Assembly: GCA_029267445.1 (NCBI GenBank)
Contig: JAJUIU010000018.1
Coordinates: 1-57,215, forward strand
DNA from: Rhodospirillaceae bacterium
Lineage (GTDB): Bacteria; Pseudomonadota; Alphaproteobacteria; Azospirillales; Azospirillaceae
DNA: 57,215 nucleotides
Direction: 5' to 3'
Part shown: piece by piece, positions 1 to 57,215 of the stretch
Numbering within the stretch: the first letter of the stretch is position 1
Layout of the letters: the number at the start of each line of letters is the position of its first letter
The notes under the pieces: model-generated
Database searches by the model: none
What the model saw: the letters and a program-made list of their open reading frames with translations, nothing else
Told to the model about the DNA's origin: nothing
Position numbers and translations under genes: made by a program

Positions 1-2
1 CG

Positions 3-2150
3 GCGCCCGAGCCTCCGCCGCCGGCTCCCGCCCCCGCTCCCACCCCGGCCCCGGCCCGCGCCGAGGCGCCCGCCGCCGCCGAGGCCGGTGGCGGGGAGTC
101 CGCCGTCGCCCAGCAGACGATCCGCGTCCATGTGGACCTGCTGGAGAACCTGATGACCATGGTCTCGGAGCTGGTGCTGACCCGCAACCAGCTCCTGCAG
201 ATCCTGCGGTCCCAGAAGGAGAGCGAGTTCGCCACCCCGCTGCAGCGGCTGAACCATGTGACGTCGGAGCTGCAGGAGGGCGTCATGAAGACGCGCATGC
301 AGCCGATCGGCAACGCCTGGGCCAAGCTGCCGCGCCTCGTGCGCGACCTCGCCCATGAACTGCACAAGAAGATCGACCTGCAGATGCTGGGGGCCGAGAC
401 CGAGCTCGACCGGCAGGTGCTGGAGCTGATCAAGGACCCGCTCACCCACATGGTCCGCAACTCCTGCGACCACGGGCTGGAGACGTCCGCCGACCGGGTC
501 GCCAAGGGCAAGCCGGAGACCGGCCGGATCACGCTGAACGCCTATCACGAGGGCGGGCACATCATCATCGAGATCGCCGACGACGGCAAAGGCCTGAACA
601 TCGAGGCGATCAAGCGCAAGGCGATCCAGAACGGCATGGCGACCGAGGCCGAGCTCGCCACCATGTCGGATCAGCAGATCCAGGGCTTCATCATGAAGCC
701 CGGCTTCTCCACCGCCGCCAAGGTCACCAGCGTGTCCGGCCGCGGCGTCGGCATGGATGTGGTGAAGACCAACATCGAGAAGATCGGCGGCACCATCGAG
801 ATGAAGTCGGTGGAGGGCCGCGGCACCACCTTCACCATCAAGATCCCGCTGACCCTGGCCATCGTCTCCGCCCTGATCGTGGAGTGCGCCGGCGAGCGTT
901 TCGCCATCCCGCAGATCAGCGTGATCGAGCTGGTGCGCGCGGCCGACGACAGCGAGCACAAGATCGAGAAGATCAACGGCACGCCGGTCCTGCGCCTGCG
1001 CAACCGGCTGCTGCCGCTGGTCAGCCTTCAGAAGCTGCTGAAGCTCGGGAACGACGAGGAGGACAAGCGCGAGACCTTCATCGTCGTCACCCAGGTCGGC
1101 AACTACACCTTCGGCATCATCGTCGACCGCGTGTTCGACACCGAGGAGATCGTGGTGAAGCCGGTGGCGCCGATCCTGCGCCATATCGAGCTGTTCTCCG
1201 GCAACACGATCCTGGGCGACGGCTCGGTCATCATGATCCTCGACCCGAACGGTGTCGCCGCCGCGTCGGGCGAGATCACCATGCAGGACCACGCCGCCTC
1301 CACCGAGGTCGCGACCAAGCAGAGCCGGCGGGAGGAGGAGAAGCTTGCGCTGCTCATCTTCAGCGCGGGCGGTGCGGCCCCCAAGGCCGTGCCCCTCGCC
1401 CTCGTCGCCCGCCTGGAGGATGTGGACATGAACCAGGTGGAGCTGTCCAACGGCTCCCCGGTCGTGCAGTACCGCGGCAAGCTGATGCCGCTGGTCCCGA
1501 TCGATCCCGCCTGGCAGATGGAGCGCGACAAGCGGCAGCCGGTGGTGGTCTTCGCGGACGGCGACCGTTCCATGGGCCTCGTCGTCGACGAGATCGTGGA
1601 CATCGTGGAGGACAGGCTGCAGGTCGAGCTGGGCACGGAGCGGCCGGGCTTCCTCGGCAGCGCCATCATCGCCGGCAAGGCGACGGACGTGATCGACGCC
1701 GGCTACTACCTGACCCAGGCCTTCCGCGACTGGTTCGGCACGCAGCGCGACGGCGCCTTCGAGGAGGAGAAGTCGCACCGGGTGCTGCTGGTGGACGACA
1801 GCCCCTTCTTCCGCAACCTGCTGACCCCGATGCTGTCCGTCTCCGGCTACGAGGTGACGGCGGTGGAGAGTGCGGACGAGGCGATGGGCCTGTGCGAGGC
1901 GGGGGAGGAGTTCGACGTCATCATCTCCGACATCGAGATGCCGGGGATGAGCGGCTTCGATTTCGCCCAGGCCGTGCGCGGCAACAGCCGCTGGCACAAC
2001 GTGCCCATGGTGGCGCTGTCCAGCCACGCCACCCCGCGCGACCTGGATCGCGGCCGGCAGGCCGGCTTCACAGACTACGTCGCCAAGTTCGACCGTGACG
2101 CCCTGCTCGTCACGCTGCAGCAGACCCTTTCCGAGAAAGGTGCGGCATGA
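3..2150 (+). CDS. cheA: Chemotaxis histidine kinase CheA with C-terminal receiver domain (5'-truncated)
   Basis: CheA passes chemoreceptor signals to CheY and CheB by phosphotransfer in the cytoplasmic receptor array. The window opens in an Ala/Pro-rich linker, so the HPt domain with its phospho-accepting His lies upstream. What is visible, in order, is the P3 dimerisation helices; the HATPase with N-box HMVRNSCDHGLE, G1 DDGKGL and G2 SGRGVGMD; a CheW-like P5 domain; a second CheW-like segment (about nt 1345-1740); and a complete receiver domain (about nt 1780-2140) with VDDS, the phospho-Asp in SDIEMPG and a Lys near the end. CheA with a C-terminal receiver (CheAY) is known in alphaproteobacteria. 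The reading frame is open to the window edge, so no start can be given. The stop overlaps the cheW start by 4 nt (ATGA), indicating translational coupling. Confidence 0.96.
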   Translation, partial: APEPPPPAPAPAPTPAPARAEAPAAAEAGGGESAVAQQTIRVHVDLLENLMTMVSELVLTRNQLLQILRSQKESEFATPLQRLNHVTSELQEGVMKTRMQPIGNAWAKLPRLVRDLAHELHKKIDLQMLGAETELDRQVLELIKDPLTHMVRNSCDHGLETSADRVAKGKPETGRITLNAYHEGGHIIIEIADDGKGLNIEAIKRKAIQNGMATEAELATMSDQQIQGFIMKPGFSTAAKVTSVSGRGVGMDVVKTNIEKIGGTIEMKSVEGRGTTFTIKIPLTLAIVSALIVECAGERFAIPQISVIELVRAADDSEHKIEKINGTPVLRLRNRLLPLVSLQKLLKLGNDEEDKRETFIVVTQVGNYTFGIIVDRVFDTEEIVVKPVAPILRHIELFSGNTILGDGSVIMILDPNGVAAASGEITMQDHAASTEVATKQSRREEEKLALLIFSAGGAAPKAVPLALVARLEDVDMNQVELSNGSPVVQYRGKLMPLVPIDPAWQMERDKRQPVVVFADGDRSMGLVVDEIVDIVEDRLQVELGTERPGFLGSAIIAGKATDVIDAGYYLTQAFRDWFGTQRDGAFEEEKSHRVLLVDDSPFFRNLLTPMLSVSGYEVTAVESADEAMGLCEAGEEFDVIISDIEMPGMSGFDFAQAVRGNSRWHNVPMVALSSHATPRDLDRGRQAGFTDYVAKFDRDALLVTLQQTLSEKGAA

Positions 2151-2638
2151 GCTCCCGTCTTCCCGCCAAGCGGACCAACGGCGCCGAGATCGCGCAGATC
2201 ACGAACGAGGATTTCGTGACCGCCTCGATCGCCGACCAGATGTTCGGCATCCCGGTCCTGCAGGTGCAGGACGTGCTGGGGCCGCAGAAGATCACCCGCA
2301 TCCCGCTGGCCCCGCCGGAGGTGGCGGGCAGCCTGAACCTGCGCGGCCGGATCGTCACCGCCATCGACGTGCGCCTGCGCCTGGGCCTGCCCGCCCGGTC
2401 GAAGGACAAGCCGGGGATGAGCATCGTCGTGGACCACAAGGGCGAGCTCTATTCCCTGGCGGTCGACCATGTCGGCGAGGTGCTGAGCCTGTCCAGCGCC
2501 GATTTCGAGCGGCATCCCGCGACGCTGGACCAGCGCTGGCGCGAGGTGTCCACCGGGATCTATCGATTGAAGGACACGCTGCTGGTTGTGCTTGACGTGT
2601 CGCGCCTGTTGAACTTCGCTAATACAGAAGCGGCGTGA
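2147..2638 (+). CDS. cheW: Chemotaxis coupling protein CheW
   Basis: This 163-residue protein is a single CheW domain, the scaffold that links chemoreceptors to CheA. The fold is recognised from the run FVTASIADQMFGIPVLQVQD followed by KITRIPLAPPEVAGSLNLRG and VDHVGEVLSL, the usual pattern of beta strands and receptor-binding residues. Its ATG overlaps the cheA stop. It ends 25 nt before the cheY start. Length and composition are normal for the family. Second gene of the che operon. Confidence 0.96.
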   Translation: MSSRLPAKRTNGAEIAQITNEDFVTASIADQMFGIPVLQVQDVLGPQKITRIPLAPPEVAGSLNLRGRIVTAIDVRLRLGLPARSKDKPGMSIVVDHKGELYSLAVDHVGEVLSLSSADFERHPATLDQRWREVSTGIYRLKDTLLVVLDVSRLLNFANTEAA

Positions 2639-2663
2639 TCCTCGGCGCCGGACAGAGGTCGTG

Positions 2664-3029
2664 ATGAAGTCCTGCCTGGTCGTCGACGACAGCCGCGTCG
2701 TCCGCAAGGTCGCCCGCAAGATCCTTGAAGAACTGGGATTCGCCTGCACCGAGGCCGAGGACGGCCGTCAGGCGATGGACGCTTGCGCCGCGCACATGCC
2801 GGATGCCGTGCTTCTCGACTGGAACATGCCTGTCATGACGGGTATCGAGTTCCTGCGCCGACTGCGCAAGATGACCGGCGGCCAGGGGCCGAAGGTCATC
2901 TTCTGCACGACCGAGAACGATCTGGCGCATATCCAGGAAGCGCTGTCGGCGGGGGCGAACGAGTACATCATGAAGCCTTTCGACAGCGAGATCATCCAGA
3001 CGAAGTTCCAGCAGGTCGGGCTTCTGTGA
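2664..3029 (+). CDS. cheY: Chemotaxis response regulator CheY
   Basis: A stand-alone receiver domain of 121 residues that would carry phosphoryl groups from CheA to the flagellar switch or act as a phosphate sink. The acidic pair is D8-D9 (VVDDS), the phospho-acceptor is D52 (LLDWNMP), the conserved Thr lies in FCTTEN and the conserved Lys is K104 (IMKPF). ATG 2664 is preferred; a GTG lies directly in front of it at 2661. There is no output domain. The operon therefore encodes both a free CheY and a receiver fused to CheA, so either one could be the motor-binding form. Confidence 0.94.
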   Translation: MKSCLVVDDSRVVRKVARKILEELGFACTEAEDGRQAMDACAAHMPDAVLLDWNMPVMTGIEFLRRLRKMTGGQGPKVIFCTTENDLAHIQEALSAGANEYIMKPFDSEIIQTKFQQVGLL

Positions 3030-3045
3030 GCCCGGGGCCAAGGTG

Positions 3046-4281
3046 ATGAGCGATCTTTCCGGACGAGCCGAGGCCGTGGGCGCGCATTCGGGGGCCGAAC
3101 CCTTCCGGGTCATGGTGGTCGACGACTCGGCCGTCATCCGCGGCCTCCTGACCCGTGCGCTGGAGGGCGATCCGGAGATCAAGGTCGTCGCCTCCGTCGC
3201 GAACGGGCAGATGGCGATCAACACCCTGCAGCGCCAGACGATGGACGTGATCGTCATGGACATCGAGATGCCGGTGCTGGACGGCCTGTCGGCGCTGCCG
3301 CACCTGCTGCAGATCGATCCCACGGTGAAGATCGTCATGGCCTCCACGCTGACCGCGCGCGGGGCCGACGTGTCGCTCCGGGCGCTGAAGCTCGGGGCGG
3401 CCGACTACATTCCGAAGCCGACCTCCACGCGGGAGATCACGGCCGCGGACGATTTCAAGCGCGAGCTGGTGTTCAAGGTCAAGGCGCTGGGCGTGGCCGC
3501 CCGCAAGGCCGACCCCCGCAAGGGGGAGCCGCCGACCCGCGCTCCCGGCATCGCGACACCGCCGATCCCCACCGCATCCGCGGGGGCCGCCCCCGGCACC
3601 GTGGCGCGCCCGGCGCAGCCGACCAGCGGATACACGCTGCCGACACCGGTGCGGGTGCGGCCGGAGACACCGCCCATCGCGCTGCGCCCCGCACCCGAGG
3701 GCCGGCCCGACGTGATCGCCATCGGCAGCTCCACCGGCGGCCCGCAGGCGCTGTTCGAGGTCCTGTCCCACCTGAAGGACCTGAAGCAGCCCATCCTGAT
3801 CACCCAGCACATGCCGGCCACCTTCACCACCATCCTGGCCGAGCACATCACCCGCCAGTGCGGCATTCCCTGCGCCGAGGCCCAGGACGGGGAGACTATC
3901 GTCGGCGGCCGCGCCTATGTGGCGCCCGGCGACTTCCATTTCCTGGTGGTGCCGAAGAACGGCGTGCCCACGGTCCAGCTCACCAAGGACCCGCCGGAGA
4001 ATTTCTGCCGCCCGGCGGTGGACCCGATGCTGCGCAGCATCGTGCGCCCGTGGGGCCGCCGGGTCCTGGTCGCGATCCTGACCGGCATGGGCTCCGACGG
4101 GGCGAAGGGGGGGCGTGTCGTCGTCGATGCCGGCGGTGCCGTGATCGGCCAGGACGAGGCGACCAGCGTGGTCTGGGGCATGCCGGGGGCGGTGGCGACC
4201 CAGGGGCTGTGCAGCGCCGTGCTCCCGCTGAAGGAGATCGGCCCCTATCTGCGCAAGATCGCGACGAGGCCGACGCCATGA
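3046..4281 (+). CDS. cheB: Protein-glutamate methylesterase/deamidase CheB
   Basis: CheB removes methyl groups from chemoreceptors during adaptation and can deamidate receptor glutamines. The N-terminal receiver has VVDDS and phospho-Asp D72 (VMDIEMP). A Pro/Ala-rich linker of about 70 residues follows. The C-terminal esterase carries IGSSTGGP with the probable catalytic Ser at 229, TQHMP with the catalytic His, and LTGMGSDG with the catalytic Asp. At 411 residues it is longer than the usual ~350, owing to the linker. ATG 3046 is chosen, but GTG 3043 in the same frame is equally possible. The stop overlaps the cheR start (ATGA). Confidence 0.96.
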   Translation: MSDLSGRAEAVGAHSGAEPFRVMVVDDSAVIRGLLTRALEGDPEIKVVASVANGQMAINTLQRQTMDVIVMDIEMPVLDGLSALPHLLQIDPTVKIVMASTLTARGADVSLRALKLGAADYIPKPTSTREITAADDFKRELVFKVKALGVAARKADPRKGEPPTRAPGIATPPIPTASAGAAPGTVARPAQPTSGYTLPTPVRVRPETPPIALRPAPEGRPDVIAIGSSTGGPQALFEVLSHLKDLKQPILITQHMPATFTTILAEHITRQCGIPCAEAQDGETIVGGRAYVAPGDFHFLVVPKNGVPTVQLTKDPPENFCRPAVDPMLRSIVRPWGRRVLVAILTGMGSDGAKGGRVVVDAGGAVIGQDEATSVVWGMPGAVATQGLCSAVLPLKEIGPYLRKIATRPTP

Positions 4282-5111
4282 AGGTCGAAGATTTCGACAT
4301 GTTCAGCGTCATGCTGAAGCAGCGGTCCGGCCTCGTCCTGACCAAGGACAAGGCCTATCTGCTCGAATCGCGCCTGATGCCCGTGGCGCGCAAATGGAAC
4401 CTGAAGGACCTGGAGGAACTGGCCGGCGTCATCCGCACGCGCAAGGACGAGGCCGTCATCAAGGACGTGACGGAGGCGATGACGACCAACGAGTCGTCCT
4501 TCTTCCGCGACCAGAAGCCGTTCGACCAGTTCAAGGCGGTGGTGCTGCCGCACCTGCTGCAGGCCCGCGCCGCCAAGAAGCACATCCGCATCTGGTCGGC
4601 CGCCTGCTCCTCCGGCCAGGAGCCCTATTCCCTGCTGATGCTGATGGCGGAGGAGGGGGTGAAACTGGCCGGCTGGCGGATCGAGATCATCGCCACCGAC
4701 ATCTCGAGCGAGATGGTCGCCAAGGCGAAGGCCGGCATCTACACCCAGTTCGAGGTGCAGCGCGGCCTGCCGATCACGCATCTGGTCAAGTACTTCAAAC
4801 AGGTCGGGGACAAGTGGCAGATCAACGAGGATCTGCGGTCCAAGATCCAGTTCCGCGAGTTCAACCTGCTGACCGACATGGCCCCGCTCGGCCAGTTCGA
4901 CGTCATCTTCTGCCGCAACGTGCTGATCTATTTCGACCAGCCGACGAAGGGGAAGGTTCTGGACAACATGGCCAAGCTGTTGCCGCCCGATGGCGTGCTC
5001 TACCTCGGCGGGGCGGAGACCGTCCTGGGCGTCACCGAGAAGTTCAAGCCGATGGAAGGCCAGCGCGGCCTTTACGTCCTCACTGGCGCGCCGGCCCGCG
5101 TGGCGGTCTAG
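4278..5111 (+). CDS. cheR: Chemotaxis protein methyltransferase CheR
   Basis: CheR transfers methyl groups from S-adenosylmethionine to glutamates of chemoreceptors. The 277-residue product has the N-terminal helical domain (residues 1-80, containing TTNESSFFRD) and the Rossmann methyltransferase domain with WSAACSSGQEPYSLLM as SAM-binding motif I and FCRNVLIYFD near residue 215. The ATG overlaps the cheB stop by 4 nt. Last gene of the che operon. Its TAG stop lies in the palindrome CTAG (5108-5111), which also supplies the stop of the convergent gene. No VWRPW-type receptor pentapeptide tail was noted. Confidence 0.96.
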   Translation: MKVEDFDMFSVMLKQRSGLVLTKDKAYLLESRLMPVARKWNLKDLEELAGVIRTRKDEAVIKDVTEAMTTNESSFFRDQKPFDQFKAVVLPHLLQARAAKKHIRIWSAACSSGQEPYSLLMLMAEEGVKLAGWRIEIIATDISSEMVAKAKAGIYTQFEVQRGLPITHLVKYFKQVGDKWQINEDLRSKIQFREFNLLTDMAPLGQFDVIFCRNVLIYFDQPTKGKVLDNMAKLLPPDGVLYLGGAETVLGVTEKFKPMEGQRGLYVLTGAPARVAV

Positions 5112-5487
5112 CCGGGCTGGAGCCAGAGGCCGAGTGCCCCGGCGCAGACCGCCCAGATCGCGATGATGACGACCATGCCGGCCCTGCTGGTCGGTCGCTC
5201 CGCGATCACGGCGGCGCGTAACCGCAAGTCAGCGAGCACGTCGCCCGGTATCAGCCGGATCGCCAGCAGGATGCCCGCCGGCACCAGGACGATGTCGTCG
5301 ATCTGGCCCAGGACCGGGATGAAATCCGGGATCAGGTCGATGGGGGACAGGGCGTAGGCCGCCACCGCGGCCGCGACCGCCTTGGCGTACCAGGGAACCC
5401 GGGGGTCACGGGCGGCGAGCCACAGGGCGACGACATCGCGCTTGACCGCGTGCGCCCATTTGCGGAGCTGCGCTGTATGCCAGGGGC

Positions 5488-6198
<711 letters not shown>

Positions 6199-6254
6199 GT
6201 GTTTTTCCCTCGGATCATCGAGGCCGCGGCGGACGCGGCTCCAGTCCTGGAAGG

Positions 6255-6307
6255 TTAACGTATCTTAACGTACTATGCTTTTGGCGGATGGTGAAGGGCC
6301 GTTAACG
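6255..6307. promoter_or_regulatory. Candidate CtrA-binding cluster between ctrA and fliI
   Basis: The hexamer TTAACG occurs at 6255-6260, 6265-6270 and 6302-6307. The first two are exactly 10 bp apart, so they face the same side of the helix. CtrA half-sites are TTAA(C) elements, but the classical spacing is TTAA-N7-TTAA, whereas here the first pair is TTAA-N6-TTAA. The site lies between divergent ctrA and fliI and could serve both. Binding is inferred. Confidence 0.5.
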
Positions 6308-6356
6308 AATTGGCGCGCACCATGTGTCATAGCGGAGGGACCGCGGCAAGCCACCG

Positions 6357-7757
6357 TTGGTGGATGTCTCCCCCTTCCGGATGGATGGCTCTGCGCTGAG
6401 GGGGCGCGCAACGGACGTGCAGTTCGATCCCGATCGCATCCTCGCCGAGGTGGAGGCGCTGCCGCCCTATCGCATGTTCGGCCGCGTCACGGCGGTTCAA
6501 GGCATGATGGTGGAGGTCGGCGGCATCGAGCGCCGCCTCGCCGTCGGCGGCCGTTGCCGCGTCTACACCCGCGCCGGCAGACCGGTGGCCTGCGAGGTGG
6601 TCGGCTTCCGCAACGGCCGCGCCCTGCTGATGCCCTTCGGCGTGCTGGAGGACATCGGCCTCGGCTGCCGGGCCGAGGTGGCCGTCGGCCAGCCCGCGAT
6701 CCACCCGACGCCCGCGTGGCTCGGCCGCGTGGTGAACGCGCTGGGCCAGCCGATCGACGGCAAGGGCCCGCTGCCCATGGGGGAGCGGGGCGTGCCCATC
6801 CGCAACAGCCCCCCGCCGGCCCACACCCGGCGTCGTGTCGGCGGCAAGATCGACATGGGCGTGCGGGCGCTGAACACCTTCCTGACCCTGTGCAAGGGGC
6901 AGCGCATGGGCATCTTCGCCGGCTCCGGCGTGGGCAAGTCGGTGCTCATGTCCATGTTGGCGCGCTACACGGCGGCGGATGTCAGCGTGATCGGCCTGAT
7001 CGGCGAGCGCGGGCGCGAGGTGCAGGAGTTCCTCGAGAACGACTTGGGGCCGGAAGGCCTCGCCCGCAGCGTGGTGGTGGTGGCGACGGGCGACGAGCCG
7101 CCGCTGATGCGCAAGCACGCGGCCTATCTGACGCTGGCCATCTCCGAATTCTTCCGTGACGAGGGCCGGGACGTGCTCTGCCTGATGGACAGCGTCACCC
7201 GCTTCGCCATGGCGCAGCGGGAGATCGGCCTGTCCGCCGGGGAGCCGCCGACCACCAAGGGCTATCCGCCGACCGTGTTCGCCGAGCTGCCGCGCCTGCT
7301 GGAACGGGCGGGGCCGGGGCCGGGCGAGGGGACGATCACCGGCCTGTTCACCGTGCTGGTGGAGGGCGGCGACATGGAGGAGCCGATCGCCGACGCCGTG
7401 CGCGGCATCCTGGACGGCCATATCGTCATGGAGCGCCGCATCGGCGAGCGTGGGCGCTATCCGGCCATCAACATCCTCCGCTCCGTCAGCCGCACCATGC
7501 CCGCCTGCAACAGCGACTGGGAGAACGCGCTGGTCACCCGCGCCCGGCGACTGATGGCGACATACGCGGACATGGAGGAGATGATCCGCCTGGGCGCCTA
7601 CCGGCGCGGCTCCGACAGCCAGGTGGACGAGGCGATCCATTACAACGCGGCGCTGGAGGGGTTCCTGCGCCAGGGCAAGACGGAGCGCAGCGACCTGGAG
7701 ACGGGGTACCAGGAGTTGGCGGTGCTGCTGGGCATGAACGAGGACCATGCCGGATGA
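6357..7757 (+). CDS. fliI: Flagellum-specific ATPase FliI
   Basis: FliI energises and organises export of flagellar subunits through the type III export gate. The 466-residue product is normal in length. Walker A is GSGVGKS (residues 189-195), Walker B is in [20 protein letters not shown], and the family signature region [20 protein letters not shown] is present. Three in-frame starts compete: TTG 6357, GTG 6360 and ATG 6381. The nearest purine-rich stretch (GGAGGGA, 6334-6340) is too distant to decide, so the longest form is given. fliJ follows after 11 nt. Divergent from ctrA, across possible CtrA sites. Confidence 0.95.
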
Positions 7758-7768
7758 GGAGGCCCTGA

Positions 7769-8194
7769 ATGCGGGGGCTCGCGACCCTGATCCGGCTGCA
7801 CAAGTCGACGGTCGACGACCGGCGCCGCATCCTGGCGGCGCTGCAGGCGGAGCGGGGCAAGCTGGTCGACGAGCTGGAGCGGCTCGAGCAGGACCTGTCG
7901 CGCGAGCAGGCGGTGGCGGCGGGGACGCTGGAGGCGGCACTGACCTATGGCGGGTTCGCCCGCCACGTCATCGCCGAACGTGAGCGGCTGAACCGCGCGA
8001 TCGCCGTCATGGACGGCCAGATCGTCCAGGCCGAGGACGCGGTGGCCGAGGCCTTCCAGGAGCTGAAGCGGTACGAGCTCGCCCTGGAGGAGCAGCGGCG
8101 CAAGCAGGCCGAGGAGGCCAAGCGGGTGGAAACCCAGCGCCTGGACGAAACCGCCAGCGTGCGCTTCACACGGCAGCAGGCGGAGGAGGGGTGA
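7769..8194 (+). CDS. fliJ: Flagellar export chaperone/regulator FliJ
   Basis: A 141-residue, charged, almost entirely helical coiled-coil protein directly downstream of fliI, the standard position of fliJ. FliJ works with the FliI/FliH ATPase complex and the export gate. Residues 20-55 and 70-125 show heptad-like Leu/Ala spacing with many Glu, Arg and Lys. Sequence conservation in this family is weak, so the call rests on length, coiled-coil character and synteny. GAGGAGG about 8 nt before the ATG is a good ribosome binding site. Confidence 0.85.
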   Translation: MRGLATLIRLHKSTVDDRRRILAALQAERGKLVDELERLEQDLSREQAVAAGTLEAALTYGGFARHVIAERERLNRAIAVMDGQIVQAEDAVAEAFQELKRYELALEEQRRKQAEEAKRVETQRLDETASVRFTRQQAEEG

Positions 8195-8255
8195 CGCGGG
8201 GGCGGAGGCGGGGGGCACGAAAGCCTTCCTCGCTTCCCTGAGTCCTTCCCTTGAT

Positions 8256-8340
8256 CCGTCACCCCGGCGCACGCCGGGGCCCATGTCTCCGGCAGCCCGG
8301 AAGGCGGATTATGGGGTCCCGGCTTTCGCCGGGATGACGG
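8256..8340. repeat. Composite palindromic intergenic element
   Basis: An 85-bp element between the convergent fliJ and DUF4032 genes. Outer arms 8256-8269 and 8327-8340 are inverted copies matching at 13 of 14 positions. Inside each end is a hairpin: CCCCGGCG/CGCCGGGG with a 2-nt loop (8262-8279) and CCCGGC/GCCGGG with a 4-nt loop (8318-8333). This looks like the dispersed GTCATCCCGGC-type repeats of alphaproteobacteria, and could also terminate transcription from both sides. The rest of 8195-8424 shows nothing else that I recognise. Confidence 0.65.
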
Positions 8341-8424
8341 TTGAGGGGGACAAGAGTGGGTGCCTCCCCTCTGCTTCGCCATACCGGCCGTCACGGGATG
8401 ACGCGGAATGGGAGGGGACGGCGC

Positions 8425-9666
8425 CTAAGGCTCCGGCCAGGGCTCGCCCACCGGTCCCAGCGGGCGGTCGGGCAGGCGGGACAGGACCTTGTCGATATAG
8501 TCCGCCAGTGCCGCCGGCGTGCCGATGTCGCGTCCGGCGGCCTCCGACAGGTACCAGCGGTGCTCCAGCACCTGGCAGAACAGCTCCGGGTCCTCCAGCC
8601 GGGCGCGCAGGTCGTCAGGCACCGCGTCCAGCAGCGGGGCGTACACCTCGTGCAGCCAGCGGTGGGCCGCCGTCACCTCCGGCATCGGCCGCCCCTCCTT
8701 CAGCTCCATGCGGGCGCGGAAGCGGCCGATGTCGTTCAGCATGAGGCGGCTCTGGTTCTCCTCCGCCTCCAGCCCCGTCAACTGATGCAGGCGACGCCGG
8801 TGGTGCCCGACCTCGACGACCTTGGGGTGCATCACCAGCCGCACGCCGTCCGCCGCCGTCACCATCTCCAGCTCGTCGACGTCGAAGCCGTAGTCGTTCA
8901 GCGTGCGGATGCGGCTCTGCACCTTGTACTGCTCGGTCGGGCTGATGACCTCGTCGCGGGTCAGCTCGCACCACAGCCGGTGGTACCGGGCCTCCAGCTC
9001 CTCCGCCACGCCGACCGGGTCGAAGCCGTCCGGCAGGCCGGGGCCGGCGGCGAGGTCCATCAGCTCCCCGGCGACGTTGTCGCGCGCCAGCTCCACGTCG
9101 TAGCCGCGCATCCCGTCCGACAGGGTGGGGTGCAGTTCGCCCGTCTCCGCGTCCACCAGATATGCCGCCAGCCGCCCGGCGTCGCGGCGGAACAGGGTGT
9201 TCGACAGTGAGCAGTCGCCCCAGTAGAAGCCGGTGAGGTGCAGGCGGATCAGCAGGTCCACCAGCGCGTCCAGCAACTTGTCGCCATGCGCCAGCGGGCT
9301 GTTCTCCGCGAACAGCAGGCGGTAGGGCATCGCCCGCTCCAGGTAGCGGGTGACCAGCACCGTGCCCAGGTCCCGCCCGTCGCGGCCGACCCGCCCGGTG
9401 ACGAGGCCGACGCCCTCCACGGCCGGCAACCCCCGGTCCCGGAGGGTGCGCAGCAGCTCGTACTCCCGCGTCGCGACCTTCTCCGGCACCTCCTTCAGGG
9501 CGAAGACCGCGTCCTCGTCCTCCGCCTGGACGAAGCGGACCACGTGACGGCTGATGCCGCGCGGCATCTGCACCGTCTGGCTGTCCGGCCACTCGTCCAG
9601 CGGCACGTCCCAGGGCAGCGTGGTGCCGAGGGCGAAACTGTCGGGCGCTGCGAGCTTGATCCGCAC
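8425..9666 (-). CDS. DUF4032 protein with a kinase-like fold
   Basis: A 413-residue soluble protein. The N-terminal half has kinase landmarks: FALKE with a possible ATP-binding Lys at K58, a catalytic-loop-like WGDCSLSN with D151 and N156, and a DFG-like VDAE with D172. The spacing resembles lipopolysaccharide-kinase or aminoglycoside-phosphotransferase folds. The C-terminal part (about 225-390) corresponds to DUF4032, a family of unknown role. The GTG start lies 4 nt after the malQ stop, so the two genes are almost certainly co-transcribed, which suggests a link to alpha-glucan metabolism. The kinase residues look intact, so it may be an active phosphotransferase. The substrate is unknown. 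Confidence 0.8.
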   Translation of the reverse strand: MRIKLAAPDSFALGTTLPWDVPLDEWPDSQTVQMPRGISRHVVRFVQAEDEDAVFALKEVPEKVATREYELLRTLRDRGLPAVEGVGLVTGRVGRDGRDLGTVLVTRYLERAMPYRLLFAENSPLAHGDKLLDALVDLLIRLHLTGFYWGDCSLSNTLFRRDAGRLAAYLVDAETGELHPTLSDGMRGYDVELARDNVAGELMDLAAGPGLPDGFDPVGVAEELEARYHRLWCELTRDEVISPTEQYKVQSRIRTLNDYGFDVDELEMVTAADGVRLVMHPKVVEVGHHRRRLHQLTGLEAEENQSRLMLNDIGRFRARMELKEGRPMPEVTAAHRWLHEVYAPLLDAVPDDLRARLEDPELFCQVLEHRWYLSEAAGRDIGTPAALADYIDKVLSRLPDRPLGPVGEPWPEP

Positions 9667-9670
9667 GGCG

Positions 9671-11206
9671 TCAGGCCGGGGCCGCCCCGGCGCCGTCGGG
9701 GATGCGGCCCGCCGCCGCCGTCAGGGCGCGCAGGCGCGTCGTCTCCACCTCGCCGAACTGGCCGGGCAGCAGGCGCCATCCCCAGTTCCCCTCGGCGAGA
9801 CCCGGCGTGTTCATCCGGCTTTCCGAGCCGAGGCCCAGCACGTCCTGCACCGGCACGACCACCAGCCGCGCATTGGTCGCCATGGCATAGCGGATGAAAT
9901 CCCAGTGCGGGGCCGTCCCGTCGCTGCCGAGATAGGCCAGCACGCGCCGCCCGATCTCCGAATCACCACCCCCCAGGCAGGCGAACCAGCCCATGATCGT
10001 GTCGTTGTCGTGGGTGCCCGTGTAGAAGACGCGGTTCTCCGGATGCCGGCCGGACTCGGACCGTTCCGGGTGGAAATCCTCCCCCCACTCGAAGGGCAGC
10101 ACCCGCATGCCGGGAAGGGCGAACCGGTCGCGCAGGTGTTCGACCTCCTCGGTGATGATGCCCAAATCCTCCGCGATGATGGGCAGTTCGCCGAACCGGT
10201 CGCGGATGGACTGGAACAGCTCATGCCCCGGAGCCTTCACCCAGCGGCCGTTGACGGCCGTCGGCTCCCCGGCGGGGACTTCCCAGTAGCTCTCGAAGCC
10301 CCGGAAATGGTCGACCCGTACCAGGTCGACCAGCTCCAGCGTCTTGGCGAGGCGCTTGTGCCACCATGCGAAACCCTCCGCCCGGTGCGCGTCCCAGCGG
10401 TAGAGCGGATTGCCCCAGAGCTGGCCCGTGGCGCTGAAGTAATCGGGCGGCACGCCCGCCACCACGGTCGGCCGCCCCGCCGCGTCCAGCTCGAACAGGT
10501 CGCGGCGGCTCCAGACGTCGGCGCTGTCGCCGGCGACGAAGATCGGGATGTCGCCGACGATCCGGACACACTTGGCATGGGCGTGCGCGCGGAGCTTCTC
10601 CCACTGGCGGAAGAACAGGAACTGCTGGACCTTGATGCGCCGGATTTCGCCGCCCAGCGTGTGGCGCGCCTCGGCGATGGCGATCGGCTCCCGCGTCGCG
10701 TAGGGGACGTTCCAGTCCCACCAGGGGCGGTCCTTGTGGCGCTGCTTCAGCGCCATGTAGAGCGCGTACTCGTCGAGCCAGTCGGCCTCGTGCTTGGCGC
10801 GGAACAGTTCGAAGTCCGCCCACAGCTCGTCATCGGCGGGGCGCCGCAGGAACGAGCCGCAGACCTCGTTCAGCGCCGTCAGCTTCTTCGACGTGACCTC
10901 GCCGAAATCCACATGGTCGCCGTTGTGGGCCGGCAGGGTCGCCACGATGGTGCCGTCGGCCAGCCCATCGGCCACCAGATCGTCGAAGCTGATCAGCAGC
11001 GGGTTGCCGGCGAAGGTGGACAGGGCGGAATAGGGGCTGTTGCCCGCACTGGTCGGGGCGAGCGGCAGGATCTGCCACAGGGACTGCCCCGCCGCCGCCA
11101 GCTGGTCGACGAAGGTCCGGGCGGCCGGACCCAGATCGCCGATCCCGTGCCCGCCGGGCAGGGAGGTGGGGTGGAGCAGCAGGCCGGAGGCGCGCGCGTC
11201 GTTCAT
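9671..11206 (-). CDS. malQ: 4-alpha-glucanotransferase (amylomaltase)
   Basis: MalQ transfers glucan segments between maltodextrins and releases glucose, allowing growth on maltose and maltotriose. The 511-residue protein is a GH77 enzyme. It begins with RASGLLLHPTSLPGGHGIGD and contains NSPYSALSTFAGNPLLI, VRVDHFRGFESYW with the probable nucleophile Asp, IIAEDLG with the acid/base Glu, and YTGTHDNDTIMGW, all hallmarks of the family. It is a cytoplasmic enzyme without a signal peptide. It has its own likely promoter at 11267-11294 and leads the pair malQ-DUF4032. It sits across glgB from the maltodextrin transporter operon. Confidence 0.96.
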   Translation of the reverse strand: MNDARASGLLLHPTSLPGGHGIGDLGPAARTFVDQLAAAGQSLWQILPLAPTSAGNSPYSALSTFAGNPLLISFDDLVADGLADGTIVATLPAHNGDHVDFGEVTSKKLTALNEVCGSFLRRPADDELWADFELFRAKHEADWLDEYALYMALKQRHKDRPWWDWNVPYATREPIAIAEARHTLGGEIRRIKVQQFLFFRQWEKLRAHAHAKCVRIVGDIPIFVAGDSADVWSRRDLFELDAAGRPTVVAGVPPDYFSATGQLWGNPLYRWDAHRAEGFAWWHKRLAKTLELVDLVRVDHFRGFESYWEVPAGEPTAVNGRWVKAPGHELFQSIRDRFGELPIIAEDLGIITEEVEHLRDRFALPGMRVLPFEWGEDFHPERSESGRHPENRVFYTGTHDNDTIMGWFACLGGGDSEIGRRVLAYLGSDGTAPHWDFIRYAMATNARLVVVPVQDVLGLGSESRMNTPGLAEGNWGWRLLPGQFGEVETTRLRALTAAAGRIPDGAGAAPA

Positions 11207-11266
11207 CGTCGTCGGCTTTGTCGTTGGTGGTTTCGGGCTGTCACGGCCGCCCGCGCGGATCGGCGC

Positions 11267-11294
11267 AATTTAGTGAGGCGGCGACGGGCGTCAA
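11267..11294 (-). promoter_or_regulatory. Putative sigma-70 promoter of malQ
   Basis: On the minus strand, TTGACG (11289-11294) and TAAATT (11267-11272) are separated by 16 bp, about 60 bp before the malQ ATG. The surrounding 11207-11345 gap has no other recognisable element. Confidence 0.45.
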
Positions 11295-11345
11295 ATCACA
11301 TTCGGCGGCTAGGGCGGCGGCTCGGGCGGGCGGCGTCCGGCCGGA

Positions 11346-12230
11346 TCATGGAACCTCCCGTCCGGCGGCCGCCTGCAGCAGCGTGTACCAGTCCTGGCGG
11401 GACAGGCGGAGCCCTGCCGCCCCCATGGCGCCGGCCAGCCGGTCCAGCCGTCCGGTGCCGACCACCGGCCTGATTCCGGCGGGATGGGCCATCAGCCAGG
11501 CGAGCGCCACCTGGTCCGGCGCCCGGCCGCCATGGGCCTCCCCGACGCGCCGCAGGGCGGTGCGCAGGTCGGCGAAGCGCGGGTCGTTGCCGACGATCCC
11601 GCCGCCGCCCAGGGGCGACCACGCCATCGGCACCATGCCAAGCTCCCGGCAGGTGTCCAGCGTCCCGTCGAACAGCGCGCCCGTGTTCTCCAGCGAGATG
11701 TTCACCTGGTTGGCCACCAGCGGTTCGTCCAGCGCGGCGGACAGGTACCGGGCCTGCGCGGGCGTGAAGTTCGACACGCCGAAGGCCAGCACCTTGCCGT
11801 CCGCCTTCAGCCGGGCGAACGCCTCCGCGATCTCCTCCGGCCGCAGCAGCGGGTCCGGCCGGTGCAGCAGCAGCAGGTCCAGCCGGTCGGTGCGCAGGTC
11901 GCGCAGCGTGCCCTCCACCCGGCGCAGGATGTGGTCGCGCGACAGGTCGTAATGCTTCACCGCCACGTCCGGACGGGATGCGGAGGTCAGCACGATCCCG
12001 CACTTCCCGATGATGGTCAGCCGGTCGCGCAAGGCCGATTCCAGGGCCAGCGCCTCCCCGAACGCCGCCTCAACCCGGTAGTCGCCGTAGATGTCGGCAT
12101 GGTCGAAGCTGTGGGCGCCAAGCTCAACCGCAGCCTTGATCCAGTCGCGCAGGCCCCGCGCGTCCAGGCCCCAGTCGAGCAGGCGCATGCAGCCGACGAT
12201 GACGGGTGACAGACGGTCGGCGACGGTCAT
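11346..12230 (-). CDS. Aldo/keto reductase
   Basis: A 294-residue NAD(P)H-dependent oxidoreductase with a TIM-barrel AKR fold, close in pattern to YdhF-type proteins. Visible features are [10 protein letters not shown] (catalytic Asp and Tyr), IIGKCGI (catalytic Lys), [10 protein letters not shown] (catalytic His), GVSNFTPAQ and the cofactor loop region near [11 protein letters not shown]. The substrate cannot be told from sequence. Its ATG overlaps the glgB stop (ATGA), so it is translationally coupled to the branching enzyme. This is an unusual partner and may indicate a role in sugar or aldehyde turnover during glycogen metabolism. Confidence 0.9.
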
Positions 12231-14419
12231 TTCACAAACACCACGGTGGCGAGCGGCGGCACGGCGACCGCCGCGCTGAAGGGCTGGCCGTCCCAGGGCA
12301 GCTCCTCCGCGACGACGGCACCGCCATTGCCGATGTTCCCGCCGCCATAGACGGCGGCGTCGGTGTTCAGCGCCTCCCGCCACGTGCCGCCATGTGGCAG
12401 GCCGATGCGGTAGCTCTCGCGCGGGACGGGGGTGAAGTTGCTGACCACCACGGCGGCCGAACCCTCAGCCTCCCCGTACCGGGCGTAGACCAGCGTGGAC
12501 TCGTCGGCCGCGTTGCCCTTGATCCACTGGAACCCCTCCGCCACGCAGTCGCGCTGATGCAGGGCGGGGGTGTCGCGGTAGAGCCGGTTCAGGTCGCGGA
12601 TCAGGGACTGCACACCCTTGTGCCAGTGGATGTCCAGCAGGTGCCAGTCCAGGCTTTGGTCGTGGTTCCACTCGGCACCCTGGCCGAACTCCGACCCCAT
12701 GAACAGCAGCTTCTTGCCGGGGTGCGTCCACATGAAGCCGTAGTAGGCCCGCAGGTTTGCGAACTTCTGCCACGGGTCCCCCGGCATGCGGGCCAGGATG
12801 CTGCCCTTGCCGTGCACCACCTCGTCATGGCTGAGCGGCAGGATGAAGTTCTCCGAGAAGGCGTAGAGCAGGCCGAACGTCAGGTCGTCATGGTGGAAAC
12901 GGCGATAGACGGGGTCGCGCTGCATGTAGCGCAGCGTGTCGTGCATCCAGCCCATGTTCCATTTGTAGCCGAAGCCCAGGCCGCCGACGTAGGTGGGGCG
13001 GGACACGCCCGGCCACGCCGTCGACTCTTCAGCGATGGTCATGGCGCCGCCGCCCATGCCCTCGTCGGTGCCGTAGACCAGTTCGTTCATGCGCCGCATG
13101 AAGTCGATGGCCTCCAGGTTCTCCCGCCCGCCGAAGCGGTTGGGCACCCATTCGCCCTCCTTGCGGCTGTAGTCGAGGTAGAGCATGGAGGCGACGGCGT
13201 CGACGCGCAGCCCGTCGATATGGAAATTCTTCAGCCAGTGCAGGGCGTTGGCGATCAGGAAGTTCGCCACCTCGCCCCGGCCGAAATTGTAGATCGCGGT
13301 GTTCCAGTCCGGATGGTAGCCCTGGCGCGGGTCGGCATGCTCATAGAGGTGCGTGCCGTCGAACCGGTAGAGGCCGTGGGCGTCGTTGGGGAAGTGCCCC
13401 GGCACCCAGTCGATGATCAGGCCCAGCCCGGCCTCGTGGCAGGCGTCGACGAAGGCCTGGAAGTCGGCCGGGGTGCCGTGGCGGCTGGTCGGCGCGAACA
13501 GGCCCAGCGGCTGGTAGCCCCAGCTTCCGTCGAAGGGGTGCTCGTGGACGGGCAGCACCTCCAGATGCGTGAAGCCCATGTCGACGGCATAGGGGACCAG
13601 CTGCTCGGCAAGCTCCCGGTAGGTCAGCCAGCGGTTGCCCTCGCCCCGCCGCCAGGACCCCAGATGCACCTCGTAGATGCTCATCGGGGCCGACCGGTCG
13701 TTGCGGGCGGCGCGGGCGGCCATCCAGGCGCCGTCCCGCCAGCGGTGATGGTCCAGCCGCGCCACGATGGACGCCGTATTGGGCCGCATCTCGGCCTGGA
13801 AGGCGAACGGGTCCGCCTTCTGCGGCAGCAGCTCCCCGCCGGGGCCCAGGATCTCGTACTTGTAGGCGGTACCCTCGGTCAGGCCGGGGATGAACAGCTC
13901 CCACACGCCGATTCCATGGCGCAGGCGCATGGGGTGCACGCGGCCGTCCCAGCCGTTCCACTCCCCCACGACGGAGACGCGGCGGGCGTTGGGCGCCCAC
14001 ACCGCGAAGCGCACGCCCTCCACCCCGTCCAGCGCGCAGGGGTGCGCGCCGAGCTGCTCCCACGCCCGCCAGTGCCGTCCCTCGCCAAGCAGGTGCTGAT
14101 CGAGATCGCCGATCACTGGGGGAAAGCGGTAGACATCCTCCAGCTCGCGGACATGGGCGCCCCATGCGGCGCGCAGGCGGTAGCGGGGTACGGGGCCGTC
14201 CACCGCGCCCTCGAAGAAGCCGCGCTCGTGGCGCCGGATCAGTTCCGCGAGCACGGTGCCGTCCAACGAAAGCGCCTCCACCCGGTCGGCGCCGGGAACA
14301 TGGCAGCGGATGAAGAACCGGCCGGGCGACTCCGGATCGGGGTGGGGGCCCAGAACGGCGAACGGGTCGCCGTGGGTGCCGTCGACGATGGCTGCGATGG
14401 TGTCGGGGCTGAGCGCCAT
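12227..14419 (-). CDS. glgB: 1,4-alpha-glucan branching enzyme
   Basis: GlgB introduces alpha-1,6 branches into glycogen. The 730-residue length matches classic GlgB. It has an N-terminal CBM48-type region ([10 protein letters not shown] near residue 17, then [16 protein letters not shown]), the GH13 barrel with nucleophile D407 in GLRVDAV, acid/base Glu in TIAEEST and the transition-state Asp in LSHDEVVHG, and a C-terminal beta domain. It is cytoplasmic. ATG 14419 is chosen. A sigma-70-like arrangement (TTGCCA upstream, TATATC at 14492-14497) exists but its spacing is poor. It is divergent from the amylase operon, and the 400-bp gap probably serves both. Confidence 0.97.
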
Positions 14420-14607
14420 GCGGGCTCCCGCGCGCTGTGGGCCTGGAGGGGGTGCGGCGCCGCCAGGGAAACCGCCGCACTCGGAAGGCCCGATATAGAG
14501 GCGCTAAGGGGTCGTTTTGGCAAGCCACCGGGTTCGAAAACGTGGCAGTCCTGTTGCAGAAATGCTTCGGTTGGAGAACTTTGTTCCTACCACTCGATTC
14601 GATCTAT

Positions 14608-14621
14608 CTGATCTGGATCAA
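14608..14621 (+). promoter_or_regulatory. Candidate FNR/FixK/Crp-family box upstream of the maltodextrin operon
   Basis: CTGATCTGGATCAA matches the FNR/FixK-type anaerobox TTGAT-N4-ATCAA at 9 of its 10 defined positions, with one mismatch at the first base. It abuts the weak -35 element of the promoter at 14622-14651. Its centre lies about 34 bp before the centre of the -10 hexamer, close to the class II activator position. The surrounding stretch 14570-14665 is markedly AT-rich compared with its neighbours. Confidence 0.55.
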
Positions 14622-14651
14622 TTTTCAGTCTTCTCTAATAGAGTTTATACA
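14622..14651 (+). promoter_or_regulatory. Putative activator-dependent promoter of the amylase/malKEFG operon
   Basis: TTTTCA (14622-14627) and TATACA (14646-14651) are separated by 18 bp. The weak -35 hexamer directly after an FNR-like box fits an activator-dependent promoter. The predicted start near 14658 leaves a leader of about 160 nt before the amylase GTG. Confidence 0.45.
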
Positions 14652-14657
14652 TGTGAG

Positions 14658-14819
14658 TTACACTTAGCCCCCTAGCCGTGGGGGGAATGAGGGTGCTACT
14701 AGTCCGGATAAGAAGTAGCACGGGTTGCGAGTCTCCGGAGGCCTGCCACCAGCCGGTCTTTCAGGACGAGGAAAGCAGCCCGGCGGCGTAAAGACCAAGG
14801 TTGGTTTCGGGGGGAAACG
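14658..14819 (+). promoter_or_regulatory. Structured 5' leader of the maltodextrin operon
   Basis: The leader can form at least three stem-loops: CCCCC (14668-14672) with GGGGG near 14681; GTGCTACT (14693-14700) with AGTAGCAC (14714-14721), a perfect 8-bp stem with a 13-nt loop; and GGTCTTT (14755-14761) with AAAGACC (14790-14796), a perfect 7-bp stem with a 28-nt loop. I do not recognise a known riboswitch. The rest of 14420-14607 holds the glgB upstream region and no gene. Confidence 0.45.
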
Positions 14820-16346
14820 GTGTCGTCTGAATGGAACCAGCGGTCCCCGCTGGCACGCTTCACCCGTATGTGCGCGGGCGCGGCGATCGCGCTCGCCATC
14901 GGCCTGGGCGCGTCCGTCGGCCCGGCCGCGGCGCAGAAGCCCGACCGCCCGTGGTCAGAGGACGTGCTCTACTTCGTCCTGCTGGACCGGTTCGCCGACG
15001 GCGATCCCGACAACAACATGGATGTCGACCTGAAGAACCCCGGCGGGTTCCAGGGCGGGGACATCGACGGGCTGATCGGACGGCTGGACGATCTGGCCGA
15101 TCTCGGCATCACGGCGATCTGGATGAACCCGGTGATGCTGAACATCCCGGGCAGCGTGAACAGCGGCCGCGATTTCGAGCATTTCGCCCATCACGGCTAC
15201 TGGGCCGAGGATTTCTCCAGGATGGACCCGCGCTTCGGGACCGAAGAGGACCTGAAACGGCTTGTGGACGAGGCGCACAAGCGCGGGATCAAGATCCTGC
15301 TCGACATCGTTTACAACCATGCCGGCTACGGCTCGGCCTACACGCGGCTGCCGAACGCCCGCGACATCCTCCGGATGGAGGAGCGGGGCACCTGCGGTCC
15401 CGAGGGCGACGACATCATCGGCTGCGTCGCCGGCCTGCCGGACTTCAAGACTGAGAAGCCCGAGGTCGCCCGCTGGCTGATCGAGAAGCAGATCCCGCTG
15501 GCCAAGGAGGCGGGGGTGGACGGCTACCGGCTCGACACGGTCAAGCATGTCCTCCCCGAATTCTGGGAGCTGCACCGCAAGATCATCGACGAGCGGCTGG
15601 GTGACGATTTCTTCCTGCTGGCGGAGTATTTCGGCGCCGACCTGAACGTCGTCGATCCCTTCTTCGAGAAGGGGGTATGGGACGCGGCGCTGGACTTCAC
15701 CTTCAAGGGTGAGACCGAGTCCTGGGTGCTGGGCCGGGGCCGCACGATCGCGTACAGCCGCTACCTCCAGAAGCGGCACAAGGTGCGGCCCGGCTACATC
15801 ATGGCCCACTACCTCTCCAGCCACGACGTGCCCATGGCGCTGGCGGAGGTGGGCGGCGATGTCGCCAAGTTCCGCCTGATGGCCGCCCTGCAGATGGCCA
15901 GCCTCGGCCTGCCGCAGATCTACTACGGGGAGGAGGTCGCCCGTCCCGGCCACGACTGGCCGGAGAACCGGACCCCGATGCCCTGGGGCAAGATGGACAT
16001 CCTGCCGGGCAAGGGGATGGAGCGGGACGAGTCCCTGCGCGACTTCTACAAGCGGATCATCGCCGCCCGGAAGGCCAACCCGGCCTTCGCCCATGGCGAC
16101 TACAAGGAGCTGTCGACCGAGGGCGACCTGCTGGTGTTCCAGCGCGCCCATGCCGACAGCGGCAACACGGTGATCGTCGCCGCAAACCGGGGCGACAAGG
16201 ACGCCACGGCGACGGTGGCGCTGCCCGCCGCATGGTCAGGCAAGACCGTGACCGACGCGATCACGGGCAAGGCCGTCGGCAAGGCGGGCGCGGAGCTGGC
16301 GCTCACCGTCCCCGGCCTGACGGCCCAGTACCTCGTCGCCAACTAG
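14820..16346 (+). CDS. Secreted alpha-amylase family (GH13) enzyme
   Basis: A GH13 glycoside hydrolase of 508 residues that would cleave starch or maltodextrins outside the cytoplasm. The N-terminus has a signal peptide (hydrophobic AIALAIGLGASVGPAAA, cleavage near AAAQK). The catalytic triad is D239 (GYRLDTVKH), E269 (LLAEYFG) and D336 (SSHD), with the conserved DIVYNHAG near residue 162. Start GTG 14820 follows GGGGGG at 5 nt spacing and gives a long n-region; ATG 14868 would give a shorter one. First gene of a plus-strand operon, with malK 12 nt downstream. It could act in the periplasm or outside the cell. Confidence 0.94.
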   Translation: MSSEWNQRSPLARFTRMCAGAAIALAIGLGASVGPAAAQKPDRPWSEDVLYFVLLDRFADGDPDNNMDVDLKNPGGFQGGDIDGLIGRLDDLADLGITAIWMNPVMLNIPGSVNSGRDFEHFAHHGYWAEDFSRMDPRFGTEEDLKRLVDEAHKRGIKILLDIVYNHAGYGSAYTRLPNARDILRMEERGTCGPEGDDIIGCVAGLPDFKTEKPEVARWLIEKQIPLAKEAGVDGYRLDTVKHVLPEFWELHRKIIDERLGDDFFLLAEYFGADLNVVDPFFEKGVWDAALDFTFKGETESWVLGRGRTIAYSRYLQKRHKVRPGYIMAHYLSSHDVPMALAEVGGDVAKFRLMAALQMASLGLPQIYYGEEVARPGHDWPENRTPMPWGKMDILPGKGMERDESLRDFYKRIIAARKANPAFAHGDYKELSTEGDLLVFQRAHADSGNTVIVAANRGDKDATATVALPAAWSGKTVTDAITGKAVGKAGAELALTVPGLTAQYLVAN

Positions 16347-16358
16347 AAGGCCCACCGC

Positions 16359-17480
16359 ATGGCCCAGATCAAGTTCGAACATGTCAGCAAGCGGTTCGGT
16401 GACGTCGCCGTCATCGAGAACCTGGACCTGCACATCCGCGACCAGGAATTCATGGTCTTCGTCGGCCCGTCGGGCTGCGGCAAGTCCACGGCGCTGCGCA
16501 TGATCGCCGGGCTGGAGGAGATCAGCGGCGGCACGCTCAGCATTGGCGACCGGGTGGTGAACGACGTCCATCCGAAGGACCGGGACGTCGCCATGGTGTT
16601 CCAGTCCTACGCCCTCTACCCGCACATGACGGTGCGCGAGAACATCGCCTTCGGCTTGAAGATCCGGAAGCTGCCGCAGGCGGAGATCGACGGGCTGGTG
16701 AACGAGGCGGCGACGATGCTCGGCCTCACCGAATACCTGGACCGCAAGCCGCGCGCCCTGTCCGGCGGCCAGCGCCAGCGCGTCGCCCTGGGCCGGGCCA
16801 TCGTGCGCAAGCCCAGCGTGTTCCTGTTCGACGAGCCCTTGTCCAACCTGGACGCCGAGCTGCGCGTCACCATGCGGGCGGAGATCAGTAAGCTCCAGCG
16901 CCGCATGAAGGTCACCACGGTCTACGTCACCCACGATCAGGTGGAGGCGATGACCATGGGCGACCGCATCGCCGTGCTGGCGCCGCTGAAGCGGCATCCG
17001 TCCGGCAACCTGATGCAGGTCGGCACGCCGCTGGAGCTTTACGACCGGCCGCAGAACCTGTTCGTCGCCCGCTTCATCGGCACGCCGTCGATGAACATCG
17101 TCGAGATGGCGGTGGACGCCGACGGCACGGCCCTGCGGTTCCACGATTTCGTGCTGCCGGTGCCGGCCGCATACCGGGGCGGGATCGGTGCCTATGCGGG
17201 CCGGAACGTCGCGGTCGGGTTCCGGCCTGAACATGTCGGCCACGCCGAGGAGCACCAGTGGGACACGATCTCCCCGATCCGGGGCGAGGTCGAGATCGTG
17301 GAGACGCTGGGCCACGAGGCAATCATCCACTTCCGCGTCGGCGGCTCCATGGTGATCGGCAAGATCCGGGGCCACGGTGTCGTGCTGCCGCGCCTGGGCG
17401 AGGCCATCGACCTCGTCGTGAAAGCCAGTTCCATCCACCTGTTCGACCCGCAGACGGAACAGCGTCTGCCCGAGGCCTGA
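16359..17480 (+). CDS. malK: Maltose/maltodextrin ABC transporter ATPase (MalK/UgpC family)
   Basis: The 373-residue protein is the nucleotide-binding subunit that drives sugar import. Walker A is GPSGCGKST (36-44), the Q-loop lies in MVFQSYALYPHMTVRENI, the signature is LSGGQRQRVALGRAIVR, Walker B is VFLFDEPLSNLDAELR and the switch His is in VYVTHDQVEAMT. A C-terminal TOBE regulatory region (about 240-370, including VGFRPEHVG) marks the carbohydrate CUT1 subfamily. This family is also used for glycerol-phosphate or polyol uptake, so maltodextrin specificity is inferred from the amylase, MalF and MalG context. Confidence 0.95.
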   Translation: MAQIKFEHVSKRFGDVAVIENLDLHIRDQEFMVFVGPSGCGKSTALRMIAGLEEISGGTLSIGDRVVNDVHPKDRDVAMVFQSYALYPHMTVRENIAFGLKIRKLPQAEIDGLVNEAATMLGLTEYLDRKPRALSGGQRQRVALGRAIVRKPSVFLFDEPLSNLDAELRVTMRAEISKLQRRMKVTTVYVTHDQVEAMTMGDRIAVLAPLKRHPSGNLMQVGTPLELYDRPQNLFVARFIGTPSMNIVEMAVDADGTALRFHDFVLPVPAAYRGGIGAYAGRNVAVGFRPEHVGHAEEHQWDTISPIRGEVEIVETLGHEAIIHFRVGGSMVIGKIRGHGVVLPRLGEAIDLVVKASSIHLFDPQTEQRLPEA

Positions 17481-17523
17481 AGCGTTCCGACCGGTCCGAC
17501 AGAGGCCGGCGGCAAAGGAGGAA

Positions 17524-18783
17524 ATGACGATGGTGCAGTCCCGCAGAACCCTGTTCCGTCTGGCCGGTGCCGCCCTGCTGGCGCCGCTGCTCGCGGCCGG
17601 CGCCGGCGAGGCGCTGGCGCAGCAGTCGCAGCTGACCGTCTGGCACGCCTATCGCGGCCAGGAGAAGGCCGCCTTCGAGAAGGCGGTCGCCCTGTTCAAC
17701 GAGCAGAACAAGGATGTCGTGGCGAAGCCGCTGGCGGTGCCCTACGACGCCTACGCCGACAAGATCTCCGCCGCCGTCCCGCGCGGCAGCGGGCCCGACG
17801 TCTTCATCTTCGCCCAGGATCGCCTGGGCGGCTGGATCGAGGCGGGCAACATCGTCGAGCCGGTGGACTTCTTCATCGACGACGCGGTGACCAAGCGCTT
17901 CCTGCCGAACATGATGGAGGCGGTCACCTATCGCGGCCAGGCCTACGGCCTGCCGTTCAACTACAAGCCCATCGCGCTGATCTACAACAAGAAGAACGTC
18001 AAGGCGCCGCCGAAGACCACAAGCGAGCTGGTCGCCTGGGCCAAGAAGAACACCAACGCCTCGACCGGCGCCTACGGCTTCGCCTACGCCTACAGCGACT
18101 TCTACTACCACGCCGCCCTGATGAACGCCTTCGGCGGCGGCGTCTTCGCCGACGGGGCGGGCGGCATCGCCACCCCGACCGTGAACCGGCCGGAGAACGT
18201 CAAGTCCGTCGAGCTGGTGATGAACTGGTTCAAGGACCAGGGCATCCTCCCGGCCGAGCCGTCGTCGGCCCTGATCACCTCGCTGTTCAACGAGGGCAAG
18301 GCCAACATCGTCTTCTCCGGCCCCTGGTTCATGGGCGAGATCGCCGACGGCATGGATGTCGGCATCGCGCCGCTGCCCACGGTGGACGAGGCGGGCGGCA
18401 AGCCGATGGCGCCCTGGATGACCATCGAGGGCCTCTACATCTCCGCCCAGTCCAAGAACAAGGACGCGGCCTGGAAGCTGGTGGAGTTCCTGACCACCGA
18501 CGCCGTGGCCAAGATCATGGCGGTGGAGGGCCGGCAGCAGCCGACCAACGCGGCCGTCTACAAGCTGCCCGAGGTGGCGAACGACCCGATCCTCGCCGGC
18601 TTCGCCAAGCAGGCGGAGACCGCCGTGCCGATGCCGAACTACGCGGTCATGTCGCTGATGTGGTCCCCGGTGACCACGGCGATGAACAAGATCGTCAAGG
18701 GCTCCGCCACGCCCAAGCAGGCGCTGGACGAGGCGCAGCAGACGCTGTCGACCGACATCGACGCGCTGCGCAAGAGCCGCTGA
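17524..18783 (+). CDS. malE: Periplasmic maltodextrin-binding protein (MalE-like)
   Basis: A 419-residue extracytoplasmic solute-binding protein of the CUT1/MalE type that would deliver maltodextrins to MalFGK2. The N-terminal signal contains SRRTLFRLAGAA, a possible twin-arginine motif, before a cleavage region near GEALAQQS. Typical MalE-like segments follow: LTVWHAYRGQEKAAFEKAV, GPDVFIFAQDRLG, VTYRGQAYGLPFNYKPIALIYNK and NIVFSGPWFMGEI. AAAGGAGG just before ATG 17524 is an excellent ribosome binding site, consistent with high expression. It sits 43 nt after malK and 31 nt before malF. Confidence 0.93.
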   Translation: MTMVQSRRTLFRLAGAALLAPLLAAGAGEALAQQSQLTVWHAYRGQEKAAFEKAVALFNEQNKDVVAKPLAVPYDAYADKISAAVPRGSGPDVFIFAQDRLGGWIEAGNIVEPVDFFIDDAVTKRFLPNMMEAVTYRGQAYGLPFNYKPIALIYNKKNVKAPPKTTSELVAWAKKNTNASTGAYGFAYAYSDFYYHAALMNAFGGGVFADGAGGIATPTVNRPENVKSVELVMNWFKDQGILPAEPSSALITSLFNEGKANIVFSGPWFMGEIADGMDVGIAPLPTVDEAGGKPMAPWMTIEGLYISAQSKNKDAAWKLVEFLTTDAVAKIMAVEGRQQPTNAAVYKLPEVANDPILAGFAKQAETAVPMPNYAVMSLMWSPVTTAMNKIVKGSATPKQALDEAQQTLSTDIDALRKSR

Positions 18784-18814
18784 CGCGCTGGCATAGGGAG
18801 GGAAGGTCACGCCC

Positions 18815-20773
18815 ATGCGGCTTCCGGGTCTTTCGGCCGGTATCGGCCTCGTTGTCGGGGTCCTGCTCCTCGCGCTGGCGAGCCTCTGGTTCGTCGGCGC
18901 GGCGATCCAGGATTCGCGGCAGCAGGCCGAGGTCCGGAAGGCCACGATCGCCGCCATGGGCCTGGCCGACACGATCGGCCGGGTCCAGGAGCTGGGCGGT
19001 GACACGGCGGCGGTCGCCGCCGCCGGCGACGCCTACCGGCAGGCCGATCCGCTGATCCGCGACATGCGGATCGTGCGGCAGCAGGGCGCCCAGCTGCTCT
19101 ACTCCACGGCGGCCGAGGATGCGGAGAAGGGGGCGATCCCGCGTCGGCTGGTGCGGGACGAGAAGCCGCTGTTCGACCTGACGGCCGAACTCCGTTCCAA
19201 CATCGAGACGAACACCGCCGAGAACATCAAGCGGCTGGCCGAAATCCAGGTGGTCGGCCTGGGCGACCGGCTGCGGGTCACCGCCCCGGTCTTCGTCGGC
19301 GGCAACTACTGGGGCATCGCCCAGGTGGAGCGGGAGCGCACCGGCGCCCTGGCCGCCGCCGACCGGGCCTACATCCTGTGGCTCACCCTGGCCGCCCTCG
19401 CGATCTTCGCCATCGCGGCCTTCGGCATCGCCCGCGTCCTGGGCGAGGGGCGGGGTGCCCGCTGGGCCAATTTCGCGGTGGCCGCACTGCTGCTGCTGGG
19501 CGTGTCCTGGCTCTATGCGCAGACCGAGCTGACGAACGTGGCCGCGTACGAGCGGGCGCGGGGTGCGGAACTGACCGTCACCCTCAACGACGCCCGCGCC
19601 GGTGCCGCGGCCGCCCTCGCCCAGGCCGGAAGCGTTCCGCCGCGCGAGGTGGCATGGGACGTCGACAGCTTCCGCCGTCCGCTGCCTGGACTGCTGGCCG
19701 ATGGCGGCATGGACGTCGCCGCCGTCAATGCCGCGGTCGAGGCCCGGACGGACGCCGTCTCGGAAGGCCTCTGGTGGACGGTCGCCCTGTCCATCGCCGT
19801 GCTGGCCTTCTTCGCGCTGGGTGCCGCGCGGAGCCTCTGGAACACCCTGCGGGAGCACCGCAGCGCCTATCTCTACGTGGCTCCGGCGCTGCTGGGCATG
19901 CTGTTCCTGGTGTTCTTCCCCTTCAGCTACGGCGTCATCCTGTCCTTCACCGACCGGACGCTGTTCAACCAGTCCGTCCCGCTGACGGAGCTGTGGGTCG
20001 GCTTCGACAACTATGTCCGCATCCTGTCGGACGTGAACGTGCTGCGCTCCACGCCCGACGGCACGGTGGTCAACTACGAGAGCTTCTACTGGACCCTGTT
20101 CATCACGATCTGCTGGACCGTGGCGAACGTGGCGATCGGTGTCACCATCGGCCTCGCGCTCGCGCTCGTGCTGAACGTGGAGGGGCTGCGCGGCAAGGCG
20201 GTCTACCGCGTGCTGCTGATCCTGCCCTGGGCGATTCCGAACTACATCACGGCGCTGACCTGGAAGGGCATGTTCCATCCCCAGTTCGGCGTCATCAACC
20301 AGGCCATCGTGATGTTCGGCGGCGAACCCGTCGCCTGGTTCGACAGCGTATTCAGCAGCTTCATGACCGGCGTCATCACCAACGGCTGGCTCAGCTTCCC
20401 GTTCATGATGGTGGTCAGCCTGGGTGCCTTGCAGTCGATCCCGTCCGACATGTACGAGGCGGCGGAACTGGACGGTGCCTCCAAGTGGCAGCAGTTCTGG
20501 AACATCACCCTGCCGCTGCTGAAACCCGCCCTGATCCCGGCGATCATCCTGTCGGTCGTCTGGACCTTCAACATGTTCAACGTGATCTACCTGGTCAGCG
20601 GCGGCGCGCCGGCCGGGGCGAACGAAATCCTGATCACCAAGGCCTACAAGATCGCCTTCGAGCGGTACCAGTACGCCTACGCCGCCGCCTACAGCTTCGT
20701 CATCTTCCTGATCCTGCTCGGCTACGGTTACTTCCAGAACCGTGTCAGCAAGGCGACGGAACAGGTCCGGTGA
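18815..20773 (+). CDS. malF: Maltodextrin ABC permease MalF with a sensor-like N-terminal extension
   Basis: The C-terminal ~300 residues (from about 350, SAYLYVAPALLGMLFLVFF) form a normal MalF permease core, with the EAA loop EAAELDGASKWQQFWNITLP that contacts MalK. In front lie about 340 additional residues. They comprise a membrane segment at 8-28; a periplasmic region 30-185 with long charged helices followed by RLRVTAPVFVGGNYWGIAQV, reminiscent of Cache/PAS-like sensor domains; membrane segments near 186-208 and 218-236; a second periplasmic stretch 237-320; and a further membrane segment 322-345. E. coli MalF (514 residues) has its extra domain in an internal loop, not at the N-terminus. 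The sensor resemblance is my reading, not a database result. Confidence 0.88.
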   Translation: MRLPGLSAGIGLVVGVLLLALASLWFVGAAIQDSRQQAEVRKATIAAMGLADTIGRVQELGGDTAAVAAAGDAYRQADPLIRDMRIVRQQGAQLLYSTAAEDAEKGAIPRRLVRDEKPLFDLTAELRSNIETNTAENIKRLAEIQVVGLGDRLRVTAPVFVGGNYWGIAQVERERTGALAAADRAYILWLTLAALAIFAIAAFGIARVLGEGRGARWANFAVAALLLLGVSWLYAQTELTNVAAYERARGAELTVTLNDARAGAAAALAQAGSVPPREVAWDVDSFRRPLPGLLADGGMDVAAVNAAVEARTDAVSEGLWWTVALSIAVLAFFALGAARSLWNTLREHRSAYLYVAPALLGMLFLVFFPFSYGVILSFTDRTLFNQSVPLTELWVGFDNYVRILSDVNVLRSTPDGTVVNYESFYWTLFITICWTVANVAIGVTIGLALALVLNVEGLRGKAVYRVLLILPWAIPNYITALTWKGMFHPQFGVINQAIVMFGGEPVAWFDSVFSSFMTGVITNGWLSFPFMMVVSLGALQSIPSDMYEAAELDGASKWQQFWNITLPLLKPALIPAIILSVVWTFNMFNVIYLVSGGAPAGANEILITKAYKIAFERYQYAYAAAYSFVIFLILLGYGYFQNRVSKATEQVR

Positions 20774-20783
20774 GGGGGATGCC

Positions 20784-21716
20784 ATGACCGCCGTGACCGC
20801 CGCACCCGTGACGAAGGCGAAGCCCAGGGCCGAGGTTCAGACCGGCGGCCGCAAGGGCGGCAGCCATTTCTGGATCCATGTCGGTCTGATCATCTTCACC
20901 TTCTTCGCGCTCTACCCGATCCTCTGGGTGCTGACGCTGGCCTTCTCCGGCCAGCAGAGCCTGTCCATCGCCACGCTGCCGCAGGATGCGACGTTCTGGG
21001 ACCGGCTGCGGGCGATCATCCCCTGGCCGCAGCAGATCAGCCTGAAGAACTTCGTCGACGTGCTGACCGAACAGCCCTTCCTGACGTGGCTGCTGAACAG
21101 CGCCATCGTGGCGGGGCTGACCACCGTCGTCGGCGTGTTCCTGGCCTGCACGGCGGCCTACGCCTTCTCGCGCTTCCGCTTCCCCGGCCGGCAGCAGGGC
21201 ATGATGGCCTTCCTGGTCAGCCAGATGTTCCCCGGCACGCTGATGATGATCCCGCTCTACATCATCATCGTCAGCTGGCTCGGCCTCGGGAACAGCTACT
21301 TCGGCCTTGTCCTCGTCTACGCGGTCACCGCGATCCCCTTCTGCGTGTGGATGCTGAAGGGCTATTTCGACACGATCCCGATCGAGATCGAGGAGAGCGC
21401 CATCATGGACGGCGCCTCACGCGCGGTGATCTTCTGGCGCATCGTCCTGCCGCTGGCGCGGCCCGCCGTGGCCGTGACGGCGCTGTTCAGCTTCATGACC
21501 GGCTGGAACGAGTTCATCCTGGCCTCCGTGTTCATGACGGAGGAGACGCGCTACACGGCCCCGGTGGGCCTGCGCTTCTTCGTCGGCGGCTTCTCCGCCC
21601 AGTGGGGCTATTTCGCGGCCGGGTCGATCATCGTCTCGATCCCGGTCGTCATCCTCTTCCTCTATCTGCAGAAATACCTCGTGTCGGGTCTGACGGCGGG
21701 AGGTGTGAAGGGCTGA
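20784..21716 (+). CDS. malG: Maltodextrin ABC permease MalG
   Basis: The second permease subunit, 310 residues. Six membrane segments are visible, starting at FWIHVGLIIFTFFALYPILWVLTL. The EAA motif ESAIMDGASRAVIFWRIVLP couples to MalK, and the C-terminus YLVSGLTAGGVKG is the typical MalG ending that reaches into the ATPase. ATG 20784 follows GAGGGGG at good spacing. Upstream in-frame codons overlap malF and lack a ribosome site. A 9-bp hairpin follows the stop. Confidence 0.95.
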   Translation: MTAVTAAPVTKAKPRAEVQTGGRKGGSHFWIHVGLIIFTFFALYPILWVLTLAFSGQQSLSIATLPQDATFWDRLRAIIPWPQQISLKNFVDVLTEQPFLTWLLNSAIVAGLTTVVGVFLACTAAYAFSRFRFPGRQQGMMAFLVSQMFPGTLMMIPLYIIIVSWLGLGNSYFGLVLVYAVTAIPFCVWMLKGYFDTIPIEIEESAIMDGASRAVIFWRIVLPLARPAVAVTALFSFMTGWNEFILASVFMTEETRYTAPVGLRFFVGGFSAQWGYFAAGSIIVSIPVVILFLYLQKYLVSGLTAGGVKG

Positions 21717-21717
21717 G

Positions 21718-21737
21718 CCCTCGCCGTACGGCGGGGG
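21718..21737 (+). terminator. Hairpin after malG
   Basis: CCCTCGCCG (21718-21726) pairs with CGGCGGGGG (21729-21737), including one G-T pair, right after the malG stop. There is no T-run, so it is more likely an attenuating or mRNA-stabilising element than a full terminator before the next gene. Confidence 0.4.
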
Positions 21738-21805
21738 CCGGAAGGACGGGCCCTGAAGGAAACGTCCTCGCAAGTGAAACGAAACAGCACCAGGGAAGAA
21801 ATGCT

Positions 21806-22609
21806 ATGAGCACCAAGTACACCAAACTCCTGGCGGGCCTGATGGGCGCCGCCATGATCGCCGTGGCGGGCCAGGCGGCCGCGGTGGAGTTCAAGGACCC
21901 GACCGGCGACGACAACGGCCCGGGCACCTACACCTATCCGACCGACGGCGCCTACCTGAAGGGCGCCTTCGACCTGACCTCCTTCTCGGCGGAGAAGTCG
22001 GGCAGCGACATCGACTTCAAGGCCACCATGGCCAGCTCGCTGAACGACCCGTGGGGCATGGGCGGCGGCTTCGCCACCCAGATGGTCTTCGTCTTCATCA
22101 ACACCGGGACCGGCAAGCACAAGGACGGCATCCCCGGCCTGAACATCCAGCTCGAGCCGGGCTGGGACAAGGCGGTGATCCTGTCCCCGCAGAAGAAGGC
22201 CCGCGTGGAGTCCGAGATCCGCAACAGCGCCGCCGCCATGGCCGGCGACATCCTCGTCCCCGGCCGCACCAAGGGGTCGGGCAAGACGATCTCCGGCTCG
22301 GTGAAGGCGGCGGACATCGGCACCAGCGACCCGTCGACCTGGAGCTACCAGGTGGTCGTGCAGTCGAACGAGGGCTTCCCGGCCAAGGGCGACCTGCTGA
22401 CCCGCCGCGTCAACGAGTTCGAGGGCCAGCACCGCTTCGGCGGCGGCAACGACGGCATGTGCGATCCGCACGTGATGGACATCCTGGCCGGCAGCGGTGC
22501 CGGCGGGGCGGACGAGGTCGCGGCGCAGCACGCGGCCCTCAAGGCCTTCGAGTGCACGGATGACGGCGAGGCGAAGAAGCTGGCCGTCGTCCCGATGATC
22601 AAGAAGTAA
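21806..22609 (+). CDS. Secreted protein resembling the glucodextranase C-terminal (DOMON-like) domain
   Basis: A 267-residue exported protein. The signal peptide ends near QAAA at residue 26. The remainder resembles the Glucodextran_C/DOMON-like beta-sandwich found at the end of glucodextranases and some amylases: FDLTSFSAEKSG, ATQMVFVFINTGTGKHKDG, GWDKAVILSP and STWSYQVVVQS. No catalytic residues are evident. Glycan binding at the cell surface or in the periplasm is inferred from the family and the operon. Two Cys near the C-terminus (MCDPH and FECTD) may form a disulphide. A paralogue lies at 24979-26283. ATG 21806 is chosen, because ATG 21801 reads into a stop after one codon. Confidence 0.78.
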   Translation: MSTKYTKLLAGLMGAAMIAVAGQAAAVEFKDPTGDDNGPGTYTYPTDGAYLKGAFDLTSFSAEKSGSDIDFKATMASSLNDPWGMGGGFATQMVFVFINTGTGKHKDGIPGLNIQLEPGWDKAVILSPQKKARVESEIRNSAAAMAGDILVPGRTKGSGKTISGSVKAADIGTSDPSTWSYQVVVQSNEGFPAKGDLLTRRVNEFEGQHRFGGGNDGMCDPHVMDILAGSGAGGADEVAAQHAALKAFECTDDGEAKKLAVVPMIKK

Positions 22610-22629
22610 GCGTCAGTCACCAGGGAGTC

Positions 22630-22655
22630 CCCCCGGGACCGGTCGGTCCCGGGGG
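22630..22655 (+). terminator. Strong hairpin before the outer-membrane protein gene
   Basis: CCCCCGGGACC (22630-22640) and GGTCCCGGGGG (22645-22655) form a perfect 11-bp stem with a 4-nt loop, about 20 nt after the preceding stop and 18 nt before the next ATG. It has no T-run. Partial termination or mRNA protection is likely. Confidence 0.5.
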
Positions 22656-22672
22656 CAATAAAGGAGAGGACA

Positions 22673-24793
22673 ATGAAAAAGAGGTTGTTGTGCGGGGCCG
22701 CCCTGCTGGGGCTTGCCGTCGCGGGGACCGGGGGGCCTGCGGCCGCCCAGGGTTCCGGAAACGTGCAGTGGTTCGGCACCATCTACATCAAGTTCCTGGA
22801 CGGGAACGAGCGTGAGCAGAATGGCCTGCAGAACGCGTCCGAAGGCAACTCGGGCGACCAGGGCCAGGGCATCGAGGCCGACCTCCAGCTGCGGGCGAAC
22901 GTGTCCCGCCAGGTGGAAGCCGGCGTGCGCATCCAGAGCCGGTTCAACAAGAACTACTGGGCCAACTTCGGCGGCTTCGGCGCCGACGAGGAGGACCCGC
23001 TTTCCAACCAGTACATCAAGCTGCGCGGCGCCTATGTCCGTCTGACGCCGGGCTACGAGTGGGTCGACAGCATCTTCGTCGGCACCAACGACTTCGGTCT
23101 GTGGGACCCGCTGACGCTGGGCAAGATCCGCTATATCGATCGCGACAACGCGGCGGGTGTCATCGTCCAGGGCACGGCCGGAAGCGCCAAGTGGGACTTC
23201 GCCCGCATGTCGCTGCCGAAGCTGTACGCCGGTCCGCGCTTCAGCACGGGCGACTTCTTCGCCCAGGACGCGGCCTGGGTCAGCCAGATCAAGGTCGCGG
23301 CCACCCCGACGTTCAACGCCGGTGTGATCGGTCTGGTCGTGGACGACAACGAGCGCTCCACCACCGACAACGACACGCGTGACGGCCGCGACGACACCGA
23401 CCGGTACAGCAACTATGTCGGTGCCGTGAAGGCGCAGTTCACGGGTATCGAGAACCTCGACATCAGCGGCTCGGTCTACTACTCCGAGCTGAACGTCGAG
23501 AACGCCATCATCGGCTGCGAGGCGTCCATCAACGGCAACTGCCGCTTCAGCCCGACGCTGAACCGCGACGCCGACGACTGGGCCGCCTTCCTGAACGTCG
23601 AGGTCGGCGAGGTTCTGCCGAACTTCACCATGGCGGCGCAGCTGTTCCACATCGGCGCCGACTACCAGTCGATCCTTGCCGCCCGCCGCGAGGCGGACGT
23701 CCTGCTGACCGAGGGTCGCGAGGGCTTCTGGGCCTGGGAGCGTCCGGACTACAACTTCGGCAACCCGGCCAACCAGAACTCCATCGACGGCATCGGCTAT
23801 GGCGGCTGGAACGGCCACATGGACCAGGTCGTGGCGCTGGCCGCCGAGAACGCGCTCACCGACTTCGACGAGCGCGCGGCGGAGAGCGTCATCGGCTGGC
23901 GCGGCGCCACGCTGGTTCCGCGTCTGACCATCGGCGATCTGGAACTGCGCGGCGAGGTGTCGTGGATCGACTACGACACCAACTGGCAGGCCTGCGGCGG
24001 GTCCGACAAGGACATCGCCTGCGGCAAGTATCCGCGGTTCGAGGGTAACCGCGGCTGGGGTCTGGGCGGCGACAACCGCTCGCCCTTCGCGCCGTACCAG
24101 GACAAGGAGACCTGGATCATGGCCCTCAACGGCAGCTACCTGGCCGACATCGGCTCGGGTCTGCAGCTGGCGGGCCGGATCAAGTACATCCGCGACACGG
24201 ACGACCGCGTCACCAACGCCGGCAACCTGCTCGACGCCTACAACGAGGCGATCGACGTGTTCGATCCGGGTGCGGGCTTCGGCAACACGCCGAGCGGCTT
24301 CCTCGCCGCCAACCCGACTTGGCTGGCACTGCCGGCGGCACAGCGCGCCGTCACCAGCGTGAACGACGACGACCGCGAGGCCGATTACTGGACCATCGCG
24401 GGCTCGGCCGGCTACCAGCTGACCCAGGACCTGTTCGGCCGATTCGTCTACGAGTACCAGTTCGTGGATCTCCTCGACGGCACGGTCAACGTCCGCCCGG
24501 TCGGCCTTGGCTTCGAAGGCTCCAACGCCTTCGGCTGGACCGAGTACCAGACGGGCGAGCACTCGGCGCACAAGTTCGCGCTGCAGGGCTCGTACTTCCT
24601 GTCGGGCCTCGAGGTCGGCGCCGACGTGCAGTGGATCTTCGGCGAGTACGATCCGAAGTTCATCGCGGGCACGGGCCAGACCATCCAGCGCACCGCCGCC
24701 GGCGAAGTCATCACCCCCCTGGGCAACATCGCCCAGCGCGCGGTGGACTTCGAGGTCTACCGCATGAAGGTGTTCATGAAGGTCCAGTTCTGA
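22673..24793 (+). CDS. Large outer-membrane beta-barrel protein, candidate maltodextrin channel
   Basis: A 706-residue exported protein with a cleavable signal (KKRLLCGAALLGLAVAG, cleavage near PAAAQG). Alternating hydrophobic and polar strands rich in aromatic residues run throughout, and the C-terminus YRMKVFMKVQF ends in Phe, the classic outer-membrane assembly signal. Asp/Asn-rich loops (for example DDNERSTTDNDTRDGRDDTD) look extracellular. I do not recognise a named porin family, and at 706 residues it is larger than LamB (~420). Its place at the end of the transporter operon suggests maltodextrin passage, which is inference. AAAGGAGAGG before the ATG is a good ribosome site. Confidence 0.8.
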   Translation: MKKRLLCGAALLGLAVAGTGGPAAAQGSGNVQWFGTIYIKFLDGNEREQNGLQNASEGNSGDQGQGIEADLQLRANVSRQVEAGVRIQSRFNKNYWANFGGFGADEEDPLSNQYIKLRGAYVRLTPGYEWVDSIFVGTNDFGLWDPLTLGKIRYIDRDNAAGVIVQGTAGSAKWDFARMSLPKLYAGPRFSTGDFFAQDAAWVSQIKVAATPTFNAGVIGLVVDDNERSTTDNDTRDGRDDTDRYSNYVGAVKAQFTGIENLDISGSVYYSELNVENAIIGCEASINGNCRFSPTLNRDADDWAAFLNVEVGEVLPNFTMAAQLFHIGADYQSILAARREADVLLTEGREGFWAWERPDYNFGNPANQNSIDGIGYGGWNGHMDQVVALAAENALTDFDERAAESVIGWRGATLVPRLTIGDLELRGEVSWIDYDTNWQACGGSDKDIACGKYPRFEGNRGWGLGGDNRSPFAPYQDKETWIMALNGSYLADIGSGLQLAGRIKYIRDTDDRVTNAGNLLDAYNEAIDVFDPGAGFGNTPSGFLAANPTWLALPAAQRAVTSVNDDDREADYWTIAGSAGYQLTQDLFGRFVYEYQFVDLLDGTVNVRPVGLGFEGSNAFGWTEYQTGEHSAHKFALQGSYFLSGLEVGADVQWIFGEYDPKFIAGTGQTIQRTAAGEVITPLGNIAQRAVDFEVYRMKVFMKVQF

Positions 24794-24809
24794 GGACCCG
24801 CATGGGAAA

Positions 24810-24834
24810 GGGGGCGGCCACGAGGGCCGCCCCC
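24810..24834 (+). terminator. Terminator-like hairpin after the outer-membrane protein gene
   Basis: GGGGGCGGCC (24810-24819) and GGCCGCCCCC (24825-24834) form a perfect 10-bp stem with a 5-nt loop, 16 nt after the stop. It is followed by GCTTCC rather than a T-run. It probably ends or attenuates the operon. Confidence 0.6.
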
Positions 24835-24978
24835 GCTTCCCGCCACACCCCGTTTCGGCCGTCACGGCCGTTGCCCCGCGACAGACGGGGCCGCATTCGT
24901 TAGATGATTGGTCCAGGTGCTATTGAACGGGCCCGCGTCCGCATTTCCGGGCGCGGCCGATTTCGGAGGGTCTCTCCC

Positions 24979-26283
24979 GTGCGCGTGCGTGCTTTTCGCG
25001 GTTTCCTGCTGGGCGCCGCCGCCCTGGCGATCGTCGGCGGCGCCTTCGCCGCTTCGGCCCAGAGCAATATCACCCTTTTCACCATGCAGGACGCCCGGGG
25101 CGACGATGTCGGCGCCGGTGACCTGCTGTATCCCGACCGCCCGGATTTCGAGCGCGGCGACCTGGACCTGCTCAGCCTGTCGGCGGAGATGGCCGACGGC
25201 GGCACCTGGTTCACGGCCAGCTTCGGCGGCGCCATCCGCGATCCGGCCGACCAGCGCGGGGAGATCGGGCCGGAGCGGCTGGACCGGGTGGCCCGTCACG
25301 GCTTCTACACCCTCAACCTCGACATCTACATCGACACGGACCGCAAGCCCGGTTCGGGCAGCACGGCGACCGTGCCCGGCCGTGGCGTGCAGGTCGACCG
25401 GCGCGACGCCTGGGAGAAGGCGATCATCCTGACGCCCCGGCCGGAGATCGCGCGAACCCTGATGGTGGGCAACGCCCGCCGCGTGCTGGAGGAGCAGCGT
25501 CGCGCCCAGGTCGGCAATGTCAGCGGCGACGACTACCGGAACATCGAGCAGGTCGTCGATCAGACGGTGGACCAGCGCTACTTCTTCCCGACTCGCGTCC
25601 AGGTCCGGTCCAAGGAGATCCGCTTCTTCGTCCCCGACAGCTTCCTGGGCGGAAAGGCCAATCCCGCCTGGTCCTACACGGCGTTCGTGACCGGCGCCAA
25701 CGTGCAGCCGCGCCAGCGCCTGCTGGACATGCCCTTCAAGGACGAGGCGTTCGCCGTGATGCAGCAGCAGGCGGGGCCGGGCCGCAGCGCCGACCGTTTC
25801 GGCATCCGCCCGTCCGCCGACCCGGCGCAGCCGGCCATCGTGGACGTGCTGACGACCGATCCCGGCCTTCAGGCCCGCATGCTGCGGGACTATGACGTGG
25901 TCGCCGGACGTCAGCCGCGCCTGGTCGGTGTGGTGCCCACGGGCCGGAACCAGACCAGTTGGGAACCGCACCAGAGCCCCGCCCGCGTGGCGGGTGCGAC
26001 CGGCGCCGCCGGTGCCGCACCCGAGCCGCGCCCCTTCACGCCCAGCGAACGGGACGCCGCCGCCGCCCTGTCCGGCGCGCCGATCCTGCCGGGTCCGGCG
26101 GCCGACATTCCGGCGGCCGGGAGTGCCGCGACCGGCACGGGCCTTGGCCTCGCGCCGTCCGTCGGCGGGGAGCGCAAGACCGTGGCCCAGCGCCTGCGGG
26201 AGCTGGCCGAGCTGCGGCAGCAGAACCTGATCACCGAGGAGGAGTATCAGGACGCGCGCCGCCGGGTGCTTTCCGGCATCTGA
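24979..26283 (+). CDS. Secreted glucodextranase-C-like protein with a C-terminal SHOCT-like tail
   Basis: A 434-residue exported protein with signal FRGFLLGAAALAIVGGAFAASAQ. Residues 28-250 parallel the protein at 21806-22609, with LDLLSLSAEMADGG, LNLDIYIDTDRKPG, AWEKAIILTP and PAWSYTAFVTG in the same order. A low-complexity Ala/Pro-rich linker follows (about 330-395). The last 35 residues (QRLRELAELRQQNLITEEEY, then DARRRVLSGI) are a SHOCT-type helical hairpin. Start GTG 24979 is preferred because CGGAGGG lies 8 nt upstream and the signal peptide then has normal length. ATG 24904 in the same frame would add 25 Arg-rich residues. It follows the operon after a hairpin and may be transcribed separately. 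Confidence 0.75.
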   Translation: MRVRAFRGFLLGAAALAIVGGAFAASAQSNITLFTMQDARGDDVGAGDLLYPDRPDFERGDLDLLSLSAEMADGGTWFTASFGGAIRDPADQRGEIGPERLDRVARHGFYTLNLDIYIDTDRKPGSGSTATVPGRGVQVDRRDAWEKAIILTPRPEIARTLMVGNARRVLEEQRRAQVGNVSGDDYRNIEQVVDQTVDQRYFFPTRVQVRSKEIRFFVPDSFLGGKANPAWSYTAFVTGANVQPRQRLLDMPFKDEAFAVMQQQAGPGRSADRFGIRPSADPAQPAIVDVLTTDPGLQARMLRDYDVVAGRQPRLVGVVPTGRNQTSWEPHQSPARVAGATGAAGAAPEPRPFTPSERDAAAALSGAPILPGPAADIPAAGSAATGTGLGLAPSVGGERKTVAQRLRELAELRQQNLITEEEYQDARRRVLSGI

Positions 26284-26294
26284 TCCGGGGATAA

Positions 26295-26314
26295 GGGCGG
26301 CGGATCAGCCGCCC
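26295..26314. terminator. Bidirectional hairpin between convergent genes
   Basis: GGGCGGC (26295-26301) and GCCGCCC (26308-26314) form a 7-bp stem with a 6-nt loop. The loop contains the stop codon of the minus-strand gene. It is suited to end the plus-strand gene. Confidence 0.45.
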
Positions 26315-26850
26315 GGCCGCCCGGCGCGCGGGGCTTCCCCACCCTGCGGCCGCTGCTGCCCCTGCTGGCCCTGGGCGGGTGCCGCCGGGCGGGGGCAGGG
26401 GAAGCGCTCCTGCAGCGCGTCGTAGAACAGGGCCGTGACCGGCAACGCCGCCTTGTCCTTTCGGCGCTCGTAGTAGCGGTAGATCGTCTCGATCTGGGTC
26501 GAGGTCTGGATGTTCTCCGGCATGCAGATGTTCAGCAGCCGGTTCGGGTCCGTCCGCTTGAACAGGTCGAACACCGCCTTCTCGTTCATCCCCGCCTCGA
26601 CCGTCAGGATGCCGGCGAAGGAGATGGCGCCGATCTGGGCGCCCGTGCGCAGGGCCGTTACGACCCCTTCGGTCTGGCCGACGCAGTAGGAGATTTCCGC
26701 GTCGCTGCCCTGGCCGCTGCCGGTCATCACCTTCATGAACACGGCGCAGGCCTCGTACCATTCCTGGGCGGTGTTGCCGTTGGCGGCCTGTGCCGATTGC
26801 GGCAGTGCGACGGCTGCGGTGAGCAGGGCGGCGGCGAGGGTCTTGCGCAT
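26305..26850 (-). CDS. Rap1a/Tai-family secreted protein
   Basis: An exported 181-residue protein (signal [20 protein letters not shown]). The body has the Rap1a/Tai pattern: [41 protein letters not shown] and ALQERFPCP, with paired Cys suggesting disulphides. Some family members are immunity proteins for type VI amidase effectors, but most are orphans of unknown function, and no effector or secretion gene is nearby. The last 35 residues are Gln/Pro/Gly-rich low complexity. It is convergent with the preceding gene and has its own start region before 26850. Confidence 0.72.
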
Positions 26851-27041
26851 GGTGTACCGGTGGTTCGCGAAGGCGCCGCGACTTTAGGGCCCGCCCCGCC
26901 GGCTTGTCCAGCCGGGCCCGCCCCTTCGGTGGTCTTGTCAGGCGCCGGCCGCCGTCGCACTCTGCGGCCCCAATCCGCGCGGGCCGGGATCGTCTGGCCG
27001 AAGACGCGGAGCGCCGCAGGATCGAGACGGGAAGGAACGCC

Positions 27042-28250
27042 ATGCCGGACGCCTACATCTACGACCATGTCCGCACGCCCAGGGGCAAGGGCAAGAAGGA
27101 CGGCGCGCTGCACGAGGTGACGCCGGTGGCGCTGGCCACCCAGGTGCTGGAGGCGCTGCGGGACCGTGGCCGGCTGGACACGGCGGAGGTGGACGACGTG
27201 ATCCTCGGCTGCGTCAGCCCGGTGGGGGAGCAGGGGGCCAACATCGCCCGCGTGGCCGCCATCAACGCCGGCTGGGACGAGACGGTGGCCGGTGTGCAGA
27301 TCAACCGTTTCTGCGCCTCGGGCCTTGAGGCCGTGAACATGGCGGCCGCCAAGGTCATGTCTGGCCAGTCCGACATGACGGTGGGCGGCGGTGTCGAGAG
27401 CATGAGCCGCGTGCCCATCGCGTCCGACGGCGGGGCCTGGGCGACCGATCCGGCCGTGGCGATCCGCACATACTTCGTGCCCCAGGGCATCAGCGCCGAC
27501 CTGATCGCCACCCGCTACGGCTACAGCCGCGACGACGTGGACGCCTACGCCGTGGAAAGCCAGAAGCGCGCGGCGGCGGCCTGGGCCGACGGCCGGTTCG
27601 ACCGCTCGGTCGTGCCGGTGAGGGACGTGCTGGGCCTGCCCTTGCTGGACCGGGACGAGACGGTACGGCCAGAGACCACCATGCAGACGCTCGCCAGCCT
27701 GAACCCGTCCTTCGCCGACATGGGCCAGAATTTCGGCTTCGACAGCGTGGCGATCCAGAAGTACCCGATGCTGGAACGGGTCAACCATGTGCACCACGCC
27801 GGCAACAGCTCCGGCATCGTCGATGGGGCGGCCGCCGTGCTGATCGGCACGAAGGAGGCGGGGGAGCGGCTGGGGCTGAAGCCCCGCGCCCGCATCCGCA
27901 GCTTCGCCTCCATCGGGTCGGAGCCGACGATCATGCTGACCGGCCCCAGCTTCAGCGCCGAGAAGGCCCTGCGGAAGGGCGGCATGACCCGCGACGACAT
28001 CGACCTGTGGGAGTTGAACGAGGCCTTCGCCTCGGTCGTGCTGCGCTTCATGGACGCGCTGGAGGTCCCCCACGACCGGATCAACGTGAATGGCGGGGCC
28101 ATCGCCATGGGCCACCCGCTGGGTGCCACCGGGGCGATGATCCTGGGCATCCTGCTGGACGAGATGGAACGGCGGGACCTGGAGACCGGCCTCGCCACCC
28201 TGTGCGTGGGCGCGGGCATGGGCACCGCCACGATCCTCGAGCGCGTGTGA
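27042..28250 (+). CDS. fadA: Acetyl-CoA C-acyltransferase (thiolase)
   Basis: This 402-residue thiolase cleaves 3-ketoacyl-CoA with CoA, or condenses acetyl-CoA. The nucleophile is C91 in [13 protein letters not shown]. The second catalytic set is GHPLGATGA (His) and CVGAGMGTA (Cys) near the C-terminus. ATG 27042 follows GGGAAGGAA at good spacing. It is followed after 11 nt by a FadB-type multifunctional enzyme, so this is a degradative beta-oxidation thiolase rather than a biosynthetic PhaA. The upstream in-frame extension overlaps no good ribosome site and is not used. Confidence 0.93.
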
Positions 28251-28261
28251 GGGAGGGCGCC

Positions 28262-30454
28262 ATGACCGGGAGCATCATCGTCACCCGTGACGAGGACGGC
28301 ATCGCCACGCTCACCATCGACCAGCATGGCCGGTCGATGAACGTGATCGACGACACCTTCTCGGCCGAGTTCGCGGCGGCCGTGGAGGGGCTGATCGCCG
28401 ACGCAGGCGTGAAGGGCGTCATCGTCACCTCCGCCAAGAAGGACTTCCTGGCCGGTGCGGACCTGATCGGCTTTTCCAAGTGGATGGAGACGGCGCAGGC
28501 AGAGCCGGTCGCACAGGTCTACGCCAAGCTGCGCCGCTTCACCCTGGCGCTCAGGCGGATGGAGACGGGCGGCAAGCCCTTCGTCTGCGCCATCAACGGC
28601 ACGGCGCTGGGCGGCGGGTTCGAGATCGCGCTCGCCTGCCACCACCGCATCGCCGCCGACAAGCCGTCCGCCAAGATCGGCCTGCCGGAGGTGCAGGTGG
28701 GCCTGCTGCCGGGGGCGGGCGGGACCCAGCGCATGCCGCGCCTGATCGGCATCCAGGCGGCCTTGCCGCTGCTGCTGGAGGGGCGCCACCTCAGCCCGCG
28801 GAAGGCCCTGGCGGCCGGCATCATCCACGCGGTCGCCGACCCGCACGCGCTGCTGGACGCCGCGAAGGCTTGGCTGCTGTCGTCCGACGCCACGGCCGTT
28901 CAGCCCTGGGACCAGAAGGGCTTCAAGGTGCCGGGCGGCTCCGGCGGCATGCATCCGGCCGCGGTGCAGACCTTCATGGCCGGGAACGCCATGCTGCAGG
29001 AGAAGACCCTGCACAACTACCCGGCCCCCGAGGCGATCATGTCCTGCGTCTACGAGGGCACGCAGCTGCCCATGGACAAGGCGCTGGAGGTGGAGAGCAA
29101 GTACTTCACCAAGCTGTTCCTGGGCCCCGTCGCCCGCAACATGATCCGCAGCCTGTTCATCAACAAGGGCAAGGCCGACAAGCTGTCCCGCCGCCCCGAG
29201 GGCGTGCCCAAGGCGACGTTCCGCAAGATCGGCATGCTGGGGGCCGGCATGATGGGCGGCGGCATCGCCCATGTGGCCGCCCTGGCGGGGATCGAGGTGG
29301 TCCTGGTCGACCGGACGCTGGAGGCCGCCGAGCGTGGCAAGGGCTACTCCGCCAAGCTCCTCGCCGATCTCGTCGCCAAGAAGCGCATGAGCCAGGGGGA
29401 GGCGGACGCCGTCCTGTCCCGCATCCACGCCACCGACGCCCATGACGGGCTGAAGGATGCGGACCTCGTCATCGAGGCGGTGTTCGAGGACCGGGCCGTT
29501 AAGGCGGAGGTGACGCGGATGGCGGAGGCGGCGATGCAGGATGCCGCCATCTTCGCCAGCAACACCTCCACCCTGCCGATCAGCGGGCTGGCGGAGGTCA
29601 GCGTGCGCCCGCACCGCTTCATCGGCCTGCACTTCTTCTCCCCCGTCGACAAGATGCCGCTGGTGGAGGTGATCGTCGGCAAGGCGACGGACCGGGAGAC
29701 GCTGGCCCGGTCGCTCGACTTCGTGCAGGCGATCCGCAAGACGCCCATCGTCGTGAACGACGCGCGGGGCTTCTTCACCAGCCGCTTCTGCGGGGCCTAC
29801 ATCAACGAGGGCCAGACGATGCTGCTGGAGGGGATCGCTCCGGCCCTGATCGAGAATGCGGGCCGGCTGGCCGGCATGCCGGTGGGGCCGCTGGCCCTGG
29901 CCGACGAGACGGCCATCGACCTCGCCCACCGGATCAAGACCCAGTGGCGCAAGGACCTCGGCGACGCCTACGTCCCGCAGTCGGGCGACGCCGTGACCTT
30001 CACCATGATCGAGGAGCTGGGGCGGCCGGGCCGCAAGGGCCGGAAGGGCTTCTACGACTATCCGGAGGGACAGAAGAAGCGCCTGTGGCCGGGACTGGCC
30101 GAACACTGGCCGACGAAGCCCGAAACGGAGCAGCCGGATCTGGAGCACCTCAAGACGCGGCTGCTCTACGCCCAGGCGCTGGACGCCGTCCGCTGCCTGG
30201 AGGAGGGGGTGCTGACCGCACCGGAGGATGGCGATGTGGGCGGCATCCTCGGCCTCGGCTTCGCGCCCTGGACGGGTGGGCCGCTGTCCCTGATCGACAT
30301 GGTCGGCGTGTCGACCTTCGTCAGCCGGTGCGACGCGCTGGCCGACGCCCTTGGGGAGCGGTTCCGGCCGCCGCAGCTGCTGCGCGCCATGGCGCGGGAG
30401 GGGCGGGGCTTCTACGGACCCGACCGTTCGGCGGCACGGGCCGCCGCCGCTTAG
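28262..30454 (+). CDS. fadB: Multifunctional fatty-acid oxidation enzyme (enoyl-CoA hydratase/3-hydroxyacyl-CoA dehydrogenase)
   Basis: A 730-residue fusion that hydrates enoyl-CoA and oxidises the 3-hydroxyacyl-CoA product, feeding the thiolase encoded just upstream. The N-terminal crotonase domain (1-190) has the oxyanion-forming segments DFLAGADL and NGTALGGGFEIALACHH, and LPEVQVGLLPGAGGTQR with catalytic Glu. The dehydrogenase domain begins with the NAD motif GAGMMGGGIA (about 326-335) and includes ASNTSTLPIS and GLHFFSPVDKMPLVEV with the catalytic His. FadB and FadJ cannot be separated confidently. A strong terminator follows. Confidence 0.93.
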   Translation: MTGSIIVTRDEDGIATLTIDQHGRSMNVIDDTFSAEFAAAVEGLIADAGVKGVIVTSAKKDFLAGADLIGFSKWMETAQAEPVAQVYAKLRRFTLALRRMETGGKPFVCAINGTALGGGFEIALACHHRIAADKPSAKIGLPEVQVGLLPGAGGTQRMPRLIGIQAALPLLLEGRHLSPRKALAAGIIHAVADPHALLDAAKAWLLSSDATAVQPWDQKGFKVPGGSGGMHPAAVQTFMAGNAMLQEKTLHNYPAPEAIMSCVYEGTQLPMDKALEVESKYFTKLFLGPVARNMIRSLFINKGKADKLSRRPEGVPKATFRKIGMLGAGMMGGGIAHVAALAGIEVVLVDRTLEAAERGKGYSAKLLADLVAKKRMSQGEADAVLSRIHATDAHDGLKDADLVIEAVFEDRAVKAEVTRMAEAAMQDAAIFASNTSTLPISGLAEVSVRPHRFIGLHFFSPVDKMPLVEVIVGKATDRETLARSLDFVQAIRKTPIVVNDARGFFTSRFCGAYINEGQTMLLEGIAPALIENAGRLAGMPVGPLALADETAIDLAHRIKTQWRKDLGDAYVPQSGDAVTFTMIEELGRPGRKGRKGFYDYPEGQKKRLWPGLAEHWPTKPETEQPDLEHLKTRLLYAQALDAVRCLEEGVLTAPEDGDVGGILGLGFAPWTGGPLSLIDMVGVSTFVSRCDALADALGERFRPPQLLRAMAREGRGFYGPDRSAARAAAA

Positions 30455-30477
30455 GCGGGTTCTTCCATCCGCAAAAG

Positions 30478-30509
30478 AAAAGGGGCGGTCCTGCGGGACC
30501 GCCCCTTTT
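30478..30509. terminator. Strong bidirectional rho-independent terminator
   Basis: A perfect 14-bp stem (30478-30491 with 30496-30509) with loop TGCG, starting AAAAGGGG and ending CCCCTTTT, so both strands carry a T-run. It separates convergent fadB and the TRAP transporter operon. Confidence 0.9.
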
Positions 30510-30531
30510 CCATTCGTGACGGACGCGCCCG

Positions 30532-31851
30532 TCATCCGTAGAGCAGTGTCGGCAGCCAGGTCACGATTCCAGGGAAGGCGTAGACCAGGATCAGCGACAG
30601 GAACACGCACATCAGGAATGGGATCATGCCCCGGAAGATGTCTTCCAGCTCGATGCCCTTTGGCGCCACGCCCTTCAGGTAGAAGGCGGACATGGCCATC
30701 GGCGGCGTCAGGAACGACGTCTGGATGTTGAGCGCCACCAGCACGCCGAAGAACACCGGGTCGATGCCGTAGTTGCTCAGCAGCGGCAGGAAGATCGGAA
30801 CGAAGATGATGATGATCTCCGTCCACTCCAGCGGCCAGCCCAGGATGAAGATGATGACCTGGGTCAGCAGCATGAACTGCCAGCCCTCCAGGCTCAGCGC
30901 GTTGAACCAGCCTTCCACCACATGGTGGCCGCCCAGCAGCGAGAACACGGAGGAGAAGATGTAACTGCCCACGAACAGCCAGCAGACCATGGCCGAGGCG
31001 CGCCCCGTCAGGAACACCGCCTCCTTGAACTTCTCCCAGGTCCAGGCCTTGTAGGCGATGGCCAGGATGATGGAGCCGAGCGACCCGATGCCCGCCGCCT
31101 CATGCGGCGTGGCGAGGCCGAACAGGATGGCGCCCAGCACCGACAGGATCAGCGCCGCGAGGGGCACGAAGGAGGTGACCAGCAGCTTCAGGACCTCCCA
31201 TGTCGGGATCTGATGCTCGTCATCCTGCATCTTGGGCGCGGATTTCGGATCGAACACCGCCCGCCCGATCACATAGGTGATGTAGAGCCCCGCCAGCAGC
31301 AGGCCGGGCAGCAGGGCCGCCGCATAGAGCCGCACGACGGAGACGCCGGCCATGGCGCCGTACAGGATCAGCATGATGGACGGCGGGATCAGGATGCCCA
31401 GGCAGCCGCCGGCCGCGATCAGGCCTGTCGCAAGCCGTCGGTCGTATCCGGCCCTGAGCATGGCCGGCAGCGCCAGCACGCCCATCAGCGTCACCACCGC
31501 GCCGACGATGCCGGTCGCGGTCGCGAAGAGGGCGCAGGTGGCGAGGGTCGCCACCCCGAGCGAGCCCGGAACGCGCCGGAGCGCGATCTGGATGGAGAAG
31601 AACAGCCGGTCGAGGATGTTCGACCGCTCGATCATGTAACCCATGAACAGGAACAGCGGCACGGAGATCAGCACGTCGTTCGACATGACCCCGTAGGCCC
31701 GCTGGACCAGCAGCGGGAAAATCGTGTCGCCCACGGCGTAGTAGCCGAACATCACGGACAGGGCGACGAGGGTGAAGGCGATTGGGAACCCGAGCAGGAT
31801 CGTGAAGATGAACACGACCAGCATCATGATCCCGATCATGGGATCGCTCAT
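30532..31851 (-). CDS. dctM: TRAP transporter large permease subunit (DctM)
   Basis: The 439-residue inner-membrane subunit of a sodium-dependent TRAP transporter, with about 12 hydrophobic segments, starting IGIMMLVVFIFTILLGFPIAF. Family signatures include MSNDVLISVPLFLFMGYMIE, LIAAGGCLGILIPPSIMLIL and FLGILVALNIQ-like ALNIQTSFLTPPMAMSAFYL. It would carry the substrate delivered by the binding protein encoded upstream. Its ATG overlaps the dctQ stop by 4 nt. The substrate is likely an organic acid, based on the binding protein. Confidence 0.94.
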   Translation of the reverse strand: MSDPMIGIMMLVVFIFTILLGFPIAFTLVALSVMFGYYAVGDTIFPLLVQRAYGVMSNDVLISVPLFLFMGYMIERSNILDRLFFSIQIALRRVPGSLGVATLATCALFATATGIVGAVVTLMGVLALPAMLRAGYDRRLATGLIAAGGCLGILIPPSIMLILYGAMAGVSVVRLYAAALLPGLLLAGLYITYVIGRAVFDPKSAPKMQDDEHQIPTWEVLKLLVTSFVPLAALILSVLGAILFGLATPHEAAGIGSLGSIILAIAYKAWTWEKFKEAVFLTGRASAMVCWLFVGSYIFSSVFSLLGGHHVVEGWFNALSLEGWQFMLLTQVIIFILGWPLEWTEIIIIFVPIFLPLLSNYGIDPVFFGVLVALNIQTSFLTPPMAMSAFYLKGVAPKGIELEDIFRGMIPFLMCVFLSLILVYAFPGIVTWLPTLLYG

Positions 31852-32468
31852 CGCAGGCCCCCGCTCGTCTCGGCGTGCTCATGGGCCAGGACATCGTCCC
31901 GGTCCTGGATCGCGTGCTTTTCCAGCATCTGTTGTTCGAGCTCCACGACATCGTGCAGGCGGCCTGGCCAGACGCCGGTCCTCAGGCACAGGATGCAGCG
32001 GACGACCTCCGCGATCCCCTGTATCAGCAGGAACACGCCCGCGATCGGTATCAGCGACTTGAAGTGATAGAGCGGCGGACCGCCGGGGCTGAACGAGCTG
32101 TGCTCGTTGAAGCGCCAGGACATGGCCGCGAAGAAGTAGCCGGAATAGATCAGGGCCAGCGCCGCCGGGAAGAAGAACAGGATGTAGAGCGCCAGATCCA
32201 TCCCGGCCTGGCGGCGGGGCGACCATTGCCGGTACAGGAAGTCGCCCCGGACATGGCCGTTGCGGCTCATCAGGTAGGCGCCGCACATGATGAAGAGCGC
32301 GCCGTAGAGCATGTAGGCCGCGTCATAGGCCCAGGTCGTGGGCATGCCCAGCAGATAGCGCATGAACACTTCGTAGCTGACCACGAAGGTCAGCAGGATG
32401 ATGCACCATGAGAACAGCTTGCCGACCAGTGTGCTGATCTGGTCGATGACCAGCAGGAGACGATTCAT
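31848..32468 (-). CDS. dctQ: TRAP transporter small permease subunit (DctQ)
   Basis: A 206-residue membrane protein with four hydrophobic segments (LFSWCIILLTFVVSYEVFMRYLLG at the start, AAYMLYGALFIMCGAYLMSRNGHVRGD, ALYILFFFPAALALIYSGYFFA, and PIAGVFLLIQGIAEVVRC). The R-N-G-H-V-R-G-D motif is typical of DctQ. It pairs with DctM in the membrane. A hydrophilic C-terminal tail of about 40 residues (EQQMLEKHAIQDRDDVLAHE) is longer than usual. It lies 107 nt after the binding-protein gene, across a hairpin. Confidence 0.93.
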   Translation of the reverse strand: MNRLLLVIDQISTLVGKLFSWCIILLTFVVSYEVFMRYLLGMPTTWAYDAAYMLYGALFIMCGAYLMSRNGHVRGDFLYRQWSPRRQAGMDLALYILFFFPAALALIYSGYFFAAMSWRFNEHSSFSPGGPPLYHFKSLIPIAGVFLLIQGIAEVVRCILCLRTGVWPGRLHDVVELEQQMLEKHAIQDRDDVLAHEHAETSGGLR

Positions 32469-32538
32469 CTAGACGCCCCTCGGGGTGGCGGGACCGGCCG
32501 TCCGGCAGCGCGCGGACGCGTCGCGGGAACATGCGAAC

Positions 32539-32562
32539 GGCGCCCCCCGGGTGGGGGGCGCC
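32539..32562 (-). terminator. Hairpin between dctP and dctQM
   Basis: GGCGCCCCCC (32539-32548) and GGGGGGCGCC (32553-32562) form a perfect 10-bp stem with a 4-nt loop, 13 nt after the dctP stop. It lacks a T-run. Such hairpins behind binding-protein genes often protect the upstream mRNA and lower expression of the permeases. Confidence 0.6.
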
Positions 32563-32575
32563 GCCGCGATCGGCA

Positions 32576-33730
32576 TCAGCCGAAGAAGTGCTTGTAGGCG
32601 AGGTCCTGACGGACTTCGAAGTCCTGCTCGAACGCGATGACGCGCTTGGCGAACTCGCGCTGGCTGTCCAGCACCTTCTTGAAGAAGGCGTCCTGCGACT
32701 TGGCGGCGATGACCTTGTCCCAGGCGCCGAGCTGCGCCTGCAGCACGTTGTCGGGGGTCTTGGTCACCTTCACGCCGGCCTTCTTCAGCTCCTCCAGGTC
32801 CTTGGAGTAGCGGTCCATCGCCTTCCAGGACATGTCGGCCGAAGCGGCCTCCGAAGCCACCGCGAGGACCTGCTGCAGCTCGGCCGGCAGGCTGTTGTAC
32901 TTCGTCTTGTTAAAGATGATCTCGAAGCACTCGGCCGACTGGTGGTAGCTGCCCAGCATGTAGTTCTTGGTCACGTCCTGGAAGCCCAGGGCGCGGTCGG
33001 ACGACGGGTTGTTGAACTCGGCACCGTCCAGCAGGCCGCGATCGAGGGCCGGGACGATGTCGCCGCCGCCCATGATCGTGACGGCCACGCCCAGCTCGCG
33101 GTTCACGTCCGCCGCCAGACCCACCGTGCGGTACTTCATGCCCTTCATGTCGTCGATCGAGGTGATCTCCTTCTTGAACCAGCCGAGCGGCTGGGTCGGC
33201 ATCGGGCCGTAGAGGAAACCGACCAGGTCGAGCTTCATGATGTCGGTCAGCAGCTCGTTGTAGAGCGCCTGGCCGCCGCCGTACTTCACCCAGGCGAGCA
33301 TCTGGTTGGCGCGCCAGCCCCAGGCCGGCGGGGTGCCGAACAGGGAGAAGGCCGGGTTCTTGCCGTACCAGTAGGCCGTCACGCCGTGACCGCCGTCCAG
33401 CGCGCCCGCGATGACCGCGTCCTGCAGCTGCAGGGCGCCGACGACGGCGCCGGCCGGCAGCAGCTCGAGCTTCAGGCGGCCGCCGGACAGGGCGTTCACC
33501 TTGCTGACATAGTCGTTCGCGAACTCATGGAAGATGTCGCGCGACGGCCAGGTGCTCTGGAAGCGCAGGGTGGTCGTCTGCGCCCGCGACACGTTCGGCA
33601 TGGCGACGGCGCCCGCCGCGGTCGCGGCCACGGCACCGCCGGCGACGCCGAGGAACTGACGGCGGCTGCTGGCAGCCTCCTTCACCTCGGTGGTCGGGGT
33701 CGTAGACGTGATTTCGGTCTTTTCGGTCAT
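32576..33730 (-). CDS. dctP: TRAP transporter substrate-binding protein (DctP/TakP type)
   Basis: A 384-residue periplasmic binding protein. The N-terminus has a twin-arginine signal, SSRRQFLGVAGGAVAATAAG, unusual in being preceded by ~22 polar Thr/Glu-rich residues. The mature part begins TTTLRFQSTWPSRDIFHE, and GALDGGHGVTAYWYGKNPAF, GFLYGPMPTQPLGWF and FNNPSSDRALGF are of the TakP / mannitol-chloroaromatic subtype, which binds 2-oxo acids or other carboxylates. ATG 33730 is preferred: GGGAGG lies 9 nt upstream, whereas ATG 33739 abuts it. First gene of the TRAP operon. Confidence 0.93.
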   Translation of the reverse strand: MTEKTEITSTTPTTEVKEAASSRRQFLGVAGGAVAATAAGAVAMPNVSRAQTTTLRFQSTWPSRDIFHEFANDYVSKVNALSGGRLKLELLPAGAVVGALQLQDAVIAGALDGGHGVTAYWYGKNPAFSLFGTPPAWGWRANQMLAWVKYGGGQALYNELLTDIMKLDLVGFLYGPMPTQPLGWFKKEITSIDDMKGMKYRTVGLAADVNRELGVAVTIMGGGDIVPALDRGLLDGAEFNNPSSDRALGFQDVTKNYMLGSYHQSAECFEIIFNKTKYNSLPAELQQVLAVASEAASADMSWKAMDRYSKDLEELKKAGVKVTKTPDNVLQAQLGAWDKVIAAKSQDAFFKKVLDSQREFAKRVIAFEQDFEVRQDLAYKHFFG

Positions 33731-33844
33731 TCTCTGCATCCTCCCTTTCGGTGCCGCCGTTCGAACCGGTGGCCGTCCGGGTGCCCCGGCTGTGGGGCGT
33801 TCTACGCGCCCGTTCAGACGGTCCCGGTTCGATCCGTGCGCGGG

Positions 33845-33873
33845 ACTGTAACGTTGTTTTTGAAATCGCACAA
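33845..33873 (-). promoter_or_regulatory. Putative promoter of the TRAP transporter operon
   Basis: On the minus strand TTGTGC (33868-33873) and TACAGT (33845-33850) are 17 bp apart, in a locally AT-rich stretch about 115 bp before the dctP ATG. Confidence 0.45.
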
Positions 33874-33941
33874 ATTTTCCTGAACACGCGAAACGGAATT
33901 TATGCCGACCGCCCGGACGCGCAAGCCTTGGCCATAGTGGA

Positions 33942-34181
33942 TCAGCCGAACAGCGCGCTGACGAACCCGACCAGGAAGTTCCAGATGGCCGCCAGCGCTT
34001 CCGGCACGAAGGCGCCCACAGCATACGCGTTCGCGTATGCGTCCGAGGCGCCGTCGGCCTCCAGCTGCCAGAGCCCGTCCCAGAACCCTTCGATCAGGTC
34101 ACCGATGGTCGGCAGCCACTCCTGGGTCTCCGCACCGGCCTTCTCACCCAGGTCGCGGGCCTGCGAAGCTTCTTCCTGCAT
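33942..34181 (-). CDS. Small protein with amphipathic/hydrophobic C-terminus
   Basis: A 79-residue product of unknown function. The N-terminal third is acidic and polar (EEASQARDLGEKAGAETQEW), the middle has a short Ala-Tyr-rich run (YANAYAV), and the C-terminus EALAAIWNFLVGFVSALFG could bind or cross a membrane. The Ala-Tyr run is encoded by a 20-bp inverted repeat (34021-34040, arms GCATACGCG and CGCGTATGC). No strong ribosome binding site is seen before the ATG, so the gene is only moderately supported. Confidence 0.45.
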   Translation of the reverse strand: MQEEASQARDLGEKAGAETQEWLPTIGDLIEGFWDGLWQLEADGASDAYANAYAVGAFVPEALAAIWNFLVGFVSALFG

Positions 34182-34289
34182 GGTCCGATCGCCCGATTGT
34201 CCGCTGTCGCCAACCGGAACGCCGGGCGAAGGCGTTTGTGCCCGCCACCCCTATCGGTGGGGGCGGCGGGGAGCGGGTTGCGCGCGGCC

Positions 34290-34637
34290 TCACTCGGCGG
34301 CGACGGCCTCCGCCGTCGATCCGTGGGGCATGGGGCTGAGGCGCAGCCCGTTGGCCCTCCGGTCCCGGGCGATCCAGGCGTCCACGGTCGCAGCGTCCGT
34401 CGGGATGCAGAGGTCGTCCTCGCCGGTCAGGAATCGTGCCGCCTCACGGCTGGCGACCCAATGGCCGAAGCGCCAGCGCTGGGCCACGGCGCGGCCGGCC
34501 GCGTCCTGGACATAGCGGAACGGCCAGGCGATCCGGCCATCCGTGTCCAGCGCGAAGAAGTAGGTGGCGGGATGCCCGCATCGCCGGCCGCCCGTTTCCC
34601 CGGTGGCGGCATCCGTCTTGGCGATCAGATCGATCAT
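34290..34637 (-). CDS. Hypothetical protein with a possible FNR-type box
   Basis: A 115-residue soluble protein that I do not recognise. It contains CGHPATYFFALDTDGRIAWP and FRYVQDAAGR, a short strand-rich segment, and an acidic C-terminal half. A good ribosome site (AAGGGGG, 7 nt before the ATG) supports translation. An FNR/FixK-like sequence lies 60-75 bp upstream, at the distance expected for an activator site, suggesting low-oxygen expression. No operon partners on the same strand are close enough to suggest a role. Confidence 0.6.
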   Translation of the reverse strand: MIDLIAKTDAATGETGGRRCGHPATYFFALDTDGRIAWPFRYVQDAAGRAVAQRWRFGHWVASREAARFLTGEDDLCIPTDAATVDAWIARDRRANGLRLSPMPHGSTAEAVAAE

Positions 34638-34697
34638 GCGCGACCCCCTTGGTCTGCCCTGGTGTCCACATCCTGGTTACCCTGGATCGGGGGTGCC

Positions 34698-34711
34698 TTG
34701 ATCCAGGTCAT
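34698..34711 (-). promoter_or_regulatory. Candidate FNR/FixK box upstream of the 34290-34637 gene
   Basis: TTGATCCAGGTCAT on the plus strand (ATGACCTGGATCAA on the gene's strand) resembles the anaerobox TTGAT-N4-ATCAA with two mismatches. A CAGGAT -10-like hexamer at 34670-34675 lies 32 bp from its centre, matching a class II site. The same DNA forms an 8-bp inverted repeat (34681-34688 with 34700-34707). The rest of 34638-34783 holds no gene. Confidence 0.45.
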
Positions 34712-34783
34712 TCTGATATGCGGACGCGACGGTGGGTTACCCCCTCCGGTGGTTCGGCTTCTCGAAATTTCGAGGGATGCGGG

Positions 34784-35083
34784 TCAGGAGGTGGGGGCGG
34801 TCGGCGCCGGCTGCGTGGCCGGGGGCGGCGGCCCCTGGATCGGCTCGCCATCCGTGGTCACGAGCGTGACCAGTCCGATGCCGGCCGCCGTCAGGGCCGA
34901 GAACATGACGAACTTGAGGATGTTGTCCTGCATCCATTTGATCGACTGCTCGATCAGGAACCAGGACAAGGCGCCCGCGACGAAGGCGAGACGGCCGTCC
35001 ACCCCGGACGCCCAGTTGTTCATGAGATGGAAGAAGCGGCCGACCTCGTCGTGCATCGCCTTGAACGAGAACAGCTCTTCCAT
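34784..35083 (-). CDS. Small membrane protein with Pro-rich tail
   Basis: A 99-residue protein of unknown function. Its N-terminal half is polar with SFKAMHDEVGRFFHLMNNWA. Hydrophobic segments AFVAGALSWFLIE and FVMFSALTAAGIGLVTLV could form two membrane spans, and the last 20 residues are Pro/Thr/Ala-rich. The composition and the clean two-span pattern argue that it is a real gene rather than a chance frame. It sits between an unknown gene and the patatin operon, on the same strand but 84 bp from the latter. Confidence 0.55.
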   Translation of the reverse strand: MEELFSFKAMHDEVGRFFHLMNNWASGVDGRLAFVAGALSWFLIEQSIKWMQDNILKFVMFSALTAAGIGLVTLVTTDGEPIQGPPPPATQPAPTAPTS

Positions 35084-35167
35084 CGCCCGTGGTCCCGCCA
35101 GCCCTGTCCGGAATGGCTACCACTATATATAGACGGTCCTTTCGGGGCAAGGCCAACATGTGCCGTG

Positions 35168-36190
35168 TCATGCCTCTTCAAGCGCACCGGTCCCCGTCCG
35201 CATCCGGATGCGCAGCCCGCCCCCCGCCGCGCGTTCCCGTCCTTCCATCGCCAGCAGCTCTGCAAGGTTGCGCCGCCCGGCCGCCCAGCGCGCCTCCAGC
35301 ACCTGGGCGGAGTAGTCGAACGGGCGGAGCTCGCTGTCCGGGGCGACATCGTCATGGATCTGGACCAGCACCGTCGTGGCCGCCCTGGGACGGCGCACCG
35401 CGTGGACCTGGCGCGCCTCACGCAGCGTCCGGCGGGTCTGGTCGGACAGCAGCAGCTCAAGCTGACGATCCACCGCCTGACCCACGGTGCGCGGCGGTCC
35501 GGCTTGGCGCCGGATCAGGTCGATGGCCAGGATGAACCGGTCGGAGTCCTCTTGCTCGTCCTCCAGCGCCGCCTCCAGCGGCAGGTTGGCCGACAAGGCC
35601 CCGTCGCCCAGCAGCCGGCCGTCCACCTCGACCGGCGGGAAGAACGGGAGAAAGCCGCAGCTCGCCAGGATGTGGTCCGGGCCGATCGCCATCCGCGCTG
35701 TGTCGAAGCGGACCGCCTCCCCGGTCTCGATGTCCGTCGCCCCGATGGTCAGTCGCGTCGGCCCGGCGTTCAGCCGGTCGAAGTCGATCAGGTCCCGCAG
35801 CGACCGGCGGAGCGGCCCCAGGTCGAACAGGCCGCTGTCGCCCGGCATGCCGGGCAGCAGAGACAGCGCGCCCGGCAACCGGGGGCGGAACACCGCCGGG
35901 CTTCCCATCAGCGGCGACTGCAGGGCGCGGGCCCGGCCGTCGCCCCACAGGCTGGCGACCGCCTGCCATGCGGGCTGGTACTGCGCGGCGCGGCGCCAGA
36001 ACGCGGCCAGTGCCGCGACCTGCCGTTCGGCCGGATTGCCCAGCGCGATCGCCGCGTTCACAGCACCTATGGAGGCGGCGACGATGCGGTCCGGATGAAG
36101 GCCGGCCTCGTCGAGCACCTGCCAGGCGCCCGCCTGATACGCGCCCAGCGCGCTGCCGCCCGAAAGGACGAGGGTGAAACGTTCCGCCAT
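35168..36190 (-). CDS. Patatin-like phospholipase
   Basis: A 340-residue patatin-family acyl hydrolase with a Ser-Asp dyad. The oxyanion loop is GGSALGAY (11-18). The nucleophile elbow is AASIGAVNAA with S40, where the first Gly of G-x-S-x-G is replaced by Ala. The catalytic Asp is in LLGDGALSANLPL. The family includes lipid hydrolases and proteins on polyhydroxyalkanoate granules. Here it follows a PhaC-like hydrolase by 27 nt and an SDR further upstream, so a role in lipid or polyester turnover is plausible. No signal peptide; probably cytoplasmic. Confidence 0.9.
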   Translation of the reverse strand: MAERFTLVLSGGSALGAYQAGAWQVLDEAGLHPDRIVAASIGAVNAAIALGNPAERQVAALAAFWRRAAQYQPAWQAVASLWGDGRARALQSPLMGSPAVFRPRLPGALSLLPGMPGDSGLFDLGPLRRSLRDLIDFDRLNAGPTRLTIGATDIETGEAVRFDTARMAIGPDHILASCGFLPFFPPVEVDGRLLGDGALSANLPLEAALEDEQEDSDRFILAIDLIRRQAGPPRTVGQAVDRQLELLLSDQTRRTLREARQVHAVRRPRAATTVLVQIHDDVAPDSELRPFDYSAQVLEARWAAGRRNLAELLAMEGRERAAGGGLRIRMRTGTGALEEA

Positions 36191-36217
36191 GGGGTGCGGT
36201 CTCCGGTTCGGCTTGGG

Positions 36218-37306
36218 TCAGCGGGAGGGGGGCTCGTTCCGCGCGGCCAGCCGCGTCAGGATGCCCGGCCACAGGTCCCGGTGGGCGGACCGGCCGACCA
36301 GCGCGCCCACATGGCGCAGCGCCACGCCGGGATCACCCCGGTAGTCCAGGACATGCACCTCGGCATGGGCGAGGGCGGCGAGGGTGGACTGCGCGGGCAC
36401 CACGGCGCTCTCCGGATCGACCACCGCCACGATCGGCATGGTCAGGTCCCTGGCGCCGATCCGGCGTCCTTCGAGGTCCAGCGCGTCGCGCGCGAACAGG
36501 TCCCGCCGGTACAGCAGCTCCACCACATCCGCGAACAGCCGTCCGGGCATGGGGAACTCGTCAAGCGTCCAGCGCCTGACCCGCGCGTGCAGGGTCGCCG
36601 CCTCCGGATCGCCGAAGCTGAGCAGCCGGTCGCGCGCCACGTCGGCCAGGAAGGCGTCGGGGGCGGCGGCGGCGCTGGCGAGGTTCAGGAAGCTGCCGGG
36701 CACGGTGCCCATCCGGTCCGCCACGCGGCCCGCGTCGGGGGCGGCGGCGACCCAGGGCGCGAAGCGTCCGGCCCGGTCGGCGAAGGCCAGCGGCGCCTCG
36801 ATCAGAACCAGGTCCCGCACCCGTTCCGGCCGCAGGGCCGCGAACAGGGCGATCAACGTCCCGCCCAGCGAGTGGCCCGCCAGTGTGAAGCTGTCCCGGC
36901 CGCTGTCGGCGGCGGCGATGTCCAGCGCCTCGGCCAGCAGGCGCCCGGCATAATCGGCGAGGCCCAGGTCGCCCGTGCCATGGTCGGCGGAGCCATTTTC
37001 GGCAAGCACCGCCTCCTCCGGGGGCGGGGTCCAGGCCACGAGATAGACCCGCAGGCCCGCATCCAGGCAGCGGCGCACGACGCTCGACCCCGGCGCCAGA
37101 TCCCAGATGTAGGGCTGCTTGATCGGGGCCGGAACGATGACCAGGGCCGGGGCCCCCGCCGGTCCCCCATAGCAGCGCAGCCGGAAGCCCGGCCGCTCGG
37201 CCAGCAGCCGCCACGGCGCCTCGACCGGGCCGAAGCCGGCGGCGTCCAGCAGGCTGCCCTGCCAGCGCCGCAGCCGGTCGAGCCCGTGCAGCAGGGTGGG
37301 GGACAT
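36218..37306 (-). CDS. PhaC-like alpha/beta hydrolase with Ser nucleophile
   Basis: A 362-residue alpha/beta hydrolase. APALVIVPAPIKQPYIWDLAP, GLRVYLVAWTPP, the Asp region IVAVVDPESAVVPA and DYRGDPGVALRHVGALVGR follow the layout of class III polyhydroxyalkanoate synthase-like proteins. The nucleophile motif is GHSLGG with S146, whereas true PHA synthases use Cys (G-x-C-x-G). It may therefore be a hydrolase or depolymerase rather than a polymerase. Cytoplasmic. It lies between an SDR 82 nt upstream and a patatin 27 nt downstream on the same strand, a probable operon. Confidence 0.75.
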   Translation of the reverse strand: MSPTLLHGLDRLRRWQGSLLDAAGFGPVEAPWRLLAERPGFRLRCYGGPAGAPALVIVPAPIKQPYIWDLAPGSSVVRRCLDAGLRVYLVAWTPPPEEAVLAENGSADHGTGDLGLADYAGRLLAEALDIAAADSGRDSFTLAGHSLGGTLIALFAALRPERVRDLVLIEAPLAFADRAGRFAPWVAAAPDAGRVADRMGTVPGSFLNLASAAAAPDAFLADVARDRLLSFGDPEAATLHARVRRWTLDEFPMPGRLFADVVELLYRRDLFARDALDLEGRRIGARDLTMPIVAVVDPESAVVPAQSTLAALAHAEVHVLDYRGDPGVALRHVGALVGRSAHRDLWPGILTRLAARNEPPSR

Positions 37307-37388
37307 GGCGCGCTCTCGGAAGCGAGGGATACCGGCTCTCGGGCCGGCACTCCCCTCACGAACGCCGCGCGCCGGTGGCTGTTCCGCC

Positions 37389-38279
37389 TCAGCGGCCGGC
37401 CATCGCCTTCTCCAGCGCCATCTGGCTCTGCAGCGCGCCGTTCTCCGGCACCACCTCGCCGGTCCGGTCGGTCACTGCCGCCATGCCCTCGGCGATGGCG
37501 TCGGCGTCGGGTGCCGCCCCGAAGTTTGCACCCTGCGTCAGGGTCACATATGCGGCGGCGAAGGTGCCGGCCCCGGCGCACAGGATGGTCCGCGTCGGCG
37601 CGTCCTCGGCCACCAGCGCCAGCAGGCCGGGGCTCACCAGCTCGGGCGCGAACAGCTTCAGCATCTCGGGCGGCAGGATGTTCTCCGTCATCTGCGTCGC
37701 CGCCGTGGGTGCCAGGCAGTTCACCCGGATGTCGTTCTTCGCACCCTCCAGGGCCAGCGTCTGCATCAGGCCGACCAGCGCCATCTTGGCCGCCCCGTAG
37801 TTCGACTGGCCGAAGTTCCCGTACAGCCCGGAGGAGGAGGTGGTCATGACGATGCGGCCGTAATTCTGCGCCCGCATGATCTCCCAGACCTTCTTGGTGC
37901 AGATCGCGCTGCCCATCAGGTGCACGTCCAGCACCAGCCGGAAGTCCGCCAGGTCCATTTTGGCGAAGCTCTTGTCGCGCAGGATGCCGGCGTTGTTCAC
38001 CAGGATGTCGATCCGGCCCCAGGCGGTCATGGCCTTGGCCACCATGTCCTCCACCCCGGCCTCGTCGGTGACGCTGGTCCCGTGGGCGATGGCGGCGCCG
38101 CCGGCCTTGCGGATCTCCTCCACCACGGCCTCGGCGTTGGCGGACACGCCGTCCGGCCCGCCCAGGTCGTTGACGACCACCTTCGCCCCCCGCGCGGCCA
38201 GCGCCAGCGCATGCGCCCGGCCCAGCCCGCCGCCGGCACCGGTCACGATCGCTACCCGGCCATCCAGGCGAATCCCCAT
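37389..38279 (-). CDS. Short-chain dehydrogenase/reductase, HSD17B4-like
   Basis: A 296-residue SDR. The NAD(P) motif is TGAGGGLG (13-20), followed by NNAGILRD and the catalytic Ser/Tyr/Lys in TTSSSGLYGNFGQSNYGAAK. VVVNDLGG and the overall length resemble the dehydrogenase unit of the peroxisomal multifunctional enzyme type 2, which acts on 3-hydroxyacyl-CoA. ATG 38279 is preferred because GGGAGGGAG precedes it; ATG 38300 is possible. It heads the SDR, PhaC-like and patatin cluster, which suggests acyl-CoA or polyester metabolism. Confidence 0.9.
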   Translation of the reverse strand: MGIRLDGRVAIVTGAGGGLGRAHALALAARGAKVVVNDLGGPDGVSANAEAVVEEIRKAGGAAIAHGTSVTDEAGVEDMVAKAMTAWGRIDILVNNAGILRDKSFAKMDLADFRLVLDVHLMGSAICTKKVWEIMRAQNYGRIVMTTSSSGLYGNFGQSNYGAAKMALVGLMQTLALEGAKNDIRVNCLAPTAATQMTENILPPEMLKLFAPELVSPGLLALVAEDAPTRTILCAGAGTFAAAYVTLTQGANFGAAPDADAIAEGMAAVTDRTGEVVPENGALQSQMALEKAMAGR

Positions 38280-38447
38280 CACTCCCTCCCCATCCGGCAA
38301 TTCGATGCGCCTGACCCACCGGCCCCGACGCGGCGGTGCCTACATACGAGGATCGGCGGGGGAGGGGAAGGCGGCACGTCGGGCGCGATCAGAAACCTTG
38401 AATCGCGGAAGTGCCGGCGCGATCTCCTGCACGGGAGGATCGCAAAG

Positions 38448-38630
38448 ATGGAGATAAGAGGCTACTTCGCCATTGGCATTGCACTGGGCGTCGGCGTGGG
38501 CTTGTCGTCGGATAACCTGGGACTCTGGCTGCCGGTGGGCGTGGCCCTGGGATTCGCCTTCGAAGCCCTGATCGGCATGCGGGAGCGCGATCGCGCCGAC
38601 ACGCCCGATGCCGACGATCCTAAACCCTGA
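38448..38630 (+). CDS. Small glycine-rich membrane protein
   Basis: A 60-residue protein with two glycine-rich hydrophobic stretches (FAIGIALGVGVGL and LWLPVGVALGFAFEALIGM) followed by a charged tail (RERDRADTPDADDP). GGGAGGA lies 8 nt before the ATG, a strong ribosome site. The glycine spacing resembles packed transmembrane helices. Function unknown. It stands alone on the plus strand, before a minus-strand tRNA gene. Confidence 0.65.
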   Translation: MEIRGYFAIGIALGVGVGLSSDNLGLWLPVGVALGFAFEALIGMRERDRADTPDADDPKP

Positions 38631-38655
38631 TGTCTGCTGAAGCCGCCGGGCGGCG

Positions 38656-38731
38656 TGGCGTCCCCTAGGGGATTCGAACCCCTGTTACCGCCGTGAGAGG
38701 GCGGTGTCCTAGGCCTCTAGACGAAGGGGAC
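38656..38731 (-). tRNA. tRNA-Glu (anticodon CTC)
   Basis: The minus strand folds as a complete cloverleaf of 76 nt with CCA encoded (38656-38658). The 7-bp acceptor stem pairs GTCCCCT with AGGGGAC, the anticodon stem is CCGCC/GGCGG around loop CTCTCAC (anticodon CTC), and the T-arm has GGTTCGAAT. It is nearly identical in pattern to the E. coli tRNA-Glu, which has TTC as anticodon. Confidence 0.97.
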
Positions 38732-38810
38732 GAGGCCAAGCGAGGCGCGTGATATAGGGCAAGCGTCTGCGGCGATCAAGCGATTTGATGACCGTTCGGT
38801 TGCGCGCCCG

Positions 38811-39842
38811 TCAGGTCTCCCCGGCGATGCGGGCGGCCGCATCGACCAGCGCCTCCACATCTTCCGCCTTCGTGTTCCAGGCGGTGACCAGGCGGATAAC
38901 GCTGCCCTCCCACCGGTAGAAGCGGAAACCGGCGGCCTCCAGCCCGGCGATCACGGGTTCCGGCAGGGTCACGAACACCTCGTTCGCCTGCACGGGATCG
39001 CGGAGCGCCGCCCCAGGCACGCGGGCGAGGCCCTGGGCGAGGCGCTGGGCCATCGCGTTGGCATGGGCCGCGAGGCGCAGCCACAGACCGTCCGCCAGAT
39101 AGGCGTCCATCTGCGCCGACAGGAACCGCATCTTGGAGAAGAGGTGCCCGCCGCGCTTGCGCCGCCAGCCGAAATCCTTGGCGAGGTCGGTGTCGAAGAA
39201 CACCACCGCCTCCGCCGCCAGGGCACCGTTCTTGGTGGCCCCGAAGGACAGGACGTCCACCCCGGCGCGCCAGGTCACGTCCGCCGGGGCGCAGCCGAGA
39301 TGGGCCACGGCGTTGGCGAAGCGCGCCCCGTCCATCTGCGTGCGCATGTTGTGGCTGCGGGCGATGGCCGTCAGGGCCGCCACCTCCTCGGCCGTGTAGA
39401 CGGTGCCGGATTCGGTGGCCTGGGTGAGGGACAGGACGGCCGGCTGCACCGCGTGGACGGAGCCGGTCCACGCCTCCTCCAGCCCGGCCGTCAGGGCGGC
39501 GGGCGTGGTCTTGCCGTGCGGGCCGGGCAGCAGAACGAGCTTCGACCCACCGGTGAAGAACTCCGGCGCGCCCGCCTCGTCCCGCTCGATATGCGCCTCC
39601 CGGTGGCAGTAGACGGCCCCCCAGGGCGGGGTGAGGGCGGCGAGACCCAGCGCGTTGGCCGCCGTGCCGGTCGCCACCAGGAAGACCGCGACCTCCCGCT
39701 CGAACAGATCGCAAAGCCGCCGTTCCACCCGTTCCGTGATCGGGTCCGCGCCGTAGCTGGGCTGCGGCCCCTCGTTAGCCGCCGCCAGGGCCGCCATGAT
39801 CTCCGGGGCGGCACCTGTCACATTGTCGCTGGTGAAGAACAT
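38811..39842 (-). CDS. ltaE: Low-specificity L-threonine aldolase
   Basis: A PLP enzyme that cleaves L-threonine or L-allo-threonine to glycine and acetaldehyde. The 343-residue product starts MFFTSDNVTGAAPEIMAAL and has EREVAVFLVATGTAANALGL, the catalytic-pocket CHREAHIERDEAG, MDGARFANAV and the PLP-binding Lys in LSFGATKNGALAAE. The family is aspartate-aminotransferase fold-type I, cytoplasmic. It appears monocistronic, 79 bp from the tRNA gene. Confidence 0.93.
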   Translation of the reverse strand: MFFTSDNVTGAAPEIMAALAAANEGPQPSYGADPITERVERRLCDLFEREVAVFLVATGTAANALGLAALTPPWGAVYCHREAHIERDEAGAPEFFTGGSKLVLLPGPHGKTTPAALTAGLEEAWTGSVHAVQPAVLSLTQATESGTVYTAEEVAALTAIARSHNMRTQMDGARFANAVAHLGCAPADVTWRAGVDVLSFGATKNGALAAEAVVFFDTDLAKDFGWRRKRGGHLFSKMRFLSAQMDAYLADGLWLRLAAHANAMAQRLAQGLARVPGAALRDPVQANEVFVTLPEPVIAGLEAAGFRFYRWEGSVIRLVTAWNTKAEDVEALVDAAARIAGET

Positions 39843-39915
39843 CGGGGGTGTCCCTGGCTTGCGGGGATCGATGTGATACCCGTCACGGCGGATGGTGCGG
39901 GCCGGACGGCAAGCT

Positions 39916-40236
39916 TCACCGTGGCGTGGAGGCGGCGGGCGCCGTCACCGGGACCTGCACGGTCCCGGTCCGCGGGTCCAGCACATGGATCTGCTCCGCC
40001 CCGTCGGGAAGGGTGACGTGATAGACCACGCGCGCGTTCAGGACCAGCATCTGGCCGATCCGGCTTCCGGGCGGCAGTTCGGCGCGGATCTCCGCCGGGG
40101 CCGCTGCGCGGTCGCGGCCGATGGCGCGCGGATGGTCGGGATCGGTCGCGCGTTGATAGACCTCGTAGCCGATGAAGGCGAAGCCGAATACGATCAGCAC
40201 GCCGACGATGGCGAGGATGCTCTGCACGATGCGCAC
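39916..40236 (-). CDS. Small single-span membrane protein divergent from rluD
   Basis: A 106-residue protein with one N-terminal membrane anchor (QSILAIVGVLIVFGFAFIGYEVYQR) and a C-terminal beta-rich domain (RIGQMLVLNARVVYHVTLPDG, EQIHVLDPRTGTV) that should lie in the periplasm. Function unknown. The neighbourhood beside rluD in alphaproteobacteria often has such a protein. GTG 40236 is chosen, since the N-terminal extension up to 40347 overlaps divergent rluD and has unrelated composition. Confidence 0.72.
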   Translation of the reverse strand: MRIVQSILAIVGVLIVFGFAFIGYEVYQRATDPDHPRAIGRDRAAAPAEIRAELPPGSRIGQMLVLNARVVYHVTLPDGAEQIHVLDPRTGTVQVPVTAPAASTPR

Positions 40237-40269
40237 GGACCCCTGGACCCCTCTTCTCTGCGTGCCCGC

Positions 40270-41307
40270 GTGAGCGCTTCGCCCGTGACCGACAGTTCCG
40301 ACGACCCCGAGGAGGACATCGAGGCCGGATCTGAATCCCTCCGGCACACGGTCGACGTCCGTCCCGAGCAGGCCGGGCAGCGGCTGGACAAGCTGCTGTC
40401 CGACGCGCTGGCCGGTGCGGGCCTGTCCCGGTCGCGGCTCAAATCCCTGATCGAACAGGGTATGGTCGCGGCGGGCGGCGCGACCATAGACGACGCCTCA
40501 TACCGGGTCAAACCCGGGGAGGCGCTGACCGTCGACGTGCCGGGGGCGGAGGCGGCCACACCCGTCCCCCAGGCGATCCCGCTGACGGTCCTGTTCGAGG
40601 ATGAGAACCTGCTGGTCATCGACAAGCCGGCCGACATGGTTGTCCACCCGGCGGCCGGCAATCCGGATGGCACGCTGGTGAACGCGCTGCTGGCCCATTG
40701 CGGCGACCGGCTGTCGGGCATCGGCGGCGTGCGCCGGCCGGGCATCGTGCACCGGCTGGACAAGGACACCAGCGGCCTGATGGTGGTGGCGAAGTCCGAC
40801 CGGGCGCACCAGGGCCTGTCCGCCCAGTTCGCCGACCGCACCCTGTCGCGCACATACCGGGCCGTCGTCTGGGGCCTGCCCGCCGCGCGGGAGGGGGAGG
40901 TGGACGCCCCCATCGGCCGCCACCCGCGCGACCGCAAGCGCATGGCGGTGGTCCAGGGGCCCACGGGCAAGCCGGCGACCACACGATATCGTGTCTTGCG
41001 CGGATTCGGCCTCACGGCCAGTCTGGTCGAATGCAGGTTGCTGACGGGCCGGACGCATCAGATCCGGGTCCACATGGCCCACATCGGCCATCCCGTCGTG
41101 GGGGACCCGCTGTACGCCCGCGTCCGGGCACCCAGGCTGAAGGGGCTGGGGGCGGACGCGCTGGCGGCGCTGACCGGGTTCCCGCGCCAGGCGCTGCACG
41201 CCGTGGCGCTGGAGTTCGTGCATCCGGTGACCGGGGAAAGGCTGCGCTTCGAAAGCCCTTTTCCCAATGACATTGAAACCTTAATTCATAAGTTGGAATC
41301 GATATAA
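40270..41307 (+). CDS. rluD: 23S rRNA pseudouridine synthase, RluA/RluD family
   Basis: A 345-residue pseudouridine synthase that modifies large-subunit rRNA. An N-terminal S4-like RNA-binding region (about 35-100, QRLDKLLSDALAGAGLSRSRL) precedes the catalytic domain. The signature HRLDKDTSGLMVVAKS carries the catalytic D164, and LLTGRTHQIRVHM and HPVVGDPLY complete the fold. The start is GTG 40270 or GTG 40285. Only 33 bp separate it from the divergent membrane-protein gene. Its stop codon overlaps the predicted -10 element of rpoH. Confidence 0.94.
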   Translation: MSASPVTDSSDDPEEDIEAGSESLRHTVDVRPEQAGQRLDKLLSDALAGAGLSRSRLKSLIEQGMVAAGGATIDDASYRVKPGEALTVDVPGAEAATPVPQAIPLTVLFEDENLLVIDKPADMVVHPAAGNPDGTLVNALLAHCGDRLSGIGGVRRPGIVHRLDKDTSGLMVVAKSDRAHQGLSAQFADRTLSRTYRAVVWGLPAAREGEVDAPIGRHPRDRKRMAVVQGPTGKPATTRYRVLRGFGLTASLVECRLLTGRTHQIRVHMAHIGHPVVGDPLYARVRAPRLKGLGADALAALTGFPRQALHAVALEFVHPVTGERLRFESPFPNDIETLIHKLESI

Positions 41308-41308
41308 T
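41281..41308 (+). promoter_or_regulatory. Putative promoter of rpoH
   Basis: A perfect TATAAT (41303-41308) covers the rluD stop, with TTAATT (41281-41286) 16 bp upstream. A GAATC sequence (41296-41300), a CcrM-type GANTC methylation site, lies in the spacer. This looks like a vegetative promoter, not a heat-shock one. Confidence 0.5.
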
Positions 41309-41401
41309 GGGTGGGTTCGAGACCGAACGGGGGGTGTCCATGCCGGTGCCGCTTTTCATGGGCCGGTCGACGCCGCTCGACGTTCGGATGGGAGTTCCGC
41401 G

Positions 41402-42286
41402 ATGAAGAAGAACCTTCCGGCCGTGCCGGTGCTGAGTTCGGAAAGCAACCTGTCCCGCTATCTCCAGGAGATTCGGAAGTTCCCGATGCTGGAGGCGGAG
41501 CAGGAATACATGCTCGCCAAGCGCTGGCGGGAGCATGAGGACACGGGTGCGGCGCACGAGCTGGTCACCAGCCACCTGCGTCTGGTGGCGAAGATCGCCA
41601 TGGGCTACCGCGGCTACGGCCTGCCCCTGTCGGAGCTGATCTCCGAGGGCAACGTGGGCATGATGCAGGCGGTCAAGCGGTTCGACCCGGACCGGGGTTT
41701 CCGTCTCGCCACCTACGCCATGTGGTGGATCAAGGCCGCCATCCAGGAATACATCCTGCACAGCTGGTCGCTGGTGAAGATGGGCACCACGGCCGCGCAG
41801 AAGAAGCTGTTCTTCAACCTGCGCAAGCTGAAGGGCCAGATGCAGGCGATCGAGGACGGCGACCTGCCGCCCGAGACGGTGAAGAAGATCGCCGAGACGC
41901 TGGACGTGCCGGAAGGCGACGTCGTCAGCATGAACCGGCGCCTCGCCAGCCCCGACCACAGCCTGAACGCGCCCTTGCGCGTGGACGGGGAGGGGGAGTG
42001 GCAGGACTGGCTGGTGGATGAGACCGAAAGCCAGGAGATCCGTATCGGCGAGCGGCAAGAGCTTGGCAAGCGCAAGGCGCTGCTGGCCCAGGCGATGAAA
42101 GCCCTGAACGACCGGGAACGGCACATCCTGGCGGAGCGCCGGCTGAAGGAGAATCCGACCACGCTGGAGGATCTTTCCCAGCAGTACGGCATCAGCCGGG
42201 AGCGTGTGCGCCAGATCGAGGTGCGCGCCTTCGAGAAGCTGCAGAAGGCGATCCGCAACGCGGCCCTGGAACAGCGGCTGGCCTGA
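41402..42286 (+). CDS. rpoH: RNA polymerase sigma factor RpoH (sigma-32)
   Basis: The heat-shock sigma factor, 294 residues. Region 2 contains LVTSHLRLVAKIAMGYRGYGLPLSELISEG and the -10 recognition segment RLATYAMWWIKAAIQEYIL. The RpoH box QKKLFFNLR separates it from RpoD, and region 4 has EDLSQQYGISRERVRQIE. It is followed directly by a convergent gene, with the two stop codons forming TGATCA (42284-42289). The rluD-rpoH order is common in alphaproteobacteria. It directs transcription of chaperone and protease genes. Confidence 0.97.
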   Translation: MKKNLPAVPVLSSESNLSRYLQEIRKFPMLEAEQEYMLAKRWREHEDTGAAHELVTSHLRLVAKIAMGYRGYGLPLSELISEGNVGMMQAVKRFDPDRGFRLATYAMWWIKAAIQEYILHSWSLVKMGTTAAQKKLFFNLRKLKGQMQAIEDGDLPPETVKKIAETLDVPEGDVVSMNRRLASPDHSLNAPLRVDGEGEWQDWLVDETESQEIRIGERQELGKRKALLAQAMKALNDRERHILAERRLKENPTTLEDLSQQYGISRERVRQIEVRAFEKLQKAIRNAALEQRLA

Positions 42287-42820
42287 TCAGCCGGCCGCCT
42301 CCGCCGCCGGTTTGGTCTCGGCCGCCTTCGGGTCGGCCGGGTCGGGCGTCTTGGCCACCACGTCCGGCCCCCACTCCTCGATCAGGGCGCGGCGCTCCGT
42401 GTCCAGGGTGCGGATGCGGGTCTCGTCCCGCATGACCACGACGCCCGCGATCATCGGCGGCAGGCCGTAATAGAGCAGCCAGCCCACACCGGCCGCACCG
42501 TACATGAAGAACCATGTGACCGGGTCGCGCAGCATGGGCATCAGCGCGGGCAGCGTGTGCCCCGCCTGCCAGAGCCCGATCGCGAAGGGCATGACGCCGC
42601 AGAAGTTCATGGCGCCCACGGTGATCGGCGCCGACTTCTCCGGGTCCTGGTCGATGACATAGGCGACGACGGTCGGCAGCATACCCACACCGATCAGGAT
42701 CGTCGTCGGCAGCACCACCAGCCCCGCCGGGATGAGGGCGAAGGCGGCCAGCAGCAGCAGGCCGTTGCCGCGTTTGCGTCCGCCGCGCCCGTAGCGTCCC
42801 GTCTCCGGATCGAAGCCCAT
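42287..42820 (-). CDS. Integral membrane protein of unknown function
   Basis: A 177-residue protein. After a basic N-terminus (GRYGRGGRKRGNG) come four likely membrane segments: LLLLAAFALIPAGLVVLP with TTILIGVGMLPTVVAYVI, FCGVMPFAIGLWQAGHTLPAL, VTWFFMYGAAGVGWLLYYGLPP and the end of that run. A cytoplasmic charged tail (RDETRIRTLDTERRALIEEW) follows, then a low-complexity Ala/Lys/Pro end. Function not recognised. It lies 16 nt after the pseudokinase gene on the same strand and is probably co-transcribed with it, so it may be its partner. Confidence 0.7.
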   Translation of the reverse strand: MGFDPETGRYGRGGRKRGNGLLLLAAFALIPAGLVVLPTTILIGVGMLPTVVAYVIDQDPEKSAPITVGAMNFCGVMPFAIGLWQAGHTLPALMPMLRDPVTWFFMYGAAGVGWLLYYGLPPMIAGVVVMRDETRIRTLDTERRALIEEWGPDVVAKTPDPADPKAAETKPAAEAAG

Positions 42821-42836
42821 CCCCCGCCTCCCGACC

Positions 42837-44954
42837 TCAGAGCCCGCCGCGCGCCATCAGCACGACGATCACCACCAGCACGACGATGGCCAGGATGCTG
42901 GAGACCACGGCCGCGATCTGCCGCCCGGTCCCGTGCGCGATGGTGCTGCGGTTCTGGATGCCCCGCTTCAGCTTGTCGATCCGCCGCGTCAGGGACTCGT
43001 ACTCCCGCTTGGCGTCAAGGAAGCCGCGCTCGTCGCGCTTGATCGCCTCGGGATTGTCGACCAGCTTCAGCAGCTCCTCGATGGAGCCGCCCCGCGCCAC
43101 CTTCTGCGCCTCCTGCTTCACCTTCTCCTGGGTCTGGCGGTTGTTGAAGCGCTTGAAGGCGGGTTCCATCTGCGTCAGCAGCCAGCCGCACAGGTCGGGC
43201 AGCCGCGCCGGTCCGAACCGGCGCTGCGTGTCGGCCAGGATGCTCAGCACGGCGACGGCGCGGCGGCCGGGGTCGCCGCCGGCGGCCAGCGGCATCAGCA
43301 GCCGCTCGTTCAGCTTCTTGTTGTGCATGGCGATGAAGGCGGCGATGTGCCGGTCCATCAGGTCGCGCGTCCGGTTCTGCGATGTCGCGACGGCGTCGAG
43401 CGCCGTCAGCAGGTCGGCGCAGGTCAGCGCGTAATGCTGCTTCACCAGCGGGCTCTGGCAGGGCAGGGCGGGGTTCAGGTCGTACAGCACCCGTTCCACG
43501 CCGAAGCCGGGGCCCGTCTGCTCCAGGATGGACCGCTGGGCCTCGAACAGCTCCAGCAGCGGCACGAACTCCGGCCGGAAGTCCGTCTGGCAGTTCACCC
43601 AGAACATGGGGAACTGGGCCAGCACCATCTCCGCCACGGGCTGCGGGCCGCCGCCGCCCTCGGCCATCGCCTCCGCCAGTGCTGGGCCGAAACCGTCCGG
43701 CAGGATGGCGCGGCCCTTGTAGCGGACGGGGGCGGGGGGATCGAGCGCGATGGCGACGCGGGCGACGGTGCGGTCCTCGATGCTGCCGCCCCGGCTGCCC
43801 GCGCTGGCCGTGCGGATCGCCTGCTGCACCGTGTCGGCCCTCTCCTCGTCGTTCAGGCTGCGGCGCAGCCACTTGTCGAGGTCGCCGCGCTCGATCAGGG
43901 CGTTGGCGGAGATCGGCGAACGGACCAGTTCCTGCGCCACCCCCCGGCTGTGCCACTGCTCCCTTTCGCCGAACTCCAGCGGCCGCATGGACTTCTTCGG
44001 GATTTGCGGCTGGCGCGGGCTGAGGCGCCGGCCCTTCAGCCAGAGGTCGAGATCGGCGAGCGTCCAGCGCTGCTTGGGATCGTCCGACATCAGCCCGCGC
44101 AGCGGCTCGACCAGGATGCCCGGCAGGCGGACGGCGCTTGTCAGCGCGGGGTAGGAGCCGCGCTCGATCTTGGCCGTGACGATTTCCTCGTCCGTCTGCC
44201 CCAGCAGCGGGTTGCGGCCGAGATAGAGCACCAGCAGCGTGACACCCAGGGAATAGAGGTCGTCACCGATGGTTCCGTTGCCCCGGCCCGAGGGCTGGGC
44301 CATGGACCGCTCGATCGTCTCGACCAGGACGGGCTGGGCGAGGCCGGCGGGGGTCGTCACGCAGTCGCCGATCATCACGCCGGCGGAAGAGCTGTCCTTG
44401 AAGAACAGGTTGGTCGGACGGATGGCGCCGCAGGTGATGCCGCTGCGCTGGAACTCCTTCAGGGCGGAGGCGAGGGAGGGCAGCAGCCCCCGGACGATAT
44501 GGTCCTCCGATATCGGCTCCCGCGTCTCGCCCATGCCGTCGAACAGACGGCGCCCCTGCGGCCGTTCGAACACGACGGCGAAGCGCTTGCGCTTGGAGGG
44601 CGGCCAGTCGACCACGCCCCAGTCGGCGACGCGGAGCAGGGCCGGATGCTCCATCGCCCGGACCGACGCGAGGTTCTCGATCCGCACCGGCAGGTCGTGG
44701 TCGATCACCGTGGCGAACAGTTCCGCCTTGCGCTCCCGTCGGCTGCGGCAGGCGTAGGCGGGGCCGCCCGGCCCGTCGAAGTTCGGCAGCGGGGTGCCGG
44801 GAAACAGGTCGCAGCGACCGCCCAGATCGACCGACGCCATGTCGGCGCCCGGTCCCGGACCCAGTGGGCCCGGCGGCGGCGATACCGCCGCGATGGCGGT
44901 TTCGATGTCCTCCGCTGGCGCGGTCTCGTCCTCGGTCGTCGCGGCGATGGACAT
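42837..44954 (-). CDS. Tail-anchored protein pseudokinase
   Basis: A 705-residue protein with a Ser/Thr kinase-like region (about 60-320): DDLYSLGVTLLVLYLGRNPL resembles kinase subdomain IX and DPKQRWTLADLDLWL resembles subdomain XI. The catalytic loop reads GITCGAIRPTN instead of HRDxKPxN, so His, Arg and catalytic Asp are Cys175, Gly176 and Ala177. The DFG motif is DCV (198-200), and no clear Val-Ala-x-Lys is seen. The helical second half (350-640) is unknown. A coiled coil (EYESLTRRIDKLKRGIQ) leads to a C-terminal membrane anchor (about 683-702). Likely a signalling scaffold rather than an enzyme. Confidence 0.8.
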   Translation of the reverse strand: MSIAATTEDETAPAEDIETAIAAVSPPPGPLGPGPGADMASVDLGGRCDLFPGTPLPNFDGPGGPAYACRSRRERKAELFATVIDHDLPVRIENLASVRAMEHPALLRVADWGVVDWPPSKRKRFAVVFERPQGRRLFDGMGETREPISEDHIVRGLLPSLASALKEFQRSGITCGAIRPTNLFFKDSSSAGVMIGDCVTTPAGLAQPVLVETIERSMAQPSGRGNGTIGDDLYSLGVTLLVLYLGRNPLLGQTDEEIVTAKIERGSYPALTSAVRLPGILVEPLRGLMSDDPKQRWTLADLDLWLKGRRLSPRQPQIPKKSMRPLEFGEREQWHSRGVAQELVRSPISANALIERGDLDKWLRRSLNDEERADTVQQAIRTASAGSRGGSIEDRTVARVAIALDPPAPVRYKGRAILPDGFGPALAEAMAEGGGGPQPVAEMVLAQFPMFWVNCQTDFRPEFVPLLELFEAQRSILEQTGPGFGVERVLYDLNPALPCQSPLVKQHYALTCADLLTALDAVATSQNRTRDLMDRHIAAFIAMHNKKLNERLLMPLAAGGDPGRRAVAVLSILADTQRRFGPARLPDLCGWLLTQMEPAFKRFNNRQTQEKVKQEAQKVARGGSIEELLKLVDNPEAIKRDERGFLDAKREYESLTRRIDKLKRGIQNRSTIAHGTGRQIAAVVSSILAIVVLVVIVVLMARGGL

Positions 44955-45087
44955 GGCGATCCGGTCGGCTGCAAGCGGCCAACGCCGCCGCCCGGATCAT
45001 CTCAAACCGGAAGGTTGATCACAACGCAAGCCTTCCAGGTGTCCCATATCACTTTCGGGCGGGTCGACAGGGTGCGCGACCGCCGGC

Positions 45088-46380
<1,293 letters not shown>

Positions 46381-46418
46381 GGTGATTCTCCGCCCTTCCG
46401 GTCCTTATCGACGGCGCC

Positions 46419-47582
46419 TCACACGGCGACCGCGCGTCCATCCTGGAAAACATGCCCGCAGCCCAGGCGCCGCGCCTCGACCAGCGGCTCCGCCACCGGC
46501 TCCAGCGCCGCCACCGTCTGCCAGCCGTCGGCCTGCAGCGCCGCCGCCGCGTCGCGCGGCGTGCCGTGGGGCAGCAGGATGCGCCGGGGCGCCTCCGGCC
46601 CCGGGATCGCCCGCAGCACGGTGTCGGTGTAAAGGGTGAAGCCCACCGCCGGTTCGCCCTGGCCGGGGTCCCCGCCGGTGCGGTAGCGCCCGCCGCGCCC
46701 CAGCTCGCCCCGCACGCCCTTGGCGAACACTGTGAAGCTCAGGCCCGTCTGGAATTCGAAGCCGCGTTGCTCCACCGGGTCGATGGTCAGCGCCAGGGCG
46801 GGGGCCGCGTCGGTCAGCAGCTTCACCACGGCCGTCAGGCGCCGGCGTTCCGGCTCCGCCTCCGGCGGCAGGTCGATGGCGGCCAGCCGCTCCACGGCGG
46901 CGGGGGCGGGGCCTGCCGCCTCCATGATCCGCAGCATCAGCGGGGCGTGCGGGCCGGCGAGGTCCTTCACGGCCGCCGCGTCGCGCCGGTCAAGTGCTGC
47001 CCGCAGATCCTTGCCGTCCTCCCCCACCACGCCCAGGGCCTGGCAGACGATGGGCACAAGCGTCGGCAGCGTCAGGTCGACGGACACGCCCGCCGCACCC
47101 ACGGCGGCCAGCGCGTTCGCCGCCAGCAGCACAAGTTCCGCGTCGGCCTCCGGCCGCAGGCTGCCGATCAGCTCCACGCCGACCTGCCCGAACTGCCGCT
47201 CGGGGCGCAGCTGCGTGCCCTTCACCCGCAGCACCTGCCCGGCATAGGACAGGCGCAGCGGCCGGGCCGCTTTGTGCAGGCGGGTGGCGGCGATGCGGGC
47301 GACCTGCAGCGTCATGTCGGCGCGCAGGCCCATCATGCGCTGGCTGACCGGGTCCATCAGGCGGAACGTCTGGTGCGCCAGCGCCGCACCTGAGCCGGAC
47401 AGCAGCGCCTCCTCGAACTCGATCAGCGGCGGCTTCACCCGCTCGTAGCCGTTCTTGTGGAACTCCTTCATCAGGCGGCCGACGACCTTCGCCTCATGCT
47501 CCGCGTCCTGCGGCAGCAGGTCGTTCAGACCCGCCGGCAGCAGGGCCTTCCTCGCGAGTGTCGTGTCGGCGCCGTCGATCAT
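46419..47582 (-). CDS. hisZ: ATP phosphoribosyltransferase regulatory subunit HisZ
   Basis: A catalytically inactive HisRS-like protein that is needed with the short form of HisG for the first step of histidine synthesis. Motif 1-like ALLPAGLNDLLPQDAEHE opens the domain, and MMGLRADMTLQVARIAATRL, RLSYAGQVLR, RQFGQVGVELIGS and FEFQTGLSFTVFAKG are HisZ-typical. ATG 47582 gives 387 residues, the normal length, beginning just before the conserved segment. Longer starts (ATG 47633, 47711) add non-conserved residues and lack a ribosome site. A short HisG gene is not in the window. Confidence 0.93.
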   Translation of the reverse strand: MIDGADTTLARKALLPAGLNDLLPQDAEHEAKVVGRLMKEFHKNGYERVKPPLIEFEEALLSGSGAALAHQTFRLMDPVSQRMMGLRADMTLQVARIAATRLHKAARPLRLSYAGQVLRVKGTQLRPERQFGQVGVELIGSLRPEADAELVLLAANALAAVGAAGVSVDLTLPTLVPIVCQALGVVGEDGKDLRAALDRRDAAAVKDLAGPHAPLMLRIMEAAGPAPAAVERLAAIDLPPEAEPERRRLTAVVKLLTDAAPALALTIDPVEQRGFEFQTGLSFTVFAKGVRGELGRGGRYRTGGDPGQGEPAVGFTLYTDTVLRAIPGPEAPRRILLPHGTPRDAAAALQADGWQTVAALEPVAEPLVEARRLGCGHVFQDGRAVAV

Positions 47583-47694
47583 GTCCTGCGGCCCAGCCTG
47601 GGGAAGCGCCCGATCTGGTAAACCCTCCAGCATGAGGTGGCAACGGGTTTGCCCCGTGGGGCCGGGTTGCGCGCGCGGCGGGGCGGAAAGCGAC

Positions 47695-47718
47695 GGGGCG
47701 GGTGTCGCCACCCGCCCC
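47695..47718 (-). terminator. Terminator-like hairpin after homospermidine synthase
   Basis: GGGGCGGGTG (47695-47704) and CACCCGCCCC (47709-47718) form a perfect 10-bp stem with a 4-nt loop, 32 nt after the hss stop. No long T-run. The 168-bp gap upstream of hisZ contains nothing else recognised. Confidence 0.6.
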
Positions 47719-47750
47719 CTTGTCCCGCACCCGGTCCGGGCCGAGGCCCG

Positions 47751-49169
47751 TCAGACCACCCGCACGTTCTTGAACTGCCAAGGGTCGCTGCCGTCCACAT
47801 CCTCCGGGAACAGCGTGCCGCGCCCTTCCAGCGGGGTCCAGTCGGTGTAGGCGCCGACCACCGGCCCCAGATAGGGCAGGCAAATGTCCAGGCAGCGGCG
47901 GAAGTCCATCTCGTCCGGCTCCACCACGCCCTGGTCCGGGTTCTCGATGGCCCAGACGAGGCCCGCCAGCACCGCCACGCAGACCTGCAGCGAGGTGGCG
48001 CTGTTGTAGGGCACCAGCTCCCGCGCCTCCTGGATCGACAGCTGGGAGCCGTACCAGTAGGCGTTCTTGGCGTGGCCGGCCAGAAGCACGCCCAGCTCGT
48101 CCACGCCGTCGATGATCTCGTCCATGATCAGGCGCTGCGTCTCCTGCTGGACGAAGTTCTTGCCCGCGAACTCGTGGATCGACTTCACCGCGTCGTCACA
48201 CGGGTGGTAGGCGTAGTGCGTGGTCGGCCGGTAGACGACCTTGTCCCCGTCCTTGACGGTGAAGTAGTCGGGGATGGAGATCGACTCGCCATGGGTGATC
48301 AGGAAGCCGTGGAACGGCCCCTCCATCGGCGTCCAGGTCCGCACCCGCTGGGTCACGCCCGGCCGGTTCAGGTAGATCGCCGCACCCGAGCCGAACTCGT
48401 GACGGCTGCCGTCGTGCGGGAAGTGCTTCTCATGGGCACCCCAGCCCAGCTCCGCCGGCTGGGAGCCTTCTGAGATGAAGCCGTCGATCGACCAGGTGTT
48501 GACGAACTCGCCCCGGCGCTTCGGCACGCTGGAGATCTGGGTGTCGCGCTCGGCGATGTGGACCACCTTCACGCCCAGCTTCTGGCCCAGCGCCGCCCAC
48601 TGCTCGCGCGTTTGTGGCACGCCGACGTTCAGGCCGGTGTCCTCCGCGATGTTCAGCATCGCCTGCTTCACGAAGTGGGAGACGAGGCCCGGGTTGGCGC
48701 CATGGGTCAGCACGGCCGTCGGCCCGTTCGGATGCGTGGTCCGCACCTTCAGGGCCGATTCCCGCAGCGCGTAGTTGGAACGCAGCGAGGGCGACACGCT
48801 GGTGTCGGTGTAGCCGCCGGGCCAGGGCTCGATGCAGGTGTCGAGGTAGAGGGCGCCCAGCTCCGCGCACAGCTCGACCAGCGCCACCGAGGACACGTCG
48901 ACCGACAGGTTCAGCAGGAAGTCGCCCTTGCCCAGCATGGGCTTCAGGGTCTCGACGTAGTTGGCCTTCGTCAGCGGCTTCTCGATGAAGGTGATGCCGT
49001 AGTGCTGCGCCTCGGCGCGGCCGCGCTCGTCGGCGGTCACGATGGTGATCCGCGTCGGGTCCATGTCGATATGGCGCAGGATCAGGGGCAGGACGCCCTG
49101 GCCGATGCTGCCGAAACCGACCATGACAAGGCGGCCGGAAAATGCGCAGTGCTTCGGGTAGTCGGTCAT
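47751..49169 (-). CDS. hss: Homospermidine synthase
   Basis: A 472-residue NAD+-dependent enzyme that makes sym-homospermidine from putrescine (or spermidine), the main triamine in many alphaproteobacteria. The dinucleotide-binding segment is RLVMVGFGSIGQG (residues 13-25), followed by ITIVTADERG. LYLDTCIEPWPGGYTD, THGANPGLVSHFVKQAM and ERDTQISSVPKRRGEFVNTW are highly family-specific. It lies downstream of ornithine decarboxylase on the same strand, which supplies its putrescine. A 10-bp hairpin in the 136-bp gap may separate their expression. Confidence 0.97.
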   Translation of the reverse strand: MTDYPKHCAFSGRLVMVGFGSIGQGVLPLILRHIDMDPTRITIVTADERGRAEAQHYGITFIEKPLTKANYVETLKPMLGKGDFLLNLSVDVSSVALVELCAELGALYLDTCIEPWPGGYTDTSVSPSLRSNYALRESALKVRTTHPNGPTAVLTHGANPGLVSHFVKQAMLNIAEDTGLNVGVPQTREQWAALGQKLGVKVVHIAERDTQISSVPKRRGEFVNTWSIDGFISEGSQPAELGWGAHEKHFPHDGSRHEFGSGAAIYLNRPGVTQRVRTWTPMEGPFHGFLITHGESISIPDYFTVKDGDKVVYRPTTHYAYHPCDDAVKSIHEFAGKNFVQQETQRLIMDEIIDGVDELGVLLAGHAKNAYWYGSQLSIQEARELVPYNSATSLQVCVAVLAGLVWAIENPDQGVVEPDEMDFRRCLDICLPYLGPVVGAYTDWTPLEGRGTLFPEDVDGSDPWQFKNVRVV

Positions 49170-49253
49170 GATGTGGTCAACTCCGGGCTTCGCTCGGTGG
49201 TGCGGGGTACCTCACGGGGGTACGGGTGGAAATTGAGACGCCACAACCCGGCG

Positions 49254-49279
49254 TCCAGAGCCCCCGCGAGGGCTCTGGA
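49254..49279 (-). terminator. Hairpin between ornithine decarboxylase and hss
   Basis: TCCAGAGCCC (49254-49263) and GGGCTCTGGA (49270-49279) form a perfect 10-bp stem with a 6-nt loop, 27 nt after the decarboxylase stop. No T-run. Partial termination or mRNA processing between the two polyamine genes is likely. Confidence 0.55.
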
Positions 49280-49305
49280 ACGGTCGGGCGGTTGCGGAGA
49301 GTGGA

Positions 49306-50574
49306 CTACGCGACGCCGCCGGGCAAGCGCCGCTCGACGCCATGACCCGGAGTTTCCAGCAGCGGCGCGTCGGCGACCTCGACGATGCGCGCCTGGTCGA
49401 ATCCGTTGAACGCCGTGCGCAGGGTGCTGCCGTAGGCGCCAAGCTGGCCGATCTCGATCCAGTCGCCCTCGCGGATGTCGGCGGGCAGGTGGAACGGCCC
49501 CTTCATCCGGTCGGCGCTGTCGCAGGTCGGGCCCCAGAAGCTGTAAGCCTTCGTCTCCGCCGCCGCCTCGCCGTCCGGCCGGATCAGACGGCAGGGGAAG
49601 CGGAAGGCCGGCACGCCAGCGTCCGACAGGCTGCCGTAGACGCCGTCGTTGATGAACAGCTCGTCGCCCCGCACCCGCTCCACCTGCACGACAAGGCTGG
49701 CCCCGGCGGCCACCAGGGCGCGGCCCGGCTCGCACCAGATCCGCGTGCCGGCCGGCAGGCCGAGTGCTTCGATCCCGCGCCGGATCGCCGCCATGTAGAG
49801 GGCGAGCTCCGGCGGCGTCATGTCCGGGTAGCTGACCGGGAAGCCGCCGCCCACGTCCACCACGTCCACCGGCACGCCGGCCGCCTCGATCACCGTGCCG
49901 GCGATGGCCAGCGCGTCGACATAGGCCTCCGGGTCCAGGCACTGGGAGCCGACATGGAACGACACGCCGATGCGGGCGCCGACGACGCGGGCCGCGCGCA
50001 GGAGCTCCACCGCCGTCTGGAACGGCGCGCCGAACTTGCCGGAAAGATCGTAGGTGGCCTTGCCCTTGGGCAGGGCCAGACGGACGATCAGGCCCAGGTC
50101 GTCGGCGTAGCCCGTCTCCTCCAGGAGCTTGCCCAGCTCCTCCTGGCTGTCCAGCGCGAAGTCCCGCACGCCCATCTCATGGTACGCGGCGCGGATCGCC
50201 GCCCGGTTCTTCACCGGGTGCATGTAGTGGATGGCCGCCTGCGGGAACATGCTGCGCACCAGCCGCACCTCCGCCGGGGAGGCGCAGTCGTAATGGCGCA
50301 CGCCGCCGGCCCAGAGGTGACGGATCACCGCCGGGTCCGGGTTGCACTTCACGGCATACAGCACGTCGCCGCCCACGGCCGCCGCGAAGGCGGACACGAA
50401 GCGGCGCGCTGTCGCCTTCAGCACGGCCGGGCGCAGGCAGTGCAGCGGCTCCGCCGGGCGCAGGGCGGCCACGGCGTCGTCGACGGTCGGAAGCGGGGCC
50501 GCAACGGCCGGCCTGCGGTTCTCCACGGAACGGCGCAGCGGCGACACGGCGGAACGGTGGCGGATCTGGTTCAT
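49306..50574 (-). CDS. Ornithine decarboxylase (PLP fold-type III)
   Basis: A 422-residue eukaryote-like decarboxylase that forms putrescine from ornithine. PLP Lys is K76 in VLYAVKCNPDP. HVGSQ, VDVGGGFP, EPGRALVAAGA and WGPTCDSADRM with the catalytic Cys complete the active site. Some relatives also accept lysine, so dual specificity is possible. The first ~30 residues (MNQIRHRSAVSPLRRS) are not conserved, so a later start cannot be ruled out. Upstream lies a 447-bp non-coding leader that carries a tiny ORF, and hss is downstream. Confidence 0.95.
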   Translation of the reverse strand: MNQIRHRSAVSPLRRSVENRRPAVAAPLPTVDDAVAALRPAEPLHCLRPAVLKATARRFVSAFAAAVGGDVLYAVKCNPDPAVIRHLWAGGVRHYDCASPAEVRLVRSMFPQAAIHYMHPVKNRAAIRAAYHEMGVRDFALDSQEELGKLLEETGYADDLGLIVRLALPKGKATYDLSGKFGAPFQTAVELLRAARVVGARIGVSFHVGSQCLDPEAYVDALAIAGTVIEAAGVPVDVVDVGGGFPVSYPDMTPPELALYMAAIRRGIEALGLPAGTRIWCEPGRALVAAGASLVVQVERVRGDELFINDGVYGSLSDAGVPAFRFPCRLIRPDGEAAAETKAYSFWGPTCDSADRMKGPFHLPADIREGDWIEIGQLGAYGSTLRTAFNGFDQARIVEVADAPLLETPGHGVERRLPGGVA

Positions 50575-51021
50575 CGGACGCGGTCCCTGGCCCGCCCCGG
50601 CCGCTTGTCTGATTGCGGCTGGCGGGAGAACGAGATGGCGATGGCCGGCGGCCTCGGGGCCACCGGTAAGGCGATCTGTCGGGGGGGCTGGTCGTCGCGC
50701 CGTGATTGCCGGGCCTGGCCTGGGATGCCCAGGGGTGCCTCAAAGCGTCAACAGACGAGATGTCTGACCAGAAAGGGGCCTAGGCCCTCACGGCCTTCCC
50801 CAGGAAGCAAGCGTTCATGTGACCTCCCTCTCGGGACCGGCACTGTGCCGGGTCTGCCAAAAAGGACGCCTGACGTCGTTGCTTGACCTGTTGCGACCCC
50901 GGGGAGGGGCCTTGGCAAGGCGGCTGCACGTGCGGGTGCGTCGTGGGGCGCTAAATGGGGCAAAGGCGCCGTGCGCGCAAGGGATAATCGTTCCACCCGA
51001 TCCGAGTTTTCGTCGGGTCGG
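50575..51021 (-). promoter_or_regulatory. Long leader of the ornithine decarboxylase gene
   Basis: This 447-bp gap lies between vapC and the decarboxylase, all on the minus strand. It holds a 7-bp-arm palindrome (50837-50851, CCGGCAC/GTGCCGG) just before a strong ribosome site, a 12-codon ORF (50780-50818), a GC-rich palindrome over the ORF stop (GGGCCTAGGCCC, 50779-50790 region) and a hairpin CCTGGG/CCCAGG (50719-50733). Alphaproteobacterial ornithine decarboxylase leaders are known to carry a conserved RNA (Rfam speF). I cannot test whether this is one. Confidence 0.6.
50780..50818 (-). CDS. Putative 12-residue leader peptide of ornithine decarboxylase
   Basis: On the minus strand a GAGGGAGG ribosome site lies 4 nt before an ATG that opens a 12-codon ORF, MNACFLGKAVRA, ended by TAG. 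The stop sits inside a GC-rich palindrome, so ribosome position could alter folding. It lies 205 bp before the decarboxylase ATG. In E. coli the speF leader peptide senses ornithine by ribosome stalling; this peptide is unrelated in length, and a similar role is inference. The ribosome site is among the best in the window. Confidence 0.55.
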   Translation of the reverse strand: MNACFLGKAVRA

Positions 51022-51414
51022 TCATGCGGCGGCGATGTCGGTCCGTGCGAAGTCGTCGCCCTTGTAGAGCAGGGGCAGCGCGCGGGTCTTCGCCAGCGCG
51101 TACGAGAACACGTCGCCTAAATTCAGTTGGGCGGGATGACCCCGGCCCTTGCCAAAGCGCAGGAACGCGGAAAATGCCGCCTCGACGTCCTCCGGGCCCG
51201 GTGGAACGACCTGAAACATCGGCTGTGCCAAAAGGATGTCGCCGATCGCCACCGCATCAGTGCCACGCCGGCCCAGAAGGACCATACGCGTCTCCACGGC
51301 GGAAATCGAACTTACCAGGGCAATCCCCGCCTGCCTGATGCGCATGACGAGGTTCTCCCGCTCGGGCTCGTTCAAGACGATGGCAACCAGGGCCGAAGTA
51401 TCGACTGCGATCAA
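51022..51414 (-). CDS. vapC: VapC-family PIN-domain toxin
   Basis: A 130-residue PIN ribonuclease. The acidic site is formed by D5 (MIAVDTSALVAIVL), Glu in SAVETRMVL and Asp in NLGDVFSYALAK, with a further Asp pair in YKGDDFARTDI. VapC toxins cleave RNA (often initiator tRNA or rRNA) and are held inactive by VapB. Its ATG overlaps the stop of the antitoxin gene by 4 nt, the normal order of antitoxin first. The ornithine decarboxylase leader follows downstream. Confidence 0.93.
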   Translation of the reverse strand: MIAVDTSALVAIVLNEPERENLVMRIRQAGIALVSSISAVETRMVLLGRRGTDAVAIGDILLAQPMFQVVPPGPEDVEAAFSAFLRFGKGRGHPAQLNLGDVFSYALAKTRALPLLYKGDDFARTDIAAA

Positions 51415-51680
51415 ATCGGCAGCCCGTTCTCATCCCATTCCAGCGGGTCGCGCGCGTCCGGGAGATCAGGGATCCTGTCCATCTCGCCGAGGAGCTCCCG
51501 CATCCGCTGCCAGTCGGCTTCGGTGGGGTGCCGGGGCGCCTGCCGTGGTTCCCCGTTCGTGGGCTGGATGAGCAGCGTATCCACCGCCCTCTCTATGGCG
51601 GCGGTTTCGCTGAGGCCGGTCTTCCGGGCGAGCCGTCCGACCTTCTCGACGACGACGGGATCGACGATGCGGATGTCCAT
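51411..51680 (-). CDS. vapB: VapB-family antitoxin
   Basis: An 89-residue antitoxin. The N-terminal ~45 residues (MDIRIVDPVVVEKVGRLARK and TGLSETAAIERAVDTLLI) form a ribbon-helix-helix type DNA-binding domain that should repress the operon. The acidic, Pro-rich C-terminal half (EADWQRMRELLGEMDRIPDL, DARDPLEWDENGLPI) would wrap the toxin and block its active site. The length and order with vapC are typical. Only 45 bp separate it from the gene upstream, so part of its transcription may be readthrough. Confidence 0.9.
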   Translation of the reverse strand: MDIRIVDPVVVEKVGRLARKTGLSETAAIERAVDTLLIQPTNGEPRQAPRHPTEADWQRMRELLGEMDRIPDLPDARDPLEWDENGLPI

Positions 51681-51725
51681 GGCTGGGCCGGCAGGGGTTC
51701 GTTGGACGGTTGCGACGATGGCATC

Positions 51726-52721
51726 CTACACCCGTCCGCCGCCCCGCATCCAGCCGATCAGCGCCAGCACGGGCGGAATGGCGGCCGGAGCGGCCCAGGG
51801 CGTCCACAGGGTCGCCAGCGCCACCGCGAGCAATGCCGCGTTGCAGGCCAGGATCGCCACCACCACCCGGTCATGCCCCAGCCCCCGGTCCACCGCGCGC
51901 TGGTAGAAGTGCTGCCGGTGCGCCTCCCAGACCCGCTCCCCTCGCAGCAGGCGCCGCAGCAGCGTGAGCGTGGCGTCCACCATGTAGTAGAGCGGCAGGA
52001 TCAGGGCCGGCAGCCACAGCCCGTCGGCGGCGGCGGCCAGCAGCATCCAGCCGGCCAGATAGCCCAGCGTCACGCTGCCCACATCGCCCAGGAAGACGCG
52101 CGCCGGCCGCCAGTTCCAGGCGAGGAAGCCCAGGGATGCCCCCGCCAGCGCCAGCCCGTAGGCCGCCAGCGGCCCGTCGATCCCGGCGGCGACGAGCACG
52201 AGGGCGAGGCCGGCGCCGACGCAGACGGTCTGGGTGCCCGTGATCCCGTCGATCCCGTCCATGAAATTGTAGAGGTTCACGAACCAGACCCAGCCGATGC
52301 CCGCCAGCACCCGGTCGGCCGGAAGCGGCAGCAGGCCCTGGAAGATCAGCGCCTCCGGCGGCAGCGCCATGAGACCCGCCGTCACCGCGAGGGCCTGCGC
52401 CAGCAGCCGGGGCAGGGCGTCCACCGCGCGCAGGTCGTCCGCCCAGGAGATCAGCGCCAGCAGTCCAGCCGCCACGAGCACCGGCCAGACCCGGTCCAGG
52501 TCGCCCGTGTGCCAGGCCGCAAGCGCCCAGGCCGCCCAGACCGGCGGCAGCAGGCCCCAGCCGCCGCCGCGCGGGATCGGCGCCCGATGGCTCGACCGCG
52601 CGTTCGGCCGGTCCAGCACCTGACGGCGGCGCAGCTCCCGCAGCACAAGTGCTGTAAGGCCGAGGGCGGCGAGCCACGGGAGCAGGAGTGCGGCCGGATA
52701 CAACCAGAGGGACGCTTGCAT
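51726..52721 (-). CDS. WecA/MraY-like undecaprenyl-phosphate sugar-1-phosphate transferase
   Basis: A 331-residue multi-span membrane enzyme (glycosyltransferase family 4) that links a sugar-1-phosphate from a UDP-sugar to undecaprenyl phosphate, starting surface-polysaccharide or O-antigen synthesis. Motifs are SSHRAPIPRGGGWG, SWADDLRAVD (metal-binding Asp pair), NLYNFMDGIDGI, FLGDVGS and the cytosolic His loop AHRQHFYQR. WecA-type is more likely than MraY. ATG 52721 starts at the first membrane segment. No other polysaccharide gene is adjacent. Confidence 0.92.
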   Translation of the reverse strand: MQASLWLYPAALLLPWLAALGLTALVLRELRRRQVLDRPNARSSHRAPIPRGGGWGLLPPVWAAWALAAWHTGDLDRVWPVLVAAGLLALISWADDLRAVDALPRLLAQALAVTAGLMALPPEALIFQGLLPLPADRVLAGIGWVWFVNLYNFMDGIDGITGTQTVCVGAGLALVLVAAGIDGPLAAYGLALAGASLGFLAWNWRPARVFLGDVGSVTLGYLAGWMLLAAAADGLWLPALILPLYYMVDATLTLLRRLLRGERVWEAHRQHFYQRAVDRGLGHDRVVVAILACNAALLAVALATLWTPWAAPAAIPPVLALIGWMRGGGRV

Positions 52722-52808
52722 GCACCCGGTGTAGCGCAGGGCCGTCCGGGCCGCCAGTGTAGTCCTCGGCGGGAAGGGGGTGCCGTCAGGTCTTGATCGG
52801 CGTGAAAG

Positions 52809-52827
52809 TACTTTATAAAACAAAGTA
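52809..52827. promoter_or_regulatory. Candidate operator of the three-gene operon
   Basis: TACTTT (52809-52814) and AAAGTA (52822-52827) are inverted repeats with a 7-bp AT-rich spacer containing TATAAA-like sequence, and AAGTACTT (52806-52813) overlaps the left arm. It precedes the TTG start at 52854. It may bind the winged-helix protein encoded in the operon, over a promoter. Confidence 0.45.
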
Positions 52828-52853
52828 GAAAACGGGGGTGGACGGAGGGAGCA

Positions 52854-53456
52854 TTGGCCGACCGCGCGGAACTGGCGGACGATCTGGCGCTGATCGAAAG
52901 CATGATGCGCAAGGGGCGCCGGGCCGCTGCGCTCGACGGGCGGCATCTGATCGTCTGGGGCGCCCTGCTGTCCACCTTGCTGCTGGTGCAGTACGTGGCG
53001 GAGGTCGGGGACTGGGCGCCCAGCGCGGTGCTCTGGCTCTGGCAGCCGCTGATCGCCGTCGGGTTCCTGCTGTCGCTCGTCATCGGGCGGCGCGCCGCCG
53101 GCCGCCGCCTCGGCAACGCGGTCTCCCGCACCTACATGGCGGCCTTCGCGGGCGCGGGGATCACGATCATCCTCTTCCTCCTGGCGGGCGGGGTGCAGGG
53201 CCGGCCCGATCCGCTGGCGTCCATCGCGGTGCTGTCCGGCGCGCTGGCGACGGCCTGCTGCGTGATGGCGGTGGCCACGTCGCTGCGCTGGATGGGGGGT
53301 GTCGCCCTCGGCTGGTGGCTCGTGCTGGTCTGGTTCGCCGGCAAGGGCCCCCTGGTGCCGACGGACTTCCTGGTGCTGTCGGGGGCGGCGTTCCTGCTGC
53401 TGCTGGTGCCCGGGGTCGTGCTGGTCAACGCCCGCGGGCGCGAGGCGTCGGCGTGA
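52854..53456 (+). CDS. Multi-span membrane protein of unknown function
   Basis: A 200-residue protein with six likely membrane segments (LIVWGALLSTLLLVQYVAE, VLWLWQPLIAVGFLLSLVIG, YMAAFAGAGITIILFLLAG, ASIAVLSGALATACCVMAVA, WMGGVALGWWLVLVWFAG and LSGAAFLLLLVPGVVLV), after a charged N-terminus. TTG 52854 has a GGAGGGA ribosome site, so this rare start is credible. It overlaps the regulator gene by 4 nt (GTGA). Putative partner of a winged-helix repressor; perhaps a sensor or transporter controlled by it. Confidence 0.75.
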   Translation: MADRAELADDLALIESMMRKGRRAAALDGRHLIVWGALLSTLLLVQYVAEVGDWAPSAVLWLWQPLIAVGFLLSLVIGRRAAGRRLGNAVSRTYMAAFAGAGITIILFLLAGGVQGRPDPLASIAVLSGALATACCVMAVATSLRWMGGVALGWWLVLVWFAGKGPLVPTDFLVLSGAAFLLLLVPGVVLVNARGREASA

Positions 53457-53773
53457 CCGTCTTCCACTACAAGGGGCTGGACGAGGTGATCCATGGCCGC
53501 GTCCGCCTCGCCATCATGGCGTTCCTCTCGACGGCGGAGCAGGCCGACTTCAACGAGCTGAAAGAAGGCCTGGACGTCACCGACGGGAACCTGTCTGTCC
53601 AGCTCCGCAAGCTGGAGGAGGCGGGGTACGTCGCCGTCCGCAAGGGCTACCGGGGCCGCCGGCCGCATACGGACGTGACGATCACCGATGCCGGTCGGGC
53701 AGCGCTCCGCGCCTATCACACCCAACTGCGGGAGATGCTGGGCCGTCTCGACCGGGCTGAGGATGGGGCGTGA
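53453..53773 (+). CDS. Winged-helix transcriptional regulator
   Basis: A 106-residue DNA-binding protein of the MarR/ArsR-like HTH_34 type. The winged helix is YKGLDEVIHGRVRLAIMAFL, then QADFNELKEGLDVTDGNLSV as helix-turn-helix and QLRKLEEAGYVAVRKGYRGR as recognition helix and wing. It has no ligand domain, so it probably acts as a small dimeric repressor, perhaps with ligand sensed at the dimer interface. GTG 53453 overlaps the upstream stop; its own stop overlaps the next start (GTGA). Likely autorepresses at 52809-52827. Confidence 0.9.
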   Translation: MTVFHYKGLDEVIHGRVRLAIMAFLSTAEQADFNELKEGLDVTDGNLSVQLRKLEEAGYVAVRKGYRGRRPHTDVTITDAGRAALRAYHTQLREMLGRLDRAEDGA

Positions 53774-54999
53774 CCCGCATGTTCAGGGTCGTGTGCGTCC
53801 TCGTGCTTGGCGCAACGCTCGCCGCCGCTTGGCACGGTATCGGCTGGACCCGCCCGGAGCCGGGGTCCCCGCTGGCCCTGGCGCCTTACACGGAGCGGCT
53901 GTTCGACCCCGCCTACGCCGACGCGGCGGCCCAGGCGGGACGCCATCTCCGGGACATGCGCGACAGGCTCGGGCTGCCGGCGCTGTCGGCCGCCGTCAGC
54001 ATCGACGGGCGGCTCATCTGGGCCGGGGCCGTCGGCTGGGCCGATCCGGAACGGCGTATCCCGGCTGATCCCGACACCCGCTTCCGGATCGGCAGCACCT
54101 CCAAGGCGGTCACGGCCACGGCACTGGCGCGGATGGTGGAGGCCGGGTCCATCGACCTGGACGCCCCCATCTCCCGGTACCTTCCCCGACCGCCGAATCC
54201 AGCCTGGGCGCCGGTCACGCCCCGCCAGCTCGCCAGCCACACCGCCGGGATCGTCGGCTATGCGGAAAACCGCGACCTCCGGGGCCTCGCGCAATCCCTG
54301 CTGGAGTGGGGGGAGGTCGGGAGTGCGGCCGAAAGCCTGGAGTTCTTCGACGACAACGACCTGCTTTTCCCGCCGGGGGAGGGCTTCCACTACTCCTCCT
54401 TCGACACCGTGCTGCTGTCCGCCGCGATGGAGGCCGCTGCCGGGCGGACCTTCCCCGACCTGCTGGACGCGCTGGTCCTGGCGCCGCTCGGGATCGACGG
54501 CGCGGGAGCCGACCGTCCGGCCCGCCCGGTCACGGGGCAGGCCGTTTTCCATGCCGAGGCGGGCGGGGCCTGGAAGCCGTGGCGGGCCGTGGACCACAGC
54601 TACAAATGGGCGGGCGGCGGCCTGCTCGCGTCGCCATCCGAGCTTGCCCTGATCGGCGGCGGCTGGTTCGACCCGGCTTTCCTCTCGCCGGATACGGCCG
54701 CCCTGTTCTGGCGGCCCCAGCGGCTGGCGGACGGCCGGGTCAATCCGCAGTCCTACGCGATCGGCTGGCGGGCGAACCCGCAGACGCTGCTGTTCGGGGC
54801 CGGTCGCCCGGTCCTGAACGTCCATCATGGCGGTGTGTCGAAGGGGGCACTCAGCTGGCTGAACCTCTATCCGGAATTCCGGCTGGCGGTCGCCCTCAAC
54901 ACGAACGCCCGGGTCGAGCCGTTCCAGCCCTTCTTCCGGGAGGCCGACTACGCGATCACCCGGGCCTTCGTCGCGCGGCGTCTTCCGTCAGGGGCTTGA
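53770..54999 (+). CDS. Serine hydrolase of the beta-lactamase/DD-peptidase family
   Basis: A 409-residue exported protein with N-terminal signal or anchor (MFRVVCVLVLGATLAAAWHG). The family's active site is S-x-x-K in IGSTSKAVTATAL, the Tyr motif in FHYSSFDTV, and HHGGVSKG as the third motif. This is the class C beta-lactamase-like fold, which includes esterases, DD-peptidases and amidases, so the substrate cannot be named. The start GTG 53770 overlaps the regulator stop. Expression is tied to the regulator; a cell-wall or antibiotic-related inducer is possible but unproven. Confidence 0.88.
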   Translation: MTRMFRVVCVLVLGATLAAAWHGIGWTRPEPGSPLALAPYTERLFDPAYADAAAQAGRHLRDMRDRLGLPALSAAVSIDGRLIWAGAVGWADPERRIPADPDTRFRIGSTSKAVTATALARMVEAGSIDLDAPISRYLPRPPNPAWAPVTPRQLASHTAGIVGYAENRDLRGLAQSLLEWGEVGSAAESLEFFDDNDLLFPPGEGFHYSSFDTVLLSAAMEAAAGRTFPDLLDALVLAPLGIDGAGADRPARPVTGQAVFHAEAGGAWKPWRAVDHSYKWAGGGLLASPSELALIGGGWFDPAFLSPDTAALFWRPQRLADGRVNPQSYAIGWRANPQTLLFGAGRPVLNVHHGGVSKGALSWLNLYPEFRLAVALNTNARVEPFQPFFREADYAITRAFVARRLPSGA

Positions 55000-55002
55000 G
55001 CC

Positions 55003-55395
55003 CTAGAAGGACCGGCGCCGCTCCGCCTCCAGGCTCTCGAACGTGTCGAGATGGCGGTTCAGCAGCTCCATGTTCTTGGTGTTGGCCTTGAAGGCGAAGT
55101 CGAAGATGGTCCCCAGCACGGGGATGGAGCCGACGGCCCAGTCCACCCCCACATTGGCGGCCATGCGGACCAGGGTGCTGCGCGGCACGCCGATCTGGTG
55201 GGCGCGCCAGACGATGTAGGCCGCGATCACGCCCGTGGCGGTGTCGCCGATGCCGGGCACGATGCTGGCGATGCCGTCGATGCCGAACCGCATGTTGGTG
55301 CCGGGCAGGCGCCAGCGGCTGTCCAGCAGATGGGACAGGTTGCGCAGATGCGCCACGGTCTCCGGGTCGATGCGCTTCGGCGGACGGCGGGACAT
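55003..55395 (-). CDS. DUF4112 protein
   Basis: A 130-residue protein of the DUF4112 family, function unknown. The conserved core is HLLDSRWRLPGTNMRFGIDG, GIASIVPGIGDTATGVIAAY and ANVGVDWAVGSIPVLGTIFD, which provides two short hydrophobic hairpins likely to sit in the membrane. Its N-terminus is basic. It is followed upstream on the same strand by a Pmp3-like gene at 8 nt, a probable operon, and converges on the serine hydrolase. Confidence 0.85.
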   Translation of the reverse strand: MSRRPPKRIDPETVAHLRNLSHLLDSRWRLPGTNMRFGIDGIASIVPGIGDTATGVIAAYIVWRAHQIGVPRSTLVRMAANVGVDWAVGSIPVLGTIFDFAFKANTKNMELLNRHLDTFESLEAERRRSF

Positions 55396-55403
55396 GGGGG
55401 CGC

Positions 55404-55565
55404 CTACTTGTACTTCAGGATCACGTAGATGGCGTGGATGATGCCCGGAATGTAACCGAGGATCGTCAGCAGGATGTTCAGCCAGAAATGCAGCCCGATG
55501 CCGACCTGGAGGAAGACCCCCAGCGGCGGCAGCAGGATGGCGAGCAGGATTCGCAGGATGTCCAT
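55404..55565 (-). CDS. Pmp3/YqaE-family small membrane protein
   Basis: A 53-residue protein of the UPF0057 family with two membrane helices: ILRILLAILLPPLGVFLQVG and FWLNILLTILGYIPGIIHAI. The LPPLGVFLQVGIG and GYIPGIIHAIYVI motifs are diagnostic. Members occur in bacteria, yeast and plants and influence membrane potential or salt tolerance. Start is ATG 55565. It runs 8 nt ahead of the DUF4112 gene, and its own upstream region abuts the imuA promoter. Confidence 0.92.
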   Translation of the reverse strand: MDILRILLAILLPPLGVFLQVGIGLHFWLNILLTILGYIPGIIHAIYVILKYK

Positions 55566-55670
55566 GGAACCTCGTCTGGTTTCGGGGCTGGCGGAAGCGG
55601 GTCCAACCAGCTTAACGCGCGGAGGGTTCCGTCGGGCCGCCACACTTGACCGGAAGCTACGGCCAAACTA

Positions 55671-55685
55671 GAACATAGAGTGAAC
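55671..55685 (+). promoter_or_regulatory. LexA box of imuA
   Basis: GAAC-ATAGAGT-GAAC is the alphaproteobacterial SOS box (GAAC-N7-GAAC). It overlaps the -10 region of a promoter with TTGACC at 55646-55651 and TAGAAC at 55669-55674 (17 bp spacing), so LexA would block transcription of imuA. Confidence 0.85.
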
Positions 55686-55700
55686 AAGTGGCCTCCGATC

Positions 55701-56549
55701 ATGCACTCCCCGTCGCCCGAAACCGATGACGCGCGCGACCGGTCACGCCTCCTGGCGGACCTGAAGGAGCGAATCCGCCGGATCGAGGGGGTGGGCGGGG
55801 CCGACGGCACGGCCCTGGTGCCGCTTGGCCTGCCGGATCTGGATTCGGCCCTGCCGGGCGGCGGTCTGGCGCTGGGGGCCGTGCACGAGGTGGTGGGGGC
55901 CGACGCCCGGCTGGACGGCGGGGCCGCCACCGCCTTCGCGGCATTGCTGCTGGCCCGCATGGCGGCCGGGCGCGGCCCCGTCTTCTGGATCGGCCCGGCG
56001 CACGACCTTTACGCCCCCGGCCTCGCCGCCTATGGGCTCGCCCCCGACCGGCTGGTGCTGGTCCAGGCGGACGGGCGGGGCAGGAAGGGTGCCGCCGACA
56101 TCCTCTGGGCGATGGAGGAGGCGCTGCGCTGTCCCAAGGTGGGGGCGGTGATCGCGGAGGTGGGCGAACTCGACCTCGCCACCAGCCGGCGGCTCCAGCT
56201 CGCGGCGGAGGCGGGGGGCGTGCCCGGCCTGCTGCTCCGCCTCGGGCCCCGGCGGATGGAGGCGAGCGCCTGCGTCACCCGCTGGCGCCTCTCGGCAGCA
56301 CCGGGGGAACCGGATGGTCTGCCCGGCCTCGGCGATCCGGCCTGGCGGGCGGAGTTGCTGCGGGCGCGCGGCGGGCGGCCCGGCGCCTGGCTGTTAACCT
56401 GGCGGGACGGGCGGCTTGCGGGGCGGCGGTTGGCTGATGCCGGGCTTGAGGGTGGCCCCGCCGCGCCCGAGCCGGGGCGTGGGGTAGCCGGTGCCGGGCA
56501 GGGGCTCGCGCCGGAGCGTGTCGTCAAGCTCCGCGTCGCTGGGGGATAG
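55701..56549 (+). CDS. imuA: ImuA-family SOS mutagenesis protein
   Basis: A RecA/SulA-like accessory factor that acts with ImuB and DnaE2 in error-prone translesion synthesis. The 282-residue protein has LPGGGLALGAVHEVVG, VFWIGPAHDLYAPGLAAYGL and ILWAMEEALRCPKVGAVIAE, typical ImuA core strands. ATG 55701 is chosen because the predicted transcription start lies after the LexA box; upstream GTG 55680 falls inside it. The 3' end overlaps an opposing gene by 156 bp. Unlike the usual imuA-imuB-dnaE2 operon, it is separated from imuB by that gene. Confidence 0.9.
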   Translation: MHSPSPETDDARDRSRLLADLKERIRRIEGVGGADGTALVPLGLPDLDSALPGGGLALGAVHEVVGADARLDGGAATAFAALLLARMAAGRGPVFWIGPAHDLYAPGLAAYGLAPDRLVLVQADGRGRKGAADILWAMEEALRCPKVGAVIAEVGELDLATSRRLQLAAEAGGVPGLLLRLGPRRMEASACVTRWRLSAAPGEPDGLPGLGDPAWRAELLRARGGRPGAWLLTWRDGRLAGRRLADAGLEGGPAAPEPGRGVAGAGQGLAPERVVKLRVAGG

Positions 56550-56888
56550 CTCCGGCAAGGACTCCGGGGCCTGCAGCACCCGGCCGATCCGCCGCGCCTC
56601 CACCGCCAACTCCAGCGTCTCCCGCCGGTCGATCGGGTCCAGCCGGCCCTGCGCGTCCAGCCTTTCGCGTTCCCGCAGGTCGGCACCCAGCCGGTCCTGG
56701 TAGACCCGCGCCTTCTCCGCCTCCAGCGGCGTCAGCCGGTCAGGCGCGGGGGAGAAGCGGCCGCTGGCCGTCGCGGGGCGCGACAGCAGCGGGTTGTCCT
56801 CCGCCGTCGCCGGCGTGGCCGGCATCAGCGCCAGGGTGAGGAGGGCCGCCATCGCGGCCGGAGTTCGAAGCGGTCCCATGTCCTTCAT
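56394..56888 (-). CDS. Putative exported protein between imuA and imuB
   Basis: A 164-residue protein with a signal peptide (LRTPAAMAALLTLALMPATPATAED). The mature part is charged and helical (LTPLEAEKARVYQDRLGADL, RERERLDAQGRLD, RRETLELAVEARRIGRVL) and ends in a Pro-rich tail (KPGISQPPPRKPPVPPG). No known family. It runs opposite to imuA and imuB and overlaps the imuA 3' end. ATG 56888 has no good ribosome site, while an internal ATG at 56879 has AAGGA close by. A clean signal peptide supports a real gene. Confidence 0.6.
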   Translation of the reverse strand: MKDMGPLRTPAAMAALLTLALMPATPATAEDNPLLSRPATASGRFSPAPDRLTPLEAEKARVYQDRLGADLRERERLDAQGRLDPIDRRETLELAVEARRIGRVLQAPESLPELSPSDAELDDTLRREPLPGTGYPTPRLGRGGATLKPGISQPPPRKPPVPPG

Positions 56889-56968
56889 ATGGGCGATCCG
56901 GCGGCCTGGGAAAGCCGCCCGCGCGACCGGCCCGCGCGAACGGCTTGACTCTCCCCCTTCCGTGCTAT

Positions 56969-56983
56969 GTTCTTGTTATGTTC
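56969..56983 (+). promoter_or_regulatory. LexA box of imuB
   Basis: GTTC-TTGTTAT-GTTC, the same SOS motif on the opposite orientation, overlaps a TATGTT -10-like hexamer (56966-56971), with TTGACT at 56945-56950. It controls the downstream imuB separately from imuA. Confidence 0.8.
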
Positions 56984-57009
56984 TCATCCGCGTTCCGGTC
57001 CGTTGAAGC

Positions 57010-57061
57010 GGGTGGGGGCAGTGGGTGGGGGCAGTGGGTGGGGGCAGGGGCAGGGGTGGGG
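57010..57061 (+). repeat. G-rich 13-bp tandem repeat in the imuB leader
   Basis: GGGTGGGGGCAGT (57010-57022, 57023-57035) and a third copy lacking the final T (57036-57047), followed by shorter GGGCAG and GGGTGGGG units. Several G-runs lie on the coding strand between the LexA box and the imuB start, so a G-quadruplex in DNA or mRNA is possible. Confidence 0.7.
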
Positions 57062-57071
57062 AAGGACAAGG

Positions 57072-57215
57072 ATGTCATCGTCACGCCGAATCCTGTCGCT
57101 CTGGCTGCCGTGCCTCGCGACCGACCGCCTGCGCCGGTCGCGGGGCCGGCGCCTGCCGGAGCGCGACGCCGCGGGGCCGGTGGTCGCCGTGCTGGCGGAG
57201 CGCGGGCGGCTGACC
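57072..57215 (+). CDS. imuB: ImuB, Y-family polymerase-like SOS protein (3'-truncated)
   Basis: Only the first 48 codons are in the window. SRRILSLWLPCLATDRLRRS is a characteristic ImuB opening, where the catalytically inactive Y-family-like protein begins. GPVVAVLAERGRLT continues the first strand and helix of the palm. ImuB binds the beta clamp and brings DnaE2 to damage. The ATG follows AAGGACAAGG. It is preceded by its own LexA box, and dnaE2 would be expected downstream, outside the window. Confidence 0.85.
   Translation, partial: MSSSRRILSLWLPCLATDRLRRSRGRRLPERDAAGPVVAVLAERGRLT

Follow-up and report, generated by a model that had tools for sequence, protein, structure and literature searches.

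A MalF-Type Permease Carrying an N-Terminal Module Predicted to Fold Like a Cache/PDC Sensor Domain

Introduction

Why should the permease subunit of a sugar importer carry several hundred residues ahead of its permease core, and what could these residues do? The question is raised by a malF-type permease gene with an N-terminal extension, found at 18815..20773 on the plus strand of the window, i.e., the whole stretch of 57,215 nucleotides of a Rhodospirillaceae bacterium (contig JAJUIU010000018.1) that was analysed here. The gene is a single open frame of 652 aa that starts with ATG and is identified by the PF00528 and MalF profiles. An original prediction, made from the sequence alone, described it as a MalF permease fused to a sensor-like module that could gate uptake, bind MalE or report substrate to a partner.

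Results

A MalF Core behind a Long Extension

PF00528 (BPD_transp_1) covers residues 442–645 of the protein (E 1.3e-22, 80.9 bits, cut-off 26.4), and it is the only family that Pfam lists over the whole protein, so that no signalling output domain was found by this search. The NCBIfam MalF profile (positions 263–517) covers residues 393–647, and the E. coli-type MalF equivalog NF008232 scores about 183.5–189 bits, which is below its curated cut-off of 392. E. coli-type MalF structures align to residues 423–634, plus a weak piece at 347–386. Because of the span of the MalF profile and of these structure alignments, including the weak piece, we place the start of the core at about residue 345 (residues 345–652, 19847..20770, plus strand; MalF profile, PF00528 and MalF structure matches), close to residue 350 as originally proposed. 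The EAA loop, which is the contact to MalK, is found by pattern match at residues 548–567 (20456..20515, plus strand), with EAAELDGASKWQQFWNITLP at residue 548; the positions of the pattern beyond EAA-X3-G are those commonly used for this loop. The EAA-X3-G form itself is given in the available text of PMC3150292. The first core loop comprises 50 residues (377–426, hydropathy scan), which rules out an E. coli-like P2 domain of about 180 aa at this place. Apart from its N-terminus, the window permease is an ordinary MalF relative.

The core is preceded by an extension of 344 residues with four membrane segments and two periplasmic stretches, the layout that had been read from the sequence and that a simple hydropathy scan of the window MalF and five relatives bears out. 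All features are on the plus strand. Segment 1 spans residues 9–27 (18839..18895; predicted helix 6–59), segment 2 residues 187–205 (19373..19429; predicted helix 185–209), segment 3 residues 217–235 (19463..19519; predicted helix 213–270) and segment 4 residues 319–337 (19769..19825; predicted helix 301–334). The stretches between them, 159 and 83 residues in the hydropathy scan, would both be periplasmic provided that the MalF core keeps its usual orientation. The first holds the putative Cache/PDC-like domain (residues 31–183, 18905..19363; AlphaFold2, Foldseek and VIA-align), which according to hydropathy is flanked by two membrane helices in the fashion of a receptor, its extracytoplasmic placement following from the orientation of the core. 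The second (residues 236–318, 19520..19768; hydropathy scan) is predicted to be mainly helical, with pLDDT below 50 at residues 276–289. Segments 2 and 3 (TM2–TM3) are joined by a short loop, 6–21 residues long across the six scanned proteins. The scan also called at least one weaker segment (scores 0.96–1.63) inside the stretches of four out of five relatives; such segments were left out of the membrane count.

Occurrence among Pseudomonadota

The distribution of the extension was sampled within the Pseudomonadota. With the N-terminus as query, matches were found in 2 of 39 relatives, 1 of 385 genomes of the class and 4 of 82 genomes of the family (window genome counted), two of the four family matches being Aerophototrophica crusticola (G452) and Oleisolibacter albus (G451); with the core as query these four family genomes were found again at E ≤ 1e-40. 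At this threshold 45 of 398 genomes of the phylum sample match the core, but no more than three of the cores, those of the window, G719 and G788, reach 70% identity. Absences in the class and phylum samples are soft, because at most 5 candidates were scored per genome. In the order of G719 a core of 69–71% identity is present in 6 of 120 genomes, and in the surroundings of G788 the core is present in 10 of 150 family, 1 of 150 order and 1 of 175 class genomes (G788 counted). This gives a total of 20 cores that are at least 69% identical (window included), spread over three families and two classes.

The upstream part is complete in 18 of these 20 genes, and all 18 have the long extension in the same frame; the genes of G1137 and G1125 are truncated at contig ends and retain the last 127 and 70 residues of the extension, respectively. 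As 17 complete genes from separate genomes carry the long extension in addition to that of the window, its recurrence makes it more than a chance feature. The worry that accompanied the original prediction, i.e., that homologues might have the extension as a separate gene joined here by assembly error, is thereby removed, and the family-wide search finds the extension on a MalF core in every complete member. The next core found after the 20, that of G968, is 46% identical to the core of the window and has a clearly different extension. Another core of 46% identity, that of Cetobacterium, belongs to a minimal permease of 296 aa as calculated from the gene coordinates.

Homology of the extension is plain within the family of the window (45–46% identity), and a four-row profile finds the G788 extension at E 2.8e-35. 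The window N-terminus finds G955 at E 8e-6 by tblastn; G719 is without a match at E ≤ 1e-5 in this search and is not among the matches of the four-row profile at E ≤ 0.1. Homology in the G719 group is therefore weaker, and it is argued from the place of the extension before a 70% identical core, from the four hydrophobic segments in order and from a common signature (see below). In a further 21 genomes of the phylum sample the profile matched short pieces (11.8–21.5 bits), which were set aside as likely chance. In the window genome no second copy of the domain was found, the N-terminal query matching the MalF gene alone with 18 of 18 candidates scored, and the profile of the N-terminus likewise with 5 of 27 candidates scored. 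No match to the N-terminus was found in 72,556 plasmid records; with the whole MalF as query, all 2534 matching plasmid records were below 60% identity.

A Predicted Sensor-Type Fold

In sequence searches of Pfam, NCBIfam and PDB the extension (the N-terminal 350 residues) has no convincing match. The candidates for the N-terminus that were considered and rejected are NCBIfam perm_prefix_1 (E 0.023, 14.5 bits against a cut-off of 30), TetR_C_34 as the best Pfam match (E 0.17) and PDB 3rd5 (E 0.019, residues 237–311). Over the 18 complete members there are weak matches to Wzy_C (7 members, best E 0.012) and DUF4131 (8 members, best E 0.022), and an unconvincing one to Diacid_rec in 1 of 18 (E 0.13). 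The 22 Pfam families listed for these members at E up to 10, a range in which the HMMER filters remove most matches above E ~0.1, include no Cache profile. A profile of the 18 members finds three PDB chains at E 0.23–0.46, the first being a PDE10A chain matched over the strand pair described below.

AlphaFold2 was run on residues 1–346 of the window protein with a 3-row alignment. The best model has a mean pLDDT of 73.7 and a pTM of 0.69, the five models spanning 47.6–73.7, and its weaker zone is residues 91–150, where pLDDT blocks average 39–69. It consists of helices 6–59 and 64–77, strands 81–90 and 93–97, helices 99–105 and 114–132 and strands 145–148, 152–161 and 164–174, after which the second membrane helix follows at 185–209. 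Residues 30–182 are thus modelled in the order of a sensor domain, i.e., long helix, helix, two strands, helices and three strands, and not as random helices, and the stretch VTAPVFVGGNYWGIAQV (residues 155–171), in which a strand pattern had been noticed, coincides with the neighbouring predicted strands 152–161 and 164–174. In the model two long helices make up the second stretch; the link between them (276–289) is of low confidence and overlaps the motif WDxDx[YF]xRP. A full-length AlphaFold2 model (3 rows) has a mean pLDDT of 50 and reproduces the N-terminal elements of the 1–346 model; with about 30 in the core it is too poor and was therefore used neither for the core nor for the packing of the module.

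Foldseek with the extension model gave no match at E ≤ 0.001, and its rows of top probability are mostly sensor domains (CqsR with E 0.015, Tlp3, PacA and Mlp24), while a LOV2 fusion, MacB and PDE6 are also included among the rows of low probability. VIA-align, which scored 996 of the candidates supplied by Foldseek, placed TlpQ at Z 12.1 (124 residues, rmsd 2.8), PctC at 11.3, WalK at 11.0 (124 of 146 residues) and CitA at 10.2. Judged from their titles, most of the 50 rows are the ligand-binding or extracellular parts of chemoreceptors and sensor kinases, with a few that are not obviously sensor domains, e.g., 4f3e at rank 49. As a guide, the best Z in the absence of a clear match is typically 7–8, but about 14 for mostly helical models; for helix-rich models a level of about 13 is advised, and the top Z of 12.1 falls short of it. 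WalK and CitA are classed here as single-Cache/PDC domains, and TlpQ, PctC and Tlp3 as dCache domains. Taken as a prediction, the AlphaFold2, Foldseek and VIA-align results support the earlier proposal of a Cache/PAS-like first periplasmic stretch, residues 30–182 of the window MalF being predicted to fold like a Cache/PDC sensor domain.

A Probable Single Gain, and Purifying Selection in Close Pairs

A maximum-likelihood tree of the core was built from 37 rows, the 20 members and 17 outgroup rows picked from loci in hand. A branch with support 100/99 separates the 20 member cores from the other rows. Support for uniting the two alphaproteobacterial groups is 91/84, and the program warns of long outgroup branches. 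The tree is compatible with what was probably a single gain, followed by sparse retention or by transfer.

The Cache part evolves faster than the core. For the Cache part, identity to the window falls from 52–53% (three family members) through 37% (G788) to 25% (G719), i.e., 25–53% overall; the corresponding values for the core are 88–89%, 71% and 70% (70–89%). In nine within-clade pairs dN/dS is 0.08–0.38 for the Cache part and 0.01–0.13 for the core, and the Cache part is under purifying selection in these close pairs. The TM2–TM3 region has an omega of 0.24–0.73 in seven of the nine pairs, with one value of 0.04 and one that is not computable. The pair G000–G012 gave 0.46 for the Cache part, 0.16 for the core and 0.81 for the second stretch; here constraint looks weaker, unless the simple dN/dS method used gives too low an estimate of synonymous change.

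Two motifs stand out. All 18 complete members share the signature RxLx3EKxL[FY]D (residues 110–121, 19142..19177, plus strand), with the charged residues R110, E116, K117 and D121 invariant throughout and situated between strand 2 and strand 3; it is on this side that Cache domains typically bind their ligands. WDxDx[YF]xRP (residues 281–289, 19655..19681, plus strand) is present in 12 of 18 members and absent in the six f180 members, whose stretches, the second one included, are shortened. By pattern scan RxW[YFWL], which we take to be one piece of the amino-acid-binding Cache motif, is missing in 18 of 18 members, and its absence may weakly disfavour an amino acid as ligand.

Gene Surroundings

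The extended malF lies in a mal operon, and all genes that follow are on the plus strand. It is preceded by genes for an alpha-amylase family protein (14820..16346; PF00128 E 2e-48, putative signal peptide by eye), a malK-type ATPase (16359..17480; PF00005 and PF17912) and a malE-type binding protein (17524..18783; PF01547, the GanS and MalE profiles both scoring below cut-off). It is followed by a malG-type permease gene with an ATG start (20784..21716; PF00528, MalG profile below cut-off) and by genes for a Glucodextran_C-type binding module (21806..22609; PF09985 E 1.3e-51), a porin-like protein of 706 aa (22673..24793; a porin by eye, without a Pfam match) and a Glucodextran_C protein with a SHOCT-like C-terminal tail just under cut-off (24904..26283; PF09985 E 1.9e-29). 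The porin-like gene thus sits between two Glucodextran_C-type genes; in G012, Aerophototrophica and G788 it is likewise conserved next to the importer. Upstream of the operon, on the opposite strand, are genes for a glycogen branching enzyme and a 4-alpha-glucanotransferase.

The order malK-malE-malF-malG is kept in all six loci examined, and the order from amylase to second Glucodextran_C gene is common to the window, G012, Aerophototrophica (L007) and G788. In Oleisolibacter the four mal genes are followed by glucose-6-phosphate dehydrogenase genes, the window amylase, Glucodextran_C and porin genes being without a match in 20 kb; a literature search found nothing that links Oleisolibacter with maltose. 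In the G719 locus the four mal genes, in the order malK-malE-malF-malG, are accompanied by an RpiR-type regulator, an amylase-family gene and Entner-Doudoroff genes; the window Glucodextran_C and porin genes have no match in the 17–20 kb examined. Among the annotated frames of these loci, which are a subset of all frames, there are no two-component, sensor kinase or chemoreceptor genes. From its gene surroundings maltodextrin is the most likely substrate of the importer.

Discussion

The structural half of the original prediction, i.e., the Cache-like prediction and the link to MalF and a mal operon, is supported by the results; the functional half is a proposal. It is conceivable, at somewhat less than an even chance, that the extension is a periplasmic regulatory module that acts in cis on the importer. 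According to this proposal the MalF of a maltodextrin-type ABC importer would, probably once, have gained an N-terminal module with the order TM1, Cache/PDC-like domain, TM2, TM3, helical periplasmic stretch and TM4 ahead of the six-helix core. The Cache-like domain would bind a small molecule or loaded MalE in the periplasm, the long first helix, which is continuous with TM1, and TM2 would shift, the neighbouring helices would relay this shift to the permease, and the relay would tune when MalFGK2 takes substrate or hydrolyses ATP. The permease is the simplest output because no cytoplasmic signalling part was found, because the TM2–TM3 loops are so short and because the fusion is direct. Cis regulation is further supported by the presence of the module on one group of MalF cores, and in the accessible text of PMC10710835 transporters with fused regulatory domains are a common theme. 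The predicted sensor-type fold between two membrane helices, the invariant charged residues of the signature and the low omega of the Cache part in close pairs count in its favour as well. What counts against it is the missing Pfam Cache match, Foldseek and VIA-align scores short of the usual levels, the shallow alignment and low-confidence zone of the model, and the fast divergence of the domain. The more specific idea of a sensor and transporter in one protein, in which a Cache-type domain built into the permease gates sugar uptake in cis without a kinase or gene regulation, is more tentative.

In our ranking cis regulation comes first and docking second, nearly as likely. As a docking platform the extension would be a relocated stand-in for P2 that holds MalE, or would hold the periplasmic amylase and Glucodextran_C proteins, the Cache fold then serving for protein binding and not for sensing. 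This is a serious possibility, if a doubtful one: P2 is absent here, the core loop being 50 residues long compared to the ~180-residue periplasmic domain of E. coli (PMC2246101, partial text), E. coli P2 touches MalE (PMC3150292, partial text) and the window operon encodes further carbohydrate-active proteins that are likely exported. Against this, the minimal MalF of Cetobacterium has neither P2 nor the module, and a dock is therefore not always required; moreover, G719 and Oleisolibacter keep the extension in loci that lack matches to the window Glucodextran_C and porin genes (17–20 kb examined).

An unlikely reading is that the extension serves structure or stability, its helices bracing the permease and the Cache fold being a passive spacer under weak constraint. 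Rapid change, above all in TM2–TM3 and the second stretch, and the shortened stretches of the f180 members speak for such a spacer, and fast evolution together with the G000–G012 omega values could reflect weak constraint on the domain. What speaks against a mere spacer is the RxLx3EKxL[FY]D signature, the omega of 0.08–0.38 of the Cache part in close pairs and the retention of the extension, the latter and the signature both being found in every complete member.

That MalF is a transceptor, which senses sugar and passes a signal via its membrane helices to a kinase or chemoreceptor partner, is in keeping with the receptor-like predicted fold and topology, and yet very improbable. Pfam finds no cytoplasmic output domain over the whole protein and two-component genes are absent among the annotated neighbours (a subset of frames), which together speak against reporting to a partner, and TM2–TM3 loops of 6–21 residues in six proteins point in the same direction. 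A chance frame, or an assembly fusion of two genes, was rejected as next to impossible in view of the same-frame long extension in 18 separate genomes of three families.

A domain of sensor fold on the periplasmic side of a permease would open the control of import from the periplasm to direct tests, and the predicted fold hints that certain importers may sense signals, or be controlled, from beyond the inner membrane. In the literature searched, mostly top-ranked titles, no description was found of an ABC permease with a Cache or other sensor-fold domain on its outer side, and the available text of PMC10710835, a review of transporter control, contains no word beginning with "Cache" (text search). 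The control of ABC importers described in that text is by cytoplasmic-side domains or partners, and among the fused domains are C2 of MetNI and the C-terminal domain of ModC (PMC10710835). Both belong to the ATPase subunit, and their ligand is the substrate that is imported, whereas the module of the window is periplasmic and located on the permease. To the sensor domains of WalK, CitA, TlpQ, PctC and Tlp3 the likeness lies in the predicted fold of residues 30–182 and in the two flanking membrane helices; the difference is that Cache receptors join this domain to a kinase or chemoreceptor signalling domain, and that the window protein joins it to a permease and has no Pfam Cache match.

Among the mal permeases themselves, E. 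coli MalF has the same permease core with an EAA loop, the partners MalE, MalG and MalK, and it likewise adds further membrane helices and a periplasmic domain to the minimal core. It has eight helices, with the 180-aa P2 domain between helices 3 and 4 (available text of PMC2246101), P2 being residues 91–271 (available text of PMC3150292). P2 is thus placed inside the TM3–TM4 loop, whereas the two stretches of the window protein precede the core and lie between four extra helices; the contrast with an internal-loop domain that was drawn originally holds, as the matching loop has 50 residues here (cf. PMC2246101, partial text). The related MalF of G968 (L071 248-2955; 486 aa) has its own N-terminal extension, by eye a signal-peptide-like start, about 140 residues and one membrane segment, and additional hydrophobic segments are also present at the N-terminus of the neighbouring MalG (416 aa), which is another decoration of this permease type. 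That a mal permease can carry a large additional hydrophilic domain is already known from MalG1 and MalG2 of Thermotogales, in which an insert of about 500 aa lies between TM1 and TM2, its function being called unknown there (PMC2246101, in the text available); this is one insert and it is carried by MalG, whereas the module of the window is on MalF. Permeases of the mal family have therefore been extended in several ways, by P2 in E. coli MalF, by the insert of Thermotogales MalG and by the module described here, and these multiple extensions bear on the role of the E. coli P2 domain.
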